The notes beneath the pieces are model-generated. The model ran no database searches, was not told the DNA's origin, and worked only from the letters and a program-made list of their open reading frames with translations. Source: Accumulibacter sp. (GTDB lineage Bacteria > Pseudomonadota > Gammaproteobacteria > Burkholderiales > Rhodocyclaceae). Taken from it: DNA of 64,000 nucleotides. Below are positions 1-64,000 of this stretch, in pieces (within the stretch, counting starts at the first letter, position 1; each line of letters opens with the position of its first letter). A program made the position numbers and the translations under genes. The stretch is from the NCBI RefSeq assembly GCF_023806625.1, contig NZ_JAMTDX010000072.1, forward strand, positions 44,137 through 108,136. Reading direction: 5' to 3'.

Positions 1-648
1 GGCATGGACACGCTTGGCTGGGAGAATGCGCTGAAGAACGCGATGCGCCAGGCTCCCGACTGCATCCTGATCGGCGAGATCCGCGACCGCGAGACGATGC
101 AGGCGGCGATCGCCTACGCGCAGACCGGCCACCTCTGCCTCGGCACGTTGCACGCGAACAACAGCTACCATGCGCTGAACCGGATGATCAACTTCTTTCC
201 GATCGAGAGCCGCAACGCGCTGTACATGGACCTCTCGGTCAGCCTCAAGGCGATCGTTTCGCAGCGGCTGGTCAAGAAGAAGGACGGCAAGCGCGCCCCG
301 GCCGCCGAAGTGCTGCTGAACAGCTACCACGTCCAGGAACTCATCGAGCAAGGCGACATCCCGGCGCTCAAGGAGGCGATGGAGCAGAGCCTCGCCCCCG
401 GTTCGAGGACCTTCGAGCAGGACCTCTACCGCCTCTATCGCGCCGACGTCATCACCCTCGAGGAAGCGCTGCTCAACGCCGACTCGCCGACCAACCTGTC
501 GTGGCTGATCAACAACAAGCAGGCGCCGCTCGCACCGGCTCCTTCCGAAAAGCCCCACGACGCCGTCTACGACCTCGTCGCGTCGAACCCCGGCGGCCCC
601 TCGTACAAGGAATTCACGATCAGCCTTGAAGACAGCGCCGAAAAATGA
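1..648 (+). CDS. pilU: Type IV pilus retraction ATPase PilU, C-terminal part (5' end outside window)
   Basis: This is the C-terminal 215 residues of a PilT/PilU-family hexameric ATPase, which powers pilus retraction from the cytoplasmic face of the inner membrane. The reading frame is already open at base 1, so the gene begins upstream. Visible motifs are the Walker B region ([12 protein letters not shown]) and the following His box ([15 protein letters not shown]). The Walker A lies outside. PilU is preferred over PilT because of the long charged tail after the core ([15 protein letters not shown]) and the divergent C-terminal region. PilT is the alternative. The stop overlaps the likely TTG start of dapE by 23 bp. 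Confidence 0.88.
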
Positions 649-1828
649 ATCGCCTGCGGCCGGCGCGATCGATCGCGTCGACTTGCTGGCCAGCGATCCC
701 ACTCTCGCGCTGGCCGGGCAACTCGTCTCGCGGCCCTCGATCACCCCGGACGATGCCGGCTGCCAGACGATCATCGCCGAGCGCCTGCAGGCGATCGGCT
801 TCGTCGCTGAGCGCTTCGACCGTGGCGGGGTGAGCAATCTCTGGCTCCGCCGCGGCAGCGGCCGCCCGCTGCTCTGCCTCGCCGGGCACACCGACGTCGT
901 GCCGAGTGGCCCGCGCGACGAATGGCTCAGCGACCCGTTCGTTCCCCAATGCCGCAACGGCCTGCTCTACGGGCGCGGTTCGGCGGACATGAAAGGCTCG
1001 CTGGCCGCTTTCGTGACCGCGATCGAAGCGTTCGTCGCCGCACGACCCGCGCATCGCGGGTCGATCGCCCTGCTGCTGACCGCCGACGAGGAAGGCGAGG
1101 CGATCGACGGCACGGTGACGGTCACCGAGGCGCTGCACGAGCGCGGCCAACGGATCGACTACTGCATCGTCGGCGAACCGACCGCGACGCACCGCCTCGG
1201 CGACACGATCAAGAACGGCCGGCGTGGCTCGCTCTCGGGCCGGCTGACGGTTCGCGGAATCCAGGGCCACGTCGCCTACCCGCATCTGGCGCGCAACCCC
1301 GTCCATCTCGTCGCTCCGGCGATCACGACGCTGGCGACGACGACCTGGGACGAGGGCGACGCCTGTTTCCCTCCGACGACCTGGCAGATCTCGAACATCC
1401 ACGCCGGCACCGGCGCCGGCAACGTCATCCCGGGTAGCGTGGTCATCGACTTCAACTTCCGTTTCGGCACCGCGAACACCCCCGAAGCGCTGCAGCGCAG
1501 GCTCAGCACGCTGCTCGACGATCACCGGCTCGACCACGAGATCGTCTGGACGCTTGGCGCACGGCCTTTCCTGACCGCCGAGGGCACCCTGGTCGGCGCG
1601 GCCCGACGCGCGATCCGTGACGAGTTGGGCATCGAGACCGAGCTGTCGACGACTGGCGGCACCTCGGATGGCCGCTTCATCGCCGCAGTCTGCGACGAGG
1701 TCGTCGAGATCGGCCCGGTCAATGCGACGATCCACAAGGTCAATGAATGCGTCGAGGTCGCCGCGCTGACACAGCTCTCGGGAATCTACCGGCGAATTCT
1801 CGAACAACTGCTGCCCGCCGATGTCTGA
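626..1828 (+). CDS. dapE: Succinyl-diaminopimelate desuccinylase
   Basis: DapE hydrolyses N-succinyl-LL-diaminopimelate to LL-diaminopimelate and succinate in the lysine and peptidoglycan precursor pathway. It is an M20-family di-zinc cytoplasmic enzyme. The frame of 400 codons shows the metal-site blocks in order: AGHTDVVP (His near residue 88), [26 protein letters not shown], the GEPT block and the C-terminal [10 protein letters not shown]. The longest start is TTG at 626, inside pilU. The family usually begins close to SDPTLALA, so the in-frame TTG at 683 is an alternative that removes a 19-residue extension. The gene overlaps prmB by 8 bp, which suggests translational coupling. Confidence 0.95.
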
Positions 1829-2714
1829 CGCGGCCCGCGACGAACTGCTCACGCTGCGCGACCTGCTGCGCTTCGCGGTCAGTCGCTTCGGCGAGGCGCA
1901 ACTGTTCTTCGGCCATGGATCCGACAATGCCTGGGACGAAGCCGCGTACCTGCTGCTGCACGGCCTGCACCTGCCGCTCGACCGGCTCGAACCCTTCCTC
2001 GACGCCAGACTGACGAGCAGCGAGCGCGCCAGGTTGCTGGCGATCATCGAGCGCCGGGTCGGCGAGCGCCTGCCCGCGGCGTACCTGACTCAGGAAGCCT
2101 GGCTCGGCGACTACCGCTTCCACGTCGATCAACGGGTGATCGTTCCGCGCTCGTTCATCGCCGAGTTGCTCCGCGAGCAGTTCGCCCCGTGGATCGACGA
2201 CCCTGAAGCGGTCGGCGCCGTCCTCGACCTGTGCACCGGCTCGGGGTGCCTGGCGATCATCGCCGCGCACGCTTTCCCCCGGGCGATCGTCGATGCCGTC
2301 GACGTCTCGCCCGACGCGCTTGCCGTCGCCCGGCGAAACGTCGCCGAGCACGAGCTCGCCGGGCGCGTCCACCTCTGCGAAGGCGACCTCTTCGAGCCGC
2401 TCGGCCGCCGCCGTTACGACCTGATCGTCGCCAATCCGCCGTATGTCGCCGCCGATTCGCTGGCCGCATTGCCCGCCGAGTACCGGCACGAGCCGCGGCT
2501 CGCGCTGGCTGGCGGCGAGGACGGTCTCGAGGTGACCCGCGCGATCCTCGCCGGCGCACGCCGGCACCTGACCACGAAAGGCCTGCTCGTCGTCGAGATC
2601 GGCCACAACCGGGAGGCTCTCGAGGCGGCCTTTCCGGATCTCGCGTTCACCTGGCTCGAGACGAGCGCCGGCGACCAGTACGTCTTCCTGCTCCACCGCG
2701 ACGACCTGCCGTGA
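1821..2714 (+). CDS. prmB: Ribosomal protein L3 glutamine N5-methyltransferase PrmB
   Basis: PrmB methylates the glutamine of the GGQ-like site of ribosomal protein L3 using S-adenosylmethionine. The 297-residue frame has the SAM-binding motif ([15 protein letters not shown]) and the HemK-family signature VANPPYV, followed by [14 protein letters not shown], which is typical of PrmB and PrmC. PrmB is preferred to PrmC because of the long N-terminal helical region starting [18 protein letters not shown], where the [10 protein letters not shown] block is characteristic of PrmB. The ATG start lies within the end of dapE. The stop overlaps the GTG start of the esterase gene as GTGA. Confidence 0.93.
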
Positions 2715-3370
2715 GCCGCAGCCCCCGGCATCGGAAGACCTGGGGCCTGCTCGCGCGGCTCCTGCTGGTCATCGCGCTGCTCCCCGGCTGCCGCCAATCG
2801 ACTCGCCACGCGCCGCTGCCCGAAGGCAGCACGGTGCTCGCCTTCGGCGACAGCATCACCTGGGGCACCGGCGCGGAACCCGGAGAGGACTACCCGAGCC
2901 GGCTCGCAGCGGGGAGCGGCTGGCGGGTGGTCAACGCGGGGATTCCCGGAGACACCGCCGAACGGGCTCGCGGCCGGATCGCCGAGACGCTGGCGGTGAC
3001 CCGCCCCGCGCTCGTGCTCGTCGAACTCGGCGGCAACGACTTCCTCGGACGACGACCCGAGGCCGCGGTCAAGGACGACCTGCGGCAGATCGTCGCTGCG
3101 ATCCGGCAGAGCGGAGCGCAGGTCGTGCTGATCGCCGTTCCCCGCTTCTCGGTCGTCGGAGTGATCAGCGGCAGGCTGCCCGATTCGCCGATCTACGCCG
3201 AACTGGCCGGCGAGGAGAAGCTCCTGGTCATCGAAGCCCTGCTCGGCAGGATCCTCGCCGACGCCGAGCTGCGCGCCGACCCGATCCACCCGAACGCCCT
3301 CGGCTACCGGAAGATGGCCGAGGGCATCGCCAACGAGCTCGGCCGCGTCGGCCTGCTCGTCAGGCGCTGA
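2711..3370 (+). CDS. SGNH/GDSL arylesterase lipoprotein (TesA-like)
   Basis: A 219-residue esterase of the SGNH family, probably acting on acyl esters or thioesters in the periplasm. The GTG start at 2711 overlaps the prmB stop. It gives an N-terminus with basic residues, a hydrophobic stretch (LLARLLLVIALLPGC) and a lipobox-like Cys at about residue 27. Catalytic blocks are visible: VLAFGDSITWGTG with the nucleophile Ser, the Gly of block II (VNAGIPGDT), the GGND block III, and DPIHPNALGY with the Asp-His pair. Length and order match TesA/arylesterase proteins. The true substrate cannot be read from the sequence. It is the fourth gene of the overlapping dapE-prmB run. Confidence 0.88.
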   Translation: MSRSPRHRKTWGLLARLLLVIALLPGCRQSTRHAPLPEGSTVLAFGDSITWGTGAEPGEDYPSRLAAGSGWRVVNAGIPGDTAERARGRIAETLAVTRPALVLVELGGNDFLGRRPEAAVKDDLRQIVAAIRQSGAQVVLIAVPRFSVVGVISGRLPDSPIYAELAGEEKLLVIEALLGRILADAELRADPIHPNALGYRKMAEGIANELGRVGLLVRR

Positions 3371-3424
3371 ACCGCCCCGCCGCACCAGTCGGCGGGGATC
3401 CCCCTTCCCAGCCTGGAGTTGCCG

Positions 3425-6070
3425 ATGAATCCCGAGACCCCGGCGAGAATCCATCGCCAAGACTACACGCCACCCGCGTTCCTCGTCGACGAGGTCGATC
3501 TCGACGTGCACTTCCTCGCCGGTGAGGTTCGCGTCAACAGCCGGCTGGCGATCCGCCGCAACCCGGCGGTGCGCTCCGCCGAGCCATTGCGCCTCGATGG
3601 CCATGGCCTCGAGACGATCGGCGTCGCGCTCGACGGCGTGCCGCTCGCGCGCGACGGCTACCGGTGCACCGACTCGCTGCTGACCATCGACGCCGTACCC
3701 GAGCGCTTCACGCTGGCCACCGAGGTGCGCGTCGATGCCGATCACAACACCAGTCTGACCGGCCTGTACCGGGCGAAGGACGGCTATTTCACGCAGTGCG
3801 AAGCGCAGGGCTTCCGGCGGATCACCTGGTTTCCCGATCGCCCCGACGTCATGTCGCGCTACGTCGTGACGATCCACGCCGAGCGGGCCAGCCTGCCTGT
3901 CCTGCTCGCCAACGGCAACCCGACCGGGAGCGGCAGCGAAGGCGCCGACCGGCACTGGGCGCGCTGGGAGGATCCCTTCCCCAAGCCCTGCTACCTGTTC
4001 GCGCTCGTCGCCGCACGGCTCGAAGTGCTCCGCGACCAGCTGACCACCGGTAGCGGCCGGCGCGTCGAGCTGTCGGTCCATGTCGAGCCCGGCAAGCTCG
4101 ACCAGTGCGCGCACGCGATGGACGCGCTGAAGCGCGCGATGCGCTGGGACGAGCAGGTCTTCGGACTCGAATGCGACCTCGACCACTACATGATCGTCGC
4201 CGTCGGCGACTTCAACATGGGGGCGATGGAGAACAAGGGCCTGAACGTCTTCAACACGAAGTACGTGCTTGCCCGTGCCGACACGGCGACCGACGGCGAT
4301 TACCAGAGCATCGACCGCGTCGTCGCCCACGAATACTTCCACAACTGGACCGGCAATCGCGTGACCTGCCGCGACTGGTTCCAGCTCTCGCTCAAGGAAG
4401 GGCTGACCGTCTTCCGCGACCAGGAATTCGGAGCCGACCAGCACAGCCGGGCGGTCACCCGGATTCGCGAGGTGCGCGACCTGCGCGCGACCCAGTTTCC
4501 CGAGGACGCGGGCCCGATGGCGCACCCGGTGCGCCCCGACTCGTACATCGAGATCAACAACTTCTACACCAGCACCGTGTACGAAAAGGGCGCCGAGGTG
4601 GTGCGGATGATCCGCACGCTGATCGGCCGCGACGCGTTCCGGCGCGGCATGGACCTCTACTTCGCGCGCCATGACGGTCAGGCGGTGACCTGCGACGACT
4701 TCTTGGAGGCGATGGCCGACGCCTCGGGAGTCGATCTCGTGCAGTTCAGCCGCTGGTACGACCGCCCCGGAACGCCGCATCTGCGCGCCCGCGGCGAGTA
4801 CTCACCGGAAACGCGGCGCTACCTGCTGGTGCTCGCGCAGTCGCGACCGTCCGACCCCGAACAGCCAGCCGAGCCCCTGCACATTCCGGTCGCTGTCGGC
4901 CTGATCACCCGGCAAGGGACCGAACTGCCGCTGCGCCTCGCCGGCGAAACGACCGCCTTGGGAGACGCGCCGACGACCCGCGTGCTGTCGCTGACCCGGC
5001 ACGAGCAGCAGTTCGTCTTCGAGGACATCCCCGAAGCGCCCGTGCCGTCGCTGCTCCGCGACTTCTCGGCGCCGGTGCTGCTCGACTGCGACTGGCACGA
5101 CGACGAACTCGCCGACCTGCTCGCCAGCGACAGCGATCCGTTCAACCGCTGGGAGGCCGGACAGCGGCTGACCGGTCGGCTGATCCTCGCGGCGGCCAGC
5201 GAGATCGCCGCCGGACGCGCACCGCACTGGCCGGCGAGCGCGAGCGCGGCTGCGGCGCAGGTCCTCGCCACGGCGGTCGCCGACCCGGCGTTCGCCGCCG
5301 AAGCGTTGACGCCGCCCGGCGAAGCGACTCTCGCCGAACAACTCGATTGCGTCGACCCCGATGCGCTGCACGCCGCCCGAGTCGGGCTTCTGCGCCATCT
5401 CGCCGAGGCGCTCGACGCGCAGTGGCGAAGACTCCACGACACACTGGCCAGCGCAGGCCCCTATCGCCCGACGCCCGAAGCCGCCGGCCGGCGCGCGCTG
5501 CGCAACCTCTGCCTGGCTTATCTCGCCGAACTCGATACGCCCGATACGCGCCGCCTGGCGATGCACCAGTTCACCACCGCGGACAACATGACCGATCAGT
5601 TCGCGGCACTCGCGACGCTCGCCCAGCACGACTGCGCCGAACGCGGCGAGGCGCTCGCCGCTTTCCGGCGCCGCTGGCAGAACGAGGCGCTGGTCATCGA
5701 CAAGTGGCTCGCCGTTCAGGCTGGCAGCCGTCTGCCGGGCACCCTGGCGATCGTCGAAGGGCTGCTCGACCACCCGGCTTTCGACCTGCGCAACCCGAAC
5801 AAGGTGTATGCGCTGCTGAACACCTTCGGCAACAACCACGTCCGCTTCCACGCCGCCGACGGCGCCGGCTACCGCTTCCTCGCCACGCAGATCGCCACGA
5901 TCGACGCGCTGAACCCGCAGGTCGCGGCACGCCTCGCGCGCCGCTTCGACCGCTGGCGAAAATTCGACGCGGTCCGCCAGGGGCACGCCCGCGCCGCGCT
6001 CGAGGCACTTGCCGCGCGGCCAGGCGTGTCACCCGACGTCTCGGAGATCGTCGGCCGGGCGCTCGGCTAG
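3425..6070 (+). CDS. pepN: Aminopeptidase N (M1 zinc metallopeptidase)
   Basis: PepN removes N-terminal residues from peptides in the cytoplasm. The 881-residue length matches the E. coli-type enzyme (about 870). The substrate-recognition motif GAMEN is at residues 266-270. The zinc motif HEYFH is at 302-306, with the downstream Glu in LKEGLTVFRDQEF. The C-terminal helical domain is full length and ends normally. The ATG at 3425 is preceded by GGAG about 8 nt upstream, which is better than the TTG six bases earlier. The gene follows the esterase by 54 bp and is followed by a GC-rich stem-loop. Confidence 0.97.
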   Translation: MNPETPARIHRQDYTPPAFLVDEVDLDVHFLAGEVRVNSRLAIRRNPAVRSAEPLRLDGHGLETIGVALDGVPLARDGYRCTDSLLTIDAVPERFTLATEVRVDADHNTSLTGLYRAKDGYFTQCEAQGFRRITWFPDRPDVMSRYVVTIHAERASLPVLLANGNPTGSGSEGADRHWARWEDPFPKPCYLFALVAARLEVLRDQLTTGSGRRVELSVHVEPGKLDQCAHAMDALKRAMRWDEQVFGLECDLDHYMIVAVGDFNMGAMENKGLNVFNTKYVLARADTATDGDYQSIDRVVAHEYFHNWTGNRVTCRDWFQLSLKEGLTVFRDQEFGADQHSRAVTRIREVRDLRATQFPEDAGPMAHPVRPDSYIEINNFYTSTVYEKGAEVVRMIRTLIGRDAFRRGMDLYFARHDGQAVTCDDFLEAMADASGVDLVQFSRWYDRPGTPHLRARGEYSPETRRYLLVLAQSRPSDPEQPAEPLHIPVAVGLITRQGTELPLRLAGETTALGDAPTTRVLSLTRHEQQFVFEDIPEAPVPSLLRDFSAPVLLDCDWHDDELADLLASDSDPFNRWEAGQRLTGRLILAAASEIAAGRAPHWPASASAAAAQVLATAVADPAFAAEALTPPGEATLAEQLDCVDPDALHAARVGLLRHLAEALDAQWRRLHDTLASAGPYRPTPEAAGRRALRNLCLAYLAELDTPDTRRLAMHQFTTADNMTDQFAALATLAQHDCAERGEALAAFRRRWQNEALVIDKWLAVQAGSRLPGTLAIVEGLLDHPAFDLRNPNKVYALLNTFGNNHVRFHAADGAGYRFLATQIATIDALNPQVAARLARRFDRWRKFDAVRQGHARAALEALAARPGVSPDVSEIVGRALG

Positions 6071-6079
6071 CCTTCCTCT

Positions 6080-6107
6080 GGCGCGCGATTCCCGACGATC
6101 GCGCGCC
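6080..6107 (+). terminator. Stem-loop downstream of pepN
   Basis: A perfect 10-bp inverted repeat (GGCGCGCGAT with ATCGCGCGCC, 8-nt loop) begins 10 bp after the pepN stop. It has no T-tract, so intrinsic termination is uncertain. It may instead act as a 3' stabiliser. Confidence 0.5.
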
Positions 6108-6224
6108 CTGACGCGGACGAGCAGGGTCGTCAGCGGATGGCGGCTTACCGGAGCGCCCGCGCTGCCCTAAACTGCAGGTTTACGATGCCCCGGCGCCGGG
6201 GCGTCCTCCCGAGGGTGATCAGCA

Positions 6225-7178
6225 ATGGAAGCATCCGCGCCCGAACCGCCAGGCGTCCTCGCAAGCTTCAAGGGCTTTCTGCTCTGGGTCGGCGGCTCGC
6301 TGGCCGGGATCACCGCGCTGCTCTACGCGACCGGCTATCTGGTGACCCGTGCGCACCTGTCGATGCTCGGCCTTCACGGGCTCGTGGAGGTGAGCAGCGA
6401 CCAGTTCCTCCAGGAAGGCGCCAAGCTGATCCTCGCCGCCGGCTACACGGTCCTCAGGACGACCCTCGCGCTGGGCGCTCTCGCCGGCGTCGTCGTCTTC
6501 GTTGCGATGCTCCTCGGACGGCTGCTCGACCGCGTCGCCGCCGGTCGGCGTTGCGTCGACTGCGCGACGCGAGTCGCCAGTTCGAAGGGGCTGCGCCATC
6601 TCCTCTTCGCCGGGCTCTTTGTCGCGCTCGCGCTGCACGCCGATCACTATCTGCGCGTGGCCGAGCAGCCGCTCGCGGCGATCGATCTGCTCTACGTCGA
6701 TCCGGCGAGCCTCAGCGTCGAGCCGGGAACGGGCAACCGCGTCGCCGTGTGGATCCTCGGCGGCGACAGCCAGCAAATGGATCGCGATTTCGACGATCTG
6801 CTGCTCGGCGCGATCCTCGCCGGCCTGCTGGCGTTCGGCGCGTGGCGGGTCGTGGCGCCCTGGCCGCTGCGCCCGTGGCTCGTCGCCCCCTTCGTCGCCG
6901 CGCTCGGGATCTCCCTGGTCACGCTGCCGATGGCCTACGGCGTCCTGCAGCGGCCGGCTCACTACCCAATCGTCTCGCTGACCCTCGACCACGACGAACC
7001 GGCGGCGCGCGGATCGCTGTTCCTGCTCTCGCGCACGCCGGACGCTTTCGTCCTGTGGAACCCCGAGGCGCGTCGCGTGCTCTGGCTGCCCGCAGGAGCC
7101 GTCCGACGCGCCGAGATCGGCGCGGTGAAGAACCTTTTCGCGGCAAGCCGCTTACCCCATACGGAGAACGCCAGATGA
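6225..7178 (+). CDS. Integral membrane protein of unknown function
   Basis: A 317-residue protein I do not recognise. It has about five hydrophobic segments: roughly residues 17-40, 78-100, 125-143, 190-208 and 218-240. A pair of cysteines (CVDCATR) lies in a loop near residue 108-111. The region after the last segment is soluble-looking and rich in beta-type sequence. The ATG at 6225 has GAGGG about 10 nt upstream. The stop overlaps the next gene as ATGA, so it is almost certainly co-translated with the FecR/WCC-repeat lipoprotein. A role in anchoring or regulating that lipoprotein is inference from coupling only. Confidence 0.75.
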   Translation: MEASAPEPPGVLASFKGFLLWVGGSLAGITALLYATGYLVTRAHLSMLGLHGLVEVSSDQFLQEGAKLILAAGYTVLRTTLALGALAGVVVFVAMLLGRLLDRVAAGRRCVDCATRVASSKGLRHLLFAGLFVALALHADHYLRVAEQPLAAIDLLYVDPASLSVEPGTGNRVAVWILGGDSQQMDRDFDDLLLGAILAGLLAFGAWRVVAPWPLRPWLVAPFVAALGISLVTLPMAYGVLQRPAHYPIVSLTLDHDEPAARGSLFLLSRTPDAFVLWNPEARRVLWLPAGAVRRAEIGAVKNLFAASRLPHTENAR

Positions 7179-8791
7179 ACCCCTTCGCCAGAGTGCTGAG
7201 CCTCGTCGCGCTGCTCGCCGTCGCCGCCTGCACGCCCTTGCCGCACTTCCAGAGCGGCCAGGAACACATCGGGACGGTTGCCACGGCCGGTCCGAACGTC
7301 TTGCTCAACGGCGCGCGACCGCGCGACGGCGACCGCGTCTTCGACGGCGATACGCTGACCACCGGTGCCGGCACGAGCGTTCGCGTCTACCTGCGCGAGG
7401 GCGGCTACGTCCAGCTCGACGAGAACACCGACCCCGAGTTCCGGATCTTCCGCGAGGGCGGCTGCATCCTGATCCGGATGCTCACCGGCCAGATTTTCGT
7501 CGACGCCAGGCGGGTGTGCATCTCCGACCCGAACATCGAGGTCGCACTGAACAGCCGGGTCAATGTCCAGGTCGCCGACCAGCAGACGACGCTGACGGTG
7601 ATCGAGGGCGAGGTGACGATGAGCCGGCCGGTTCGCCGCAACCTCGACGCGCTGCACCGGTACTCGGTGCTCCGCGGAGCGATCGCTAGCGCTGTCCGCC
7701 TGTCGCCGGCCCAGGCGGAGAGGACGGCGAGCTGGACGACCCGTTACTTCGGCACCAGCGACCAGGCCTACGGGATCTCGGGCTGGTGCTGCACGGCGAG
7801 TGGGCTGTCGCGCGCGACCGAAGACGTCTGCGAACAGGCCGAGGGCCGTTTTTCGCTCGACGAGCGGACCGCCCGCCGCAGCTGCGCTACGCCACCGTCC
7901 GAGCCGGTCTGGTGCTGTGCGCGCGGCAGGGTCGCCCAGCTCACGGCCGAACGCTGCGCGGCAGCCCGCGGCCAGGCCTTCGACGAACGCGACGCCGCGC
8001 TCGACGCCTGCAGCCGGCGGGGAACGCCCTCGGCGGTGCTCGGCTGGTGCTGCCGCGACGGAGGACTGGCCCGGCTGACCGAAGAGATCTGCCGCCAGGC
8101 CGGGGGCAGCTTCACGATCGACGAACGGATCGCTCGCCGCAGCTGCGTTCCACCCGCACCCGACCTCGTCTGGTGCTGCGCGCGCGGCAAGGTCGCCCAG
8201 ACGACGCCCGAGGGCTGCGCCGCGCGCCAGGGCCTGCTCTTCGATGACCCCGACGCCGCCTGGGCTGCGTGCGCCCAGCGGCCCCCGCCGACGCCATCCG
8301 GGGAAGTGATCGGCTGGTGCTGCGCGGGCGGCAGACTCGCGCGAACGACAGCCGAAGACTGTCGCCAGACCCGGGGCCGCTTTTCGCTCGACGAGAGCAG
8401 CGCGAGGCGCAGTTGCGTCGCCCATCCGCTCGAACCCGGCTGGTGCTGCATCAGAGGCCAGGTCTCGAGCTTGCCCGCCGAGCGCTGTCGCGCCATGGGC
8501 GGGCGGGACTTCGCCGACGAAACGAGCGCGCACAACGCCTGCCCGGCGCCCGCGCCTTCCGGCCAGTCCGGCACTGGCAGTAGCGCGCCGATATATCAGG
8601 TGCTGCCGCTGATCCTGCCGCCGCCGGCGAAGAGCGGCGTAACAGGCGCCGACCCGGCGCCGACCGTCGCGCCCGGGTGGTGCTGCATCGGCGAATCGCT
8701 CTCGCCGGAAACCGCCGCCCGCTGCCGGGCCGCCGGGGGACGCTACTACGACTCCGAACGGGAGGCACGCCGTGCGTGCACACTGCGCTGA
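7175..8791 (+). CDS. FecR-domain lipoprotein with seven Cys-rich WCC repeats
   Basis: A 538-residue envelope protein. The N-terminus is a lipoprotein signal ending AVAAC (Cys near residue 17). Residues about 30-150 form a FecR-like domain (DGDTLTTGAGTSVRVYL, then GQIFVDARR and VIEGEVTMSRP), of the kind found in periplasmic FecR proteins and secreted surface proteins. From about residue 203 onward come seven repeats of about 35 residues. Each has a WCC start, a third Cys about 13 residues later after a T-x-E motif, and a closing Cys after an acidic-aromatic stretch. A Pro/Gly/Ser-rich linker separates repeat 6 from repeat 7. The 28 repeat cysteines suggest disulphide-stabilised mini-domains outside the cytoplasm. 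The ATG at 7175 overlaps the preceding stop. Partner and ligand are unknown. Confidence 0.85.
   Translation: MNPFARVLSLVALLAVAACTPLPHFQSGQEHIGTVATAGPNVLLNGARPRDGDRVFDGDTLTTGAGTSVRVYLREGGYVQLDENTDPEFRIFREGGCILIRMLTGQIFVDARRVCISDPNIEVALNSRVNVQVADQQTTLTVIEGEVTMSRPVRRNLDALHRYSVLRGAIASAVRLSPAQAERTASWTTRYFGTSDQAYGISGWCCTASGLSRATEDVCEQAEGRFSLDERTARRSCATPPSEPVWCCARGRVAQLTAERCAAARGQAFDERDAALDACSRRGTPSAVLGWCCRDGGLARLTEEICRQAGGSFTIDERIARRSCVPPAPDLVWCCARGKVAQTTPEGCAARQGLLFDDPDAAWAACAQRPPPTPSGEVIGWCCAGGRLARTTAEDCRQTRGRFSLDESSARRSCVAHPLEPGWCCIRGQVSSLPAERCRAMGGRDFADETSAHNACPAPAPSGQSGTGSSAPIYQVLPLILPPPAKSGVTGADPAPTVAPGWCCIGESLSPETAARCRAAGGRYYDSEREARRACTLR
7781..8779 (+). repeat. Seven tandem 35-residue WCC repeats (coding)
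   Basis: The protein-level repeat runs from the first GWCC codon at 7781 to the last repeat Cys ending at 8779. Odd-numbered repeats 1, 3 and 5 share GWCC, an L-x-R-x-T-E/A-E/D core, a G-x-F-S/T-x-D-E block and the ending ARRSC. Even repeats 2, 4 and 6 share W-C-C-x-R-G-x-V and end in A-C. The alternation indicates that an A-B dimer was the duplicated unit. Repeat 7 (8675-8779) is set apart by a linker. Confidence 0.85.
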
Positions 8792-8953
8792 CTCCCTGAG
8801 CGCAGCGCGCCCGAGAGAGGCCGCCCGCGCCAGGCGGCGGTCTTCGCCGCCCCCTGGCTGCCCTCGGCAAGGGCAAGCTGAACCGCTGGGCGCAAAATTC
8901 CGCTTGAGCCGATCCTGGGACATCGGTACAATTGCTGCCTCGTCAGTGGCACT

Positions 8954-9030
8954 GCGCCCGTAGCTCAGCTGGATAGAGTACTTGGCTACGAACCAAGGGG
9001 TCGGGCGTTCGAATCGCTCCGGGCGTGCCA
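8954..9030 (+). tRNA. tRNA-Arg (anticodon ACG)
   Basis: A 77-nt cloverleaf with an encoded CCA end. The acceptor GCGCCCG pairs with CGGGCGT (one G-T). The D-arm has the TAGCTCAGCTGG pattern, the anticodon stem CTTGG/CCAAG encloses CTACGAA with anticodon ACG, and the T-arm loop is TTCGAAT. ACG identifies the CGN-reading arginine tRNA. Confidence 0.95.
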
Positions 9031-9337
9031 GTTGGAACAAGGGCTTGGATATCCTCATCCAGGCCCTTGTGCCGTTTACGGGCGAAGACGGGGAATGTGG
9101 GAATGTGCCTCAAGCGGGCGCTGGTTGACCCGCATCCTCGACGTCGAGCCTGCCGCCACTGCCTGTTCTCGACCTCCCGGAATCGGGTAAGATTCTGCCC
9201 AGGCGACAATGGCTTGCGCGGGCCTTGAGCAGTGGGGAAAGCCATCACCGTCGCCTCGCCCCGGGACCGTCCCCCACCGGCGAAGAGGGGTGGTCCATCG
9301 CTCGCTCGCGCGACTTTCACGGGAAGGCAAGACGAAA
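9031..9337. other. Intergenic region between tRNA-Arg and permease gene
   Basis: Apart from the stem-loop at 9037-9070 no gene is supported here. It should hold the promoter of the permease pair. I could not pick a convincing -35/-10. Confidence 0.4.
9037..9070 (+). terminator. Stem-loop after tRNA-Arg
   Basis: A 14-bp stem with one G-T pair (ACAAGGGC..., 6-nt loop, ...GCCCTTGT) starts 6 nt after the tRNA CCA. The short T-run after it (GCCGTTT) is weak. The position fits a terminator or a processing signal for the tRNA transcript. Confidence 0.6.
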
Positions 9338-10642
9338 ATGGTCGGAACTCGCGAGACATCGGCGAAATCGGTGGACAGCGCCTGGTGGCACGGCCAGGCG
9401 GCAACCACCGCGCGCTCGATGTGGACCAGTTATCGAAGCGCCTTCCGCAACATCACTCGGCAGTATCGGCGAAGTGCCATGGGAATGGCTGCGGTCACCT
9501 TTGGCGTGGTCGCCCTGATCCTTGCCGAAGGCTTCGTCGAATGGATGTTCTGGGCGGCTCGAGAAGGGGCGATCCAGAGCGGGCTCGGCCACATTCACGT
9601 GGTGCGCGCGGGCTACCTCGAGAACGGTCAGGCCGATCCTGTGCGCTATCTGTTGCCGGACGACCGCGTCGAACGGGAAGCATTACGGAGCTTCCCGACG
9701 GTCCGCACACTCGCGCCGCGGCTGGCTTTCACCGGAATGGTCAGTCACGGCGAGGCAAGCGTGTCCTTCCTCGGCGAGGGAATGGACCCGGAAGCCGAGA
9801 AGATCGTCAGCTACGTCATGAGTCTGACCTCGGCCGGCGAGGTGCTGTCGAGCGACGATCCGACGGGGATCACTCTCGGACGCGGTCTCGCCGAGAACCT
9901 CGGCGTCGGGGTCGGTGACAAGGTCGTGCTCCTGGCAACGACGGGCTCGGGCGGGATCAACGCCGTCGAGGCCACGGTACGGGGCTTGTTCGTCTCGGCG
10001 AGCAAGGCCTACGACGACTCGGCCTTGCGCGTGCCGATGCCTCTGGCACAGCGCTTGTTGCGTCTGTCGGGCAGTCACCGCTGGATTCTCGCGCTGAACG
10101 ACACGAGCCAGACGACCGGCACTCTCCTCGCCCTACGCGAAGGCTTCCGCGATCACGGCCTGCAGTTCGTGCCGTGGTACGATCTTGCCGACTACTATCG
10201 CAAGACGGTCGCCTTGCTGAGCAGGCAGGTCTCGGTCGTCGAACTGATCATCGCCACGATCATCATCCTGAGCATCTCCAACACAATAATGATGAACGTT
10301 CTCGAACGGACGGCGGAGATCGGGACCTGCATGGCCATCGGGCGGCGCAGGAAGCAGATTCTCCTCGAGTTCGTCTGCGAAGGCATGACGATCGGAATGA
10401 TCGGCGGTCTCCTCGGTCTGGTCTTCGGTGGTCTGCTGAGCCAGCTGATCTCCTATGTCGGCATCCCGATGCCGGCACCGCCCGGGATGTCGCAGGGTTA
10501 CCCTGGGCAAATCCGGCTGACAGCGGCGCTGCTCGTCAGGGCGTTCCTGCTCGCCATGGGCACGGCCACCCTCGCCAGCATTTATCCGGCCTGGAAAGCC
10601 TCCCGTCTCGAGATCGTCAACGCCTTGCGCCACAACCGCTAG
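9338..10642 (+). CDS. FtsX/MacB-type ABC transporter permease
   Basis: A 434-residue inner-membrane permease of the LolC/MacB/FtsX type, which couples ATP hydrolysis to lipoprotein or substrate movement in the envelope. It has an N-terminal membrane segment (AAVTFGVVALILAEGFVEWM). A large periplasmic domain of about 200 residues follows, beginning with the GHIHVVRAGY region. Three C-terminal segments contain VVELIIATIIILSISNTIMM, then the ERTAEIGTCMAIGRRR coupling region and a final segment before ASIYPAWKASRLEIVNALRHNR. The ATG at 9338 has GGGAAGG 10 nt upstream; ATG 9419 is an alternative. It is followed after 15 bp by a second permease. No ATPase or periplasmic adaptor lies beside the pair. 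Confidence 0.88.
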   Translation: MVGTRETSAKSVDSAWWHGQAATTARSMWTSYRSAFRNITRQYRRSAMGMAAVTFGVVALILAEGFVEWMFWAAREGAIQSGLGHIHVVRAGYLENGQADPVRYLLPDDRVEREALRSFPTVRTLAPRLAFTGMVSHGEASVSFLGEGMDPEAEKIVSYVMSLTSAGEVLSSDDPTGITLGRGLAENLGVGVGDKVVLLATTGSGGINAVEATVRGLFVSASKAYDDSALRVPMPLAQRLLRLSGSHRWILALNDTSQTTGTLLALREGFRDHGLQFVPWYDLADYYRKTVALLSRQVSVVELIIATIIILSISNTIMMNVLERTAEIGTCMAIGRRRKQILLEFVCEGMTIGMIGGLLGLVFGGLLSQLISYVGIPMPAPPGMSQGYPGQIRLTAALLVRAFLLAMGTATLASIYPAWKASRLEIVNALRHNR

Positions 10643-10657
10643 CGCGGAGATTCGACC

Positions 10658-11869
10658 GTGCTCAAACTCGCCCTGCGCAACCTCTTCCGCAACCCTGGCC
10701 GGACCTTGATGACGCTGGCTTCGATTGTCTTCGGCGTCGTCAGCCTGATCCTCAGTGGCGGCTTCGTTCAGGACGTCTACGAGCAGCTCGCCGAGGCACT
10801 CATCCACTCGCAGTCGGGACACATTCAGGTATCGCGGGCTGGGTTTCATGCCCGGGGAACGCGGAACCCGGAAAACTTCCTGATCGAAGACCCGGAAGGA
10901 ATCCGGCGCACGATCCGTCAGCAGCCGGGCGTCGCAGGTGTGATGGCGCGAATCAGCTTTTCGGGCCTGCTCAGCAACGGGCGAACCGACTGGCCGATCG
11001 TCGGCGAAGGGGTCGAGCCAGAGAAGGAGGCCGCGCTCGGCAGCCAACTGCGGATCACTTCGGGAGAACAGCTTGCCGCCGACCAGCCAAATCAGATTCT
11101 GGTGGGCGACGGCGTCGCGAGGACGCTGGGCCTGCACACTGGAGATCAGGTCACGGTGCTGCTGAGCACGGCCGAAGGCGCGCTGAACAGCATCGACCTG
11201 CGCGTCGTCGGGACGTTCCAGAGCTTCTCTTCGGATTTCGACGCCCGCGCGGTGAGGATTCCGCTCGTCGCCGCGCAGGAATCGCTCGGAACGCGCGGCG
11301 CCAATTCCCTGGTCGTAGCGCTGCAGCAGACCGATCAGACCAACGAAGCCCTGCGCGGTCTGCGCCAGCGAATCGACACGAGAATCTTCGAGGTCCTCGC
11401 CTGGCCGGAACTGAATCCGTTCTACGAAGGCGTCGTCGCAGTCTATGAGAGACAGTTTGGCGTCTTGCAGGTGATCATCCTGCTGCTCGTCCTGATCAGC
11501 GTGGCCAACAGCGTGAATATGAGCGCATTCGAGCGAGTTGGCGAGTTCGGCACGATGATGGCACTCGGCGACCGGGGAGGAGCGCTTTTTCGGCTGCTGG
11601 TGGTCGAGAACGTCCTGCTCGGGAGTGGCGGCGCACTGGTCGGAGTCGTCCTGGCGGTCCTGCTTGCCCTGGCCATTTCGGCAATCGGCATCCCGATGCC
11701 TCCGCCGCCGGACGCCAACGTCGGCTACACGGCGCATATCCGCATCGTCCCCAGGGTGCTGGTCGAGGCTTGCCTCGTCGGGTTCAGCGCGACCGTTGTC
11801 GCTGCGCTGCTCCCCGCCTGGCGGATCGCCAGGATTCCGGTCGCCGAGGCACTGCGGCAGAATCAGTAA
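10658..11869 (+). CDS. FtsX/MacB-type ABC transporter permease (second of pair)
   Basis: A 403-residue permease homologous to its upstream neighbour. It shares the same order: N-terminal helix (LASIVFGVVSLILSGGFVQD), a periplasmic domain starting GHIQVSRAGF, then three helices with FERVGEFGTMMALGDRGG and the terminal LPAWRIARIPVAEALRQNQ. The GTG start at 10658 follows GGAGA by 7 nt. The two proteins probably form a heterodimeric permease needing an ATPase encoded elsewhere. LolC/LolE-like lipoprotein export or an MacB-like exporter are both possible. Nothing in the sequence fixes the substrate. Confidence 0.88.
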   Translation: MLKLALRNLFRNPGRTLMTLASIVFGVVSLILSGGFVQDVYEQLAEALIHSQSGHIQVSRAGFHARGTRNPENFLIEDPEGIRRTIRQQPGVAGVMARISFSGLLSNGRTDWPIVGEGVEPEKEAALGSQLRITSGEQLAADQPNQILVGDGVARTLGLHTGDQVTVLLSTAEGALNSIDLRVVGTFQSFSSDFDARAVRIPLVAAQESLGTRGANSLVVALQQTDQTNEALRGLRQRIDTRIFEVLAWPELNPFYEGVVAVYERQFGVLQVIILLLVLISVANSVNMSAFERVGEFGTMMALGDRGGALFRLLVVENVLLGSGGALVGVVLAVLLALAISAIGIPMPPPPDANVGYTAHIRIVPRVLVEACLVGFSATVVAALLPAWRIARIPVAEALRQNQ

Positions 11870-12012
11870 CTATCGTTATTCCGCGTCAGCGCAGAAGGAG
11901 CCCGCCGCGCCACTTTCGATAGGGTGCACGGGAAGCGCAGGGACGGGTCGGTGCACCGTGCCACGAGTGTGCCGTTCAAGAAAGCCCGCGAGCGTAATTG
12001 CGAGACGACACA

Positions 12013-12711
12013 CTAGACCGAACCGCAGGCCGTTGCTACCCCTTGCTCCGCGCGGTGGCCGATTCGCCGCGCCGGAACGCCAGCCCAGATCTCGCCCGGA
12101 CCGATCCGGGTGCCCTTGGTGACGATTGCTCCGCAGGAGACAATCGCTCCATCGGCGACCTCGACGCCGGGCATGATGATCGCGTGGCCGCCGATGGTCA
12201 CGTCGTTTCCGATCTTCACGGTCAGCAGCTCGAAGCGGCCCCCTTCGATGACGTGCGCAGCGACAATCGCGTCGTGCCCGATGACGCAGCGGTCACCGAT
12301 AGAGGTCAGCGCGGGATCCATCAGCGCGCCGGCAGTGTAACTGTCTTGCCCCATACGCGCTCCGAGCCCCAGGTAAACGAAACGCATCAGCGGTACCGGC
12401 AGAACGTGTCCCCACACCAGGTGGTTGAAGATCATCAGGTAAAAGAGAATATTGATCTGTGCGAGAAACTCGGCACGCGAACCGGGGCGCACCTCGCCGA
12501 GCTCGAGCGGCAGGATCCAGAAGAAGACGCGATAGACGAGGATCGCATAGACGTGGATCAGCACCAACGCGATCAGGAAAATCGTGACTCCCCGGAAATC
12601 GCCGAGCTCGGCATTGCCAAAGCAGAGCCAAGTAGTGGCGATCGCCAAGGTCAGGATTACCATTGACAGAAGCAGGAAGCAGAAGATCTGCCACGTCTTG
12701 ATCTTGCGCAT
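12013..12711 (-). CDS. Membrane-anchored hexapeptide-repeat acyltransferase-like protein
   Basis: A 232-residue protein with three or so hydrophobic segments at the N-terminus (IFCFLLLSMVILTLAIATTW, then TIFLIALVLIHVYAILVY, then a stretch near NILFYLMIFNHLVWG). A C-terminal left-handed parallel beta-helix shows hexapeptide periodicity from GLGARMG through IGNDVTIGGHAIIMPGVEV to GAIVTKGTRIGPGEIWAGVP. Such C-terminal domains belong to O-acetyltransferases for sugars and cell-surface polymers, but the membrane fusion makes the acceptor uncertain. The ATG at 12711 is chosen because GGAGG lies 8 nt upstream. A longer frame upstream lacks this site. The gene lies alone on the minus strand and converges with the permease pair. 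Confidence 0.82.
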   Translation of the reverse strand: MRKIKTWQIFCFLLLSMVILTLAIATTWLCFGNAELGDFRGVTIFLIALVLIHVYAILVYRVFFWILPLELGEVRPGSRAEFLAQINILFYLMIFNHLVWGHVLPVPLMRFVYLGLGARMGQDSYTAGALMDPALTSIGDRCVIGHDAIVAAHVIEGGRFELLTVKIGNDVTIGGHAIIMPGVEVADGAIVSCGAIVTKGTRIGPGEIWAGVPARRIGHRAEQGVATACGSV

Positions 12712-13220
12712 TTTCTTTCCCTCCAGGGCGTAGCGATCGTCCGACCGTACTGCAGCGCGGCACGATCGAAACTGCCGCGGCGGGGCAGTCAGCGACTGGT
12801 TCGCGATCTCGCGCACGGCCTAATGCTACCTAACGGCGAGCCTGCCGGCAATCACCTTCCCGGCGTCAGAGTGGTTCGCACGCGGATAGGCTGTGGAACC
12901 TGAGGGCAAGAAGGCGGCGGCAATGATACCAGATACGCTCAGGCGCTCAAGGATCGGGTGGTGGCGAAGCTACTGCTAACGGGGTGTGCGGCGGTAGAGA
13001 AGCCATCCCGGCAAGTCGGAATCTCGCTGGCGGCGCCAGAGCGTCGTCGGGCGGACGCGCGCTCCTGGCCAACTCCAGACCCGGCTACCCTCGAAATCCT
13101 TCCAATATGTTCCACCAACGCCATTCCGAGATCCGCTCGCTTGATCATACCCCGGAGCCGCTGACTTCCTTTCGCCTCACCGGATTCATCATCACCGCAC
13201 CGCCGGCTGCCTCGACAAAC
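12712..13220. other. Intergenic region with no supported gene
   Basis: About 500 bp between the hexapeptide protein and the GMC oxidoreductase. Short open frames occur on both strands, including 69 codons on the minus strand at 12939-13148, but none has a convincing ribosome-binding site or a recognised domain. It may hold decayed coding DNA belonging to the mobile patch that follows. Confidence 0.35.
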
Positions 13221-14906
13221 TCATAGCCTTCTCCCGCGAACCCCGGTCGCGCAAGGCGTGACCTCGCGCAATGCCGCGTCATTGTCTTCCTTCACGATAT
13301 GTCGCGCCACCCGGAGCGCGTTGGCGGCAACCGTGAGTGCCGGATTGGTTCCTCCACTCGACGGGAAGAACGAGGCATCGACAATATAGAGGTTGGACAT
13401 CCCATGTGCCCGATTATAGCTGTCCACTACACTTCCCGTCGGGTCGATACCCATTCGGCACGTCCCGCAGACATGCGCCAGCCGCCTGTTGTTTTCCGCC
13501 TGTTCGACACAGATGTATTTGCATCGTCCGAGAATCTTGGCCATCGATCGCCGGAACAGCGCAATCCGCTCTGCTTCCTCTTTCCGCACCCGGTATCGGA
13601 AGACAATCTTCCCCCCGCCGATAATCGACGATGCCTCTGATACCAGGACCTGATTCTCCTCGAACGGCGCATCCTCCAATATGCTGGCCAACACCACCCC
13701 ACCCGCAAATCTTCGGGAAATTGCTCGCCTCAGTATCGGCTTGATCATCCTAAGCCCATTCTTCAAGACTTTCCCGATCCGCCCGGTCATCATCCCTTCC
13801 AGCTCTGCGATCATCACCTCGAACGGCGGCAGACCTCCGAATGACTGGATCGTCCCCAGCTTTTGCCCATCCGACAGGTACAGGTCATTGCAGCCAATTT
13901 CCTTCCGCTCTCCTCCCTCGCACCGCCGAGGATACACCACGTACAAATCCACATAGTGCCGCATGAGATTCTTTCCCACCTGTCCTGATCGGTTCGCCAA
14001 TCCCTCGGGCCATTCCTCCGATTTTGATTGCAACAGGATCCGCGGGGTCTCCAGAGCTCCGGCCGCGAGAACGACTTTCCTGGCCGACACTACCGCTCTT
14101 TGTCCCGCTCGCTCACATACCACCTCTGTCACTCTGTCTCGGCTCGCGTTTAGCTTGAGCACAGTACATTCCGCCCACAACTCCGCCCCATACTCTTCGA
14201 GCGCTGGCCTCAAACACACCTCCGCGCTATCCCCCTTCCCATGGGTGGGGCAGAGAACACCTTGGCAACCGGGACAGGTATCCCTGCTCTTATGGGCCAC
14301 GGGCAGTCGGTAGGGATGCAGGCCCTTCTGGGTAAGCAAGTCCCAGATTTCCTTTGACGCCGGGCTCAGCGGCGGGAGCGACATTTGGCCGTTGCTCACA
14401 CCATACAACTCCTCGGCGTCCCTGTAATAAGGAACAAGCTCCTCGTAGCCGATGGGCCAGTGCGCCGGAAGCGTCGTTTGTTGGGGAGCGGGGTGATACT
14501 GACGGGGCGAAAAATCTTCCGGATGTAATCGTTCCAGCACCGCGCCATAGAGGGCTGATGATCCCCCACTGCCACACCCGATGAATGGCAAAAATCCCTT
14601 GGGCTTGCCCCCCGAAATATCCCAGACAGCTTCCGTGGCCCGGCCCGACGCTCGAAAGACATCGCCTCTCCGGTCATCGGGAGATTGCCCGGCCAGCGTT
14701 TCGGGATACTGGCCGCGTAAAGCGTCTGCCGCGGACAGATGCGACCGGCCTTTCTCTAGGAACAGAACTCGCTGCCCCGCTTTGGCGAGTTCATAGCCCA
14801 TCGTCGCCCCGCCCATCCCGGTACCAATCACGACCACATCCCAATTCTCAGCTGAAGGCCGTGAGCCGATCGGCAACGCCCCAGCGCGATTTTCCAGATC
14901 TGTCAT
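13221..14906 (-). CDS. GMC-family FAD-dependent oxidoreductase
   Basis: A 561-residue flavoprotein of the glucose-methanol-choline oxidoreductase family. The FAD-binding Rossmann motif VIGTGMGGATMGYELAKAG begins near residue 26. The region GCGSGGSSALYGAVLERL is the second flavin signature. The C-terminal part has HVCGTCRMGIDPTGSVVD and then NLYIVDASFFPSSGGTNPAL, the usual family ending with the active-site His region. An unusual CPGCQGVLC cluster around residue 210 could bind metal or form disulphides. Substrate is unknown; sterol-like or sugar alcohols are common in the family. ATG 14906 begins 3 bases after the transposase stop. It lies downstream of the reductase-methyltransferase gene on the same strand, with an IS element in between. 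Codon use looks less GC-rich than that of the surrounding housekeeping genes. Confidence 0.9.
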   Translation of the reverse strand: MTDLENRAGALPIGSRPSAENWDVVVIGTGMGGATMGYELAKAGQRVLFLEKGRSHLSAADALRGQYPETLAGQSPDDRRGDVFRASGRATEAVWDISGGKPKGFLPFIGCGSGGSSALYGAVLERLHPEDFSPRQYHPAPQQTTLPAHWPIGYEELVPYYRDAEELYGVSNGQMSLPPLSPASKEIWDLLTQKGLHPYRLPVAHKSRDTCPGCQGVLCPTHGKGDSAEVCLRPALEEYGAELWAECTVLKLNASRDRVTEVVCERAGQRAVVSARKVVLAAGALETPRILLQSKSEEWPEGLANRSGQVGKNLMRHYVDLYVVYPRRCEGGERKEIGCNDLYLSDGQKLGTIQSFGGLPPFEVMIAELEGMMTGRIGKVLKNGLRMIKPILRRAISRRFAGGVVLASILEDAPFEENQVLVSEASSIIGGGKIVFRYRVRKEEAERIALFRRSMAKILGRCKYICVEQAENNRRLAHVCGTCRMGIDPTGSVVDSYNRAHGMSNLYIVDASFFPSSGGTNPALTVAANALRVARHIVKEDNDAALREVTPCATGVRGRRL

Positions 14907-14908
14907 AA

Positions 14909-15973
14909 TCAACCTACCCAGCAATGAACGATGATCCTCGAGACGCTTTGGGCGCACTCGGGACGCCCAAAGAACCCTCGCACGATCTCTGGCAAGCCCT
15001 GCAGACGTTGCAGCGCCGCCTGAATCAGGCGGCGCATGCTGGACGTGTCGACCGGCTCTTTTTCGGCCACCCGCTCGTTGACGTTCTCCCACACCGGCTC
15101 GTCGGGGTTGAACTGGGGCGAGTCGGGCGGCAGGAAGTGCAACTCGAGCATCCCGCTGGTGGACGCGACGTATTCGCGAACCAGTTGGCCTCCATGCATC
15201 GAATGACCATCGACGACCATGAATATCGGCTGCGTCGCTCCGAGCTTGAGTTGTCCGAGGAAAATGCGGAATACCGTGGCGTTGACCAGGCCCTGGTGGA
15301 GCATGAATTGCAATTGGCCGCCCGCGCCAATCGCCGAGAGCATCTGGAAGGAGACGCGCTGTCCGCCAGCGCCGACGACCGGCGTCTGGCCGCGAGGCGC
15401 CCAAGTTGTGCGGGCATGGCAATCCGAGCGCATCCCGGCCTCGTCGGCGAACATGATCCACGCCGCGCGCGCCCTGGCGCGCGCGTGCAGCGCCGGGTAC
15501 TCTTCCGTGTGCCAGCGCTGCACCAGCGTGCGATCCTGTCGATCGGCACGGTAAAGACGACACTGCGCCGTGAATCCGAGTTGCCGCATCACCTTGGCCA
15601 GCGTGCGCCGGCTCAGCGTCATTTGCAACTGTCGCTCGATGAGCCTGCCGATCAAGCGCAAGGACCACGACCCAAACGCGAACCTCACCTGCTCGGGCGT
15701 GCGCCCCCGAACCGCATCGGCCGTCCAGCGCGACTGCTCAGGGCTGACTTTCGGCGGCCGACCGGCGCCTTCGCCTGCGCGCAACCCATTCTGACCGCCC
15801 CCGCAAAATGCCGCCACCCATTTGCCTACGCCACGCCAGCCCACATGCAAATGGCGCGCCACGTCACTCACGGGCCTGCCCGCGCGAACCATTTTCCCGC
15901 TTTCCCTGCCCACCCATTGTTGTTCCATCCGCCGCGCACTGAAAACCGGGCGTCCGGGTATGCGGTAGTCCAT
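14909..15973 (-). CDS. IS630-family transposase
   Basis: A 354-residue DDE transposase. The N-terminal helix-turn-helix region (GRPVSDVARHLHVGWRGVGKW) is followed by the catalytic core: IMFADEAGMRSD (first Asp), IFMVVDGHSMHGG (second Asp) and LPPDSPQFNPDEPVWENV (third acidic residue). This order is typical of the IS630/Tc1-mariner group. The frame is intact, so the element may still be active. The ATG at 15973 is chosen because the family starts near this point; the longer frame to 16057 is not needed. The stop lies 2 bp before the GMC start codon. Confidence 0.92.
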   Translation of the reverse strand: MDYRIPGRPVFSARRMEQQWVGRESGKMVRAGRPVSDVARHLHVGWRGVGKWVAAFCGGGQNGLRAGEGAGRPPKVSPEQSRWTADAVRGRTPEQVRFAFGSWSLRLIGRLIERQLQMTLSRRTLAKVMRQLGFTAQCRLYRADRQDRTLVQRWHTEEYPALHARARARAAWIMFADEAGMRSDCHARTTWAPRGQTPVVGAGGQRVSFQMLSAIGAGGQLQFMLHQGLVNATVFRIFLGQLKLGATQPIFMVVDGHSMHGGQLVREYVASTSGMLELHFLPPDSPQFNPDEPVWENVNERVAEKEPVDTSSMRRLIQAALQRLQGLPEIVRGFFGRPECAQSVSRIIVHCWVG

Positions 15974-16041
15974 GCCCCCTGGCCTACAACAGAGATACGG
16001 CGCGCCAATATGCAAATGCACTGCATTTCTCGATTTGCTGG
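14918..16041 (-). mobile_element. IS630-family insertion sequence, ends approximate
   Basis: The transposase gene is bracketed by a short inverted match, CCAGCAA at 14918-14924 and TTGCTGG at 16035-16041, giving an element of about 1.12 kb. That is a normal size for IS630. The inverted repeats are too short here to be sure of exact ends, and I did not find a clean TA target duplication. It sits between two co-directional minus-strand genes. Confidence 0.55.
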
Positions 16042-16084
16042 CAACCGCAGATGTCACGCCCGTCGCTTCTCCCCGGGCATTGCC

Positions 16085-17935
16085 CTATCCCGGCTTGCGC
16101 AGTATCACCGCCGGCTCGAAGGCCGATGGCAGGAAATACCCAAAGCAGGCGTAAAACAGCAGCCACGGCCTCTTCAGGATTACCAACCCCGCCGCCGGGC
16201 TCATCGCCTGCTCCATATCGTGGCCATGGGCCTTGAGCAACTCATCCAGGAACCGGTAATTTGCAAACGGGCGCAGTGTATCGTGGTACGAACGCTCGAA
16301 GGTCTTGATGCATTCCACCCCTTGCTCCCTGCCCAACTCCCTGATCGCCATGTGGCTGGCGATCAGCCGGTGATAAGGCTGATGCAGCTTTGTGATTTGC
16401 GCCTCGAGGTTGGCCATGTCGACCATGCGCGTGTCCGGAGTCCCTATGTACAGGTAGCCACCTGGCTTGACAAGCTCAAGAGCCTCCCGCACCATTCCCT
16501 GGAAGTCATCGGCATGTTCGATGGTGTCATTCAACACCACCCAATCGTACTCCGCCCCACTCGCCGGTTTGCTTTTGAACGGGTCAACAAACGGGTCGTA
16601 GCCGTCGACCCGGGTGAACCCGCGCTCCTTGAGGAAATTCATGAACAGCCCATTCCCACACCCATAATCCAGAACCCGGTGCTGCGTCGCCAAACCAGAT
16701 CCCTGAAGCCGGCCCAACAAGTTGCTCATCGTGGCTCGGGCGAAAAAATCCGGCTTTCGTTTGTTCAACGGGTAATCCCGGTAGATATCTTCATAGGACA
16801 CCGGGTCGATATTCTGCAGGCTCAGACATTGCGGGCAACGCCAGATGCGGAAGCGGCTGTCCTTGAAGCGATGGGTGTTACCCTGCACCAGCCCAAAATC
16901 CTTTGCCGCGGGATGGCGGTCGCAGAACTTGCAGAACTTGCAGGCGACGGGCTCTTCGAAGTTGGTTGTGCCCCGGTAGAGGTAGTGGAGTGTCTTCTTG
17001 ACTCCTTCTGCAAAGGCGACGGGGGTCCATCCCAGCTCTCGTTGGGCCTTCAACGATGACGGTCGGCTCTCGAACTGGAAGAACTCATAGATCGACTTGA
17101 AGATCAGAGGCGGCCTCTTGGTCCATTTCGAGACAATATCCATCCCCTGGACGCAAATCCTGCCCAGCCAATTCGGAAGAACCCAGGGCACCTTCTCCAT
17201 ACCGAGTTCCTCGGCGACGACTTGGCCCATTTCGGCCCAGGCCATATACCGCTCGTTCAAGATGAATCGCTCGCCGGGGCGTCCCTTCTCTTCCGCAGCC
17301 AGACATCCTGCGGCCACGTCTTCGACATACACCAGCGGCAGCCCCCCAGAAGTCAGGGCGGGAATCCTGTTCGCCCGAAAATCCATCAGGAACTTGATGA
17401 ACCAGGACTCGATTGGATGGGGACCATACATCGCCGTGGGGTGAATGAAGACGGCGGGAAGGCCGCGCTCGAAAGCCCTCCACACCTCCTGATCGGCGAG
17501 TTGCTTGGAACGGGCGTAGGCAAACGGCTTTGGCTGCAACATCATGCAGCTTTCGTCCAGGGTGCCGGCCTGCTCGGTTCGAAATGTTTCGATGGTCGAA
17601 ACATAGACAAATTTCTTGAGTGCTTTCCCCTGGAGAGCGATGAGAAGATTCTGCGTCCCTTGGAAATTGACCTGGTGAAAAAGGTGGGGATCGAGAACCC
17701 ATTGATCGGGCATTCCCGCCGCGTGATAAACCACGGCCACGTCCTCCGCTGCCTTCTTGAGGCTGGCGACATCGGAAAGGTCCCCTTCACAAACTTCAAC
17801 CGCAGATGGAAAGAGGCGCCGGGCCTTTGCCATGGAGCGCACCAGAAGGCGAACGCGCCTGCCGTCTCTGAGAAGGCGTTGGACGAGGTGATAGCCCAAG
17901 AAGCCGGTTGCGCCAGTAACGAGAGTGATGTCCAT
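16085..17935 (-). CDS. Fusion of extended SDR reductase/epimerase and SAM methyltransferase
   Basis: A 616-residue two-domain protein. Residues 1 to about 330 form an NAD(P)-dependent extended short-chain dehydrogenase: TGATGFLG at 7-14, a VYVSTIETF strand with the catalytic Ser/Thr, and YARSK as the YxxxK pair. This resembles 3-beta-HSD, epimerase and dihydroflavonol-reductase proteins. A Cys-rich zinc-ribbon-like segment follows (CKFCKFC, then CPQC). The C-terminal half is a class I methyltransferase with VLDYGCGNGLFMNFL and the post-I segment NDTIEHADDFQGMV. The ATG at 17935 has GGAGG 6 nt upstream and is preferred over a longer frame. With the downstream GMC oxidoreductase it suggests a small modification pathway for a lipid, sugar or natural product. 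The exact substrate is unknown. Confidence 0.85.
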   Translation of the reverse strand: MDITLVTGATGFLGYHLVQRLLRDGRRVRLLVRSMAKARRLFPSAVEVCEGDLSDVASLKKAAEDVAVVYHAAGMPDQWVLDPHLFHQVNFQGTQNLLIALQGKALKKFVYVSTIETFRTEQAGTLDESCMMLQPKPFAYARSKQLADQEVWRAFERGLPAVFIHPTAMYGPHPIESWFIKFLMDFRANRIPALTSGGLPLVYVEDVAAGCLAAEEKGRPGERFILNERYMAWAEMGQVVAEELGMEKVPWVLPNWLGRICVQGMDIVSKWTKRPPLIFKSIYEFFQFESRPSSLKAQRELGWTPVAFAEGVKKTLHYLYRGTTNFEEPVACKFCKFCDRHPAAKDFGLVQGNTHRFKDSRFRIWRCPQCLSLQNIDPVSYEDIYRDYPLNKRKPDFFARATMSNLLGRLQGSGLATQHRVLDYGCGNGLFMNFLKERGFTRVDGYDPFVDPFKSKPASGAEYDWVVLNDTIEHADDFQGMVREALELVKPGGYLYIGTPDTRMVDMANLEAQITKLHQPYHRLIASHMAIRELGREQGVECIKTFERSYHDTLRPFANYRFLDELLKAHGHDMEQAMSPAAGLVILKRPWLLFYACFGYFLPSAFEPAVILRKPG

Positions 17936-17983
17936 GTGTTCCTCCATTCGCATGGGAAGGCGCTGGCCCAAGGTTGGCGAGCA

Positions 17984-19057
17984 CTAATAGACCAGGCGGG
18001 CAAGGTTTCGGCCGTCGACATGAATGCCCACTTTCCCCGCCCCGCTTGATGGAGCAGGCACCGCTTCGCCTACCGGAAGTGACTTGGGCATGCGCAGGGA
18101 GGTGACGGGGTCGAGGCCCGGTGGCGGTGTTTGGTCATGTCCAGACGTCGTCATGCGCGGCGCGCGGCCGATGCAGCGCCGATTGTCGGCGGCTGCGCCG
18201 GCGTCCCCAAACGGTGTCCCCGAGGCCGCAGCCCACCGCCCACCACCGAAAGGCACCACCCGCAATGGGAAGGCGCCCGTCCGACGGACGCCGAGGGCGC
18301 GCGGCTGGATGGTTCCCCGCGCGCCCCGTTCCCCCGTCGCCGCATGGCAGCCGTAGCTGTCGCAGGCCCCGTCGGTCGAAACTTGCGAGACGTCCCTGTC
18401 GACCTGGCCGAGCGGCCCCGGCAGGACTTTGCTGTCCCCCGAAGCGGCGGTAGTCCCTTCGATGCCGATGATGTTCTTGCCAGCCTCACCGACTGCGAGA
18501 CGAAGCTTGCGCCAGGTGCAACGTTCGCGCACCCCGTGCTGACCCACTGTCCCACGGTCGGTTGTGCACAGTCGACCGCTTGCAGCGGCGGGAAGCAGTG
18601 CTTCCCGAGACCCCGCTTTCGCCCACTGGCCCTCGCCGAAAATCTTCAGCGCCGTCGAATCGACGACCCCATACGTCGGACCCCTGCGCGGGCTCCGCGC
18701 AATGTTCACCGAAAGCTGCGCGGCCCGTCGCGACAGGTGCGTGTGGGCCGGCACCGACAAGTCGAGTTGCGCGAGCCGCATCAGCGACTTCGCCAGCCCT
18801 TCCGTCGCCCACCAAGGCAACGGCAACAGCTCCTCGATCGTCAGACACGTCAGGATCAAGGTCTTCGAACACGCGGCGGGCTTGCCGACGCCCCCTGGCA
18901 GCAGCGCTGTCCACTGCTGCCGAATGCTCGCTTCCTCGAACCAGAGCGTCAGATTGTCCCGATTGACCAGCGCCCGGTGGTAGCCCGACCAACTGTTCAC
19001 ACGATAGCGCTGCCCGACGCCTACCTCGACTCTGTCCGGCTTCACCCGCATCGCCAC
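17984..19057 (-). pseudogene. Decayed IS5-family transposase
   Basis: The N-terminal two thirds match IS5-family transposases: RYRVNSWSGYHRALVNRD, then LTCLTIEELLPLPWWATEGL, then the first catalytic block YGVVDSTALKIFGEGQW and a second block VSTDGACDSYGCH where the family has DGAYD. After about residue 255 the frame loses family similarity. The third catalytic block (normally a SLAE-type motif) is not seen in frame, although a C-terminal vestige (DPVTSLRMPKSLPVG) reappears. It is therefore probably inactivated by indels. It lies directly upstream of the reductase-methyltransferase gene and marks one side of the mobile patch. Confidence 0.72.
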
Positions 19058-19304
19058 GTGCCACCTCCTTCAACTGCCAGGCCCGGCCGCACCGGGGATG
19101 ATGCCAGGATATTACAGCAGCGCCATGGTCGGGAGAACGTGTGCGGACCCGCCGCCGGGTCGATCCTTCCCTTCGCGGTCAATGGCAAGGAGCGGGTTGG
19201 GCCGTCGTCGCCTGCGGGGGGAACCTCGCAGCTCCGCCTCTGCGGCTCGTTGCCCGAAGCGGAGCACCAGCCTGGACACCGGCCATGGACCCGCTTTGCG
19301 TGAT

Positions 19305-19320
19305 CGTGAACGTTTTCACG
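19305..19320. promoter_or_regulatory. Perfect 6-bp inverted repeat (possible operator)
   Basis: CGTGAA and TTCACG separated by CGTT form a small palindrome immediately upstream of the shared 20-bp element of the first PEP-CTERM gene. No equivalent was found upstream of the second. It may be a separate regulator site or chance. Confidence 0.35.
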
Positions 19321-19325
19321 AAAAC

Positions 19326-19345
19326 TGTCGAAAAATTTTACACAG
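19326..19345 (+). promoter_or_regulatory. Upstream activating element shared by both PEP-CTERM genes (copy 1)
   Basis: The sequence TGTCGAAAAATTTTACACAG is identical over 20 bases to 21968-21987. It has dyad character (TGT...AAAATTTT...ACA), as expected for a dimeric activator site. It begins 81 bp upstream of the -24 element at 19407. Position and partner promoter suggest an enhancer for a sigma-54 activator, plausibly a PrsR-like regulator as described for PEP-CTERM genes in Zoogloea. The regulator itself is not in the window. Confidence 0.8.
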
Positions 19346-19406
19346 TGCCAACGGGGTCATCGGGACAGGCATCGTAAGCCTCTGTTTTTATGCCCTTCGA
19401 TGCTTT

Positions 19407-19422
19407 TGGCACGGGGCTTGCT
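19407..19422 (+). promoter_or_regulatory. Sigma-54 (-24/-12) promoter of PEP-CTERM gene 1
   Basis: TGGCACG, four bases, TTGCT matches the RpoN consensus TGGCACG-N4-TTGCW exactly. The expected start of transcription is about 10-12 bases after the -12 GC, near 19433, leaving a leader of about 40 nt. Confidence 0.9.
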
Positions 19423-19472
19423 TAGTGTCTGCTGCCAGCACATCGCAGGCTCACTTTTAAGAGGAAACAGAC

Positions 19473-20333
19473 ATGAACTCTATCAAGAAACTGGCTGCGG
19501 AATTGGGAGCCGTGGGTCTGCTCGCTGTGGCAGCACCGGTTCTTGCCTCACCCCAGCTGACCTTCACGACGGCCAACTACGGTACGCAGAGCGTCGATCC
19601 GTTCGGCGGGTTCGACTGGGACTCGGCCGGAACGGCGGTCTCCAGCGGTTACGACGTTACCAAGGACTTCAACGTCATCACGACGTACTACTGGGCTTCC
19701 GCGGTTGGGTTGAAGGACAAGCTCGGCAATACCTTCTCGACCCCGGGCATTACCCCTCCCCCTGGATCGCCGACCGGGTGGGAGTTCACGATCCGCGCGA
19801 CCATCACGGAGACCAACTTCTGCCTGTTCCGTCCGGGCGGTCCGGGCACGCCTTGCGCGGTGGAGTCGTTCTCTCCGCAAGCCGGTTCCTGGGATATCTA
19901 CTTCGATCCTCTGGCCAATGCCAACCAGGTGACCGGGGCGGGTATCACTAACGGCACGAAGATTCTCTCCGGTAACGTCTCACCCGCACTGATCGGCGGG
20001 ACTTTCTCCGCGGACGCACTCGGCGGATCTGGCGCGTTCAACTTTTTTGGCAACGTTACCTGGGCGGACCCGGCTTACTTCGACAACACGGGCTATCTGG
20101 TCCTGACCAATGCCATTGCAACCCTGCAGAACGGTAACAGGGTGACGGGCTGGAATTCACCGACATCCATGCCGGATGCGAATGGCCAAACGCAGGCCCT
20201 GCCGGGAGACGTGAGTGTTTATACCACGTTCCAGGCCGACGGCAACCAGAGCTTCGTTCCCGAGCCCGGTTCGCTGGCGCTCATCGGCCTCGGGCTGATC
20301 GGTCTGGTGGGCAGCGCTCGCCGCCGCAGCTGA
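19473..20333 (+). CDS. PEP-CTERM sorting-domain secreted protein
   Basis: A 286-residue exported protein. A signal peptide (AVGLLAVAAPVLA, cleavage near residue 26) precedes a Gly/Ser/Asn/Thr-rich body of no recognised enzyme family with a single possible Cys pair (FCLFRP and TPCAVE). The C-terminus is a classic PEP-CTERM signal: VPEPGSLALIGLGLIGLV followed by basic residues (SARRRS). Such proteins are recognised by exosortase and released to the surface or exopolysaccharide matrix. The ATG at 19473 has GAGG 9 nt upstream. It is the only gene between its sigma-54 promoter and a strong terminator, so it is monocistronic. The gene for the exosortase is not in the window. Confidence 0.93.
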   Translation: MNSIKKLAAELGAVGLLAVAAPVLASPQLTFTTANYGTQSVDPFGGFDWDSAGTAVSSGYDVTKDFNVITTYYWASAVGLKDKLGNTFSTPGITPPPGSPTGWEFTIRATITETNFCLFRPGGPGTPCAVESFSPQAGSWDIYFDPLANANQVTGAGITNGTKILSGNVSPALIGGTFSADALGGSGAFNFFGNVTWADPAYFDNTGYLVLTNAIATLQNGNRVTGWNSPTSMPDANGQTQALPGDVSVYTTFQADGNQSFVPEPGSLALIGLGLIGLVGSARRRS

Positions 20334-20354
20334 CCGGATAGTCGCATCGGTTCA

Positions 20355-20383
20355 GAGGGGCCGGCTTCCGCAGCCGGCCCCTC
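20355..20383. terminator. Strong stem-loop after PEP-CTERM gene 1
   Basis: A perfect 12-bp GC-rich stem (GAGGGGCCGGCT / AGCCGGCCCCTC, 5-nt loop) followed by GTTGTTCGTT. It lies 21 bp after the PEP-CTERM stop and just beyond the convergent glycosyltransferase stop, so it could serve both. Confidence 0.8.
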
Positions 20384-20392
20384 GTTGTTCGT

Positions 20393-21637
20393 TTACGGAC
20401 GTGCGACCGGGATTCGTGGGGATCGGACGATCGACAATGCCTCGCGGAATCGCTCGTCGGCCCGGTACACGCTGAACCACTGGCGCACCTTCGCCGCTCC
20501 AAGCGCGAACGAGGGCTCGCCAAGCAGTCTCTCCACTTTGCTCCGGACGCGCTGGACCGTCACCTGATCGGCACGCAGCGCCAGACCCGCTCCGGAGCGG
20601 GTGATGAAGTGCATGTTGCGCAGTTGATCGAGGTTGGCGGGGATTCCCAGGACTGGCGTGCCCTGCTGCAACGCCTGATGCACCGCCGGACTGCCGCCAT
20701 TGCAGACGACGACGCGTGAGATCGCCGCCATCCGATCCCCCGGAAGCATCCCAGGAATGCTGAAGTCGCCGGCATGGAGGTCCGCTTCGCGCAGTAGATC
20801 TGCCGATCCGGAGGCGACCACCCGGCATCCTGCAGCGACGGCTCCCTTGACCACTTCACCCAGGAGGCGAGAGTCTCCGGAACTGCCGAGCGAGACGAAG
20901 GCCAGTGGCCGCTCGTCGTTCGTACCGGTCAGGCCAGAGGGCAAGGGACCATCCGGAGCCCAGGTGACCGGGCCGATGTAGACGTAGCGCCCCGGTTGCC
21001 CGGCATCGGCGGTGGGAACGAGTTCCGGCACGTCGGCGAACAGCGTCACGTCTCCCTCGGTGAACACTCGCGTCAGATCGAAGCCGAGCGACGGCATCCC
21101 GTGGCGACGACGCAACCGGTGCATCGGCAGGCTGTGCTGCGTGAAAATCAGCGGGCGCAGCAGTTCGAAGACGCGGTTCGAAAAGCCGACCCCGAAGAGT
21201 CGGGTCGCCGCATGGACCGGGACCTCGAAAGGACCCTGCGCCAGAGGGCTCCAGTAGGCGTTGGAAATCGCCAGATAGGGAACTCCGGAGAGACGAGCGC
21301 TGACCGCGAGCGACAGGCGGAAGTCGCCGACGATGATCTCGGGACGGGCGTGTTCGATCACGCGCAGGTCATCCTCGACGTAGCGCTCGAGTACGTCGTA
21401 GGGAAACACCGGGCGGCCAGCGTCCACGGCAGCGAGATAAGCGCGGGTGCCGATGCACCGGAGATCATGAACTTCCAGGCCGGCAGCATCGACATGGCTG
21501 CGGAAATCGGCACCGGTGGCAAAGGTCACCTGATACTCGCCCGGATCGAGGCTTCGCGCGAGCACGAGCGGCCGAACGACATGCGCCAGAGTCGCCGGTT
21601 CGGCGAAAAAGACGATGCGCTGGCGCCGGTCGGTCAT
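20393..21637 (-). CDS. UDP-glycosyltransferase-like GT1-family protein
   Basis: A 414-residue glycosyltransferase of GT-B fold. The N-terminal acceptor domain has AEPATLAHVVRPLVLARSL. The C-terminal donor-binding region has FVSLGSSGDSRLLGEVV and CNGGSPAVHQALQQGTPVLG followed by NLDQLRN, the positions of the UGT/MGT signature. It probably transfers an activated sugar to a lipid or small-molecule acceptor. The ATG at 21637 follows GGGAG by 9 nt; a longer upstream frame lacks this. It is transcribed toward PEP-CTERM gene 1 and away from PEP-CTERM gene 2, between the two. A link to matrix sugar decoration is inference. Confidence 0.87.
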   Translation of the reverse strand: MTDRRQRIVFFAEPATLAHVVRPLVLARSLDPGEYQVTFATGADFRSHVDAAGLEVHDLRCIGTRAYLAAVDAGRPVFPYDVLERYVEDDLRVIEHARPEIIVGDFRLSLAVSARLSGVPYLAISNAYWSPLAQGPFEVPVHAATRLFGVGFSNRVFELLRPLIFTQHSLPMHRLRRRHGMPSLGFDLTRVFTEGDVTLFADVPELVPTADAGQPGRYVYIGPVTWAPDGPLPSGLTGTNDERPLAFVSLGSSGDSRLLGEVVKGAVAAGCRVVASGSADLLREADLHAGDFSIPGMLPGDRMAAISRVVVCNGGSPAVHQALQQGTPVLGIPANLDQLRNMHFITRSGAGLALRADQVTVQRVRSKVERLLGEPSFALGAAKVRQWFSVYRADERFREALSIVRSPRIPVARP

Positions 21638-21967
21638 CGACTTGCTCCCGGCAGAGGAAGGTACACTGACCGAACGCCCCGATCGATCGCGCCCGGCGGG
21701 GGGCGCCCGACGAGCAATGCCCGCTCGCCGGATGAGCCGGGAAGGCAGCGGTTTCCCGCTTGACGGGGCAGGTTTTCGGCGCAACCGATCACCGCTGAAT
21801 CGTACAGCAAAAACCGGTTCCGACGCGCGAAAAGCTGTTGCCACCGGCTTGGCCGCATTCCGGCCCGCGAGGGATCCGCCTCGCGGGGAGCATCGGCCGA
21901 TACCTCCCGGCGCACCGGCGTGGCCGAAGCATGGCCGGGCCGACCACCGACCCGTTCGACCATCCGT

Positions 21968-21987
21968 TGTCGAAAAATTTTACACAG
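21968..21987 (+). promoter_or_regulatory. Upstream activating element shared by both PEP-CTERM genes (copy 2)
   Basis: Identical over 20 bases to 19326-19345 and placed 80 bp before the -24 element at 22048, one base different from copy 1. Flanks outside the 20 bases diverge within a few nucleotides, so this is not a general duplication of the region. Confidence 0.8.
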
Positions 21988-22047
21988 CACCGTAGAAGGG
22001 GCTCTCGCTCATTTCAAGGACTATTAAGATCAGAGACTTAGCGAAGC

Positions 22048-22063
22048 GTGCATGGTTTTTGCT
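22048..22063 (+). promoter_or_regulatory. Sigma-54-like promoter of PEP-CTERM gene 2
   Basis: GTGCATG, four bases, TTGCT. The -12 block is perfect and the spacing is exact, but the -24 block departs from TGGCACG at three positions, including the first G of the GG pair. The spacing to the 20-bp element supports it. It would give a leader of roughly 110 nt. Confidence 0.65.
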
Positions 22064-22182
22064 ACGTTTTTCCTCTGGGCAGACTGGAGGTCGCGAAGCC
22101 CTACGGCGAGAAGCGGCAGATGGGCCAGGCGACTCCGGTCATCTTGTTGATGGAAGAAACACACTATGGGAGGGGATATACG

Positions 22183-23262
22183 ATGAAGAAACTCTTTGGC
22201 GTACTTGCGCTGAGCGCCTCGCTGGCTTCGCCGCTTTCGGCCGAGGCTGCACTGCAGCAGCTGTCGAATCTGTTCGTCTTCGGCGACAGCCTCTCGGATG
22301 GCGGCAATAGTGGGTTGATCAGCCAGTCGGTCGTGCCGGGACTGGTCTACCCGCCGCCGCCCTATTGGAACGGGCAGTATTCGAACGGCCCGGTTGCCGT
22401 CGAGTACCTCTGGAATCTCTATAATCCGGGCGACAAGAGCTTCAAGCCCTCGCTGGCCGGCGGCACGAACTACGCGGTCGGGGGCGCGACCACCGGCTCG
22501 ACCAGCTTCAACTCGGTCTCGTCGACGGTTCCGCCATTCCTGCAACCCGCGTACGTCGGGACGAGCAATGCCGGCCAGCTGTTCGGTGCCAGTCCCGGTT
22601 TTCCCGGCTTTTTCGCAAATCAACCGGCGTTTGACCCGGCGACTTCACTGTTTACCGTCTGGCTGTTTCCGAACGACGTCTTCAACTGGGCGACAACCGG
22701 AACCTTGCCCGGCGCAGCAGTGCCAGGCTGCGGTGCTCCGGTGAACGGAAATGATGCGGCTGCACTGATCACCAACGGCGTGCAGAACATCGTCTGCACC
22801 GTCCTCGCGCTCGAGGCAGCCGGGGCGCAGCACTTCCTGGTGCCAAACCTCCCCGACCTCGGAAGCATCCCGGGAGCCGGGCCGGGGGGCGACCCCGCCT
22901 ATACCGCTCTTTCGGCCGCCTTCAACGCCGCGCTGGCTGGCGCGCTGACGCCTCTGGACAACGCGGACCCGTCGATCGAGATCACCCAGTTCGATACCTT
23001 CGGGCTGCTGCACAGTGTCCAGGCGAATCCGGGTGCCTACGGCTTCACCAACGCGACCGACGCGTGCCTGTACGACCCGACCTGCGTCAGCGACCCGACG
23101 ATGTGGAACCAGTACGTGTTCTGGGATGAAGTTCATCCGACGACCCGGGCGCACCAGATCATCGGCAACGCCTTCTACGCCGCCGTTCCCGAACCGACGA
23201 GTCTTTCGCTGCTGGCGCTGAGCCTGTTCGCCGTCTTCGGCGTCCAGCGCCGTCGTTCCTGA
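22183..23262 (+). CDS. Secreted SGNH/GDSL esterase with PEP-CTERM anchor
   Basis: A 359-residue exported hydrolase. The signal peptide ends near AEAA (residue 22). The SGNH blocks are LFVFGDSLSDGGNSG (nucleophile Ser36), a Gly-Gly block TNYAVGGATTG, a block III LFPNDVFNW with Asn, and DEVHPTTRAHQII with the Asp and His. This matches the lipase/acylhydrolase subfamily of extracellular GDSL enzymes. The C-terminus VPEPTSLSLLALSLFAVFG plus QRRRS is an exosortase signal. GGGAGGGG lies about 8 nt before ATG 22183; the reading frame is open further upstream but the upstream start would lie in the promoter. It is a surface or matrix enzyme, possibly acting on lipid or polyester. Substrate is unproven. 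Confidence 0.92.
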   Translation: MKKLFGVLALSASLASPLSAEAALQQLSNLFVFGDSLSDGGNSGLISQSVVPGLVYPPPPYWNGQYSNGPVAVEYLWNLYNPGDKSFKPSLAGGTNYAVGGATTGSTSFNSVSSTVPPFLQPAYVGTSNAGQLFGASPGFPGFFANQPAFDPATSLFTVWLFPNDVFNWATTGTLPGAAVPGCGAPVNGNDAAALITNGVQNIVCTVLALEAAGAQHFLVPNLPDLGSIPGAGPGGDPAYTALSAAFNAALAGALTPLDNADPSIEITQFDTFGLLHSVQANPGAYGFTNATDACLYDPTCVSDPTMWNQYVFWDEVHPTTRAHQIIGNAFYAAVPEPTSLSLLALSLFAVFGVQRRRS

Positions 23263-23368
23263 CGTCCAGCAGGGACTCCTTCTGCCGCTGAAGGTCGTCC
23301 GTCGTCGATGACCGGTGCTTCGCGTGCTGGCGGGGGCATCGCGGAGCACAGGGCCTGACCGGTGTGAC

Positions 23369-23402
23369 GAGCCTTCTGCGGCCGAAGTCCCGCAGAAGGC
23401 TC
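23369..23402 (+). terminator. Stem-loop downstream of PEP-CTERM gene 2
   Basis: A perfect 13-bp stem (GAGCCTTCTGCGG / CCGCAGAAGGCTC, 8-nt loop) 106 bp after the esterase stop. The downstream sequence is mixed T/C rather than a clean T-run, so efficiency is uncertain. Confidence 0.65.
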
Positions 23403-24043
23403 AGTGACTTTGCTCTCTCTTGTCTCCGGCCGTCGCTGATCACCCTGGACCATCGGGAAGTCCCTGGCCAGCTCGACGCCGCGATTGTCAAGGTCTGGCC
23501 CGTCTCCCCTCACCCCGAACCCTCGCCCCGATCGGGACGCTCGGAGCTTCGGGGATCGCCGGGCGACTGCCGCGCTGAACCGTGAGGACTCCTCGGGAGT
23601 CTTTGCTTGTGGTACGCTCTGTGCCCGTCTCGCTCGGCACCGGCCCGTGGTCGTCACGTCGCGGCCGGGGTGCATCCTGGGTCGTCGGCAATCTGCCGGT
23701 CGATGATTCCTTGCTCGAAGTTCGCCGTGGACCGGCGCGTTGAGCGTTTGCGGCAACCCGGCTGGCCGGAGCAAGGTGGCCACTGACCGGGAAGATCCGG
23801 CGATGGCTCGGGTTTGCCAGCCTGGACGCTGAGCAGCCTGGACGCTGAGTCATTGGCTCGGGGACCTCGCGCTTCGCCCCGATCGGGCAGAGGGCGCGGT
23901 GGAGCGAAGCGGGCATGACGTTGATCATTGCGGCGCTCCGGACCATGGCCATGCCCTTCAGTCGATCAGCCGCCGGCCGCCGGGGTCGACGAACAGGCAC
24001 GAGCGCAATCCGCAGGGAGTCAGGGGACTGGAGAAGACTGCGA
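23403..24043. other. Intergenic region without a supported gene
   Basis: Around 640 bp between the esterase terminator and the PP-loop gene. Open frames on both strands have no family resemblance and no good ribosome-binding sites. It includes a short tandem duplication (listed separately) and several small GC palindromes around CCCGATCGGG. The promoter of the following operon should lie here. It may contain remnants of lost coding DNA. Confidence 0.4.
23818..23849. repeat. Perfect 16-bp tandem duplication
   Basis: CAGCCTGGACGCTGAG occurs twice head to tail with no spacer. No function is visible. Confidence 0.8.
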
Positions 24044-25126
24044 ATGAAGAGATGCCGAAACTGCCTGCTGCCCGAGCGCGTTCCCGGGGCCGCTCTGTCG
24101 GACGACGGCGTGTGTCGGCTGTGCCGCGACAAGGCAGGGCTCGCCCGACAGGCGGCAGCCGACGAGCAAGTGCGCCGTGCCAGTGAGGAGGATCTCGAAA
24201 GGACGCTTGCGGAATGGCGCGGCCGTGCCGAATATGACTGCCTCGTGCCGCTCAGCGGGGGAAAGGACAGCATCTATCTGCTCCATCGCCTGGCCGTCGA
24301 ACGTAAGCTGAAGGTACTCGCCTTCACCGTGGACATCAACATCCCGCCGCTGGCCTGGGACAACATCCGGCGTGCGCTGGGCAAGCTGAACATCGATCAC
24401 TTCAGCTACGCGCCGGCGAACGACTTCTACCGCAAGACCTTCCGCTATCTGCTGCGCAATCAGGAAGAGCGTGGCGCCGTCTATACGCTCTCCTATGTCT
24501 ATGCTCCGCTCTTCGAGGGCGATGCGATCCGCCTGGCGATCCAGAAAGGCATCCCGCTGGTGCTGGCCGGCTACTCGCCTGGCCAGCCCGAAGCAGAGCG
24601 CATGCTCTACGAGTTCTCGCGACAGCTGATCTGCCACACCGACTGGACGCCGCCGGAACTGGCCGCCTGCGGCGAGTTCACCGCCGACGAACTGACCCGC
24701 TTCCACAACCCGAAAAGCTATCCGCCAGGAACCGCTTTCCCGCGCTACCTTGCCCCGTTCCATGCCTGGCCCTACAATCAGGATGAAATCATGCGTACGG
24801 TCGTCGAGCAAGGACTGGTCGCCTCGAGCAGGCACGCCAGCCCGATCCACAGCAACTACCCGATCAACTGGCTGCTGATGTATTCAGATCTTCGGACCTT
24901 CGGCTACAACCCCTACGCGCCGGAATTCGCCAGCCTGATCCGGCATGGCAAGGCGAACCTCAATTACTGGCGGCTCATGGCGCCGGTCGTCGATTTCCTG
25001 ATCCGCCGGCGACTCGGGCCGGCCCGGGAGGTCACCCGCAGTCTCGACTGGCTCGGGTTGACGGCCGACGAATTGCGCATCACCCGCCCTCGCGGCGCCT
25101 ACGACCCGGTGCCCGGTCGATGCTGA
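24044..25126 (+). CDS. PP-loop ATPase, N-acetyl-sugar-amidotransferase-like
   Basis: A 360-residue protein with an N-terminal zinc-ribbon-like module (Cys4, Cys7, Cys24, Cys27) and an N-type PP-loop ATP pyrophosphatase core. The SGGKDS loop at 71-76 binds ATP and adenylates the substrate. Relatives include the WbpG-like N-acetyl sugar amidotransferases of surface-sugar pathways and other adenylating amidating enzymes. The ATG at 24044 (GGAG upstream) starts directly before the Cys module, which decides it over the longer frame from 23915. It is followed 43 bp later by an acyl ligase gene in the same direction. No glutaminase partner is seen here, so the nitrogen or sulfur donor is unknown. 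Confidence 0.78.
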   Translation: MKRCRNCLLPERVPGAALSDDGVCRLCRDKAGLARQAAADEQVRRASEEDLERTLAEWRGRAEYDCLVPLSGGKDSIYLLHRLAVERKLKVLAFTVDINIPPLAWDNIRRALGKLNIDHFSYAPANDFYRKTFRYLLRNQEERGAVYTLSYVYAPLFEGDAIRLAIQKGIPLVLAGYSPGQPEAERMLYEFSRQLICHTDWTPPELAACGEFTADELTRFHNPKSYPPGTAFPRYLAPFHAWPYNQDEIMRTVVEQGLVASSRHASPIHSNYPINWLLMYSDLRTFGYNPYAPEFASLIRHGKANLNYWRLMAPVVDFLIRRRLGPAREVTRSLDWLGLTADELRITRPRGAYDPVPGRC

Positions 25127-25169
25127 GCCGCGCAACCCCGGGAGACTCTTCTCGGCGCAAGACACCGCG

Positions 25170-26981
25170 GTGAGTCGGTGGACGCTGACCGATCCGGTGC
25201 TCTCAGCCAGCGGCTGGACCGTTCCCGGGATACTCGAGGCGCGCAGCGAACTGACGCCCGACGAGCCGGCGCTTTTCTATCTGGCCGCGGACGGGAGCTG
25301 GGTCGGAATCCACTGGCGTAGCTACCGGGATAAGGTGGCGGCGATCGCCAACGGGCTACGCGAGCGGGGCCTGTTGCCTGGCGAGCGCGTCGGGATCATG
25401 GCGCCGAGTTGTCCGGAGTGGGACTTCGTGCAACTGGGAACGCTGGCCGCCGGTGGCGTGGCCGTCGGCCTCGACCCGTACGCGCGCGACGAGCATCTCC
25501 GCGAGATCGGGCGCTGTTGCGGGTTCGCAGCCCTGGTCGTCGCGCACCCGTCGTTGCTCGACAGGATCGGCGACGGGTTGCGCCAGCGTTTGCGCTTCGT
25601 CGTCTGTTTCGATCCGGCGGGACGGTCGGACGTCGTCTCGCTGGCCACGCTCCTGGCGGCCAGCCCACGGGCAGGGCAGTGGAACGAGGCGCAGCCCGAC
25701 GCGCCGGCGACGATCGTGTTCACCTCGGGAACGACCGGCGAGCCCCGCGGCATCGAGTACAGCCATCGCCAGATGTGTCTGGCCTGCTCGTCGATCCTGT
25801 CCACCTTCCCACAGGTTGCTGCGGGTAGCCGGCTGGCCTGCTGGCTGCCCTTGTCCAACCTGTTCCAGCGGATGATCAATCTGTGTGCCATCGGTCGCGG
25901 CGCGCAGACCTTCTACGTCGGCGACCCCCGCGAGATCATGCGCCACGTCCGGGACATCGCTCCGGACCTGTTCATCGGTGTGCCACGCTTCTACGAGAAG
26001 CTTCACGCGGGGATCGAAGAGGCCATCGCTGCACAGCCGTCCTGGCGGCAGCGGCTCGCGCGTTGGGCCTGGCGGGTCGGCGACCGGCACGCGGCGGCCT
26101 GCCGTGACCGGCAAGGCCCCGCTGCCATCGATCGGCTGCAGTTTGCGCTTGCCGACCGGCTCGTCCTGCAGCCCATGCGCGCTGCGCTGGGAGGCAAGCT
26201 GTCGTTCATGGTCAGCGGCTCGGCACCGATGCCGGTGTGGCTGCTCGAGCGCTTTCACGCCCTCGGGCTGCCGGTGCTCGAAGCCTACGGCGTGAGCGAG
26301 AACATCATTCCCGTGGCGATCAACCGGCCGGACTGCTTCCGGCTCGGCACCGTCGGGCAGCCGGCGCCGGGCAGCGAGATCAGGCTGGCCGACGACGGCG
26401 AATTGCTGGTGCGTGGGCCGGGCGTCTTCGCCGGCTACCTCGGCGAGGACGCCCGGCCGCCAACGCTCGACTCCGACGGCTATCTGGCGACCGGCGACTT
26501 CGCGCGGATCGACGACGACGGGTTCGTCACGCTGATCGGCCGCAAGTCCGAGGTGTTCAAGACCTCGACTGGCCGCCGCATCGCCCCGAGCGCGATCGAG
26601 AACCGGCTGCAACAGGTGGCGCAAGTCGAACAGGCGGTCGTCTTCGGGGCCGGCCGGCCGCGGCCGGTGGCACTGCTGGTGCTCACCGAGGCGGCATGGC
26701 GGGAGGGTGGCGGGAGCGCCTTCGCCGACGTGAGGCGGGCACTGGCCACGGCGAGCAATTCGCTGCCCGCGCACGAACGCCCCGCCGGGTTCGCGTTCAC
26801 CGCACAGGCCCTGACCATCGATGGCGGCGAACTCACCGCCAACCTGAAGCTGCGCCGGCACGTCATCGCGAGCCGGCGCAGTGCCGCGGTGCAGGCGCTC
26901 TACGACGATCTCGACGCTGCCCGGGACGCGCCTTTCGCGGCCTGGAGCGGTGATCGCCAGACCTTCCACTGCAGCGCATGA
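25170..26981 (+). CDS. AMP-forming acyl-CoA/acyl ligase
   Basis: A 603-residue member of the adenylate-forming family, close to long-chain acyl-CoA synthetases. The phosphate-binding loop is TIVFTSGTTGEPRGIEY. The substrate region includes FYEKLHAGI and the core EAYGVSEN. The ATP-ribose motif is YLATGDFARIDDDGF, then GRKSEVFKTSTGRRIAP, and a C-terminal lysine motif lies in TANLKLRRH. It activates a carboxylic acid as an acyl-adenylate and then a thioester. The GTG at 25170 has a weak ribosome-binding site, and later starts are possible. The stop overlaps the reductase start as ATGA, showing coupled translation, so the reductase probably uses the ligase product. Confidence 0.87.
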   Translation: MSRWTLTDPVLSASGWTVPGILEARSELTPDEPALFYLAADGSWVGIHWRSYRDKVAAIANGLRERGLLPGERVGIMAPSCPEWDFVQLGTLAAGGVAVGLDPYARDEHLREIGRCCGFAALVVAHPSLLDRIGDGLRQRLRFVVCFDPAGRSDVVSLATLLAASPRAGQWNEAQPDAPATIVFTSGTTGEPRGIEYSHRQMCLACSSILSTFPQVAAGSRLACWLPLSNLFQRMINLCAIGRGAQTFYVGDPREIMRHVRDIAPDLFIGVPRFYEKLHAGIEEAIAAQPSWRQRLARWAWRVGDRHAAACRDRQGPAAIDRLQFALADRLVLQPMRAALGGKLSFMVSGSAPMPVWLLERFHALGLPVLEAYGVSENIIPVAINRPDCFRLGTVGQPAPGSEIRLADDGELLVRGPGVFAGYLGEDARPPTLDSDGYLATGDFARIDDDGFVTLIGRKSEVFKTSTGRRIAPSAIENRLQQVAQVEQAVVFGAGRPRPVALLVLTEAAWREGGGSAFADVRRALATASNSLPAHERPAGFAFTAQALTIDGGELTANLKLRRHVIASRRSAAVQALYDDLDAARDAPFAAWSGDRQTFHCSA

Positions 26982-28102
26982 GCGAGTATTTCGTAACCGG
27001 CGCCACCGGAGCGATCGGCAGTGCGCTCGTGCCGCTGCTGCTGCAGTTGCCGGAGACCCGGCTGACACTGCTGCTGCGCGCGCAATCCGCTGACGACCTG
27101 GCGTCGCGGATGGACGAGCTTTGGCGCTTCTGGCGCATTCCGGAGGGGGATGACCCGCTGCGAACGCGGGTGCGCGCGTTGCGCGGCGACGTCACGGAGG
27201 CCAACTTCGGCCTCGCCCCCGAGGACTATCGCGAGCTTTGCGCCGCCTGCACGCACATCGTCCATTCTGCCGGCAACGTCCGGATGAACCTGCCGATCGA
27301 GCAGGCGCGTCGCTCTTCGGTGGATTCGGCAAGACAGGTCGTCGAGCTGGCCCACGCCTGCCCGAAACTCGAGAAGGTCGAGTTCGTCAGCACGGTCGGT
27401 GTCGGCGGGCGCACCCGTGGCACGATACCCGAAGAGTGGTTGCGCGACCCGCGCCAGTTCCACAACAGCTACGAGCAGGCCAAGGCCGAAGCCGAGGAGG
27501 TCGTCCGCGCCGAAGTCGAGAGCGGCTTGCCCTTGACGGTGCATCGGCCGAGCATGGTCGTCGGCGACAGCGACAGCGGGCGCATCATTCACTTCCAGGT
27601 GTTCTATCACCTGTGCGAGTTCCTCTCGGGAAGGCGCACCTTCGGCCTGTCGCCCGATTTCGGTTCGGCGCGCCTCGACGTCATTCCCGCCGACTACGTC
27701 GCCCGTACGATCGTCTGGTCGAGCCGCTCGAAGTCCGCTCGTGGCCGGATCATTCATTCCTGTTCGGGACCGGAACTCGCGTTACCGCTGGATCCCTTGC
27801 GCGAGCGGGTCCGCGAGGCTTTTGCGCGTGCCGGTCGTCGTCTACCTCCGGTGATCAGACTGCCCACCCCGGTGTTCTCCGCCATCCTCGGCGTGGTCGG
27901 CTTGCTGATGCCGACGGACGCCCGGCGCGCGCTGCGGACGCTGCCGGTTTTTCTCGACTACCTGGCTACCGCCCAGAACTTCGCCAACCAGCCATCCCAG
28001 CAATTGCTGTCTGCCGTCGGATTGCCGGTTCCCGCGCCCGAGCAGTATCTCGACAGAGTCCTGGCGTACTACCTCGGAATGACCGGCTCCGGCGCCTTCT
28101 AG
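26978..28102 (+). CDS. Thioester-reductase-like NAD(P)-dependent SDR
   Basis: A 374-residue extended SDR of the Male-sterility/thioester reductase type (NAD_binding_4). The Rossmann motif is TGATGAIGS with glycines at 8, 11 and 14. The Ser/Thr strand is VEFVSTVGVGG and the catalytic pair is YEQAK. A DVIPADYVA region follows, as in reductase domains of NRPSs and carboxylic acid reductases. The C-terminal part has a hydrophobic stretch (PTPVFSAILGVVGLLMPTD). It may reduce an acyl thioester to an aldehyde or alcohol, which with the coupled ligase would act as a split carboxylic acid reductase. No carrier protein is encoded with it. Confidence 0.82.
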   Translation: MSEYFVTGATGAIGSALVPLLLQLPETRLTLLLRAQSADDLASRMDELWRFWRIPEGDDPLRTRVRALRGDVTEANFGLAPEDYRELCAACTHIVHSAGNVRMNLPIEQARRSSVDSARQVVELAHACPKLEKVEFVSTVGVGGRTRGTIPEEWLRDPRQFHNSYEQAKAEAEEVVRAEVESGLPLTVHRPSMVVGDSDSGRIIHFQVFYHLCEFLSGRRTFGLSPDFGSARLDVIPADYVARTIVWSSRSKSARGRIIHSCSGPELALPLDPLRERVREAFARAGRRLPPVIRLPTPVFSAILGVVGLLMPTDARRALRTLPVFLDYLATAQNFANQPSQQLLSAVGLPVPAPEQYLDRVLAYYLGMTGSGAF

Positions 28103-28139
28103 CAGCCTGTCGGACCTGGGGCGGAACACCCATCGGCCG

Positions 28140-28490
28140 GATGAAGAGGCCGCGATTTCGCGATTTTCCCGCCTTTTTCCGGGCGCTTTCCCGGGGCTTT
28201 TTCCGCCAGTCCGCATGGTGCTCGTCGCGAGCCACCGCGATCTTCGCCTTGGCTGCCGCCATCGCCGCCAGGGTGAACGGCTCCTGTACCTCGGCCTCGA
28301 GCCAGGCTTCCAGCTTTTCGATGTCCCCGTGCGACAGCGCACTGTGGCGTGAGGCACTGGCTTCGATCTTCGTGCCGTCCGGACAGACACTCCCCAGGTT
28401 GAGCCGCTTCATCGCCTTGGCCATCTCGAGAACCTCAACAAACGTCATCCTTTGCATCTTCTCAACGAAATCTGCCAAGGTGATGATTTG
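28140..28490 (-). pseudogene. IS1182-like transposase remnant
   Basis: A minus-strand fragment with recognisable transposase text: FVEVLEMAKAMKRLNLGSV, DGTKIEASASRHSALSHG and KLEAWLEAEVQEPFTLA. These match the DGTK(L/I)xANASKHKA region of IS1182/IS5-type DDE transposases. N- and C-terminal parts are missing, and the open frame runs on into unrelated sequence of the SDR gene. Edges are approximate. Confidence 0.7.
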
Positions 28491-28579
28491 TATGGCATGG
28501 TTGCGAAACTTCCGGACGACCTGACCGACGCGGGGCGATTCACCTGAGCAGACCGGAGATCTGCGCCGCTTGTAGGGCA

Positions 28580-29162
28580 GTGCTTTCGGCGGATGCGCCA
28601 TCGCAAGGCGACACGGCCCGGGACGAAGTCGACATCGCCCCGGCGGTCGAGGGCCTGATCGGGCTGCCCTTCCGGGTCACCCGTCACGCGCTGCTGGAAG
28701 ACGCCCTGGTGACCGAGATCGTGCCGGCCGCGCAACGGCCTGTCGATGAAAGCTCGTGGCCGGAGTCCGGCGCGCTGCTGTGGCGGTGGGCGTCGGTGAC
28801 GACGCACACGGTGCTGTTCCTGATCGGCCCGCGCAGCCGGGAAATGCTGGAGAACGCCCTGCAGGACGGCTTTTTCGGCCTGCTCATCAGCAATGGCTAG
28901 GGCGTCGATCGCGCCCGGGAGAAGAACCGCCTGCGCTGCTGGCCGCAGCTGCTGCGCAAACTGCGGAGCTTGGCTGAGTCGAGCGACGCGCGAGTCTCCG
29001 GGGTGGACCAAGGAACGGGAACAGATCATCAAGACGCTGACGGCCGCCAGCCATGCGGCGCGGATCGATCCGCCGCCGGCAGGACTCCCGGCCCGCTACG
29101 CGAACGAGATCAAGCGACTACGGCCCACGTGCGAAGCGCATCGGACCGAGTCGTGTTGCTAG
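28580..29162 (+). pseudogene. IS66-like transposase remnant with internal stop and frameshift
   Basis: A plus-strand fragment with a catalytic-type DESSW, WRWASVTTHTVLFLIGPRSR and LQDGFFGLLISNG, where IS66 transposases have the second DDE block. An in-frame TAG follows at 28898-28900. The same frame then resumes with similarity (REKNRLRCWPQLLRKLRSL). The frame then shifts, and the last part (IIKTLTAASHAARIDPP, then YANEIKRLRPTCEAHR) resembles the family C-terminal region. It is a dead element. Confidence 0.72.
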
Positions 29163-29180
29163 TCGGCGCCCAACCAAATA

Positions 29181-29210
29181 AAAAAATCCAACCCTATCAT
29201 GGGGTTGGAT
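29181..29210 (-). terminator. Rho-independent terminator of tRNA-Ser (minus strand)
   Basis: A perfect 9-bp stem (ATCCAACCC / GGGTTGGAT, 7-nt loop). On the minus strand it is followed by a run of T (the plus-strand A run at 29181-29186). It lies 8 nt after the tRNA CCA end. Confidence 0.88.
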
Positions 29211-29218
29211 CTTCTTTC

Positions 29219-29308
<90 letters not shown>

Positions 29309-29455
29309 GTCGGGCGCGAATGGTAGCACAAGATCGTCCGGCGCAGCGCATCTCGCGGCCCACGATCGCGCGAGAGGCCCCAAGCCGACCGGACGGCCGA
29401 TATCCGTCACGCTGGTCGTCAAGCCATGCGCAGGAAGGCGCGTGCCGGTGTCGGC

Positions 29456-30907
<1,452 letters not shown>

Positions 30908-32251
30908 TCAGTCGTCGTCGGCTTGCGCTCGTCGGTCGAGCTCGTGCAGTTGCGCGAGCTTTTCTGCGATTCGCGCTTCGAGACCACGGGCAACCGGTCT
31001 GTACCATTCGACGCGCGGCATTCCGTCGGGGAAGTAAGTCTCCCCGGGAGCGTAGGCTTCGGCTTCGTCGTGCGCGTAGCGGTAGCCCTTGCCGTAGCCG
31101 AGCTGCTTCATCAGGCGCGTCGGAGCGTTCCTGAAGCGTTCCGGGACCGGCCGCGACAGATCGCCGGCGACGAAGCTGCGCGCGGCATTATACGCGACGT
31201 AGCCAGCGTTGGACTTGGCCGCCACGGCGAGATAGATCACCGCTTCGGCAAGGGCCAGTTCTCCCTCCGGAGACCCGAGACGCTCGTAGGTCTCGGCGGC
31301 GTCGAGCGCCAGGCGTGCGGCGCGCGGGTCTGCGAGACCGACGTCTTCCCAGGCCATGCGCACGATTCGCCTGGCCAGGTAGCGCGGATCGGCACCGCCG
31401 TCGAACATGCGGCACAGCCAGTAGAGCGCCGCATCGGGCGATGACCCGCGAACCGACTTGTGCAACGCAGAAATCTGGTCGTAGAAGACGTCGCCGCCCT
31501 TGTCGAAGCGCCGCAGGCTTCGCGCCAGCGTGTGCTCGACGAAGGACTCGTCGACGCCCGACACTCCCGCTGCTTGCGTCGCGGTGGAGATCTGCTCGAT
31601 GGAATTGAGCAGTCGCCTGGCGTCGCCGTCGGCCAGATCGATGAGCCTCGCGCGAGCCGGTTCGCTGACCTGCACTGCGCCCAGTTCCTGCCGGGCAGCG
31701 CGGTCGAAGAGCTCGCCGAGTTCCTCGGCCGATAGCGGACTCAGGACGTAGACGGTCGCCCGTGAGAGCAGCGCGGAGTTCAGCTCGAACGAGGGGTTTT
31801 CGGTGGTCGCACCGACGAAGGTCAGCAGCCCGCGCTCGACGTAGGGCAGGAAGGCATCCTGCTGGGCCTTGTTGAAGCGATGGACCTCATCGACGAAGAG
31901 GATCGTCTGGCGCCCGCTGGCTGCGCGCGTCGCTTCGGCGCGCGCCACCGCCTCACGGATCTCCCTGACCCCGGCGAAGACCGCCGAAAGGGCGATGAAA
32001 TCGGCGTCGAAGGCATCAGCCATCAGCCGAGCCAGGGTCGTCTTGCCGACACCCGGGGGGCCCCAGAGGATCATGCTGTGCAGTTGCCCCGACGTGAAGG
32101 CGATGTTCAGCGGCTTGCCAGGACCGACCAGATGGGTCTGGCCGATCAGCTCGCCCAGCTCGCGTGGCCGCATCCTTTCGGCGAGCGGCGCGCTGGCCCC
32201 GGGTCTCGCCGGGACCGCCCTCATCGGGTCCACCGGATGGGATTGGCTCAT
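30908..32251 (-). CDS. rarA: Replication-associated recombination protein A (AAA+ ATPase)
   Basis: RarA (MgsA) is an AAA+ ATPase related to clamp loaders that acts at stalled replication forks and interacts with SSB. The 447-residue frame has Walker [14 protein letters not shown] and Walker [13 protein letters not shown]. The sensor and arginine-finger regions follow ([14 protein letters not shown], then [13 protein letters not shown]). The C-terminal half is the MgsA-type oligomerisation domain. It lies upstream of serS on the same strand with a gap of 147 bp. An ordinary housekeeping pair. Confidence 0.95.
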
Positions 32252-32354
32252 TCGAGGCTACTCACCGCTGGCCGTTAATTTGCGCACGGACCGAATCGCG
32301 GGCCAGGGGTATCGTGTGGCCATCGGTTCAGGACACTCCAAACAAGCTCTGCCC

Positions 32355-32567
32355 ATGAAACCCTACATCAAACGCAGCGGTCACGACCGGCGAAAGGAAG
32401 ACCTCGGCCCCCGCGGGAAACTTCCCGAGCGCCGCCGGCAACCCGAGCGGCGGCTGCCAACCCTCAACGAAAGCCATGATATGTCGTTCGAAGCCTTCCA
32501 GCGCCTCCTCGAAGACGCCGCACACGCCGCCAAGAAAGCCCGCGAAGCGCCTTCCTCCAATGAATAA
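32355..32567 (+). CDS. Small Arg/Glu-rich protein of unknown function
   Basis: A 70-residue protein of highly charged composition. The first half is basic with an RRxxERR-like pattern ([13 protein letters not shown], then [13 protein letters not shown]). The second half is a short acidic helix ([17 protein letters not shown]). The start ATG at 32355 lies in a frame that stays open upstream, but this is the first plausible start. It is divergent from rarA and convergent with the WS/DGAT gene. I cannot name a family. It resembles small conserved proteins in beta-proteobacterial genomes only by general look. Confidence 0.55.
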
Positions 32568-32843
32568 GAACGGACCCCTCTTAGGGGCCTCGCGCCCGGA
32601 CGCCACGGTCGTCACATTTCCGCACGGCCTTTAGAAGAGCCAGTGCCTTCTGGCTGAGTTCCAGTCTCCAGACGACCGCAGTCCGCGCTTTGGACCGGGC
32701 ACCACGCCCGGTCATTTTTTTCCTCCACCGGCTCGCCCGCTCCTGACCCGTCCCGGCGTCCCCGAGCGTCGGACCTCCCGATCGGCTGCAACATCCGGAA
32801 TCGTCGACCGCTTCGACGCGCCGCCGTCGAGCTGCGGCGCCGA

Positions 32844-34265
32844 TCACGACGCCCCGGCACGCGAGCGGCCGACGGCCGGACGATGGGCATCGAGAACCGA
32901 CTGCTCGAGTTCGGTGAACGCGTCGCCGACATAGCCGCTCAGCCGGTCCAGATGCGGAAGTTCGTCGCTTGCGACGAGACCGAAGTAGAGCTGCCCGGCA
33001 TAGCTGAACAGCGTGATGTTCAGCAGGTTCCCCGCAGGCAGCGTGCTGATCGGGTGCAGTTCGTCGAGGCGTGCACCCTTGATGTACAGATACTCCCGCG
33101 GACCCGGCACGTTCGACACGAGCGTGTTGCCGGTCGGCGGGAGGCTGTTGCTCAAACCGAGCATTTCCGCGAGTTGCCCGACGACGCCGGTGATCAGCGT
33201 ATACGACACGATCGCCTCGGGGGCGACGCTGTCGATCATCGTCCGCACGTTGCGCAGCGAAAAACCGATGTTGCGCAGCCGGACATAGGGATCATCGGTC
33301 GGCGTGGACAGCTCGACCTGGATGATCCCGATCTTGTTGCCCGACCCGAGTTCGCCATCCTTGCGCAGATTGACGGGCATCTGGATGGTGATCGGCCGCT
33401 GCAGTTCGACCCCCTGGTCGCCGAGATAGCGGTGCAGGGCACCGTCGATGCAGGTCAGCGCGACATGGTTGAGCGTCGATCGCGTGCGCTCGCGGATCAG
33501 GTTGACCCGCTGCATGGCCACGCTCGTCGTCGCGAACTGCCGGCCGGCAGTGACCTGACCGGTCAGTGGTGTGTTGCCGTCGGCGACGAAAGGCAGCGAT
33601 ATCGCGTTCTTGGTCAGCTTGACGCTCTCGAGAAAGAGCATCGCGGCCAGCCGCGCCACGCCGGTGATGCTCCGGCCCACGCCGGCGAGCGAATCGAGCA
33701 GCGACAGGGCGATCCGCTCGTGCAGTCGCTTCCCGCCCAGAGCACCCGCGAGATGCGGAATCGACCACAGTGGCCTGAGTTGCAGATCGCCGGCATCGCG
33801 CGACAGCGACTCGGCGGCCCAGCGCATCATCGTCACGCCGTCGGCGCAGGCGTGGTGCATCTTGAGGTAGAGCGCGAAGCGCCCTTCGCTGAGGCCGTCG
33901 ATGAGGTGCAGTTCCCAGAGCGGCCTCGACCGGTCGAGCATCGGCTGATGGAGGTCGGACACCAGGCGGTAGAGTTCCGGCCTCCCGTTGTGCCCGCGCC
34001 GTAGGCGGTGGTAGTGCACGTGCTCGGCCAGCTCCACCGACTCCGACTCCCGCCAGCTGGGCAGGCTGGTCAGCGAGAACTCGATGATCCGGTTGAACGG
34101 CGGCTGGACGTCGGTGAAAGTCAGAAACTCCCGGTAGAGCGCTTCGGCGAAGCCCGCCCTGGACCCGGAGGGGCGCTTGCAGATCATCAGGCCGCCGACA
34201 TGCTTGGGACTCGCCTGCGACTCGGCGATGAAGAATGCCACATCGAGAAGGGAAAGCTTGCTCAC
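32844..34265 (-). CDS. Wax ester synthase/diacylglycerol acyltransferase (WS/DGAT)
   Basis: A 473-residue acyltransferase that condenses acyl-CoA with a fatty alcohol or diacylglycerol to make wax ester or triacylglycerol. The catalytic HHxxxDG motif is present (MHHACADGVTMM). The C-terminal half carries the usual NVPGPREYLY and family ending. The GTG start at 34265 has a perfect AAGGAG 6 nt upstream, which is better than the upstream GTG. It is a membrane-associated enzyme of storage lipid synthesis. The neighbouring phasin gene is divergent, so the region may be devoted to storage granules. Whether wax or TAG is made cannot be decided. Confidence 0.9.
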   Translation of the reverse strand: MSKLSLLDVAFFIAESQASPKHVGGLMICKRPSGSRAGFAEALYREFLTFTDVQPPFNRIIEFSLTSLPSWRESESVELAEHVHYHRLRRGHNGRPELYRLVSDLHQPMLDRSRPLWELHLIDGLSEGRFALYLKMHHACADGVTMMRWAAESLSRDAGDLQLRPLWSIPHLAGALGGKRLHERIALSLLDSLAGVGRSITGVARLAAMLFLESVKLTKNAISLPFVADGNTPLTGQVTAGRQFATTSVAMQRVNLIRERTRSTLNHVALTCIDGALHRYLGDQGVELQRPITIQMPVNLRKDGELGSGNKIGIIQVELSTPTDDPYVRLRNIGFSLRNVRTMIDSVAPEAIVSYTLITGVVGQLAEMLGLSNSLPPTGNTLVSNVPGPREYLYIKGARLDELHPISTLPAGNLLNITLFSYAGQLYFGLVASDELPHLDRLSGYVGDAFTELEQSVLDAHRPAVGRSRAGAS

Positions 34266-34548
34266 TGACTGCTCCTTCACAGCGCTGCGAAAGCCGCCCG
34301 CTGCGACCCGCTCGGCGCACGACGTCGCTGCTGCGGTCACCTCGGGGGCGCGCGTCCCGTGTCGATCGCTTCACCCACGGCACAGCGCGGGCTGCCGCCT
34401 AGGATAGCGCATCGGCCACATCAACCTCTAGAGGAAAACACCCAGGCGTTTGGTGTGAGTGCTCTAGAAACTGGGGCTAGAGTGCGCCCAGTGACTGCAC
34501 CGGCAGTCGCAGACGTGATTCAACGCAGTCAGAACACAGGAGAATGAG

Positions 34549-35016
34549 ATGAGCACGACAGTCACCACCGTCATCGAGCAGGTCAGCAGCGGGCAGATCC
34601 TCAACAGAGCACAGGAAGCGGCGCAAAAACTCTGGCTGTTCGGCCTCGGCGCCTATGCTCTGGTCACCCGGAGTGGCGTCCAGGCGTTTGATGCACTGGT
34701 CCGCGAAGGACGGGCCTTCAAGCCGAAAGCCCAGCAGCAGATCGAGGAAAAATCGGCTGAGCTGCTCAACAGCGCGACGGCGACGATCGAGAAAGGCGAG
34801 CAAATGGTCCGCGAAAGGCTGGTCCGGCCGCTCGATTACATCCTCCTGGCCACCCGCCATGACGTCGAGCAGCTGTCGCTGCGTGTCCTGCAACTGAGCG
34901 CCGAGGTCCACAAGCTGGCCAGCGGCAAGTCTTCAGCCACGGCGAGGCCGCCGCTCAAGGCAGTCGCGACGCCGCCCGAAAGCAGCGCGCCAACGGCGAC
35001 GGAGGCCGGCGCCTAA
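34549..35016 (+). CDS. Phasin (PHA granule-associated protein)
   Basis: A 155-residue phasin-like protein that coats polyhydroxyalkanoate granules. It has the N-terminal helical part with KLWLFGLGAYALVTRSG and a long amphipathic coiled helix (AQQQIEEKSAELLNSATA). The C-terminal tail is Ala/Pro/Thr-rich (KAVATPPESSAP). This layout matches the PhaI/PhaF-type family of poly(hydroxyalkanoate) granule-associated proteins. AGGAG lies 6 nt before ATG 34549. It is monocistronic and followed by a stem-loop. The pairing with WS/DGAT hints that both granule types may be made. Confidence 0.87.
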   Translation: MSTTVTTVIEQVSSGQILNRAQEAAQKLWLFGLGAYALVTRSGVQAFDALVREGRAFKPKAQQQIEEKSAELLNSATATIEKGEQMVRERLVRPLDYILLATRHDVEQLSLRVLQLSAEVHKLASGKSSATARPPLKAVATPPESSAPTATEAGA

Positions 35017-35418
35017 AACCTGCCAAAAGATCGCTGCCAGGAGGCCAGGACCCCAGGTTCGTGCGCAGCAGCGACCGGCCGGGTCCCGGATCCGTAAGGC
35101 GCCGGGACCCGGAACCCGTCCCCGGAATCGCCGAGCGCGGAGCGGCCGGTTTCCAGGCGAGCGCCACGCCGGCCATCGCCGCCTGAACGGCCATGGCGAC
35201 GCCCGGAAGTCGTGAAGGAATGCACTGCGCGGCCAATCCGCGCTGTTCCCGACTCGCCCCCCCAACGGCCGGGCTTGCACAGCCGGCCGGCTGCGCCTTC
35301 GCTCTCGCCCATCGATCCGATAGGCCTCGTTGTTCGCCCCACGAGGGAAAGGAAGGGACCCGCCCCTTCCCTGGAGCCGGACGTCTCGGCCTGCTCGCGA
35401 TGAGTTGTTGACAACCTC
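35017..35418. other. Intergenic region between phasin and LysR genes
   Basis: About 400 bp. Apart from the stem-loop at 35079 I see no gene. Small frames overlap each other and lack ribosome-binding sites. Confidence 0.4.
35079..35112 (+). terminator. Stem-loop after the phasin gene
   Basis: An 11-bp perfect stem (CCGGGTCCCGG / CCGGGACCCGG, 12-nt loop), 62 bp downstream of the phasin stop. No T-tract follows. Confidence 0.45.
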
Positions 35419-36375
35419 TCAGCCTTCACGCACCTTCTCCGCCTCGCCGATCAGCCACTTGCGGAAGATCGTCACCACCGGTCGATCGGCGACGGCCTCG
35501 GGGACGACCAGATAGTACGCCTGCGTCCGGTGGATCACGATGTCGAAGGGGACGGTCAGGCGGCCCGCGGCCACCTCGGCCTCGACCAGCGGCATCGAGG
35601 CCAGCGCGACGCCGACACCGTCGATCGCCGCCGAGAGCACGAGCCCCGGATCGCTGAAATGAGTCCCTGCTGCGGGATCGATGCCGCTGACACCGGCGAT
35701 CTGTAACCACTCGGACCAGGTCGGACGATCGAGCAACTCGGTGATCGACTCGTCGTGCAGCAGGTTGTGTCGCCGCAGGTCGGCGGGGACATCGAGTGGA
35801 CGCATCCCCAGCAGGAGCCGGGGGCTGCAGACCGCTGCATACCTTGGCGAAAAGAGTCGGTCGACCCGACAGCCCGGATACTGCCCGCGCCCGAAACGGA
35901 TCGAGACCTCGCTTTCGTCGTCGCGCACGTCGAGCCCTTCGAGCCCCGAAACACCCGACGCATCGCGCGCATCGATCGTCCCGATCGATGCCGCCATGTG
36001 CAACTGGATCTCCGGGTGGGCAGCGGTGAACTCGGGAAGATGACGAATCAGCCAGCGGTTGGCAAAAGCCGGTGGCGAGGTGACGAGCAGGCGACCCGCT
36101 GCCTGGCGGCTGCGCGTGCTCTCGATCGCCGCCGCGAAGCACTCGAGTCCCTCGCGGACCTTCGGCAGCATCGCCCGGCCCTCGCGGGTCAGCTCCAGGG
36201 ACCGGGTCATCCGGTGGAAGAGGTGGCAGCCGAGGTAGTCCTCTAGCCCGCGGATCTGGTGACTGATCGCCGTCGGAGTCACCGACAGCTCTTCGCCGGC
36301 GTCCTTGAAACTCAGGTGACGCGCAGCGGCCTCGAAGGCGCGCAGCGCGTTCAGCGAAGGTAGCCGGTAGGTCAT
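35419..36375 (-). CDS. LysR-family regulator, GcvA-like
   Basis: A 318-residue LysR-type transcription factor. The N-terminal winged helix is clear: SLNALRAFEAAARHLSFKDA followed by ELSVTPTAISHQIRGLEDYL. The rest is the two-part effector-binding domain. GcvA-type members regulate amino-acid or other metabolic genes, but many orphans share this sequence pattern. The start ATG at 36375 is directly before the HTH. It is divergent from the small gene at 36491, so it probably regulates that gene or the thioesterase. The effector is unknown. Confidence 0.9.
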   Translation of the reverse strand: MTYRLPSLNALRAFEAAARHLSFKDAGEELSVTPTAISHQIRGLEDYLGCHLFHRMTRSLELTREGRAMLPKVREGLECFAAAIESTRSRQAAGRLLVTSPPAFANRWLIRHLPEFTAAHPEIQLHMAASIGTIDARDASGVSGLEGLDVRDDESEVSIRFGRGQYPGCRVDRLFSPRYAAVCSPRLLLGMRPLDVPADLRRHNLLHDESITELLDRPTWSEWLQIAGVSGIDPAAGTHFSDPGLVLSAAIDGVGVALASMPLVEAEVAAGRLTVPFDIVIHRTQAYYLVVPEAVADRPVVTIFRKWLIGEAEKVREG

Positions 36376-36490
36376 ACGGATGAGATTTTCTCACGCATCG
36401 GCTGATTATTGATCGTTTGCCACCTGCGTTACGAGATCATAGAGTGACGGTGCACACTCGGCAAACGAGATCAATACAAGGAACGATCCA

Positions 36491-36682
36491 ATGAAAACCC
36501 CAATCCCTACCGACCTCACCCGCGAACAGATCATGGCCATCGTCGATGATGCACGCCAGCAACGGAGCCTCGCCGCCGGCGACGTGACGGTGGCGAGCAT
36601 CCGCGAAGCCCTGGGATGGCTGGTGCGAACCGGCGACAGACTTCTCCACATCCTGCTGATGTCGCCGACGGCCCGCCCGTGA
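36491..36682 (+). CDS. Small hypothetical protein divergent to LysR regulator
   Basis: A 63-residue frame with ATG 36491 and AAGGA 9 nt upstream. The sequence is helical (DLTREQIMAIVDDARQQRSL, then VASIREALGWLVRTGDRLL) with an amphipathic character. I do not recognise a family. Its position at the mouth of a divergent promoter with a LysR gene makes it a candidate target. It could also be a chance frame. Confidence 0.45.
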   Translation: MKTPIPTDLTREQIMAIVDDARQQRSLAAGDVTVASIREALGWLVRTGDRLLHILLMSPTARP

Positions 36683-36868
36683 CACCTGCCGGCACGGCGA
36701 TCCGCAGTCTCGGCGAGCGCTTTGCACCAATCGGTCCACGGCCGGACCAAACGCGGCAGCTGAAGCACAGGACGACAAAAAAGGAGGAAAATTGATCCCA
36801 TTTCGGCCATGCCCTGGCGCGTGGCCGACCGCGAGCGCGCCTGACCACCTGCCCGATCAGCTCCGACC

Positions 36869-37294
36869 ATGCCCAGAATCCAGATCCAGTTGCCTGAAGA
36901 GTTCAGCTTCTCGACCGAGGTTCCGCTCTACCTCTGCCACATGAACTACGCAGGGCATCTCGACAATGCGCTGTTGCTGAGCGTCGTCTCCGAAGCGCGC
37001 GCCCGCTTCTTCGAGTGGCTTGGCTACACGGAACTCGACGTCGAGGGTCTGGGCATCGTCGTCGCCGATGCCGCCGTGCAGTACCGGTCAGAGGCCTTTC
37101 ACGGAGAAGTGATGGTCGTCCGCATGACGGCGAGCGAGTTCACGCGCAAGGGCTGCGACCTGCAATGGCTGATGACCGACCGCTCGTCGGGGCGCGAGGT
37201 CGCGCGTGGCAAAACCGGCATCGTCTTCTATGATTACGCTGCGCGCCAGCCCGCGGCCGTACCCGAAAACTTCCGCAGCCGCGCCGCCGGCTGA
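36869..37294 (+). CDS. Hotdog-fold thioesterase
   Basis: A 141-residue acyl-CoA thioesterase of the 4-hydroxybenzoyl-CoA thioesterase/YbgC type. The region HMNYAGHLDNALLL is where the family carries its DxxGHVN-type catalytic Asp; here Asn replaces Asp (HMNYAGH). A core strand with RSEAFHGEVMVV follows. It hydrolyses an acyl-CoA thioester, but the acyl group is unknown. The ATG start is at 36869. The Asp-to-Asn change is also found in some active YbgC relatives, so it is not proof of inactivity. Confidence 0.85.
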   Translation: MPRIQIQLPEEFSFSTEVPLYLCHMNYAGHLDNALLLSVVSEARARFFEWLGYTELDVEGLGIVVADAAVQYRSEAFHGEVMVVRMTASEFTRKGCDLQWLMTDRSSGREVARGKTGIVFYDYAARQPAAVPENFRSRAAG

Positions 37295-37317
37295 GCGTCA
37301 CCGCGGCCTGTTGCTCT

Positions 37318-38781
37318 TCAGGCAGGAACGAACTCCCGAATGAGTCGGCGCTGCAGATTCTGAACCTGCTTCAGCGACTCCCTGAGAATCAGGCGATCGA
37401 GCTCGTGCAGTTCGTCGGGATTCACGCGATTGAACTGCGCCGCGCTGCCGCCTGCAACCTGCAGGCCGAGCCTGAGCCTCTGGATGTGGTGAAAGGCATC
37501 GATCAGCGCAGCGCTCTGTTCGGGCGGGACACCGGACTGCTCGCCGCTGACCCGCAGGCGCTCGCAGGTGTTCGTGTCAGGAATCCGGCGAGCCAGCGCG
37601 TGGATGCGCGCGGCGTCGACGAACGGCCTCGATCCGTGTTTCTTGAGATCGATGGTGTGCGGGAACTCCTTGTCACCATCGTAGCGGAAACCGTTCCACC
37701 AGGTCAGCGGTGACTCCCAGTTCAGCGTGTTCTCGGTCATGCCGCGCAGGAAGATGGGATACGACCAGGCCCGTTCGGTGAGCCAGCCGCGCAGTTCGCT
37801 GGCCAGAGACTCCTGCCCGTAGAGCGCACGGAAGTCGAAGAAGATGCTCGAATGCAGCAGGCTCTCGGGTTCGGGCAAGGCCAGCCACATGCCGAATGCC
37901 TTCCGCCACTCGTCGGCCGACAGGCACCACTGCGGGTTGCTGGCCATGATGTTCCCCTTGCACAGTGGATAGCCGCAAGTGTCGAGCGCCTGATTGACCG
38001 CCCGGGCAAAAGGCAGGAAGGCGTCGCGCAGACCCGCCGCTTCCTCGTCCGACTCGGCGGCGAAGATCAGACCGTTGTCCTGGTCAGTGACCAGCGTCTG
38101 CTCGAGCCTGCCTTCCGAGCCGAAGACCAGCCAGCACCACGGAACGTAAGGCAGGTCGAACTGACCGGCGACGAGTTCGATCACCTGTACGGTGAGCAGA
38201 TCGTTGAGCGACGAGATGTGCTGGCAGAGCGTATCCGCGCCCACCCGCTCGACGACCAGCCGGCCAACGAAATCGCGGATCTGCCCGGCGAGGACGACGA
38301 GTTCCCCGATTTCGCGAGCGGCCAGTATCGCCCTGACCAGTTCGTCACTCTGCGCACCGGGCAGGGCATAGAGAGCGCCCTGCGAGACGACATCGTAGCA
38401 GGCACCGTCGGCGTCGGTGAGCACGAGGTGGCGAACGCCGCGACGGATCATCACGACGCTCGCCTGGTACGCCGTGGCGTCAGCGGGAATGGTGATCAGG
38501 CCACTGGTCATCACTCCGGCGACCGGCGCGTCGAGATCGCAGCCCTCGATCGCGATTCGGCGAACGACGTCGTGCAGAGTGAGGATGCCGAGCGGAACCC
38601 GAGTCGCCTGATCGACGACGACGACCGCGTCGCCACGACGCTGATCGAGAAGCAGCAGGGTATCACGAACAGTCGTCGACGGGCCTGCGGTCAGCGGCTG
38701 ACCGCGAACCAGGTGGCGCAGTGCGACGTAAGGGGAAAAAGGCGCGGCGCGCCGACGCGATTCAGTATCTGAGGCGGGCAT
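37318..38781 (-). CDS. CBS-domain and DUF294 nucleotidyltransferase-like protein
   Basis: A 487-residue protein of signal-transduction type. Residues about 15-150 form a pair of CBS modules (LVRGQPLTAGPSTTVRDTLL, then APVAGVMTSGLITIP and IRRGVRHLVLTD). Then follows a GlnD-like nucleotidyltransferase fold of the DUF294 family with FGSEGRLEQTLVTDQDNGLI, which preserves GS-x-GR-x-E and TDQD. A DUF294 C-terminal helical region completes the protein. It may bind adenine nucleotides and modify a partner. ATG 38781 overlaps the preceding exonuclease gene by 20 bp, so it is part of the operon 44355-37318. Confidence 0.88.
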   Translation of the reverse strand: MPASDTESRRRAAPFSPYVALRHLVRGQPLTAGPSTTVRDTLLLLDQRRGDAVVVVDQATRVPLGILTLHDVVRRIAIEGCDLDAPVAGVMTSGLITIPADATAYQASVVMIRRGVRHLVLTDADGACYDVVSQGALYALPGAQSDELVRAILAAREIGELVVLAGQIRDFVGRLVVERVGADTLCQHISSLNDLLTVQVIELVAGQFDLPYVPWCWLVFGSEGRLEQTLVTDQDNGLIFAAESDEEAAGLRDAFLPFARAVNQALDTCGYPLCKGNIMASNPQWCLSADEWRKAFGMWLALPEPESLLHSSIFFDFRALYGQESLASELRGWLTERAWSYPIFLRGMTENTLNWESPLTWWNGFRYDGDKEFPHTIDLKKHGSRPFVDAARIHALARRIPDTNTCERLRVSGEQSGVPPEQSAALIDAFHHIQRLRLGLQVAGGSAAQFNRVNPDELHELDRLILRESLKQVQNLQRRLIREFVPA

Positions 38782-40957
38782 GATAGGTACGCTGGCTGGC
38801 TTCACGTGCCTGCCGCAGCGTCCGGATACCCATCTCGGCGAGCAGCGGCAGCATCTTGAGGAAAACCTCTCCGGTGACCATCGCGTCGCCGAGCGCCGTA
38901 TGGCGCCCGAAAACCGAAACCCCGAGGCGCTCGGCGATGGCTTCGAGGCGGTGACTGCTCTGACTCGCGTGAAGGACCGCCGAGAGCAGCAGCGTGTCGA
39001 GCACCGGATGGTCGAAGCGTACCCCGGCCAGCTTTTCCTTGAGTTGCAGGAAACGCATGTCGAAGGCCGCGTTGTGGCCGACCAGCACGGTGTCGGCGCA
39101 GAAGGAGTGAAACACCGGGAGGACGGTTTCGATCGTCGGCTGGCCGACGAGCAGGTCCGGGGTGATCCCATGCACCTCGATCGATTCCGGCGACAGCGGC
39201 CGACGCGGGTCGATCAGCTGGTCGAAACACTCGTGACGCAGCAGGCGACGGTTGACGATTCGCGTGGCCCCGATCTGGATGATTTCGTCGCCCTGCGACG
39301 GCTGCAGGCCCGTCGTCTCGGTGTCGAAAACGGTATACGAGAGTTCCGCGAGCGGCCGGTCGTCGAGCTCGTGGCCTGCCGCCGACCAGCCGAACAGGTC
39401 GAAGTCGTAGAACTCCGGCCGATCCCCCTCGCCGGGAACGACGATCGCGCGCGGCAGGTCCTTCGGTGCCTCGGCTGCGGGCAGCATGGTCCGGAAAAAC
39501 GCCCGATGCGAGACGCGCTCGCGCTGGAACCAGATGTCGCCGTTGCAGCGCTCGATGATCTCGGTGACGCTCAGCGGAGAGACGTCTCCGCCGATCGTCA
39601 TCGGATCCTGCAGCCAGCTCATCGCCGTTTCGTTGTTCATCGACGTACCGAGCCAGGACAGATCGAGTTGGGCGAGCGGCCCACTGCGCGACAGCGAAAG
39701 GCGAACCTCGCGCACCGCGTACTCGTCCTGAAGGCGCAGCGCGAGATAGCGGATCGCCTGCAGGAGCCCGAAGCTGTCGACGCGCAGCCAGAGGTCTTCG
39801 TCGAGGTTCTCGGTCTTTACCGCGAGAACGCGGCGCTCGCTGGCGCGTCGCTCGCCGATCCGCCGCGCGGCGACGGCGACGAGTTCTGCGCCGAGGATCT
39901 CCTCGAGCAACCAGCGCTCGCGCAGGTCATTTGAAAACGCCGCCGCGGCCTGCTCAAACTGGACCGAGAGCACTCTCGCCTCGTCGCGAATCACCCCGAC
40001 GAAGCGATCGCGCTGGTGGACCGGCATGTCGGTGAAGTCGGCGAGCATGTCGCTCGCCGCGCGAATGCTGCCCAGCGGCCCTCTCCCGCGCTCGAGCAGT
40101 GACTGGATCAGCTCATCGCGGCGGGCGTGCCGCTCGTTGATCGTCGTCACGTCGTCGAGGACGAGTACGAATCCGGTAATCGACAGCCCGCCCACTCGCG
40201 CGGCGTGCTGGCCCTCGCCACCGATGACCGGCGACATGTGCGCACGCAGCAGGCGCCCGGCCGGGGTCGCGGTGACGAACTGCACCGAGCCGATCAACGG
40301 CCGACTGCCGGTTGCCGACTGATCGCGGCTTGCCTGCTGCAGGCGCTCGAGCGCGTGCTCGACGAGCGTGCGGTCGAAGACCGTGTAGATCGACCGACCG
40401 AGGCCGAGAAGCTTGGCGCTGCTGCCATCGGCCCCCGCCGACAGTTCCTGCTTCGCCCGCTGGTTGTAGAGGAGTACCCGCCCGTCGAGATTGCAGACCA
40501 CGACGCTCTGGCTCAGATCGGCCATCAGCGCAGCCAGACGGCTGCGCTCTTCCTCGAGCGAGGCGCGCGCTTCGCGGATCCGCTCGGCCACGTCGTCCTC
40601 GCGCGTCTGCCGCAGGCTAAGCAGCTGATTGGTCACCTTCGCGAGTTGCCGAAGTTCGGCGGCCCGGTACGCGCCGATGCGCAAGCCACTGTGCGCGAGT
40701 GTTGCGGCGAGTTCCTCGGCCAGGCGCAAGGGCGCCTCGACATACTGGCGATGCAGCCAGACGATCGCCCAGCAGCACACGGCGCTACCGGCCAGCGCGA
40801 GCACCGCCAGCGCGACGACGCGTTCTTCGGTCGTCCTGCCGCTGCCGGCTGCATCCGCTTCGCTGGCCAGCATCAGCCCGGCCGCAGCGGCGACCACGGC
40901 AGAGACGAACAGTGCGGCAGCGACTGTCGCCAGAACCAGCTTGCGGCGAGACTGCAT
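38762..40957 (-). CDS. Membrane PAS/degenerate histidine-kinase protein fused to DnaQ-type exonuclease
   Basis: A 731-residue chimera. Two N-terminal hydrophobic segments (LATVAAALFVSAVVAAAAGL; VVALAVLALAGSAVCCWAIV) precede a HAMP/coiled region and a PAS domain (SQSVVVCNLDGRVLLYNQ). A kinase-like region (residues about 275-520) has ERGRGPLGSIRAASDML where kinases have HExRxPL: the phospho-accepting His is missing and the ATP-lid Gly boxes are not recognisable. The C-terminal about 190 residues are a DEDDh 3'-5' exonuclease like DNA polymerase III epsilon: FDTETTGLQ, VGHNAAFDMRFL and HTALGDAM. It is presumably membrane-bound with a cytoplasmic exonuclease. It lies between a response regulator and the CBS protein. 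Gene neighbourhoods of similar exonucleases with acetate permease genes are known in Pseudomonas, from memory. Confidence 0.87.
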   Translation of the reverse strand: MQSRRKLVLATVAAALFVSAVVAAAAGLMLASEADAAGSGRTTEERVVALAVLALAGSAVCCWAIVWLHRQYVEAPLRLAEELAATLAHSGLRIGAYRAAELRQLAKVTNQLLSLRQTREDDVAERIREARASLEEERSRLAALMADLSQSVVVCNLDGRVLLYNQRAKQELSAGADGSSAKLLGLGRSIYTVFDRTLVEHALERLQQASRDQSATGSRPLIGSVQFVTATPAGRLLRAHMSPVIGGEGQHAARVGGLSITGFVLVLDDVTTINERHARRDELIQSLLERGRGPLGSIRAASDMLADFTDMPVHQRDRFVGVIRDEARVLSVQFEQAAAAFSNDLRERWLLEEILGAELVAVAARRIGERRASERRVLAVKTENLDEDLWLRVDSFGLLQAIRYLALRLQDEYAVREVRLSLSRSGPLAQLDLSWLGTSMNNETAMSWLQDPMTIGGDVSPLSVTEIIERCNGDIWFQRERVSHRAFFRTMLPAAEAPKDLPRAIVVPGEGDRPEFYDFDLFGWSAAGHELDDRPLAELSYTVFDTETTGLQPSQGDEIIQIGATRIVNRRLLRHECFDQLIDPRRPLSPESIEVHGITPDLLVGQPTIETVLPVFHSFCADTVLVGHNAAFDMRFLQLKEKLAGVRFDHPVLDTLLLSAVLHASQSSHRLEAIAERLGVSVFGRHTALGDAMVTGEVFLKMLPLLAEMGIRTLRQAREASQRTYHARLRY

Positions 40958-40960
40958 CGG

Positions 40961-41329
40961 CTATATCCCGAGAAGCTTGCGCACCTCGGCGAGCAACTCC
41001 TTGGTCGAGAACGGCTTGGTCATGTAGCCGTCGGCGCCGAGGCCGAGTCCCTTGCTGATCTCGGTGTCGCGCCCCTTGGCAGTGAGCATCAGGATCCGCG
41101 TGCCGCCGAGGTCCGGATCGGCCCGCAGAGCCTGACAGACGTCGAAACCGTTCATTTTCGGCATCATCACGTCGAGCAGGACGACATCGGGTCGTTCCGT
41201 GCGCACCTTGGCCAAGGCTTCCTCCCCGTCGCCAGCGACCAGCACCTCGAAACCCTCGCGGCGCAATAGAAACTCGATCGAGATCACGATGTTCTGCTCG
41301 TCATCGGCAATCAGAATCTTCTTGCTCAT
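40961..41329 (-). CDS. Single-domain response regulator (CheY-like)
   Basis: A 122-residue receiver domain without an output domain. Acid pocket ADDE at 8-11, phospho-acceptor Asp53 in VVLLDVMMP, Thr in MLTAKG and the conserved Lys in MTKPF. GGAG lies upstream of ATG 41329. It is 38 bp downstream of the symporter-kinase gene and 3 bp upstream of the kinase-exonuclease start, so it is very likely the phosphoacceptor for the symporter-kinase. Its output would be by protein contact, possibly with the exonuclease fusion next to it. Confidence 0.92.
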   Translation of the reverse strand: MSKKILIADDEQNIVISIEFLLRREGFEVLVAGDGEEALAKVRTERPDVVLLDVMMPKMNGFDVCQALRADPDLGGTRILMLTAKGRDTEISKGLGLGADGYMTKPFSTKELLAEVRKLLGI

Positions 41330-41367
41330 CAGTACTCCGATCTATCAGTGAACTACGCGTAGGCTGG

Positions 41368-44145
41368 TCAGCCACCCCAGGCGGGAATCGGCTCCGGCAG
41401 CGGATTCTCCTCTTCGACCACGGCCAGCGGCAGAGTGAACCGAAAAGTCGCCCCCTCGCCGGGCACACTCTCGACCCACAAGCGCCCGCCGAGGTGCTCG
41501 ATGATCCGCCGGCTGATCGGCAGGCCCAGCCCGGTGCCCGAGGGCTTGGCGGTCATCGTGTCACCGACCTGACGAAACTTCTCGAAGATCACTTCCTGAT
41601 GTTCTGGACGAATCCCCGGGCCGTTGTCGGCGACGCTGACCTCGAGGGCTCCCGGCACCCGGCGCAGCGAGACGCGCACCCTGCCCTCGTTGGGAGTCAG
41701 GAACTTCGCGGCGTTGGACAACAGGTTCAGCAGCACCTGGATCAGCCTGTCGCGGTCGGCGAGAATCGGCGGCATGCCCTCGGGCAGGTCGAGTTCGACG
41801 AAGGTCCCCTTCTCCCGGAACAGCTCGCTCGTCGCAGCGACCGACTGTTCGATCACTTCGCTCAGGTCGAGTTCGCCGCTGTTCCAGTCGGCCCGGCCCG
41901 ATTCGATCTTGGCCAGGTCGAGAGTCTGGTTGATCAGCCGCGAGAGACGTTCGGCTTCACTGACGATCAGCCCGAGAAAGCGCTCCCGGTCGGCGAGGTG
42001 CATCTTCGGATCGTCGCGCAGCAGCTCGGAAAAAGCGCGGATCGAGGTCAGCGGCGTGCGCAACTCGTGGGTCACCGACGACATGATGTCGTCCTTGACG
42101 CGGTCGAGCTCCTGGAGCCGCTCGTTGGCCTCCTGCAGTTCGAGGGTCGCCGCCGTCAGTTCGCGCGACTTGCGTTCGAGTTCGCGGCTGTAGGTGCGCA
42201 GCTGCGAAGCCTCATCGAGGATGTGCATCACTTCGTCGATGCTCAGCGGCTCCTCCTTGGCCACCGAAGCGACCATCACGCGCGCCGAGGCACTGCCGAT
42301 CGCACCGGCGAGCAGCGACTCGGCGAACTGCACGAGCTGCGCGTCGGCCTCGCTGATCACGCCGTCCGCGTGGCCTCGCCGCTTGGCGTAAGCCGAGAAC
42401 AGCGTCTTGGCCCTGGCCGGCCCGAGAAAGCGACCGACGAGCCCCTGCAGGTCGCTGACCTGGGCACGACCCCGCCAGAAGGCCGCACCAACCGGCCCGA
42501 TTCCCTTGAGCGCGTCGACGAACACGGACGCCTGGGCCGCCTCGGCGGCCATCGGCGGACGGAGCAGCGAGAAACCCGTGTACGCGCCGATGTTGGCCAG
42601 GAGGCTCCAGAACAGACAGTGCGAGATCTCGTCGAAGCCGGTCAGGCCGAACAGCTGCTGCGGACGCAGCAGTTCGACCCCGAACAGTCCGTGCGTCAGG
42701 AAGTCGTCCGGCAGCCAGCCGGACTTGGCAAAGGACGGCAGCAGCAAAGTATAGGTCCAGACGATGAAGCCGGCGCCGAGACCGGCGAGAGCACCGCCGC
42801 GAGTGCCCCCTCGCCAGTACATGCCGCCGATCATCGCCGGGGCAAACTGGGCCACCGCCGAGAAGCTGATCAGGCCGATGGCCACCAGCGCATAGGCTTC
42901 GCCGGCAAGGCGGAAGTAGAGGTAGCCGAGCAGCAGGATGACCACGATCGCTCCGCGACGGATGCCGAGCAGGACGAACGAAAGGTCCCTGCCATCCTCG
43001 AAGCCGAGCGCCTTGTAACGCAACAGGATCGGCATGATCAGGTCGTTGCAGACCATCGTCGACAGGGCGATCGTCTCGACAATGACCATGCCGGTCCCCG
43101 CGGACAGGCCACCGATGAAGACCAGCAGCGTCAGCCCCTCGTGGCGCTGTGACATCGGCAGCGTCAGGACGAAGGTGTCGGCATCGACGCCCTGGTCGGC
43201 GAAGTGCAGCAGCCCACCGAACGCGATCGGCAGAACGAAGACGTTGATCAGCAGCAGATAAAGCGGGAAGAGCCAGGCCGCGCGCTTGACGTGCGTCTCG
43301 TTGACGTTCTCGACGACGGCGACCTGAAACTGCCGCGGCAGGAAGAGAACCGCCAGCGCCGAAAGGATCATCAGCGACAGCCAGTTCGTGTAACCGCCGC
43401 CGGAGGGAATCGCGGTCATCAGACGCTGCAGCCCCGCATCGGACTCGGCGTGCTCGAAGATGTCGCCGAAACCGTTGAACACGAAGTAGGTGACAAAGAT
43501 GCCGACGCTCAGGAAGGCGACCAGTTTGACCGCCGATTCCAGAGCGATCGCTGCGACCATCCCTTCGTGCCGCTCGGTCGCGTCGAGGTGGCGGGTACCG
43601 AAGACGATCGTGAACGCCGCGAGGATCAGCGCGACGTAGAGGCTCACGTCCTCGGCCAGCGACATCGTCGTGCTGTGGTCCGGCATGACGATGTCCGGGT
43701 AGCTGAGCAGCAGACTGACCGAACTGGTCACTGCCTTGAGCTGCAGCGAGATGTACGGGATGATCCCGACGACGGCGATGATCGTCACCAGACCGCCGAG
43801 CAGATGGCTCTTGCCGTAACGCGAAGAGATGAAGTCGGCGATCGAGGTGATCCGGTTGGCCTTGACGATGCGGATCATCTTGAGCAGCAGAAAGCCGCCG
43901 AGAGCCATCACCAGCGTCGGACCAAGGTATATGGGCAGGAAGCCGATTCCCGAAACCGCTGCCCGCCCGACGCTGCCGTAGAAGGTCCACGTCGTGCAAT
44001 AGACGGCCATCGACAGGGCGTAGATCGTCGGACTGGCGATGATCGATCGGCCCGCGTCGGCGCGCTTGTCTCCCCACCAGGCCACGGCGAAGAGCACGCC
44101 GAGGTAGGCCAGCGAGAGACAGATGACGACCGGCGCCTCGAGCAT
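41368..44145 (-). CDS. Sodium:solute-symporter/histidine-kinase hybrid (CbrA/CrbS-type)
   Basis: A 925-residue sensor. Residues 1 to about 570 are an SLC5-type sodium:solute symporter with around 13 hydrophobic segments (from APVVICLSLAYLGVLFAVAW to the last near the LLRPPMAAEAA junction). A linker and coiled coil lead to a HisKA domain with SVTHELRTPLTSIRAF (intact His) and a full HATPase domain with NLLSNAAKF, VADNGPGIRPEHQEVIFEKF and GTGLGLPI. Such proteins (CbrA, CrbS) sense or transport amino acids or acetate and control carbon-source genes. Here the adjacent regulator is a lone receiver rather than a CbrB/CrbR-type DNA-binding protein. The ATG at 44145 is 9 bp from the small upstream gene. 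Confidence 0.94.
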   Translation of the reverse strand: MLEAPVVICLSLAYLGVLFAVAWWGDKRADAGRSIIASPTIYALSMAVYCTTWTFYGSVGRAAVSGIGFLPIYLGPTLVMALGGFLLLKMIRIVKANRITSIADFISSRYGKSHLLGGLVTIIAVVGIIPYISLQLKAVTSSVSLLLSYPDIVMPDHSTTMSLAEDVSLYVALILAAFTIVFGTRHLDATERHEGMVAAIALESAVKLVAFLSVGIFVTYFVFNGFGDIFEHAESDAGLQRLMTAIPSGGGYTNWLSLMILSALAVLFLPRQFQVAVVENVNETHVKRAAWLFPLYLLLINVFVLPIAFGGLLHFADQGVDADTFVLTLPMSQRHEGLTLLVFIGGLSAGTGMVIVETIALSTMVCNDLIMPILLRYKALGFEDGRDLSFVLLGIRRGAIVVILLLGYLYFRLAGEAYALVAIGLISFSAVAQFAPAMIGGMYWRGGTRGGALAGLGAGFIVWTYTLLLPSFAKSGWLPDDFLTHGLFGVELLRPQQLFGLTGFDEISHCLFWSLLANIGAYTGFSLLRPPMAAEAAQASVFVDALKGIGPVGAAFWRGRAQVSDLQGLVGRFLGPARAKTLFSAYAKRRGHADGVISEADAQLVQFAESLLAGAIGSASARVMVASVAKEEPLSIDEVMHILDEASQLRTYSRELERKSRELTAATLELQEANERLQELDRVKDDIMSSVTHELRTPLTSIRAFSELLRDDPKMHLADRERFLGLIVSEAERLSRLINQTLDLAKIESGRADWNSGELDLSEVIEQSVAATSELFREKGTFVELDLPEGMPPILADRDRLIQVLLNLLSNAAKFLTPNEGRVRVSLRRVPGALEVSVADNGPGIRPEHQEVIFEKFRQVGDTMTAKPSGTGLGLPISRRIIEHLGGRLWVESVPGEGATFRFTLPLAVVEEENPLPEPIPAWGG

Positions 44146-44154
44146 TGCCGCCGG

Positions 44155-44355
44155 CTACCGGTACCGACTCTCGATGGCCCCGGCCATCAGGACGATGACT
44201 GCAGCCCAGGCGAAAAAGACGTACAGGTAGACGAGGGGAATGTCGAAGATTTCGACGGGCTGGTCGAACAGCGATAGCACAGGGTAATTGAACAGGACGC
44301 AGCCGATCAGGAACGTCGCCACGAGCCGATCACCGGCAAGTATTCTGCGCTGCAT
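44155..44355 (-). CDS. Small two-segment membrane protein upstream of symporter-kinase
   Basis: A 66-residue protein with two hydrophobic segments (VATFLIGCVLFNYPVLSLF and IPLVYLYVFFAWAAVIVLMAG) and a basic C-terminus. It directly precedes the symporter-kinase in the same direction and probably belongs to the same operon. The position is that of YjcH/DUF485-type small partners of acetate symporters, but it is shorter than that family, so identity is not claimed. An accessory subunit of the symporter domain is inferred. Confidence 0.75.
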   Translation of the reverse strand: MQRRILAGDRLVATFLIGCVLFNYPVLSLFDQPVEIFDIPLVYLYVFFAWAAVIVLMAGAIESRYR

Positions 44356-44755
44356 GTCTCACCCTCCCGCAAGAAAGTGGTCATCGTCGGCGCACGGGCC
44401 TTCTTGTCGCCCTGTGTGCCTTCGTCGGACGGTCATCGTCAGTATATCCGGCGCTAGTCGTGGCTCCTCTTCAAAGCCATCGCTGATCACTCACGCTCCG
44501 CCCTGCCCCTGCCCGAAAGCCATCGCGGAGGACTCGGCCCGAACCACCGCCGTCCAGGGGTCAGCGCAGTTCGCCCATTTTGATCAATCGGCCGGACCGA
44601 CGCAATGCCCACCCCGAACCTGGCCACCGCTGCTCACGGCTTCTGCTCGCTGGCCAGCCCGACTATACTTCGGCTACTGCCGGCGCACACCACGCCCCGA
44701 GCCTGCTGCGACGTAACCCGGACAGCGGCGGCGCGGCCTTTCTCGAGGAGCCCCG
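44356..44755. other. Divergent intergenic region
   Basis: About 400 bp between the symporter operon (minus) and the GT10 gene (plus). It should hold both promoters. I see no convincing gene, riboswitch or sigma-54 element here. Confidence 0.4.
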
Positions 44756-45820
44756 ATGGCTGATACCGCCGGCGTACCGCGGCGCGTCAAGATGCTCTGC
44801 AACCTGCCGACGGTTCCGTTGCTGCACCAGTTTCCGCACGACGAACCGCGCTGGGGAGACTGCGAATTCACCTTCGAGCGCGACGCCCGTGACTACGACT
44901 GGCTGCTCGTCTACGACGACCTGCCTTCGCGGCCCGGCGAAGCCAAGCGCACGACCAGCGAGCCACTCGCCTGCCCGCGCGCGCACACGCTGCTGGTGAC
45001 CAGCGAACCGTCGTCGGTCAAGACTTACGGTGAGGACTTCACCCGGCAATTCGGCGCCGTGCTGACCAGCCATCCGGAGTGGGCGCTCGCGCACCCGCAG
45101 CGGATCTATTCGCAGCCGGCCCTGCACTGGTTCTACGGGGTGGGCAGCGGTGGAGTGCTACCGTTCGACCGGATGCTCACCGAACCACCGCTGAACAAGA
45201 GCCGGCAGGTGTCGATGGTTTACTCTCCGAAGACAATGCGCCACACCCTGCACCACCACCGCGCGCGCTTCATGCGCTGGCTGATCGACAACCTGCCCGA
45301 ACTCGAAGCCTTCGGTCGCCAGACACCCCGACCACTCGACGACAAGGCGGATTGCCTGCGCGACTACCGCTACCACGTCGCCGTCGAGAACTTCATCGGG
45401 CGGCACCACTGGACCGAGAAGCTCGCCGACCCCTTCCTCGGTCTCGCGCTGCCGTTCTACTACGGCTGCCCCAACGCCGAAGACTACTTTCCAGCGGAGA
45501 GCTTCATCCGCATCGACATCCGCGATCCGGCAGGCGCCCGCGCAATCATCCGCCGGGCGATCGCCGACAACGAGTTCGAGAAGCGGCTGCCGGCGCTGAT
45601 CGAAGCGCGGCGCCGGGTGATGTTCGACTACAACCTGTTCGCCGTCGTCGCCCGCGAGACTGCTCGTCTGACGCAGCCCGACGCGCGCGTCGAAGCCGGG
45701 GCGGTGATCCTCTCGCGGCGGGCCTTGCGCAAGACCAGCCCGGCGATCGCTCTGCGCGACGCGTGGGGCAAGCTGCGCGGCCGCCTGCTCCACCTGCCCG
45801 GCGCGTTCAGTGGGCGCTGA
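44756..45820 (+). CDS. GT10-family fucosyltransferase-like protein
   Basis: A 354-residue glycosyltransferase of family 10, which normally transfers fucose from GDP-fucose in alpha-1,3 linkage to glycan acceptors. The donor-binding FucT motif is visible in YRYHVAVENFIGRHHWTEKL followed by ADPFLGLALPFYYGCPN, close to the family pattern with F/YxxAxENS and TEK. No signal peptide is seen. Length agrees with bacterial members. The ATG at 44756 has GAGGAG about 6 nt upstream. It has no sugar-nucleotide or capsule genes beside it, so the acceptor is unknown. Confidence 0.85.
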   Translation: MADTAGVPRRVKMLCNLPTVPLLHQFPHDEPRWGDCEFTFERDARDYDWLLVYDDLPSRPGEAKRTTSEPLACPRAHTLLVTSEPSSVKTYGEDFTRQFGAVLTSHPEWALAHPQRIYSQPALHWFYGVGSGGVLPFDRMLTEPPLNKSRQVSMVYSPKTMRHTLHHHRARFMRWLIDNLPELEAFGRQTPRPLDDKADCLRDYRYHVAVENFIGRHHWTEKLADPFLGLALPFYYGCPNAEDYFPAESFIRIDIRDPAGARAIIRRAIADNEFEKRLPALIEARRRVMFDYNLFAVVARETARLTQPDARVEAGAVILSRRALRKTSPAIALRDAWGKLRGRLLHLPGAFSGR

Positions 45821-45889
45821 ACGGAAGGCTGCCGACGCGAGATGCCCTGCTCTCCCGCGCAGGGGACCGCGAAGAGAACACCAGGCCGG

Positions 45890-46552
45890 CTATTTCGGGA
45901 GGAATTCGGTGAGTTCGGTCTGTTTCTTGTTATAGACCCTTCCAGGACCGAAGTAATCGACGTACGTCCACTTCACTTCCCGACCGACGACCGGCGCGTA
46001 CCAGATCGTGTCCTCGAAACGACCTGATTTCGACGAGGCGTTGGCGCGAAGGTCAAACACGCGAGTCCATGCGCCGTCGCACTGCACGCGAAAAGCGTCG
46101 AACGTCCCCGCCGGAACGCTCACGCTCTCGATGCCCTTGACTTCGCATTCCGCCGAATTCGCTCCGACGCCGCTCGACCACGGCCGCTTCTCGTACGCTT
46201 TCCTGTCGCCAACGCGCAGCGGAAAGGCCAGCGAACCGTCGCACATGTTGACGTCACTGTCGCGCATTCTCCGGCACGATGCCAGACTCCTGTCGTAGTA
46301 GCGAGTGACGGGCTGCCCTTCTGGCGAGATCCGCGCCCGAAAGACCAGGCGTTCTGCCTCGACGGCAACCAACTCCTCCTGGTAAGCGGACAGTACGGGA
46401 TTTTTTCACAGGGCGATCTGCCGGTACTTCCAGACCGATCCAACGACGAGCTTCGGCAGCTCGGCCGAAGCGGGCGCCTGAGCGAACGCGGCGACGGGCC
46501 AGAGGACAGCCACGACGAGGACAGATGCCGAACACCACGATCCTCGATTCAT
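45890..46552 (-). pseudogene. Secreted protein gene interrupted by an in-frame TGA
   Basis: From ATG 46552 a signal-peptide-like N-terminus (SVLVVAVLWPVAAFAQA) is followed by ELPKLVVGSVWKYRQIAL and then TGA at 46406-46408 (codon 49). The same frame continues open without shift through YQEELVAVEAERLVFRAR and TFDAFRVQCDGAW to a stop at 45890. Both halves fit one protein of 220 residues, with a C-terminal region ending DYFGPGRVYNKKQTELTEF. The TGA is followed by six A residues. A single substitution (for example TGG to TGA) or a sequencing error would explain it. The family is not recognised; four Cys in the middle may form disulphides. Confidence 0.65.
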
Positions 46553-46796
46553 CTCGATCCCTTCGCTTCCCGGTCAGTTGTTGGGAACCTGGGCGACCCT
46601 GCTGCGATCCCCGGACGTGACTCGCCCCGACGATGGACACCCACGTCGCCCGCAAGCGCAGGGGCGAGAGTCGTCTCGGAGTCGGTCCAGAATGGCACAC
46701 GCGTCGGAGGGCAACGACGGCCGTGCCGCGGGCTCGCTGCTCGTGGTCGCGCTGCGCCGGTGCAATCCCCCGGCGCATTCGGCTCGCCCTGGGGGC

Positions 46797-47276
46797 TCAC
46801 GCGCCGTCGCAGATCAGCACGACGGCTTCTGCCGCGATTCCTTCGCCACGCCCGGCAAAGCCGAGCCGCTCGGCAGTCTTCGCCTTGACGTTGACGCAAT
46901 CGACCGCGACCTGCAGATCGGCGGCGATGTTCGCGACCATCCGCGGCAGATGCACAGCCAGCCGCGGTCGCTGCGCGACGATCGTCGCGTCGACGTTGGC
47001 GACCCGCCACCCCTTCTGCCGCAACAGGTCGGCGGTCGCGCGCAGCAGTTCGCGGCTGTCGGCGCCCCGGTAACGCGGATCGCTGTCCGGGAAGTGCCGG
47101 CCGATGTCGCCGAGAGCCGCGGCGCCGAGCAGCGCGTCGGTGATCGCGTGGAGCAGCGCGTCGGCGTCGGAATGGCCGAGCAGCCCCGAATGGTGGGGAA
47201 CCTCCACTCCCCCGAGAATCAGCTTCCGGCCCGGCACCAGCGCGTGAACGTCGCAACCCTGACCGACGCGGATCAC
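46797..47276 (-). CDS. ispF: 2-C-methyl-D-erythritol 2,4-cyclodiphosphate synthase
   Basis: IspF makes the cyclodiphosphate intermediate of the non-mevalonate isoprenoid pathway. The 159-residue length is standard. Metal and substrate residues are visible in [29 protein letters not shown] and [17 protein letters not shown], and [21 protein letters not shown] closes the protein. The start is GTG at 47276 overlapping the ispD stop as GTGA, so the two are coupled. Confidence 0.97.
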
Positions 47277-47971
47277 GGCTGCAGTCTCGACCTGGCCAAC
47301 AGGATCATCTCGGCGAGCAGCAGGTCGGCCGGATAGGTGACCTTGAGGTTCGACGAGTCGGCACGCACGAGCCTCGGCGCGTGACCCGCGGCCTCGATCG
47401 CCGAAGCCTCGTCGGTACCGCCCGGGTATTCAGCCAGCACGCGGACGAGCAGGCCGTAGCGGAACATCTGCGGCGTCTGCGCCTGCCAGAGCCCATCCCG
47501 CGACTCGGTGCGGAGTACCCGCTGCCCGTCGTTCGCGCGCTTGAGCGTGTCGGCCACCGGAACCGCGAGCAGCCCACCGACCGGGTCGCCATCGAGTTGC
47601 TCGCGCAGGTCGGAGAGCATCGTCTGGGTCAGGCAGGGACGGGCGGCGTCATGGACGAGCACCCAGTCGTCGTCGTGGGCGGCAGTGGCCGCCGCACGCA
47701 GCCCGTTCGCCACGCTCGCCGAGCGCGTCGATCCGCCACAGAAGAGTGTCTCGAGCTTGTGCCCCAGGCTGGTCCATTCATACTGTCGCCACCAGCTGTC
47801 CTCGGGCGAGAGTACGACCCAGACGCGATCCACGAACGGACAGCGACAGAGCGCAGCCAGAGCGTGATGGAGCAGCGGACGACCGGCGATCGACCGATAC
47901 TGCTTGGGCAGCTCGCCAGCGCAGCGCGAGCCGCTTCCGGCCGCAGGAACGATTGCGAAGTAGCGTGTCAT
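47273..47971 (-). CDS. ispD: 2-C-methyl-D-erythritol 4-phosphate cytidylyltransferase
   Basis: IspD transfers CMP to methylerythritol phosphate. The 232-residue frame has the CTP-binding motif [16 protein letters not shown] and the family block [12 protein letters not shown]. The C-terminal [17 protein letters not shown] and the [13 protein letters not shown] end are typical. It is divergent from the amrB gene at 48016, with 44 bp between the starts, and co-transcribed with ispF. Confidence 0.97.
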
Positions 47972-48015
47972 GGACTAATTTTAAGCGAGGAAGTCACCGT
48001 TCAAGGAGCACCGCC

Positions 48016-48837
48016 GTGAACCACACTGCCGCACACATCCGACCGGCCGCCGTCGCCGGGATGTTCTATCCGGGAGCAGCGTCAGCGCTGCAGCGCGAAT
48101 TGCGCGAAATGCTCGGCGCGATCGACAGCGAAGCGATCGCACCGGCAGCGAAGGCACTGATCGTTCCGCATGCCGGCTACGTCTATTCGGGGCCGATCGC
48201 GGCGAGTGCCTACGCGGCACTCACCGCGCGCCGCGCGACGATCACCAGGGTCGTGCTGCTCGGCCCGACTCATCGGGTCGCGGTCAATGGTCTCGCGCTG
48301 CCGTCGACGACGGCCTTTTCCACACCACTGGGCGTCGTTGCGATCGACCAGGAAGCCGCCGCGGCGATCGCGCACCTGCCACAGGTCGTGGTCAGCGATT
48401 CGGCGCACGCGCTCGAGCACTCGCTCGAAGTGCAGCTGCCCTTCCTGCAGACGGTGCTCGGCAAGTTCAGTCTGCTGCCGCTGGCCGTCGGGCGTGCGTC
48501 CGCCACCCAGGTCGCCGAAGTGCTCGACTGCCTCTGGGGTGGCGACGAGACGCTGATCGTCGTCAGCTCCGATCTGTCGCACTACCTGCCCTACGCGATG
48601 GCCAGGGAGACCGACCGCAACACGGCGACGCACATCCTCGCGCTCGACCCGCATCTCGACCACCAGCAGGCTTGCGGAGCAACGCCAGTCAACGGGCTGC
48701 TGCTCGCCGCGCGCAGGCACGGCCTGCACGCCGAGCTCGTCGACCTGCGCAACTCCGGCGACACCGCCGGCGACCGCTCGCGAGTCGTCGGTTACGGTGC
48801 CTTCCGCTTCACTGCGGAGACTGCCAATGTCCAGTGA
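48016..48837 (+). CDS. amrB: AmmeMemoRadiSam system protein B (MEMO1 family)
   Basis: A 273-residue MEMO-family protein related to extradiol dioxygenases. VAGMFYPGAASALQ, IVPHAGYVYSGPIAASAY, LLGPTHRV, ALEHSLEVQLPFLQ and VSSDLSHYLPY carry the metal-binding-type His and the conserved Asp/His of the family. GTG 48016 has AAGGAG 7 nt upstream, which settles the start; the frame upstream continues only because of high GC. It is the first gene of the trio with AMMECR1 and radical-SAM proteins. The molecular reaction of the system is not established in what I can state. Confidence 0.9.
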   Translation: MNHTAAHIRPAAVAGMFYPGAASALQRELREMLGAIDSEAIAPAAKALIVPHAGYVYSGPIAASAYAALTARRATITRVVLLGPTHRVAVNGLALPSTTAFSTPLGVVAIDQEAAAAIAHLPQVVVSDSAHALEHSLEVQLPFLQTVLGKFSLLPLAVGRASATQVAEVLDCLWGGDETLIVVSSDLSHYLPYAMARETDRNTATHILALDPHLDHQQACGATPVNGLLLAARRHGLHAELVDLRNSGDTAGDRSRVVGYGAFRFTAETANVQ

Positions 48838-49378
48838 AGCCCTCGGCGCCGCCCTGCTGCGCATTGCCCGCAAGGCCATCGCCGAGCGCCTCGGCCTGCC
48901 GGCGCAGCCGGTCGGCGAAGCCCTCCCCGAGTTCGCCGCTCCCGGGGCCACTTTCGTCACGCTGAAACGGAACGGGCAGCTGCGTGGGTGTATCGGCAGC
49001 CTCGAGGCGCATCGACCGCTGGGTATCGACGTCGCCGAGAATGCACTCGCCGCCGCGTTTCGCGACTACCGCTTCCCGCCGCTCGGCCGCGACGAGTTTG
49101 CTGGAATCGATATCGAAGTCTCGTTGCTGACGCCGGCCGAGCCCTTCCCGGTCACCGACGAGGCCGATGCACTCTCTCGACTGCACCCCGGGATCGATGG
49201 GCTGATCCTCACCTACGGACGGCATCGCGCGACCTTCCTGCCGCAAGTCTGGGAGTCGCTTCCCGATCCACGCCAGTTCATGGCCCAGCTCAAGCTCAAG
49301 GCCGGTCTTCCTGCCGATTTCTGGCACGAGCAGATTGTCCTGGCGCGTTACGGAGTACGGAAATGGAAGGAAACCTAG
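48827..49378 (+). CDS. amrA: AmmeMemoRadiSam system protein A (AMMECR1 domain)
   Basis: A 183-residue AMMECR1-domain protein. The family block LRGCIGSLEAHRPLGIDV is clear, with the Cys in RGCIGS. The remaining conserved segments include FPPLGRDEFAGIDIEVSLL and ATFLPQVWESLPDPRQFM. The ATG 48827 starts 11 bases before the end of amrB and is preceded by GGAGA. It is coupled to the radical SAM gene, which it overlaps by 16 bp. Its function in the trio is not known to me. Confidence 0.9.
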   Translation: MSSEALGAALLRIARKAIAERLGLPAQPVGEALPEFAAPGATFVTLKRNGQLRGCIGSLEAHRPLGIDVAENALAAAFRDYRFPPLGRDEFAGIDIEVSLLTPAEPFPVTDEADALSRLHPGIDGLILTYGRHRATFLPQVWESLPDPRQFMAQLKLKAGLPADFWHEQIVLARYGVRKWKET

Positions 49379-50472
49379 ATCATCAGCCGAAGGTGCCTGA
49401 ATCGGCACACCCGGCGCGCTGGTGGCATCCGATCGACGACGGGCGCATCCAGTGCGACCTCTGTCCGCGTGACTGCAAGCTGCACGACGGGCAGCGCGGG
49501 GCGTGTTTCGTGCGCCAGAACCTCGACGGGCGAATGGTCCTGACGACCTACGGTCGCTCGTCGGGCTTCTGCATCGATCCGATCGAGAAGAAGCCGCTGA
49601 ATCATTTTCATCCCGGTTCGGCGATCCTCTCGTTCGGCACGGCTGGCTGCAACCTGGCCTGCAAGTTCTGCCAGAACTGGGACATCTCGAAATCGCGCGA
49701 CATGGACCGCCTGCTCGACGCAGCGAGTCCCGAAGGGATCGCCGCAGCTGCCATCGCCTACGGCGCGCAGTCGGTCGCCTTCACCTACAACGACCCGGTG
49801 ATCTTCGCCGAGTACGCGATCGACACGGCATTGGCCTGCCATCGGCGCGGCGTGCGGACGGTGGCGGTCACCGCCGGCTATATCTACCCCGAACCGGCCC
49901 GCGAGTTTTTCGCGGTGATGGACGCAGCCAACGTCGACCTCAAGGCATTCACCGACGAGTTCTATTTCAGGCTCTGCGCCGGCCACCTGCAGCCCGTGCT
50001 CGATACGCTCGTGTACATTCACCACGAGACGAACTGCTGGCTCGAACTGACCACACTGCTGATCCCCGGCAAGAACGACTCGCCGACCGAGATCCGGGCG
50101 TTGGCCGAGTGGGTCGCGCGCGAGCTCGGGCCCGACGTGCCGCTGCACTTCAGCGCGTTCCATCCTGACTGGAAGATGAACGACATCCCGCCGACGCCGC
50201 GCTCGACCTTGACGATGGCCCGTCGGATCGGTCTCGAGGCGGGCCTGCACCATGTTTACACGGGGAACATCCACGACCGCGACGGCGACACGACCTTCTG
50301 CCCGGGCTGCCAGGCGCCGCTGATCGAGCGCGACTGGTACGCCATCCGTCACTACGACCTGTCCCCCGAGGGGCGCTGCCCGCACTGCGGCAGGTCGATC
50401 GCCGGACGCTTCGGACACTTCGGCAAGGCATTCGGACCGCGGCGCGTGCCGATCAGGCTGGACGGCCGTTGA
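49363..50472 (+). CDS. amrS: AmmeMemoRadiSam system radical SAM enzyme
   Basis: A 369-residue radical SAM protein. The CxxxCxxC motif binding the 4Fe-4S cluster is CNLACKFC (Cys96, Cys100, Cys103), followed by QNWDISKSRDMD. A Cys cluster near the N-terminus (CDLCPRDCKLHDGQRGAC) and a C-terminal zinc-like pair (CPGCQAPL and CPHCGRSIAG) mark the AmrS/PflA-like subfamily. The start ATG overlaps amrA by 16 bp. Its stop overlaps the next gene as TTGA. A concerted action with MEMO and AMMECR1 is expected from the conserved three-gene arrangement. Confidence 0.93.
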   Translation: MEGNLDHQPKVPESAHPARWWHPIDDGRIQCDLCPRDCKLHDGQRGACFVRQNLDGRMVLTTYGRSSGFCIDPIEKKPLNHFHPGSAILSFGTAGCNLACKFCQNWDISKSRDMDRLLDAASPEGIAAAAIAYGAQSVAFTYNDPVIFAEYAIDTALACHRRGVRTVAVTAGYIYPEPAREFFAVMDAANVDLKAFTDEFYFRLCAGHLQPVLDTLVYIHHETNCWLELTTLLIPGKNDSPTEIRALAEWVARELGPDVPLHFSAFHPDWKMNDIPPTPRSTLTMARRIGLEAGLHHVYTGNIHDRDGDTTFCPGCQAPLIERDWYAIRHYDLSPEGRCPHCGRSIAGRFGHFGKAFGPRRVPIRLDGR

Positions 50473-51149
50473 GCGACGCTCTCCGGGATCGCGGCGAAAC
50501 TGTCCTGGCGATCGACGTCGCGCAGGGTCTGGAGCGTGCTGAACTCGGCCTGCCGGAAAGAGCCGGGGCTTTGGTCATCCTCGCCCACGCCGGCGGATCG
50601 CCCGAGACGCGCAACGATGCGCTCGCGGTCATCCTGCGCCATGCCGGCATCGGCACGCTGACCATCGACCTGCTCAGCGTGGCCGAGAACCGCTTCGCGA
50701 ACGTCCGCAGCAACGTCCCGCTGCTCACCCGCCGTCTTCTCGACGGTCTGTCGCAAGTCCGGCTCAGGATGCTCCTTGGCGAAGTACCGCCGTTGCCGAT
50801 CGGACTCTGCGCGAGCGGCGAGTGCTCACCCGTCGCACTACGCGTCGCTGCCCAGCGCGATCAGGACATCTACGCGATCGTCTGCCGCGGCGGGCTGATC
50901 GACCTGGCCGGCACCGTCTACCTGCGCGCGCTGGCCTCGCCGCTGCTCGTCCTGGGCGATGCCAACGACGAACCAGGCACGGCGAGCAACCGACGCGCCC
51001 TCGCCGAGGTCGGCTGCACCCGGCGGCTGACGATCGTGCCAGGCAGCGCCGCGGCTCCCGCATCGGCAGCCGTGTTCGAGTCCGTGGCCCGCGAGACGGC
51101 GTGCTGGTTCGTCGAACATCTGCGCGAGGGCGCTCGCGCGGCCGACTGA
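50469..51149 (+). CDS. Alpha/beta-hydrolase-like protein
   Basis: A 226-residue protein resembling the dienelactone-hydrolase/alpha-beta hydrolase group. LVILAHAGGSPETRND is a loop like the oxyanion HAGG. GLCASGECSPVALRVA lies where the family carries its nucleophile elbow, but here as C-A-S-G-E-C, not G-x-S-x-G. The later LLVLGDANDE is the Asp/Glu block. TTG 50469 overlaps the amrS stop (TTGA) and would make it a fourth gene of the amr operon. It may be catalytically altered, or a sensor-type relative. Confidence in the reaction is low. Confidence 0.65.
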   Translation: MSDALRDRGETVLAIDVAQGLERAELGLPERAGALVILAHAGGSPETRNDALAVILRHAGIGTLTIDLLSVAENRFANVRSNVPLLTRRLLDGLSQVRLRMLLGEVPPLPIGLCASGECSPVALRVAAQRDQDIYAIVCRGGLIDLAGTVYLRALASPLLVLGDANDEPGTASNRRALAEVGCTRRLTIVPGSAAAPASAAVFESVARETACWFVEHLREGARAAD

Positions 51150-51427
51150 GCGGCCGCGGGTAGCGCTGACCCGGCACTACACCAAATTCGCGAAATCGTT
51201 TATATTGCGCCGCAACAGCTGCGCCCAGGACGGGCAGAGCGTGCCCGTCACCGCGCGGTCCGGCCTCTGCGCCCGGGCGACACGGCCCCGCGCCGGCCAG
51301 ACCCTTCCCGTCTCGGGAACCATGACGCTCCGCGATCCTTGGCCGCGCACCAGCGCGCCGTGCAGCGAGGTCCCGATGCCCCTTCATCCGGCCGCACTGG
51401 CGGCCAACCCGAGGAGTGCAAACTTCC

Positions 51428-51982
51428 ATGAAACCCAATCCACCCTCCCTGCCGAGCCGCATCGCGCTGGCCTTCGGCACGTTCTTCCGGATCCTCTCCG
51501 ACGGCACTTTCGCGGCCCGTGTCCAGGCACTTGGCGCTGGCGAACCGGCCGCCGGAGTCGTCGCGCCACCGCCGAAGCCAGCCGCCCAACCGCTGCTCGA
51601 AGCGGCCCCGGACGGCGCGCTCCAGTTGCTGGGCCTGCTGCAGCGTGAAGCCCGGTTCATCGACTTCATCGAGGAGGACGTCGGCGCCTACGCGGATGCC
51701 GAGATCGGCGCCGCCGCTCGGGTCGTCCATCAAGGCTGCCGCAAGGTGCTGCGCGACAACTTCACGATCGCCCCGGTACGCAGCGAGGCCGAAGGGAGCC
51801 GTGTCACGCTGCCCGCCGGTTTCGACGCCGCAGCGATCCGGGTGACCGGCAACGTCGTCGGCCAACCGCCATTCACGGGGAGCGTCGCGCACCGCGGCTG
51901 GCGAATCGCCGAAACCAGGCTGCCAAAGATCGCCAGAGGCCACGACCTGCACATCGTCGCCCCTGCGGAGGTCGAGCTATGA
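51428..51982 (+). CDS. DUF2760-domain protein
   Basis: A 184-residue protein. An N-terminal hydrophobic helix (RIALAFGTFFRILSDG) is followed by an Ala/Pro linker and then the DUF2760 core: ALQLLGLLQREARFIDFIEE, GAAARVVHQGCRKVLRDNF, and the C-terminal GWRIAETRLPKIARGHDLHI. The ATG at 51428 is directly followed by MKPNPP. The stop overlaps the Hsp70-like gene as ATGA with a strong CGGAGG site, so it is translated with it. DUF2760 proteins commonly accompany Hsp70-like genes. It has no known function. Confidence 0.85.
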   Translation: MKPNPPSLPSRIALAFGTFFRILSDGTFAARVQALGAGEPAAGVVAPPPKPAAQPLLEAAPDGALQLLGLLQREARFIDFIEEDVGAYADAEIGAAARVVHQGCRKVLRDNFTIAPVRSEAEGSRVTLPAGFDAAAIRVTGNVVGQPPFTGSVAHRGWRIAETRLPKIARGHDLHIVAPAEVEL

Positions 51983-53826
51983 GTGCCACGAAATTCTCGA
52001 TCGGCATCGACCTCGGAACGACACACTGCGCGCTGTCATACGTGGACCTCGACGCGTGTGACGGCGAGACGGTCACCCAGCACGTCCTGCCGATTCCGCA
52101 GTTGAGCGCTCCGGGGACCGTCGAGTCCTTCGGCCTGCTGCCATCGTTCATTTATCTGCCGCACGCCAGCGAACTCGCCCCCGGCGACCTGAGCCTGCCG
52201 TGGACGACCGGACAGGACTTCGCAGTCGGCGAGATGGCGCGCGCCCGCGGAGCGGCCACGCCGATCCGCCTGGTCGCCAGCGCCAAGAGCTGGCTGTGCC
52301 ATGCCGGCGTCGACCGCCGTGCGGCGATCCTGCCGAGCGACGCCCCACCCGAAGTCGCCCGACTCTCGCCGCTCGAAGCGTCACTGCGCTACCTGGCACA
52401 CCTGCGTGCGGCGTGGGATCAGGCACAGCCCGAGGCACCTTTCGGGGAGCAGGAGATCGTCGTCACGATACCCGCATCCTTCGACCCTGCCGCCCGCGAA
52501 CTCACCGCCGAAGCCGCGCGCTTGGCCGGCTGCGAGCGGATGATCCTGCTCGAGGAACCGCAAGCCGCGCTGTACAGCTGGATCCAGAAGAGCGGCGGTT
52601 CGTGGCGCAAGCAGGTGCGCCCCGGGGACATCATTCTCGTCGTCGACGTCGGCGGTGGGACCAGCGACTTCTCGCTGATCGCCGTGCTCGAGCGCGACGG
52701 CAACCTCGAACTGCATCGGGTCGCAGTCGGCGAGCACATCCTGCTCGGCGGTGACAACATGGACTTGGCGCTGGCCTACGCGGTCGCCGGCAAGCTCTCG
52801 GCGCAGGGCAGCAGGCTCGACGCCTGGCAATTGCGCGCGCTGACCCACGCGTGTCGAGCGGCCAAGGAAAAACTGCTCGGCGATCCCGACGCGACGGCCG
52901 TGCCACTGGTCATCGCCAGCCGCGGCGCGAAGCTGATCGGTGGCTCGATCCGCAGCGAGCTGACCCGCGACGAACTCGCCACGACCCTGCTCGACGGCTT
53001 CTTCCCGCCGGCAGCGATCGGCGATCGGCCGCAGGGGCGCGGACGCGGCGGCCTGACACAGTTCGGGCTACCCTACGCGCAGGACGCGGCGATCACCCGC
53101 CATTTGGCGGCCTTCCTTGCGCGACAGGTCGGCGCGACAGCCGACCTCGAGGGATTCGACAGCCGCCTGCCCGCCGAGGCGAGCTTCCTGCACCCGACCG
53201 CGGTCCTGTTCAACGGTGGCGTCTTCAAGTCCGGGTTGCTCGCCGAGCGCACGCTGGCGGCAATCAATTCTTGGCTCGCCGCCGAAGGGGCTCCGGCGGC
53301 GCGCTTGCTCGCGGGTGCCGACCTCGACCTCGCCGTCGCCCGCGGTGCCGCCTATTACGGCTACGTCCGCCGCGGCCAGGGCGTGCGCATCCGCGGAGGC
53401 ACGGCTCGCGCCTATTACGTCGCCGTCGAGTCGTCGATGCCGGCGGTGCCCGGCTTCGAACCCCCGGTGCAGGCGCTCTGTCTTGCTCCTTTCGGCATGG
53501 AGGAAGGCAGCGAAGCCGCGATCGCCGCGCAGGAATTCGGCCTCGTCGTCGGCGAGCAGGTCCGCTTCCGCTTCTTCGGCTCGTCGGTCCGCCGCCAGGA
53601 CCAGGTCGGCACGCTGCTCGACGAATGGGAACCCGAAGCGCTCCAGGAACTCGACGAGATCCAGACGACCTTGCCGAGCGACGGGCGGGCGCCGGGCGAG
53701 ATCGTGCGCGTTCGCCTGCACGCGCGGGTCACCGAGGCGGGAACGCTCGAGCTCGAAGCCTTGCCGCACGACGGCCCGCAGCGCTGGAAAGTCGAGTTCG
53801 ACGTGCGCGCCGGGGCGAGTGGCTAG
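51979..53826 (+). CDS. Hsp70-family protein (YegD/HscC-like)
   Basis: A 615-residue Hsp70-type ATPase with SIGIDLGTTHCAL (phosphate-1), IILVVDVGGGTSDFSLIAV (phosphate-2) and ADLDLAVARGAAYYGYV (adenosine region). The last 170 residues are a short divergent C-terminal domain rather than a full DnaK substrate domain with lid. This suggests a specialised chaperone acting with the DUF2760 partner. In related genomes a second large Hsp70 gene often follows; here the next 465 bp are non-coding and end with a terminator. The ATG start overlaps the DUF2760 stop. Confidence 0.88.
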   Translation: MSATKFSIGIDLGTTHCALSYVDLDACDGETVTQHVLPIPQLSAPGTVESFGLLPSFIYLPHASELAPGDLSLPWTTGQDFAVGEMARARGAATPIRLVASAKSWLCHAGVDRRAAILPSDAPPEVARLSPLEASLRYLAHLRAAWDQAQPEAPFGEQEIVVTIPASFDPAARELTAEAARLAGCERMILLEEPQAALYSWIQKSGGSWRKQVRPGDIILVVDVGGGTSDFSLIAVLERDGNLELHRVAVGEHILLGGDNMDLALAYAVAGKLSAQGSRLDAWQLRALTHACRAAKEKLLGDPDATAVPLVIASRGAKLIGGSIRSELTRDELATTLLDGFFPPAAIGDRPQGRGRGGLTQFGLPYAQDAAITRHLAAFLARQVGATADLEGFDSRLPAEASFLHPTAVLFNGGVFKSGLLAERTLAAINSWLAAEGAPAARLLAGADLDLAVARGAAYYGYVRRGQGVRIRGGTARAYYVAVESSMPAVPGFEPPVQALCLAPFGMEEGSEAAIAAQEFGLVVGEQVRFRFFGSSVRRQDQVGTLLDEWEPEALQELDEIQTTLPSDGRAPGEIVRVRLHARVTEAGTLELEALPHDGPQRWKVEFDVRAGASG

Positions 53827-53861
53827 CTGGCTCGTACTGGAGCGCCGGGCGCGTGAGTGCA

Positions 53862-53890
53862 GGAGCCGAACCTGCCGTTCGGCTCCTTTT
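53862..53890 (+). terminator. Rho-independent terminator after the Hsp70-like gene
   Basis: A perfect 9-bp stem (GGAGCCGAA / TTCGGCTCC, 7-nt loop) followed by TTTT, 36 bp after the Hsp70-like stop. Confidence 0.85.
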
Positions 53891-54291
53891 CCGTCGACCG
53901 CCAGCCCGCGACGCCTAGGGATCGCGCGGCGCGCACCGCCAGCGAGAGTCCTCGCGCGGGTCCGTGCACACCGCGACCCCGGTCAGATGGCTGCGCAGAT
54001 GCAACGGCTGCACAGCGCCGATCGACGGCCGGCCCGATGAATCGGCCGTTCTCGCCGGATCCTGGCCATCCCAGACGCTCTGACGAACTTCTGCGCGGCA
54101 GGCCGGGAGCTTTCCGCAGTCGGGACTGGTCAACCGGGCAGCAAGCTGGCACACTCATACCCCGTCGACGGCAAAGCGCTGCTGGATCCCGGCGCCAGCG
54201 CCGTCCGAAGTCTACGCCCTCGGCTCGGTTCGAACGCGCAAGCCGTTGCATGTTCCGGCGAGCCGGCCGACAGATCGACGTGAGGCCGCCG
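53891..54291. other. Intergenic region before DUF4399 gene
   Basis: About 400 bp with no supported gene. The frame of the DUF4399 gene is open upstream, but the signal peptide and ribosome-binding context place the start at 54292. Confidence 0.4.
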
Positions 54292-55209
54292 ATGAATGAG
54301 TCTTCTGCTGGTCCTGCCCTGCTGCTCGCTCTCCTTCTGCCGCTCATGGCGCCGATCGCCCACAGCGCCGCGCGCCTGCCCGACGATCCCCTCGAGCGGC
54401 GCTGCTGGCTGCAATACACGGCCGACCGCACCTCGGTCAGCCTGTTTGCCGACTCGACGCCGGTCACCTTTTCGAACCTCCGGGATGGCTTCCATGTCCG
54501 CACGCCGTTCTGGGTCGAGTTCGGCATACGTGGAATGGGCGTGATTCCCGCGGGCAACAAGCGCGAGAAAAGCGGTCACCACCATCTGCTGATCGACACG
54601 CCGATGCCGAATTCGGTCACCGAGCCGATTCCCTTCTCGGACAAGTACCGGCATTTCGGCAAGGGTCAGACCGCGACGGCGATCGACCTGCCGCCCGGGC
54701 AGCATAGCCTGCGCCTGCTCTTCGCCGACTACGACCATCGCCCCTATTACGTCTTCAGCCGGAAGATCACCGTCACCGTCACCGGTCCTCGCAACGCGAC
54801 CCCTAAGCCGCGGATCAACCCCGAGCACTTCAGCGAAAGCTGTGCGTTGTGGTACCAGGACGAGGTCTCGACCCCGCCTGCAGAGTCCCGGGCGGTCTAT
54901 CTCAAGAATCTTCGCGACGGCGAGACCGTAGACAGTCCGTTTCTCGTCAAGCTGGGCGCGGTTGGCTTCGGCGTGGCCCCCGAGCGTACGTCGATTCCCG
55001 AGACCGGCCATTTCCTGCTGACCGTGCGCAAGAACCGGACGACGGTGAGCACCGTACATCTTGGCGACGGTCAGACGGAGGCGGTACTCGACCTCGGTCC
55101 GGGCGACTACGATCTCGAGTTCAGCCTGCTGTCCGGCGACCACAAGCTCCTCCTCCGCGATCAGCTCAGGCTGAGTGTCGCTTCACAGGCCAGTGCTCAG
55201 CGCCGCTGA
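54292..55209 (+). CDS. Secreted protein with two DUF4399 domains
   Basis: A 305-residue exported protein. Signal peptide LLLALLLPLMAPIAHSA, then two copies of the DUF4399 domain. Copy 1 (about 50-170) has NLRDGFHVRTPFWVEFGIRG and KSGHHHLLID. Copy 2 (about 185-300) has NLRDGETVDSPFLVKLGAVG and ETGHFLLTV. DUF4399 proteins are periplasmic and of unknown function; His in the HHH motif suggests metal binding in copy 1 that is lost in copy 2. ATG at 54292 chosen because it starts the signal peptide. Confidence 0.85.
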   Translation: MNESSAGPALLLALLLPLMAPIAHSAARLPDDPLERRCWLQYTADRTSVSLFADSTPVTFSNLRDGFHVRTPFWVEFGIRGMGVIPAGNKREKSGHHHLLIDTPMPNSVTEPIPFSDKYRHFGKGQTATAIDLPPGQHSLRLLFADYDHRPYYVFSRKITVTVTGPRNATPKPRINPEHFSESCALWYQDEVSTPPAESRAVYLKNLRDGETVDSPFLVKLGAVGFGVAPERTSIPETGHFLLTVRKNRTTVSTVHLGDGQTEAVLDLGPGDYDLEFSLLSGDHKLLLRDQLRLSVASQASAQRR

Positions 55210-55381
55210 ACAGCGCGACCAAACGGGTTGGTCGACCGGCTGGCCAGTCGATCATGACCGATCTCTGATAGTCTAGACAGTTGTCGGCCCTCCAATGCCG
55301 GCTTCCCTCGGCCACACCGTCCAACCCGTCCGGGCTGGTTGTTGGCGCTTCCCTCGTTTGAAACACCGTCCGTCCGCCATC

Positions 55382-56542
55382 ATGTCGAAGCCCCGTATCT
55401 TCCTGCTCGCCGTGCTCCTGACCGCCCTCGCGGCGGCGGCATACTGGTCCGCGCCCCGGATCGCCGGAACGGCCCGAGCGCCGGCGAAGGCACCTGCGCC
55501 GGTACCAGTGGTCACGGCTCGCGCAACGCTGGCTGACGTGCCGGTCGCCGTCGAGGTCGTCGGCAGGGCCGAAGCTTACGAGAGCGTTGCGCTGAAAGCA
55601 CGAGTCGATGGCCAGGTGATCAGCGTCCGCTTTTCCGAGGGCCAATCGGTCAGTTCCGGAGAAGTCCTGATTGAGCTCGATCCGGGGGACTTCGAGGCCC
55701 GCCTGAGTCAGGCGCGTGCCAGTCTGCTCAAGGATGAGGCCATCCTGGCCAAGGCCAGGGTTGACGTCGATCGCTACGTCGCACTGAAGGCACGAGGTTT
55801 CGTTTCCGAGGAGAAGGTCAACGAGATGCGCACGGCTCTCGCGGCGGCCGCCGCGACGGTCGACGCGGACCGTGCGGCGGTCGACCTGGCCAGGCGGCAG
55901 TTGTCGTACGCGACGATCCGCGCGCCCTTTGCCGGCATCGTTGGTGCCCGCCTGGTCTTCCCCGGCACCGCGGTCAAGGTGAACGACACGGTGCTCGCCG
56001 TCGTCAATCGCGTGCGCCCGCTCTTCGTCGCCTTCTCCGTCCCCGAGAAGCACCTCGCAGCGCTGCGCCGGGCGATGGATCGCGGCGACGCCCGAGCGAC
56101 GGTCCGGGTTCCCGGCGCAAAGACCCCGCCCGCCGCAGCGCGAGTGCGCTTCATCGACAACACTGTCGACAGCTCGACGGGAACGATCCAGGTCAAGGCC
56201 GTGCTCGACAACGAAGATCAGCAGTTGACCCCGGGACAGTTTCTCGACGTCAGCCTCGTCCTCGATACACTGGTCGACGCAGTGGTCGTCCCGACAGAGG
56301 CCGTTCAGCAGGGACCGGAAGGCGCGTGGATCTATGTCGTCCGTCCGGACCGTACCGTCGAAGCGCGAAGAATCGAAGTCATCACCACTCAGCGAGGAAT
56401 CGCAGCAATCGCCAAGGGGCTGGCCAAGGACGAAACGGTGGTTACCGACGGCCAGCTTCGCCTCGCACCCGGCTTGACCGTCGACGTCCCCGACGCGGGC
56501 AACGCTGACAGAGACGGCGCGCCAACCGCGCCCGAGCGCTGA
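55382..56542 (+). CDS. RND efflux periplasmic adaptor (MFP)
   Basis: A 386-residue membrane-fusion protein. An N-terminal hydrophobic segment (IFLLAVLLTALAAAAYWSAP) is followed by lipoyl/barrel-sandwich halves (ALKARVDGQVISVRFSEGQS and SYATIRAPFAGIVGARLVFPG), a hairpin region of coiled coil between them (about residues 110-170), and a beta-barrel with NEDQQLTPGQFLDVSL. It bridges the RND pump with an outer membrane channel. It is 10 bp upstream of the pump gene. ATG at 55382. Confidence 0.93.
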   Translation: MSKPRIFLLAVLLTALAAAAYWSAPRIAGTARAPAKAPAPVPVVTARATLADVPVAVEVVGRAEAYESVALKARVDGQVISVRFSEGQSVSSGEVLIELDPGDFEARLSQARASLLKDEAILAKARVDVDRYVALKARGFVSEEKVNEMRTALAAAAATVDADRAAVDLARRQLSYATIRAPFAGIVGARLVFPGTAVKVNDTVLAVVNRVRPLFVAFSVPEKHLAALRRAMDRGDARATVRVPGAKTPPAAARVRFIDNTVDSSTGTIQVKAVLDNEDQQLTPGQFLDVSLVLDTLVDAVVVPTEAVQQGPEGAWIYVVRPDRTVEARRIEVITTQRGIAAIAKGLAKDETVVTDGQLRLAPGLTVDVPDAGNADRDGAPTAPER

Positions 56543-56552
56543 GTTTCCCGAG

Positions 56553-59500
56553 ATGACGCTCCCCGAACTGTGCATTCGCCGGCCGGTGATGACGACGCTG
56601 TTGATGGCCGCGCTACTCGTCTTCGGCGTGCTCGGCTATCGCAGCCTGCCGGTCGCCGAACTGCCGACGGTCGACTTCCCGACGATCGCGGTGACCGCCA
56701 GCCTCCCGGGGGCGTCACCCGAAACGATGGCCGCAGCGGTGGCGACACCTCTCGAAGGACAGTTCTCGACGATCGCCGGCCTCGACTCGATGACCTCGAC
56801 GAGCGCCCAGGGTTCGACTTCGATCACCCTGCAGTTCGCGCTCGAGCGCAACATCGACGCCGCTGCCCAGGACGTCCAGTCGGCGATCTCGGCAGCCCTG
56901 CGCAAGCTGCCGCCGAACATGCCGGCGCCGCCGTCGTTCCGCAAGGTCAACCCGGCCGACTTCCCGATCTTCTACGTCGCGATGATGTCGCGGACTCTGC
57001 CGCTCTCGCTGGTCAACGAATACGCCGAGACGCAGCTCGCCCAGCGCCTGTCGACGATCACCGGAGTGGCCCAGGTCCAGGTCTACGGAGCGCAGAAATT
57101 TGCCGTGCGCATCCAGGCCAACCCCGACGAGCTCGCCAGCCGCGGGATCGGCATCGACGAGATGCAGCAGGCGCTGGCCCAGAACAACGTCAATCAGCCG
57201 ATCGGCCAGCTTGATGGCCCGCGTCAGACCTTCGCCATCAAGGATGGCGGCCAGCTGTCGACGGCCCCCGCCTACCGCCCGCTGATCGTCGCCTGGCGCA
57301 ACGGGGCACCGGTGCGTCTCGACGAGGTGGCCACGGCGATCGACAGCGTCGAAAACAACCGCATCGCAAGCTGGAACGTCGATCGCCGGGCGATCGTCCT
57401 GGCCGTGCTGCGCCAGCCCGGCGCGAACACCATCGAGACCGTCGAGGCGATCAGACAGGTGCTCCCGTCGTTCCAGTCGAAGCTGCCGGCAGCGATCGAG
57501 ATGAAGGTACTCTTCGACCGCAGCGTGTCGATCCGTGAGGCCGTCCAGGACGTCCAGTTCACGCTGATCCTTGCCGGGGCACTGGTGATCATGGTCATCC
57601 TGCTCTTTCTCAGAAACCTGTCGGCGACGTTGATTCCGAGCCTCGCTCTGCCGATCTCGGTGGTCGGCACATTCGGCGCGATGTCGCTGCTCGGCTACAG
57701 CCTCGACAACCTGTCCCTGCTCGCCCTGACGCTGTCCGTCGGCTTCGTCGTCGACGACGCGATCGTCATGCTCGAGAACATCGTCCGCCACGTCGAGAAA
57801 GGCGAGCCGGCGTTTCAGGCGGCGATCACCGGCGCCCGTGAAATCGGTTTCACGATCATTTCGATGACCGTCTCGCTGGTCGCCGTGTTCATTCCCGTTC
57901 TGTTCATGCGCGGGATCGTCGGTCGTCTGCTGCACGAGTTCGCGGTGACCATCTGTATCGCGATCCTCGTCTCGGGCTTCGTTTCCCTGACCCTGACGCC
58001 GATGCTCTGCAGCCGGTATGTCCGCCCGGCTGATCACGAAGCGCACGGTCGCGTCTTCCAGGCCTTCGAGCGCCTGTTTACGGCGATGCTCTCCGGCTAT
58101 GAACGGTCGCTCAGGGCGGCGCTCGGACACCCGCGGCTGGTGCTGGCCAGCTTCGTGATCACTCTGGGACTCAGTGGCGCTCTCTTCGCCTGGCTACCCA
58201 AGGACTTCCTGCCCAGCGGTGATACCGGGCAGATCATCGCGTTCACCGAGGGCGCCCAGGATATCTCCTTCCCCTCGATGGTTCAGCACCAGCGTGCCCT
58301 CGCCGAGATCGTCGCCCAGGAACCCGATGTCCACTCGTTCATGTCTGCCGTCGGTGCCGGCGGCATCCGGCCGACGGCGAATACCGGGACCATCTTCATG
58401 ATCCTCAAGCCGCGTGACGAGCGCCGCTCGACTCCCGACGAGATCATCCAGAGGCTGCGCCCGAAGCTCGCTGCCGTCCCGGGAATCAAGGCCTACCTGC
58501 AGAATCCGCCAGTGATCCGCATCGGCGGGCAGATTACCGCCGCCCAGCACCAGTACACGCTCCAGGATACCGATCTCGATGAACTGTACCGCTGGACCGG
58601 CACATTGACCGAGCGCATCCGCCAGTTGCCGGGATTCATCGACGTGACCAACAACCTCAACGACCGCAGCCCGGTCGTCGCCCTGGAGATCGACCGCAAC
58701 CGGCTCGCCACCCTCGGACTGAGCTACGGTCAGGTCGAGGACGCGCTACAGAGCGCGTTCAGCGCACGACAGGTGTCGACGATCTACGGATCGAGCAATC
58801 AGTACCAGGTGATTCTCGAAGTGGCTCCCGAGTACCAGGAGACGCCCGATGCACTCGCTCGCCTGTACGTGCGCAACAATGCAGGGAAACTCGTGCCACT
58901 CGACACGGTCGCCCACTTCAGCCGCAGAACACAGGCGCTGACCGTGAGCCACCAGGGCCAGTTGCCCGCAGTGACGATTTCCTTCAATCTGCTTCCCGGC
59001 GTATCGCTCGGCGAGGCCGTCAACCGGATCAGGACCCTCGAGCAGGAGATGCGCATCCCGGTTTCGCTGAACACCAGTCTGCAGGGAACGGCGCAGGCCT
59101 TCCAGAGTTCGCAACAGGGACTCGGTGTGCTGCTGCTGATGGCTGTCCTCGTCGTCTACATCGTGCTCGGCATCCTCTACGAGAGCTTCGTTCACCCACT
59201 GACGATCCTCTCCGGCCTGCCGTCGGCCGGTCTCGGCGCGCTGCTGACGCTGCTCGCCTTTAGCGTCGACCTCAGCCTCTACGCCTTCGTCGGGGTGATC
59301 ATGCTGATCGGGATCGTCAAGAAGAACGCGATCATGATGATCGACTTCGCCCTTGCACGCCAGCGACAGGACGGCCTGCCAGCCCGAACGGCGATATTCG
59401 AAGCCTGTCTGATCCGCTTCCGGCCGATCATGATGACCACGATGGCTGCGCTGGCCGGGACCTTGCCGATCGCCCTGGGTCTCGGGGCCGGTGCCGAAGT

Positions 59501-59636
59501 CAGGCGACCGCTCGGTCTGGCGGTGGTTGGCGGGCTCGTGCTTTCGCAGTTCCTGACGCTCTACCTGACTCCGGTCATCTACCTCTACCTCGAGCGTTAT
59601 GCGAGGCGCGCCCAGCCCGCGCTGGCCGCCTCCTGA
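56553..59636 (+). CDS. RND multidrug efflux permease (HAE1, MdtB/MexF-like)
   Basis: A 1027-residue proton-driven pump with the usual 12 membrane segments and two large periplasmic loops. The proton-relay Asp pair is in FVVDDAIVMLENIVRH (TM4), with the Lys region in VGVIMLIGIVKKNAIMMIDF (TM10). The start PELCIRRPVMTTLLMAALLVF is typical. No outer membrane factor is encoded nearby. No regulator gene was identified. Substrates may be drugs, metals or lipids and are unknown. Confidence 0.95.
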   Translation: MTLPELCIRRPVMTTLLMAALLVFGVLGYRSLPVAELPTVDFPTIAVTASLPGASPETMAAAVATPLEGQFSTIAGLDSMTSTSAQGSTSITLQFALERNIDAAAQDVQSAISAALRKLPPNMPAPPSFRKVNPADFPIFYVAMMSRTLPLSLVNEYAETQLAQRLSTITGVAQVQVYGAQKFAVRIQANPDELASRGIGIDEMQQALAQNNVNQPIGQLDGPRQTFAIKDGGQLSTAPAYRPLIVAWRNGAPVRLDEVATAIDSVENNRIASWNVDRRAIVLAVLRQPGANTIETVEAIRQVLPSFQSKLPAAIEMKVLFDRSVSIREAVQDVQFTLILAGALVIMVILLFLRNLSATLIPSLALPISVVGTFGAMSLLGYSLDNLSLLALTLSVGFVVDDAIVMLENIVRHVEKGEPAFQAAITGAREIGFTIISMTVSLVAVFIPVLFMRGIVGRLLHEFAVTICIAILVSGFVSLTLTPMLCSRYVRPADHEAHGRVFQAFERLFTAMLSGYERSLRAALGHPRLVLASFVITLGLSGALFAWLPKDFLPSGDTGQIIAFTEGAQDISFPSMVQHQRALAEIVAQEPDVHSFMSAVGAGGIRPTANTGTIFMILKPRDERRSTPDEIIQRLRPKLAAVPGIKAYLQNPPVIRIGGQITAAQHQYTLQDTDLDELYRWTGTLTERIRQLPGFIDVTNNLNDRSPVVALEIDRNRLATLGLSYGQVEDALQSAFSARQVSTIYGSSNQYQVILEVAPEYQETPDALARLYVRNNAGKLVPLDTVAHFSRRTQALTVSHQGQLPAVTISFNLLPGVSLGEAVNRIRTLEQEMRIPVSLNTSLQGTAQAFQSSQQGLGVLLLMAVLVVYIVLGILYESFVHPLTILSGLPSAGLGALLTLLAFSVDLSLYAFVGVIMLIGIVKKNAIMMIDFALARQRQDGLPARTAIFEACLIRFRPIMMTTMAALAGTLPIALGLGAGAEVRRPLGLAVVGGLVLSQFLTLYLTPVIYLYLERYARRAQPALAAS

Positions 59637-59893
59637 CCGCCCGCGACAAGAACGCCGCCAGCGATGGTAATATTTCCCGAGCCACTCGCCACACGTGACG
59701 GTAGCGTCGGCCGGTCGCGACAGGTGACGCAGCCATCGATCGCGACACGACCGAGCGAAACACTGCCGAACCAGCGACCCCGATCGGCAACGGCCGGCTG
59801 CAGCGGCCCAGGCCGCCTCTCGGGAAGCCACACTCCGGGGCAGACACGGGCGGCTGCTCCAGTTCCTCGCAGGAGAATAGGAGAATCTCCCAA

Positions 59894-60517
59894 ATGACCA
59901 AATTACCCCGCCGCACAACCCTGTTCGCCAGCGCCCTGCTGTCCGCGCTGATCCTTGCGACGTGCAGCAGGGACCCGGAGGGGAACTCATCTGGCAAGAC
60001 GCCGCAGCCGACTGCGCAGAGTGCCGTGGTTCCGGCGATTGCGTCTCCACTGTCCCGGGCAGCGGCCCGCGGCGACCTGGCGGAGATCAGGACGCTGCTC
60101 GAAAACGGAGCAGAGATCGACGCTCGCGACGCCCTCGGCCGGACGCCGCTGCACATGGCCGCCTTTTACGGACGAACAAAAGCTTCGGAACTGCTCCTCG
60201 ACAGTGGTGCGGCGATCGACGCGCGTGACGGGATCGGCATGACCCCGCTGCATGCGGCCGTGCTCTCCGGTGGCCGGAAGGAAGTGGAATTGCTCGTCGA
60301 ACGCAAGGCAGACGTCAACGCCAGGACGGAAACCGGCCAGACGCCGCTCCACCTGGCGGCAGCGACTGGTCAGCCGCGAGTCTCGCGAGTCCTCGTCGAG
60401 CACGGCGCCGACCCCGGGAGCAAGGACAAGGAAGGCCAGACCCCGCTGTTCTATGCTTCGCGCAACAAGCATCCGGTGACCAGCGAGTACCTTCAACAGC
60501 TTGCCGCCAGGCCCTGA
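59894..60517 (+). CDS. Ankyrin-repeat exported protein
   Basis: A 207-residue protein. The N-terminus (FASALLSALILATCS) resembles a lipoprotein signal, with an unusual Thr before the Cys. Residues about 52-205 contain four to five ankyrin repeats, with the TPLHMAAFYGRTKASELLLD and TPLHLAAATGQPRVSRVLVE pattern. Ankyrin repeats mediate protein contacts; a periplasmic location is inferred. AGGAG lies upstream of ATG 59894. It follows the RND gene by 257 bp and is convergent with the ligase gene. Confidence 0.88.
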   Translation: MTKLPRRTTLFASALLSALILATCSRDPEGNSSGKTPQPTAQSAVVPAIASPLSRAAARGDLAEIRTLLENGAEIDARDALGRTPLHMAAFYGRTKASELLLDSGAAIDARDGIGMTPLHAAVLSGGRKEVELLVERKADVNARTETGQTPLHLAAATGQPRVSRVLVEHGADPGSKDKEGQTPLFYASRNKHPVTSEYLQQLAARP

Positions 60518-60544
60518 CGCCGGGCGCTGCCGGGCGCGTGGCGA

Positions 60545-62221
60545 TCAGGACTTCTTCAGCGCCTCGTCACGCAATTCCCGGCGCAGGATCTTGCCGACAT
60601 TGGTCTTCGGCAACTCATTGCGGAACTCCACCTGCCCGGGGACCTTGTAGCCCGTCAGATGCTCCCGGCAATAGGCGATCAACGCCTCGGCGGTCACTGC
60701 CGGATCCTTTCTGACGACGAAAATCTTCACCGCCTCCCCCGACTTCTCATGCGGCACGCCGACGGCGGCGACTTCGAGCACGCCCGGATGCTGAGCGACG
60801 ACATCCTCGATTTCATTCGGGTAGACATTGAAGCCGGAGACGAGAATCATGTCCTTCTTGCGGTCCACGATGCGCACGAATCCCTCGGCGTCGATTACCG
60901 CGATGTCACCGGTGGCCAGAAAGCCATCCGGCAGGATCACCTTGGCGGTCTCTTCGGGGCGATTGTAATAGCCCTTCATCACCTGCGGACCGCGAATGCA
61001 CAACTCCCCGCGCTCGCCCAGAGGGACATCGACGCCAGCGTCGTTGCGGATGGCAACCTCGGTAGACGAGATCGGCAGACCGATCGCCCCCGTGTAGCTG
61101 CGGATGTTCAGCGGATTGATCGTCGCCGCCGGGGACGTCTCGGTCAGCCCATAGGCCTCGATCAGCGGCTTGCCGGTGACCACCTGCCACTTCTCGGCAA
61201 CCGCCTTCTGCACGGCCATTCCTCCGCCGAGGGTGACCTTCAGCGTACTGAAGTCCAGCGCGCAGAACGCGTCGTTGTTCAGCAGGGCGTTGAACAGCGT
61301 GTTCACCCCGGTAATCACCGTAAACGGGTACTTGCCCAGTTCGGCGACGAATGCCGGTATGTCCCGGGGATTGGTGATCAGCAGATTGCTCGCGCCGATC
61401 TTGAAGAATGTGAAGCAGTTCGCGGTCAGGGCAAAGATGTGGTAGAGCGGCAAGGCGGTGATGACGAGGTGCTGCGCGCTGCCGAGTTCGGGCTTGATCC
61501 ACGCATGCGCTTGCGCCAGATTGGCGAGAATGTTGCGGTGAAGGAGCATAGCGCCCTTGGACACGCCGGTCGTCCCGCCAGTGTATTGCAGGAACGCCAG
61601 ATCCTCGTGAGTGACCGTTACCGCTCTGAGTTCGGCCGAGGCGCCCCTCGCCAGAGCGGTGCGGAAGTTAACCGCACGCGGCAAGGTCCATGCCGGGACC
61701 ATCTTCTTGACGTACTTGACGACGAAGTTGACCACCGCCCCCTTGGGGAAGCCAAGCATGTCGCCGAGACGAGCCACGACGATGTGCCTGACCGGCGTTC
61801 GCGCGAGCACCTCCTCGAGCGTCGTCGCGAAGTTCTCGAGAATGACGATCACTTCGGCCCCCGAATCCTTCAGCTGATGCTCGAGCTCGCGCGGCGTGTA
61901 CAGCGGATTGACGTTGACCACCACGTAACCCGCACGAAGCGCTCCGAAGATGCAGATCGGGTACTGGAGGACGTTGGGCATCATCACCGCCACCCGGGCC
62001 CCCTGTGGCAGCTTGAGCGCCGATTGCAGGTAGGCCGCGAAGTCCCGTGACAGCTTGTCGAGTTCGCCATAGGTGATCTGGACACCCATGTTGATGTAGG
62101 CTACACGTTCGCGATACCGGGCGACACTCTTCTCGAACAGTTCACCGAGTGACTCGAACTCGCTCAGGTCGATCTCGGCCGGGACACCCGGCTGGTAGTT
62201 CTTCAACCATATCTTTTCCAC
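60545..62221 (-). CDS. fadD: Long-chain fatty-acid CoA ligase (FadD type)
   Basis: A 558-residue acyl-CoA synthetase. AMP-loop [29 protein letters not shown], the [21 protein letters not shown] block and [20 protein letters not shown] are all in order, and the C-terminal [15 protein letters not shown] holds the catalytic Lys. It activates long-chain fatty acids for degradation or lipid synthesis. The frame starts [18 protein letters not shown], as in FadD proteins. It is separate from the ligase at 25170, which has a reductase partner. Monocistronic in the window. Confidence 0.92.
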
Positions 62222-62428
62222 CTGTTCTCCTCCTCTTTTGCCTTCTTCCGCCTGATTGATGACCGCCAGGGCTCGGCAGCGCCGCTCGTGTCGTGCTCCG
62301 GGGCTGGAGACTGGCTCACCCGCTCCCCGTCACGACCTGACCACCGCGGCGATCCGCAGCGGGCGCGAGAAGATCGGCATCCCGCGGGTCGCCGTCGAGA
62401 ACGCGAAGCGATCAGCCGGTCCCGTCAG

Positions 62429-62752
62429 TCAGCGCACGAGATGTTTGAGCTTTTCCGGCTTGCCGTTCCAGTCCTCGGCGTCTGCTGGGGGATCCTTGCG
62501 CTCGACGATAATCGGCCAGACTCTCGACAGCTCGGCATTCAGCGCTATGAACCGACGCTGATCCTCCGGCACGTCGTCCTCGGCGAAAATCGCCTCCGCC
62601 GGGCACTCGGGAACGCAGAGCGTGCAGTCGATGCACTCATCGGGATCGATGACGAGGAAGTTCGGGCCTTCATGAAAGCAGTCCACCGGACATACGTCCA
62701 CACAATCGGTGAACTTGCACCTGATGCAGTTCTCGGTAACAACGTAAGTCAT
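62429..62752 (-). CDS. fdxA: 7Fe ferredoxin FdxA
   Basis: A 107-residue ferredoxin with a 3Fe-4S and a 4Fe-4S cluster. Cys at 9, 12, 17, 21, 25 and then 40, 43, 46 and 50 reproduce the spacing of Azotobacter-type ferredoxin I. The C-terminal extension ([20 protein letters not shown]) is family typical. ATG at 62752. It is divergent to trxA by 186 bp. Confidence 0.95.
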
Positions 62753-62938
62753 CGTCGAATTACGGCTAGTTGGAACGGCGCAGACTATAGCGTATTTGGC
62801 TTCCCCGAGACAGGCTTTCGGCTTCCCTTGGCGGGAAATTTTCGCTAGCATTGCACGACCCCGTGGCGCACCAGGGCGCAGCTTCCGCGCCGGCTGCCCC
62901 CGGTCACCTTGACCCCAGATCCCGCATGAGGCCTCTTG

Positions 62939-63265
62939 ATGAGCGAACACATCCATCACGTTACCGACGCCAGCTTCGCGACCGACGTGCTCCAGGCAGA
63001 AGAGCCAGTTCTGGTCGATTACTGGGCCGAATGGTGCAATCCGTGCAAGATGATTGCCCCGCTGCTCGACGACATCGCCAACGATTACGCCGGCCGCCTG
63101 AAGGTGGTCAAGCTGAACATCGACGAGAACCAGCAGACCCCTGCGAGCTACGGGATTCGCGGCATTCCGACGCTGATGCTGTTCAAGAACGGGAATGTCG
63201 AGGCGACCAAGGTCGGCGCTCTCTCGCGGTCGCAACTGGTCACCTTCATTGACAGCAACCTCTAA
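62939..63265 (+). CDS. trxA: Thioredoxin with WCNPC active site
   Basis: A 108-residue thioredoxin. The redox pair Cys33 and Cys36 lies in AEWCNPCKM, where the usual sequence is WCGPC; the Asn at position 34 is uncommon. The cis-Pro loop [11 protein letters not shown] and LSRSQLV are intact. The ATG at 62939 is preceded by a TTG at 62936; the ATG is preferred. The neighbouring rho downstream is the typical trxA-rho arrangement of many Proteobacteria. Confidence 0.93.
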
Positions 63266-63480
63266 AGCCGCTAGGCTTCAGACTTGAAGGTTCACCGGCG
63301 CGCAACAACCCAAAAGTCATAACGCCCGGAAGCCGCGCAGAGCCTTCAGCCGCCCCCTTCGCAGCCGCATCCGGCCGCCCCTGCACGGTGCCCGGCGCGA
63401 GCCGTGTCTGCCCGAGCCGTGTCTGCCCGAGCGCAGGACATCAGGCTCCACGCCAAGCTCCCCTTCCCTGTCTTCTGCCC

Positions 63481-64000
63481 ATGCAACTATCCGAACTCAA
63501 GGCGCTCCACGTCAGCCAACTTCTCGACATGGCCGTCAGCAACAGCATCGATGGCGCGAACCGGCTGCGCAAGCACGAGCTGATCTTCGCGCTGCTCAAG
63601 AACCAGGCGAGGAAGGGCGAGAGCATTTTCGGCGACGGGACTCTCGAAACCTTGTCGGATGGCTTCGGTTTCCTGCGCTCACCGGACACCTCTTATCTGG
63701 CCAGCACCGACGACATCTATGTCAGCCCCAGCCAGATCCGGCGCTTCAACCTGCACACCGGCGATACGATCGAGGGCGAAATCCGCACGCCGAAGGACGG
63801 CGAACGTTACTTCGCCCTGGTCAAGGTGGACCGGATCAACGGCGAGGCTCCCGAGGCTTCCAAGAACAAGATACTCTTCGAGAACCTGACTCCGCTGCAC
63901 CCGGCCGAACACCTGCATCTCGAGAGAGAGATCCGCGGCGAGGAGAACATCACCAGCCGGATCATCGACATCATCGCGCCGATCGGCAAGGGACAACGCG
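63481..64000 (+). CDS. rho: Transcription termination factor Rho, N-terminal part (3' end outside window)
   Basis: The first 173 residues of Rho, an RNA-binding hexameric ATPase that terminates transcripts. It shows the N-terminal helix bundle ([18 protein letters not shown]), [18 protein letters not shown] and the RNA-binding cold-shock-like domain ([19 protein letters not shown] and [18 protein letters not shown]). The ATP-binding motif lies beyond 64000. The 215 bp between trxA and rho hold no gene; rho leaders often contain autoregulatory sequence. Confidence 0.96.

Follow-up and report, generated by a model that had tools for sequence, protein, structure and literature searches.

Background

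The closest described counterpart of the promoters reported here is the site published by Haft et al. in 2006, which consists of a 17-nt motif ending in TTTACA (motif 1), followed by a 17-nt sigma-54 motif (motif 2) after a spacer with a mean length of 62.8 nt (SD 10.6, range 32–92), and which precedes 99 of 167 PEP-CTERM genes from proteobacteria (PMC1569441). According to the text on this site, the phylogenetic profile of the site corresponds to that of PrsR, PrsK and PrsT, and PrsR is the proposed activator. In Zoogloea, a PEP-CTERM gene has been reported to be under the control of RpoN and PrsK-PrsR (cited in PMC9012009), and in Aquincola tertiaricarbonis the start of the pepA transcript was mapped by primer extension and is RpoN1-dependent, with boxes TGGCAC and CTGCTT (PMC9850573). 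In the metaproteome of a granular Accumulibacter enrichment, a PEP-CTERM protein was the most abundant member of one extracellular protein cluster, and the discussion of that study ties PEP-CTERM proteins to granules and flocs (PMC12019908).

Dependence of DNA loops on helical phase has precedents in lac repressor loop assays, where the in vivo helical repeat was 11 bp per turn (PMC8501960), in an NtrC system with two sites that a review describes as face-of-the-helix dependent (PMC7408454), and in 61 Vibrio qrr enhancers (LuxO/sigma-54), whose loop lengths are ~11 bp apart (PMC4740811). A survey of sigma-54 promoters in Clostridiales gives distances of 100–250 bp, and no such steps are mentioned in its text on distances (PMC6615313). 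We found no earlier report of helical phasing of PrsR promoters in the open-licence papers searched.

An earlier note on the DNA analysed here proposed that two identical 20-bp elements, each followed at a similar distance by a sigma-54-like element and a PEP-CTERM gene, are enhancers that belong, with their RpoN promoters, to a PEP-CTERM regulon. It also mentioned regulation by PrsK/PrsR and sigma-54 in Zoogloea, in agreement with the report cited above, and left open whether the motif had been described; the answer is that it was published in 2006 together with its spacer and with PrsK, PrsR and PrsT (PMC1569441).

Results

Two promoters in the window

The 20-mer TGTCGAAAAATTTTACACAG is present in two exact copies (Table 1) in the window, i.e., the whole 64,000-nt stretch of DNA that was analysed. 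The identity noted earlier is thus exact, and it is unique in the window: no third place was found with up to 3 mismatches allowed, and 100 dinucleotide shuffles yielded none, so that 0 are expected by chance. The flanks of the two copies are unlike from the first base beyond the 20, which agrees with the quick divergence described before. Within the 20-mer, bases 1–17 (TGTCGAAAAATTTTACA) constitute a box ending in TTTACA that fits motif 1 of Haft et al. as described in their text (length and TTTACA end), and both spacers fall inside the published 32–92 nt. The repeated 20-mer is consequently not new; it is an already described site, thought to switch on PEP-CTERM genes via PrsR.

The sigma-54-like elements begin 81 and 80 bp downstream of the starts of the 20-mers, as had been claimed, and the first has both the -24 GG and the -12 GC of motif 2. 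The claim holds less well for the second element, which is weak and has the GC without the GG. The spacers of 64 and 63 nt end just before the T of TGG (or the base in its place), and the register of the published motif 2 may differ by 1–2 bases. The sigma-54 consensus alone matches the window at 80 places with up to 3 mismatches, compared to 98 expected; by itself it has no weight in the window, and what carries weight is its position relative to the box.

A PEP-CTERM gene does follow each copy, in that PF07589 exceeds its cut-off of 20.7 bits in both products and TIGR02595, used in the genome search, matches both genes as well. A search of genome contigs with the PepA protein confirmed no relative.

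Table 1. Features of the two promoters and of the genes behind them (positions in the window)
Feature	Position	Strand	Basis
20-mer copy 1; predicted PrsR box (Haft motif 1) at 19326-19342	19326..19345	+	exact identity; Haft et al. text
Spacer 1, 64 nt, in the 61-66 phase cluster	19343..19406	+	
-24/-12 sigma-54-like element 1, TGGCACGGGGCTTGCT	19407..19422	+	0 mismatches to TGGCACG-N4-TTGCW
PEP-CTERM gene, PepA (flocculation-associated) family	19473..20333	+	NF033554, 126.2 bits (cut-off 80); PF07589, 29.1 bits
20-mer copy 2; predicted PrsR box at 21968-21984	21968..21987	+	exact identity; Haft et al. text
Spacer 2, 63 nt, in the 61-66 phase cluster	21985..22047	+	
Weak -24/-12 sigma-54-like element 2, GTGCATGGTTTTTGCT	22048..22063	+	3 mismatches; -12 GC kept, -24 GG lost
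GDSL lipase-like protein with PEP-CTERM tail	22183..23262	+	PF00657, 67.3 bits; PF07589, 23.2 bits

The box and the Prs genes in the same genome

A profile search of the genome, which belongs to the genus Candidatus Accumulibacter, detected PrsR with 740.2 bits (cut-off 502.6), PrsK with 847.9 (300), PrsT with 941.0 (312.2) and a glycosyltransferase of the PEP-CTERM system with 515.6 (393.35), and the four genes are mutually adjacent on contig C102.

With up to 3 mismatches, the 20-mer is found at 5 places genome-wide, and the shorter pattern TGTCG-N6-TTTACA at 17 places in the 4.09-Mb genome; each of the two reversed patterns gave 0. Eleven of the 17 places precede PEP-CTERM genes, 4 (C8, C62, C93 and C105, the gene call at C62 being uncertain) precede other genes and have a sigma-54-like site with 1–3 mismatches, and 2 (C14:36747 and C111) are without such a site. 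Counted from the side of the genes, 21 loci of the genome match TIGR02595, and 16 of them have a box together with a sigma-54-like site (up to 3 mismatches, 35–100 bp past the box): 13 with the exact TGTC-N7-TTTACA and 3 with one mismatch in the box, at spacers of 58, 97 and 74 bp. The pair was not found at the other 5 loci. One of the 16, C58b, has a spacer of 58 bp and is out of phase with the clusters described below. The reversed box matches these loci once and never with a sigma-54-like site. A further PEP-CTERM gene, absent from the TIGR02595 list, follows the site at C51, which the scan of the gene side missed because its frame was guessed. The earlier note had suggested scanning the genome for enrichment of this kind; the matches are enriched upstream of PEP-CTERM genes, and its proposal was not refuted.

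Co-occurrence of the composite site with PrsR

We searched 61 related genomes for the composite pattern TGTC-N7-TTTACA-N52..82-TGG-N9-TGC, which is present in 39 of them with 241 matches (summed over the table of genomes) versus 1 in the reversed control. PrsR exceeds its cut-off in 37 of the 61 relatives, where for most genomes part of the first-look candidates were scored, and all 37 carry the composite. It is also found in 2 of the 24 relatives without PrsR over the cut-off, namely G006 and G041, whose best PrsR candidates reach 348.8 and 387.6 bits when all are scored. The composite thus tracks PrsR across the 61 genomes.

Clusters of spacer lengths roughly one helical turn apart

Spacers were taken from listed places (150 of the 241, along with 116 with a reversed control of 1 and 52 with a reversed control of 2), giving 291 distinct sites, most of which come from 28 genomes of one genus and are phylogenetically redundant. 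Their lengths fall into clusters with means of 52.0 (45 sites), 63.4 (83), 74.0 (38), 85.4 (82) and 96.5 bp (28), with 5 of the 291 at 39–42 and 10 outside the clusters; hardly any sites lie in the gaps (0 at 55–60, 2 at 67–70, 0 at 77–80 and 0 at 89–92). The vector strength at the best period is 0.764, whereas 0.23 is the highest value among 2000 uniform draws. From one cluster to the next, the spacer grows by 11.08 bp (276 of the 291 sites), with a bootstrap interval of 10.96–11.19 that treats non-independent sites as independent. For one outlier at 69 bp (L123), there is a further sigma-54 match at 97 bp, which is in phase.

A better control for the phasing than the redundant 291 sites is a class-level sample of 229 genomes, searched over one spacer range, in which 68 genomes have the composite and the reversed control has 2 matches. 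Of the sites in this sample, 138 are listed, from 51 genomes besides the present one, and none of these genomes is a source of the 291. The length intervals 52–53, 61–66 and 71–76 were taken from the genus data and hold 129 of the 138 listed sites, where 45% are expected (14 of 31 lengths); 9 lie outside, and of the first-listed sites 48 of 51 are within. We conclude that the spacer between the PrsR box and the promoter is quantised in steps of ~11 bp, which is the addition of this study. A turn of ~11.1 bp is near the helical repeat that loop assays are reported to give for supercoiled DNA of bacteria.

A/T periodicity along the loop of the kind reported for qrr was looked for in the PrsR promoters and is not supported at 11 bp: in 60 spacers the best period is 12.25, the power at 11 does not reach the 99% level of the shuffles, and the signal is weaker once the last 35 nt are removed.

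Targets other than PEP-CTERM genes

The genes behind 60 composite sites were inspected, comprising all sites listed for G001, G004, G009, G010, G016, G022 and G025 and 1 of 7 of G003; G001, G004, G009 and G022 carry the label of the same genus as the window's genome. A PEP-CTERM gene is behind 39 of the 60 by pattern match, and 4 more (L127, L153, L157 and L158) have P-x-P or SEP variants recognised by eye. Other targets recur, including a small protein starting with MNILN (5 sites), a CBS-domain protein (2), a small protein with the tail ALLRAAKKAA (2) and a LuxR-type regulator (1). For five sites (L150, L161, L167, L177 and L178) the fetched stretch ends too early to show the gene, and no clear gene is seen behind L169 and L170. 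The same four gene types lie behind sites in the window's own genome (C93, C105, C112 and C8). The pattern of the C112-type protein has no match in L071, L120 and L148, and the link between them is consequently drawn from their C-terminal tails.

Neither Pfam nor NCBIfam has a match for the MNILN protein, and its predicted fold (mean pLDDT 73.2) has no PDB match at E <= 0.001. Its gene is found at 24 genome loci (23 Accumulibacter, 1 Pseudomonadota bacterium), 20 of which have the box upstream; one of the 4 loci without it offers only 220 nt of upstream sequence. Where the box is present, the best sigma-54-like site (up to 3 mismatches) is at 64 bp once and at 71–75 bp 19 times. The strict TGG composite is found at only 10 of the 24 loci because TAG or a different variant of the -24 box is common among them.

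At C105, the box and sigma-54-like site are followed by a 10-bp hairpin with a run of seven T. A PrsR-driven small RNA was considered here and set aside, the element being a putative leader terminator or small RNA. This DNA matches 3 of the 61 genomes, its own included, with G003 and G005 matching in short pieces only, G003 in the box region and G005 in the hairpin stem, and two relatives with a site before a CBS gene (L128 and L144) have no terminator by the criteria of the script.

Discussion

The best reading of the two loci is the one proposed earlier, namely an enhancer and RpoN promoter of a PEP-CTERM regulon, and it is supported by the enrichment upstream of PEP-CTERM genes and by the co-occurrence with PrsR. 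We put at about 92% the probability that each 20-mer is a PrsR site from which PrsR, activated by PrsK, loops to the sigma-54 polymerase and turns on the PEP-CTERM gene. Each 20-mer would hold the predicted binding site of PrsR, an NtrC-type response regulator; once activated by PrsK and bound ~100 bp upstream of the start, PrsR would touch, through looping of the short spacer, the RNA polymerase-sigma-54 waiting at the -24/-12 element, and the PEP-CTERM gene would be transcribed. The second promoter, with its weaker element, may be active in the same manner. In so short a loop, box and promoter would have to keep a fixed rotational angle, and natural spacers would for that reason lie near 41, 52, 63, 74, 85 and 96 bp, in steps of ~11 bp. 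The clustering of the spacers fits looping on one face of the DNA.

The evidence could be read differently as regards the identity of the regulator, in that another NtrC-type activator might recognise the box with PrsR merely travelling along. Several further proteins of the genome match the PrsR model below cut-off over most of its length, and G041 and G006 carry composites without PrsR over the cut-off. However, the G006 assembly is in 350 contigs and has 7% contamination, and among 34 genera 11 have both composite and PrsR, 1 has the composite only, 0 have PrsR only and 22 have neither; moreover, it was PrsR, PrsK and PrsT that the profile of the site picked in the work of Haft et al. (PMC1569441). 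We therefore regard a different activator as quite unlikely.

It is very unlikely, too, that the sites work as proposed and their spacers cluster merely through shared ancestry of a few promoters rather than selection for helical phase. Orthologous promoters were indeed counted repeatedly in the genus data, but the 51 other genomes of the class show the same intervals, several spacer clusters exist at different genes within this one genome, and the spacing of the MNILN promoter itself differs between one locus and 19 others. As for the two window copies, they are on the same strand and only 2.6 kb apart, as a local duplication would leave them; nevertheless, their flanks and gene products differ, similar sites are found at many unlinked genes of the genome and in other genera, and none is expected by chance, which makes a coincidence or duplication trace devoid of regulatory meaning exceedingly improbable.

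The two promoters in the window join a known regulon, whose surface proteins are linked to the formation of flocs and granules by bacteria in wastewater. From the quantised spacer this regulon gains a quantitative rule, and phase can assist in telling true sigma-54 sites apart from chance matches. The recurring targets other than PEP-CTERM genes, one of which is a regulator, point to a connection of PrsR with further circuits in Accumulibacter. It is probable, if less so than the assignment of the site itself, that PrsR-sigma-54 promoters obey a helical ruler of whole turns of ~11.1 bp in many families of the class, so that the regulon would record, naturally and on a large scale, the torsion of loops in vivo, and that a branch without PEP-CTERM genes also recurs in the Accumulibacter regulon, consisting of a LuxR-type regulator, a CBS-domain protein and an uncharacterised protein of ~118 residues.

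The promoters in the window share with the system of Haft et al. the 17-nt motif ending in TTTACA, the spacer of ~63 nt, the sigma-54 motif, the PEP-CTERM genes and PrsR/PrsK/PrsT, and relative to what is described there we see no basic difference, the one exception being that the -24 box is weak in copy 2. The published text on the motif and spacer (PMC1569441) names no helical steps, which are seen in the present data. The pepA promoter of Aquincola likewise has a PEP-CTERM pepA gene, a TGGCAC -24 box and a predicted upstream enhancer; its start is mapped and its rpoN1 dependence shown, whereas the window promoters are predicted from sequence (PMC9850573). The qrr enhancers of Vibrio and the PrsR promoters have in common that loop lengths cluster ~11 bp apart, but the qrr system as described belongs to one genus and has a tandem LuxO site and an A/T period of ~10.6 bp along the loop (PMC4740811).

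Further loci with a predicted PrsR box

Features flanking the two PEP-CTERM promoters of the window and predicted PrsR boxes elsewhere in its genome (C8, C93 and C105 are contigs of that genome; L066, L070 and L082 are fetched loci)
Feature	Position	Strand	Context
DDE transposase-like gene (PF13737)	window 17984-19057	-	next to the pepA-like gene's promoter region, on its upstream side
UDP-glycosyltransferase-like gene	window 20393-21637	-	between both PEP-CTERM genes, on the opposite strand
PrsR box, sigma-54-like site and hairpin	L070:3611-3810 (C105)		upstream of a CBS-domain gene
Predicted PrsR box (L066)	C8:1807-1823		upstream of a LuxR-type (GerE) regulator gene
Predicted PrsR box (L082)	C93:51682-51698		precedes the MNILNNWK... 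protein gene

The conserved protein of ~118 residues starting MNILNNWK..., whose gene also has a sigma-54-like site upstream, had no match in Pfam or NCBIfam. Its gene was found at 24 additional loci, all but one of them (23 of 24) labelled Accumulibacter. The predicted structure consists chiefly of strands with one helix, and comparison with the PDB gave none matching at E <= 0.001.

Ahead of the CBS-domain gene the sigma-54-like site lies 63 bp from the PrsR box, and ~60 nt past the expected start there is a strong hairpin with seven T, which may be a leader terminator or a small RNA.

Composite sites, i.e., a PrsR box and a sigma-54-like site at a spacing of 52-82 bp, are also present in a genome of another genus (G041, 96% complete) where no PrsR scored above the cut-off; this may reflect a divergent activator or an assembly gap.

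At the LuxR-type regulator the spacing is again 63 bp, and the same arrangement recurs before such a regulator in a relative (L145). The regulon may have a further tier here, under this regulator.
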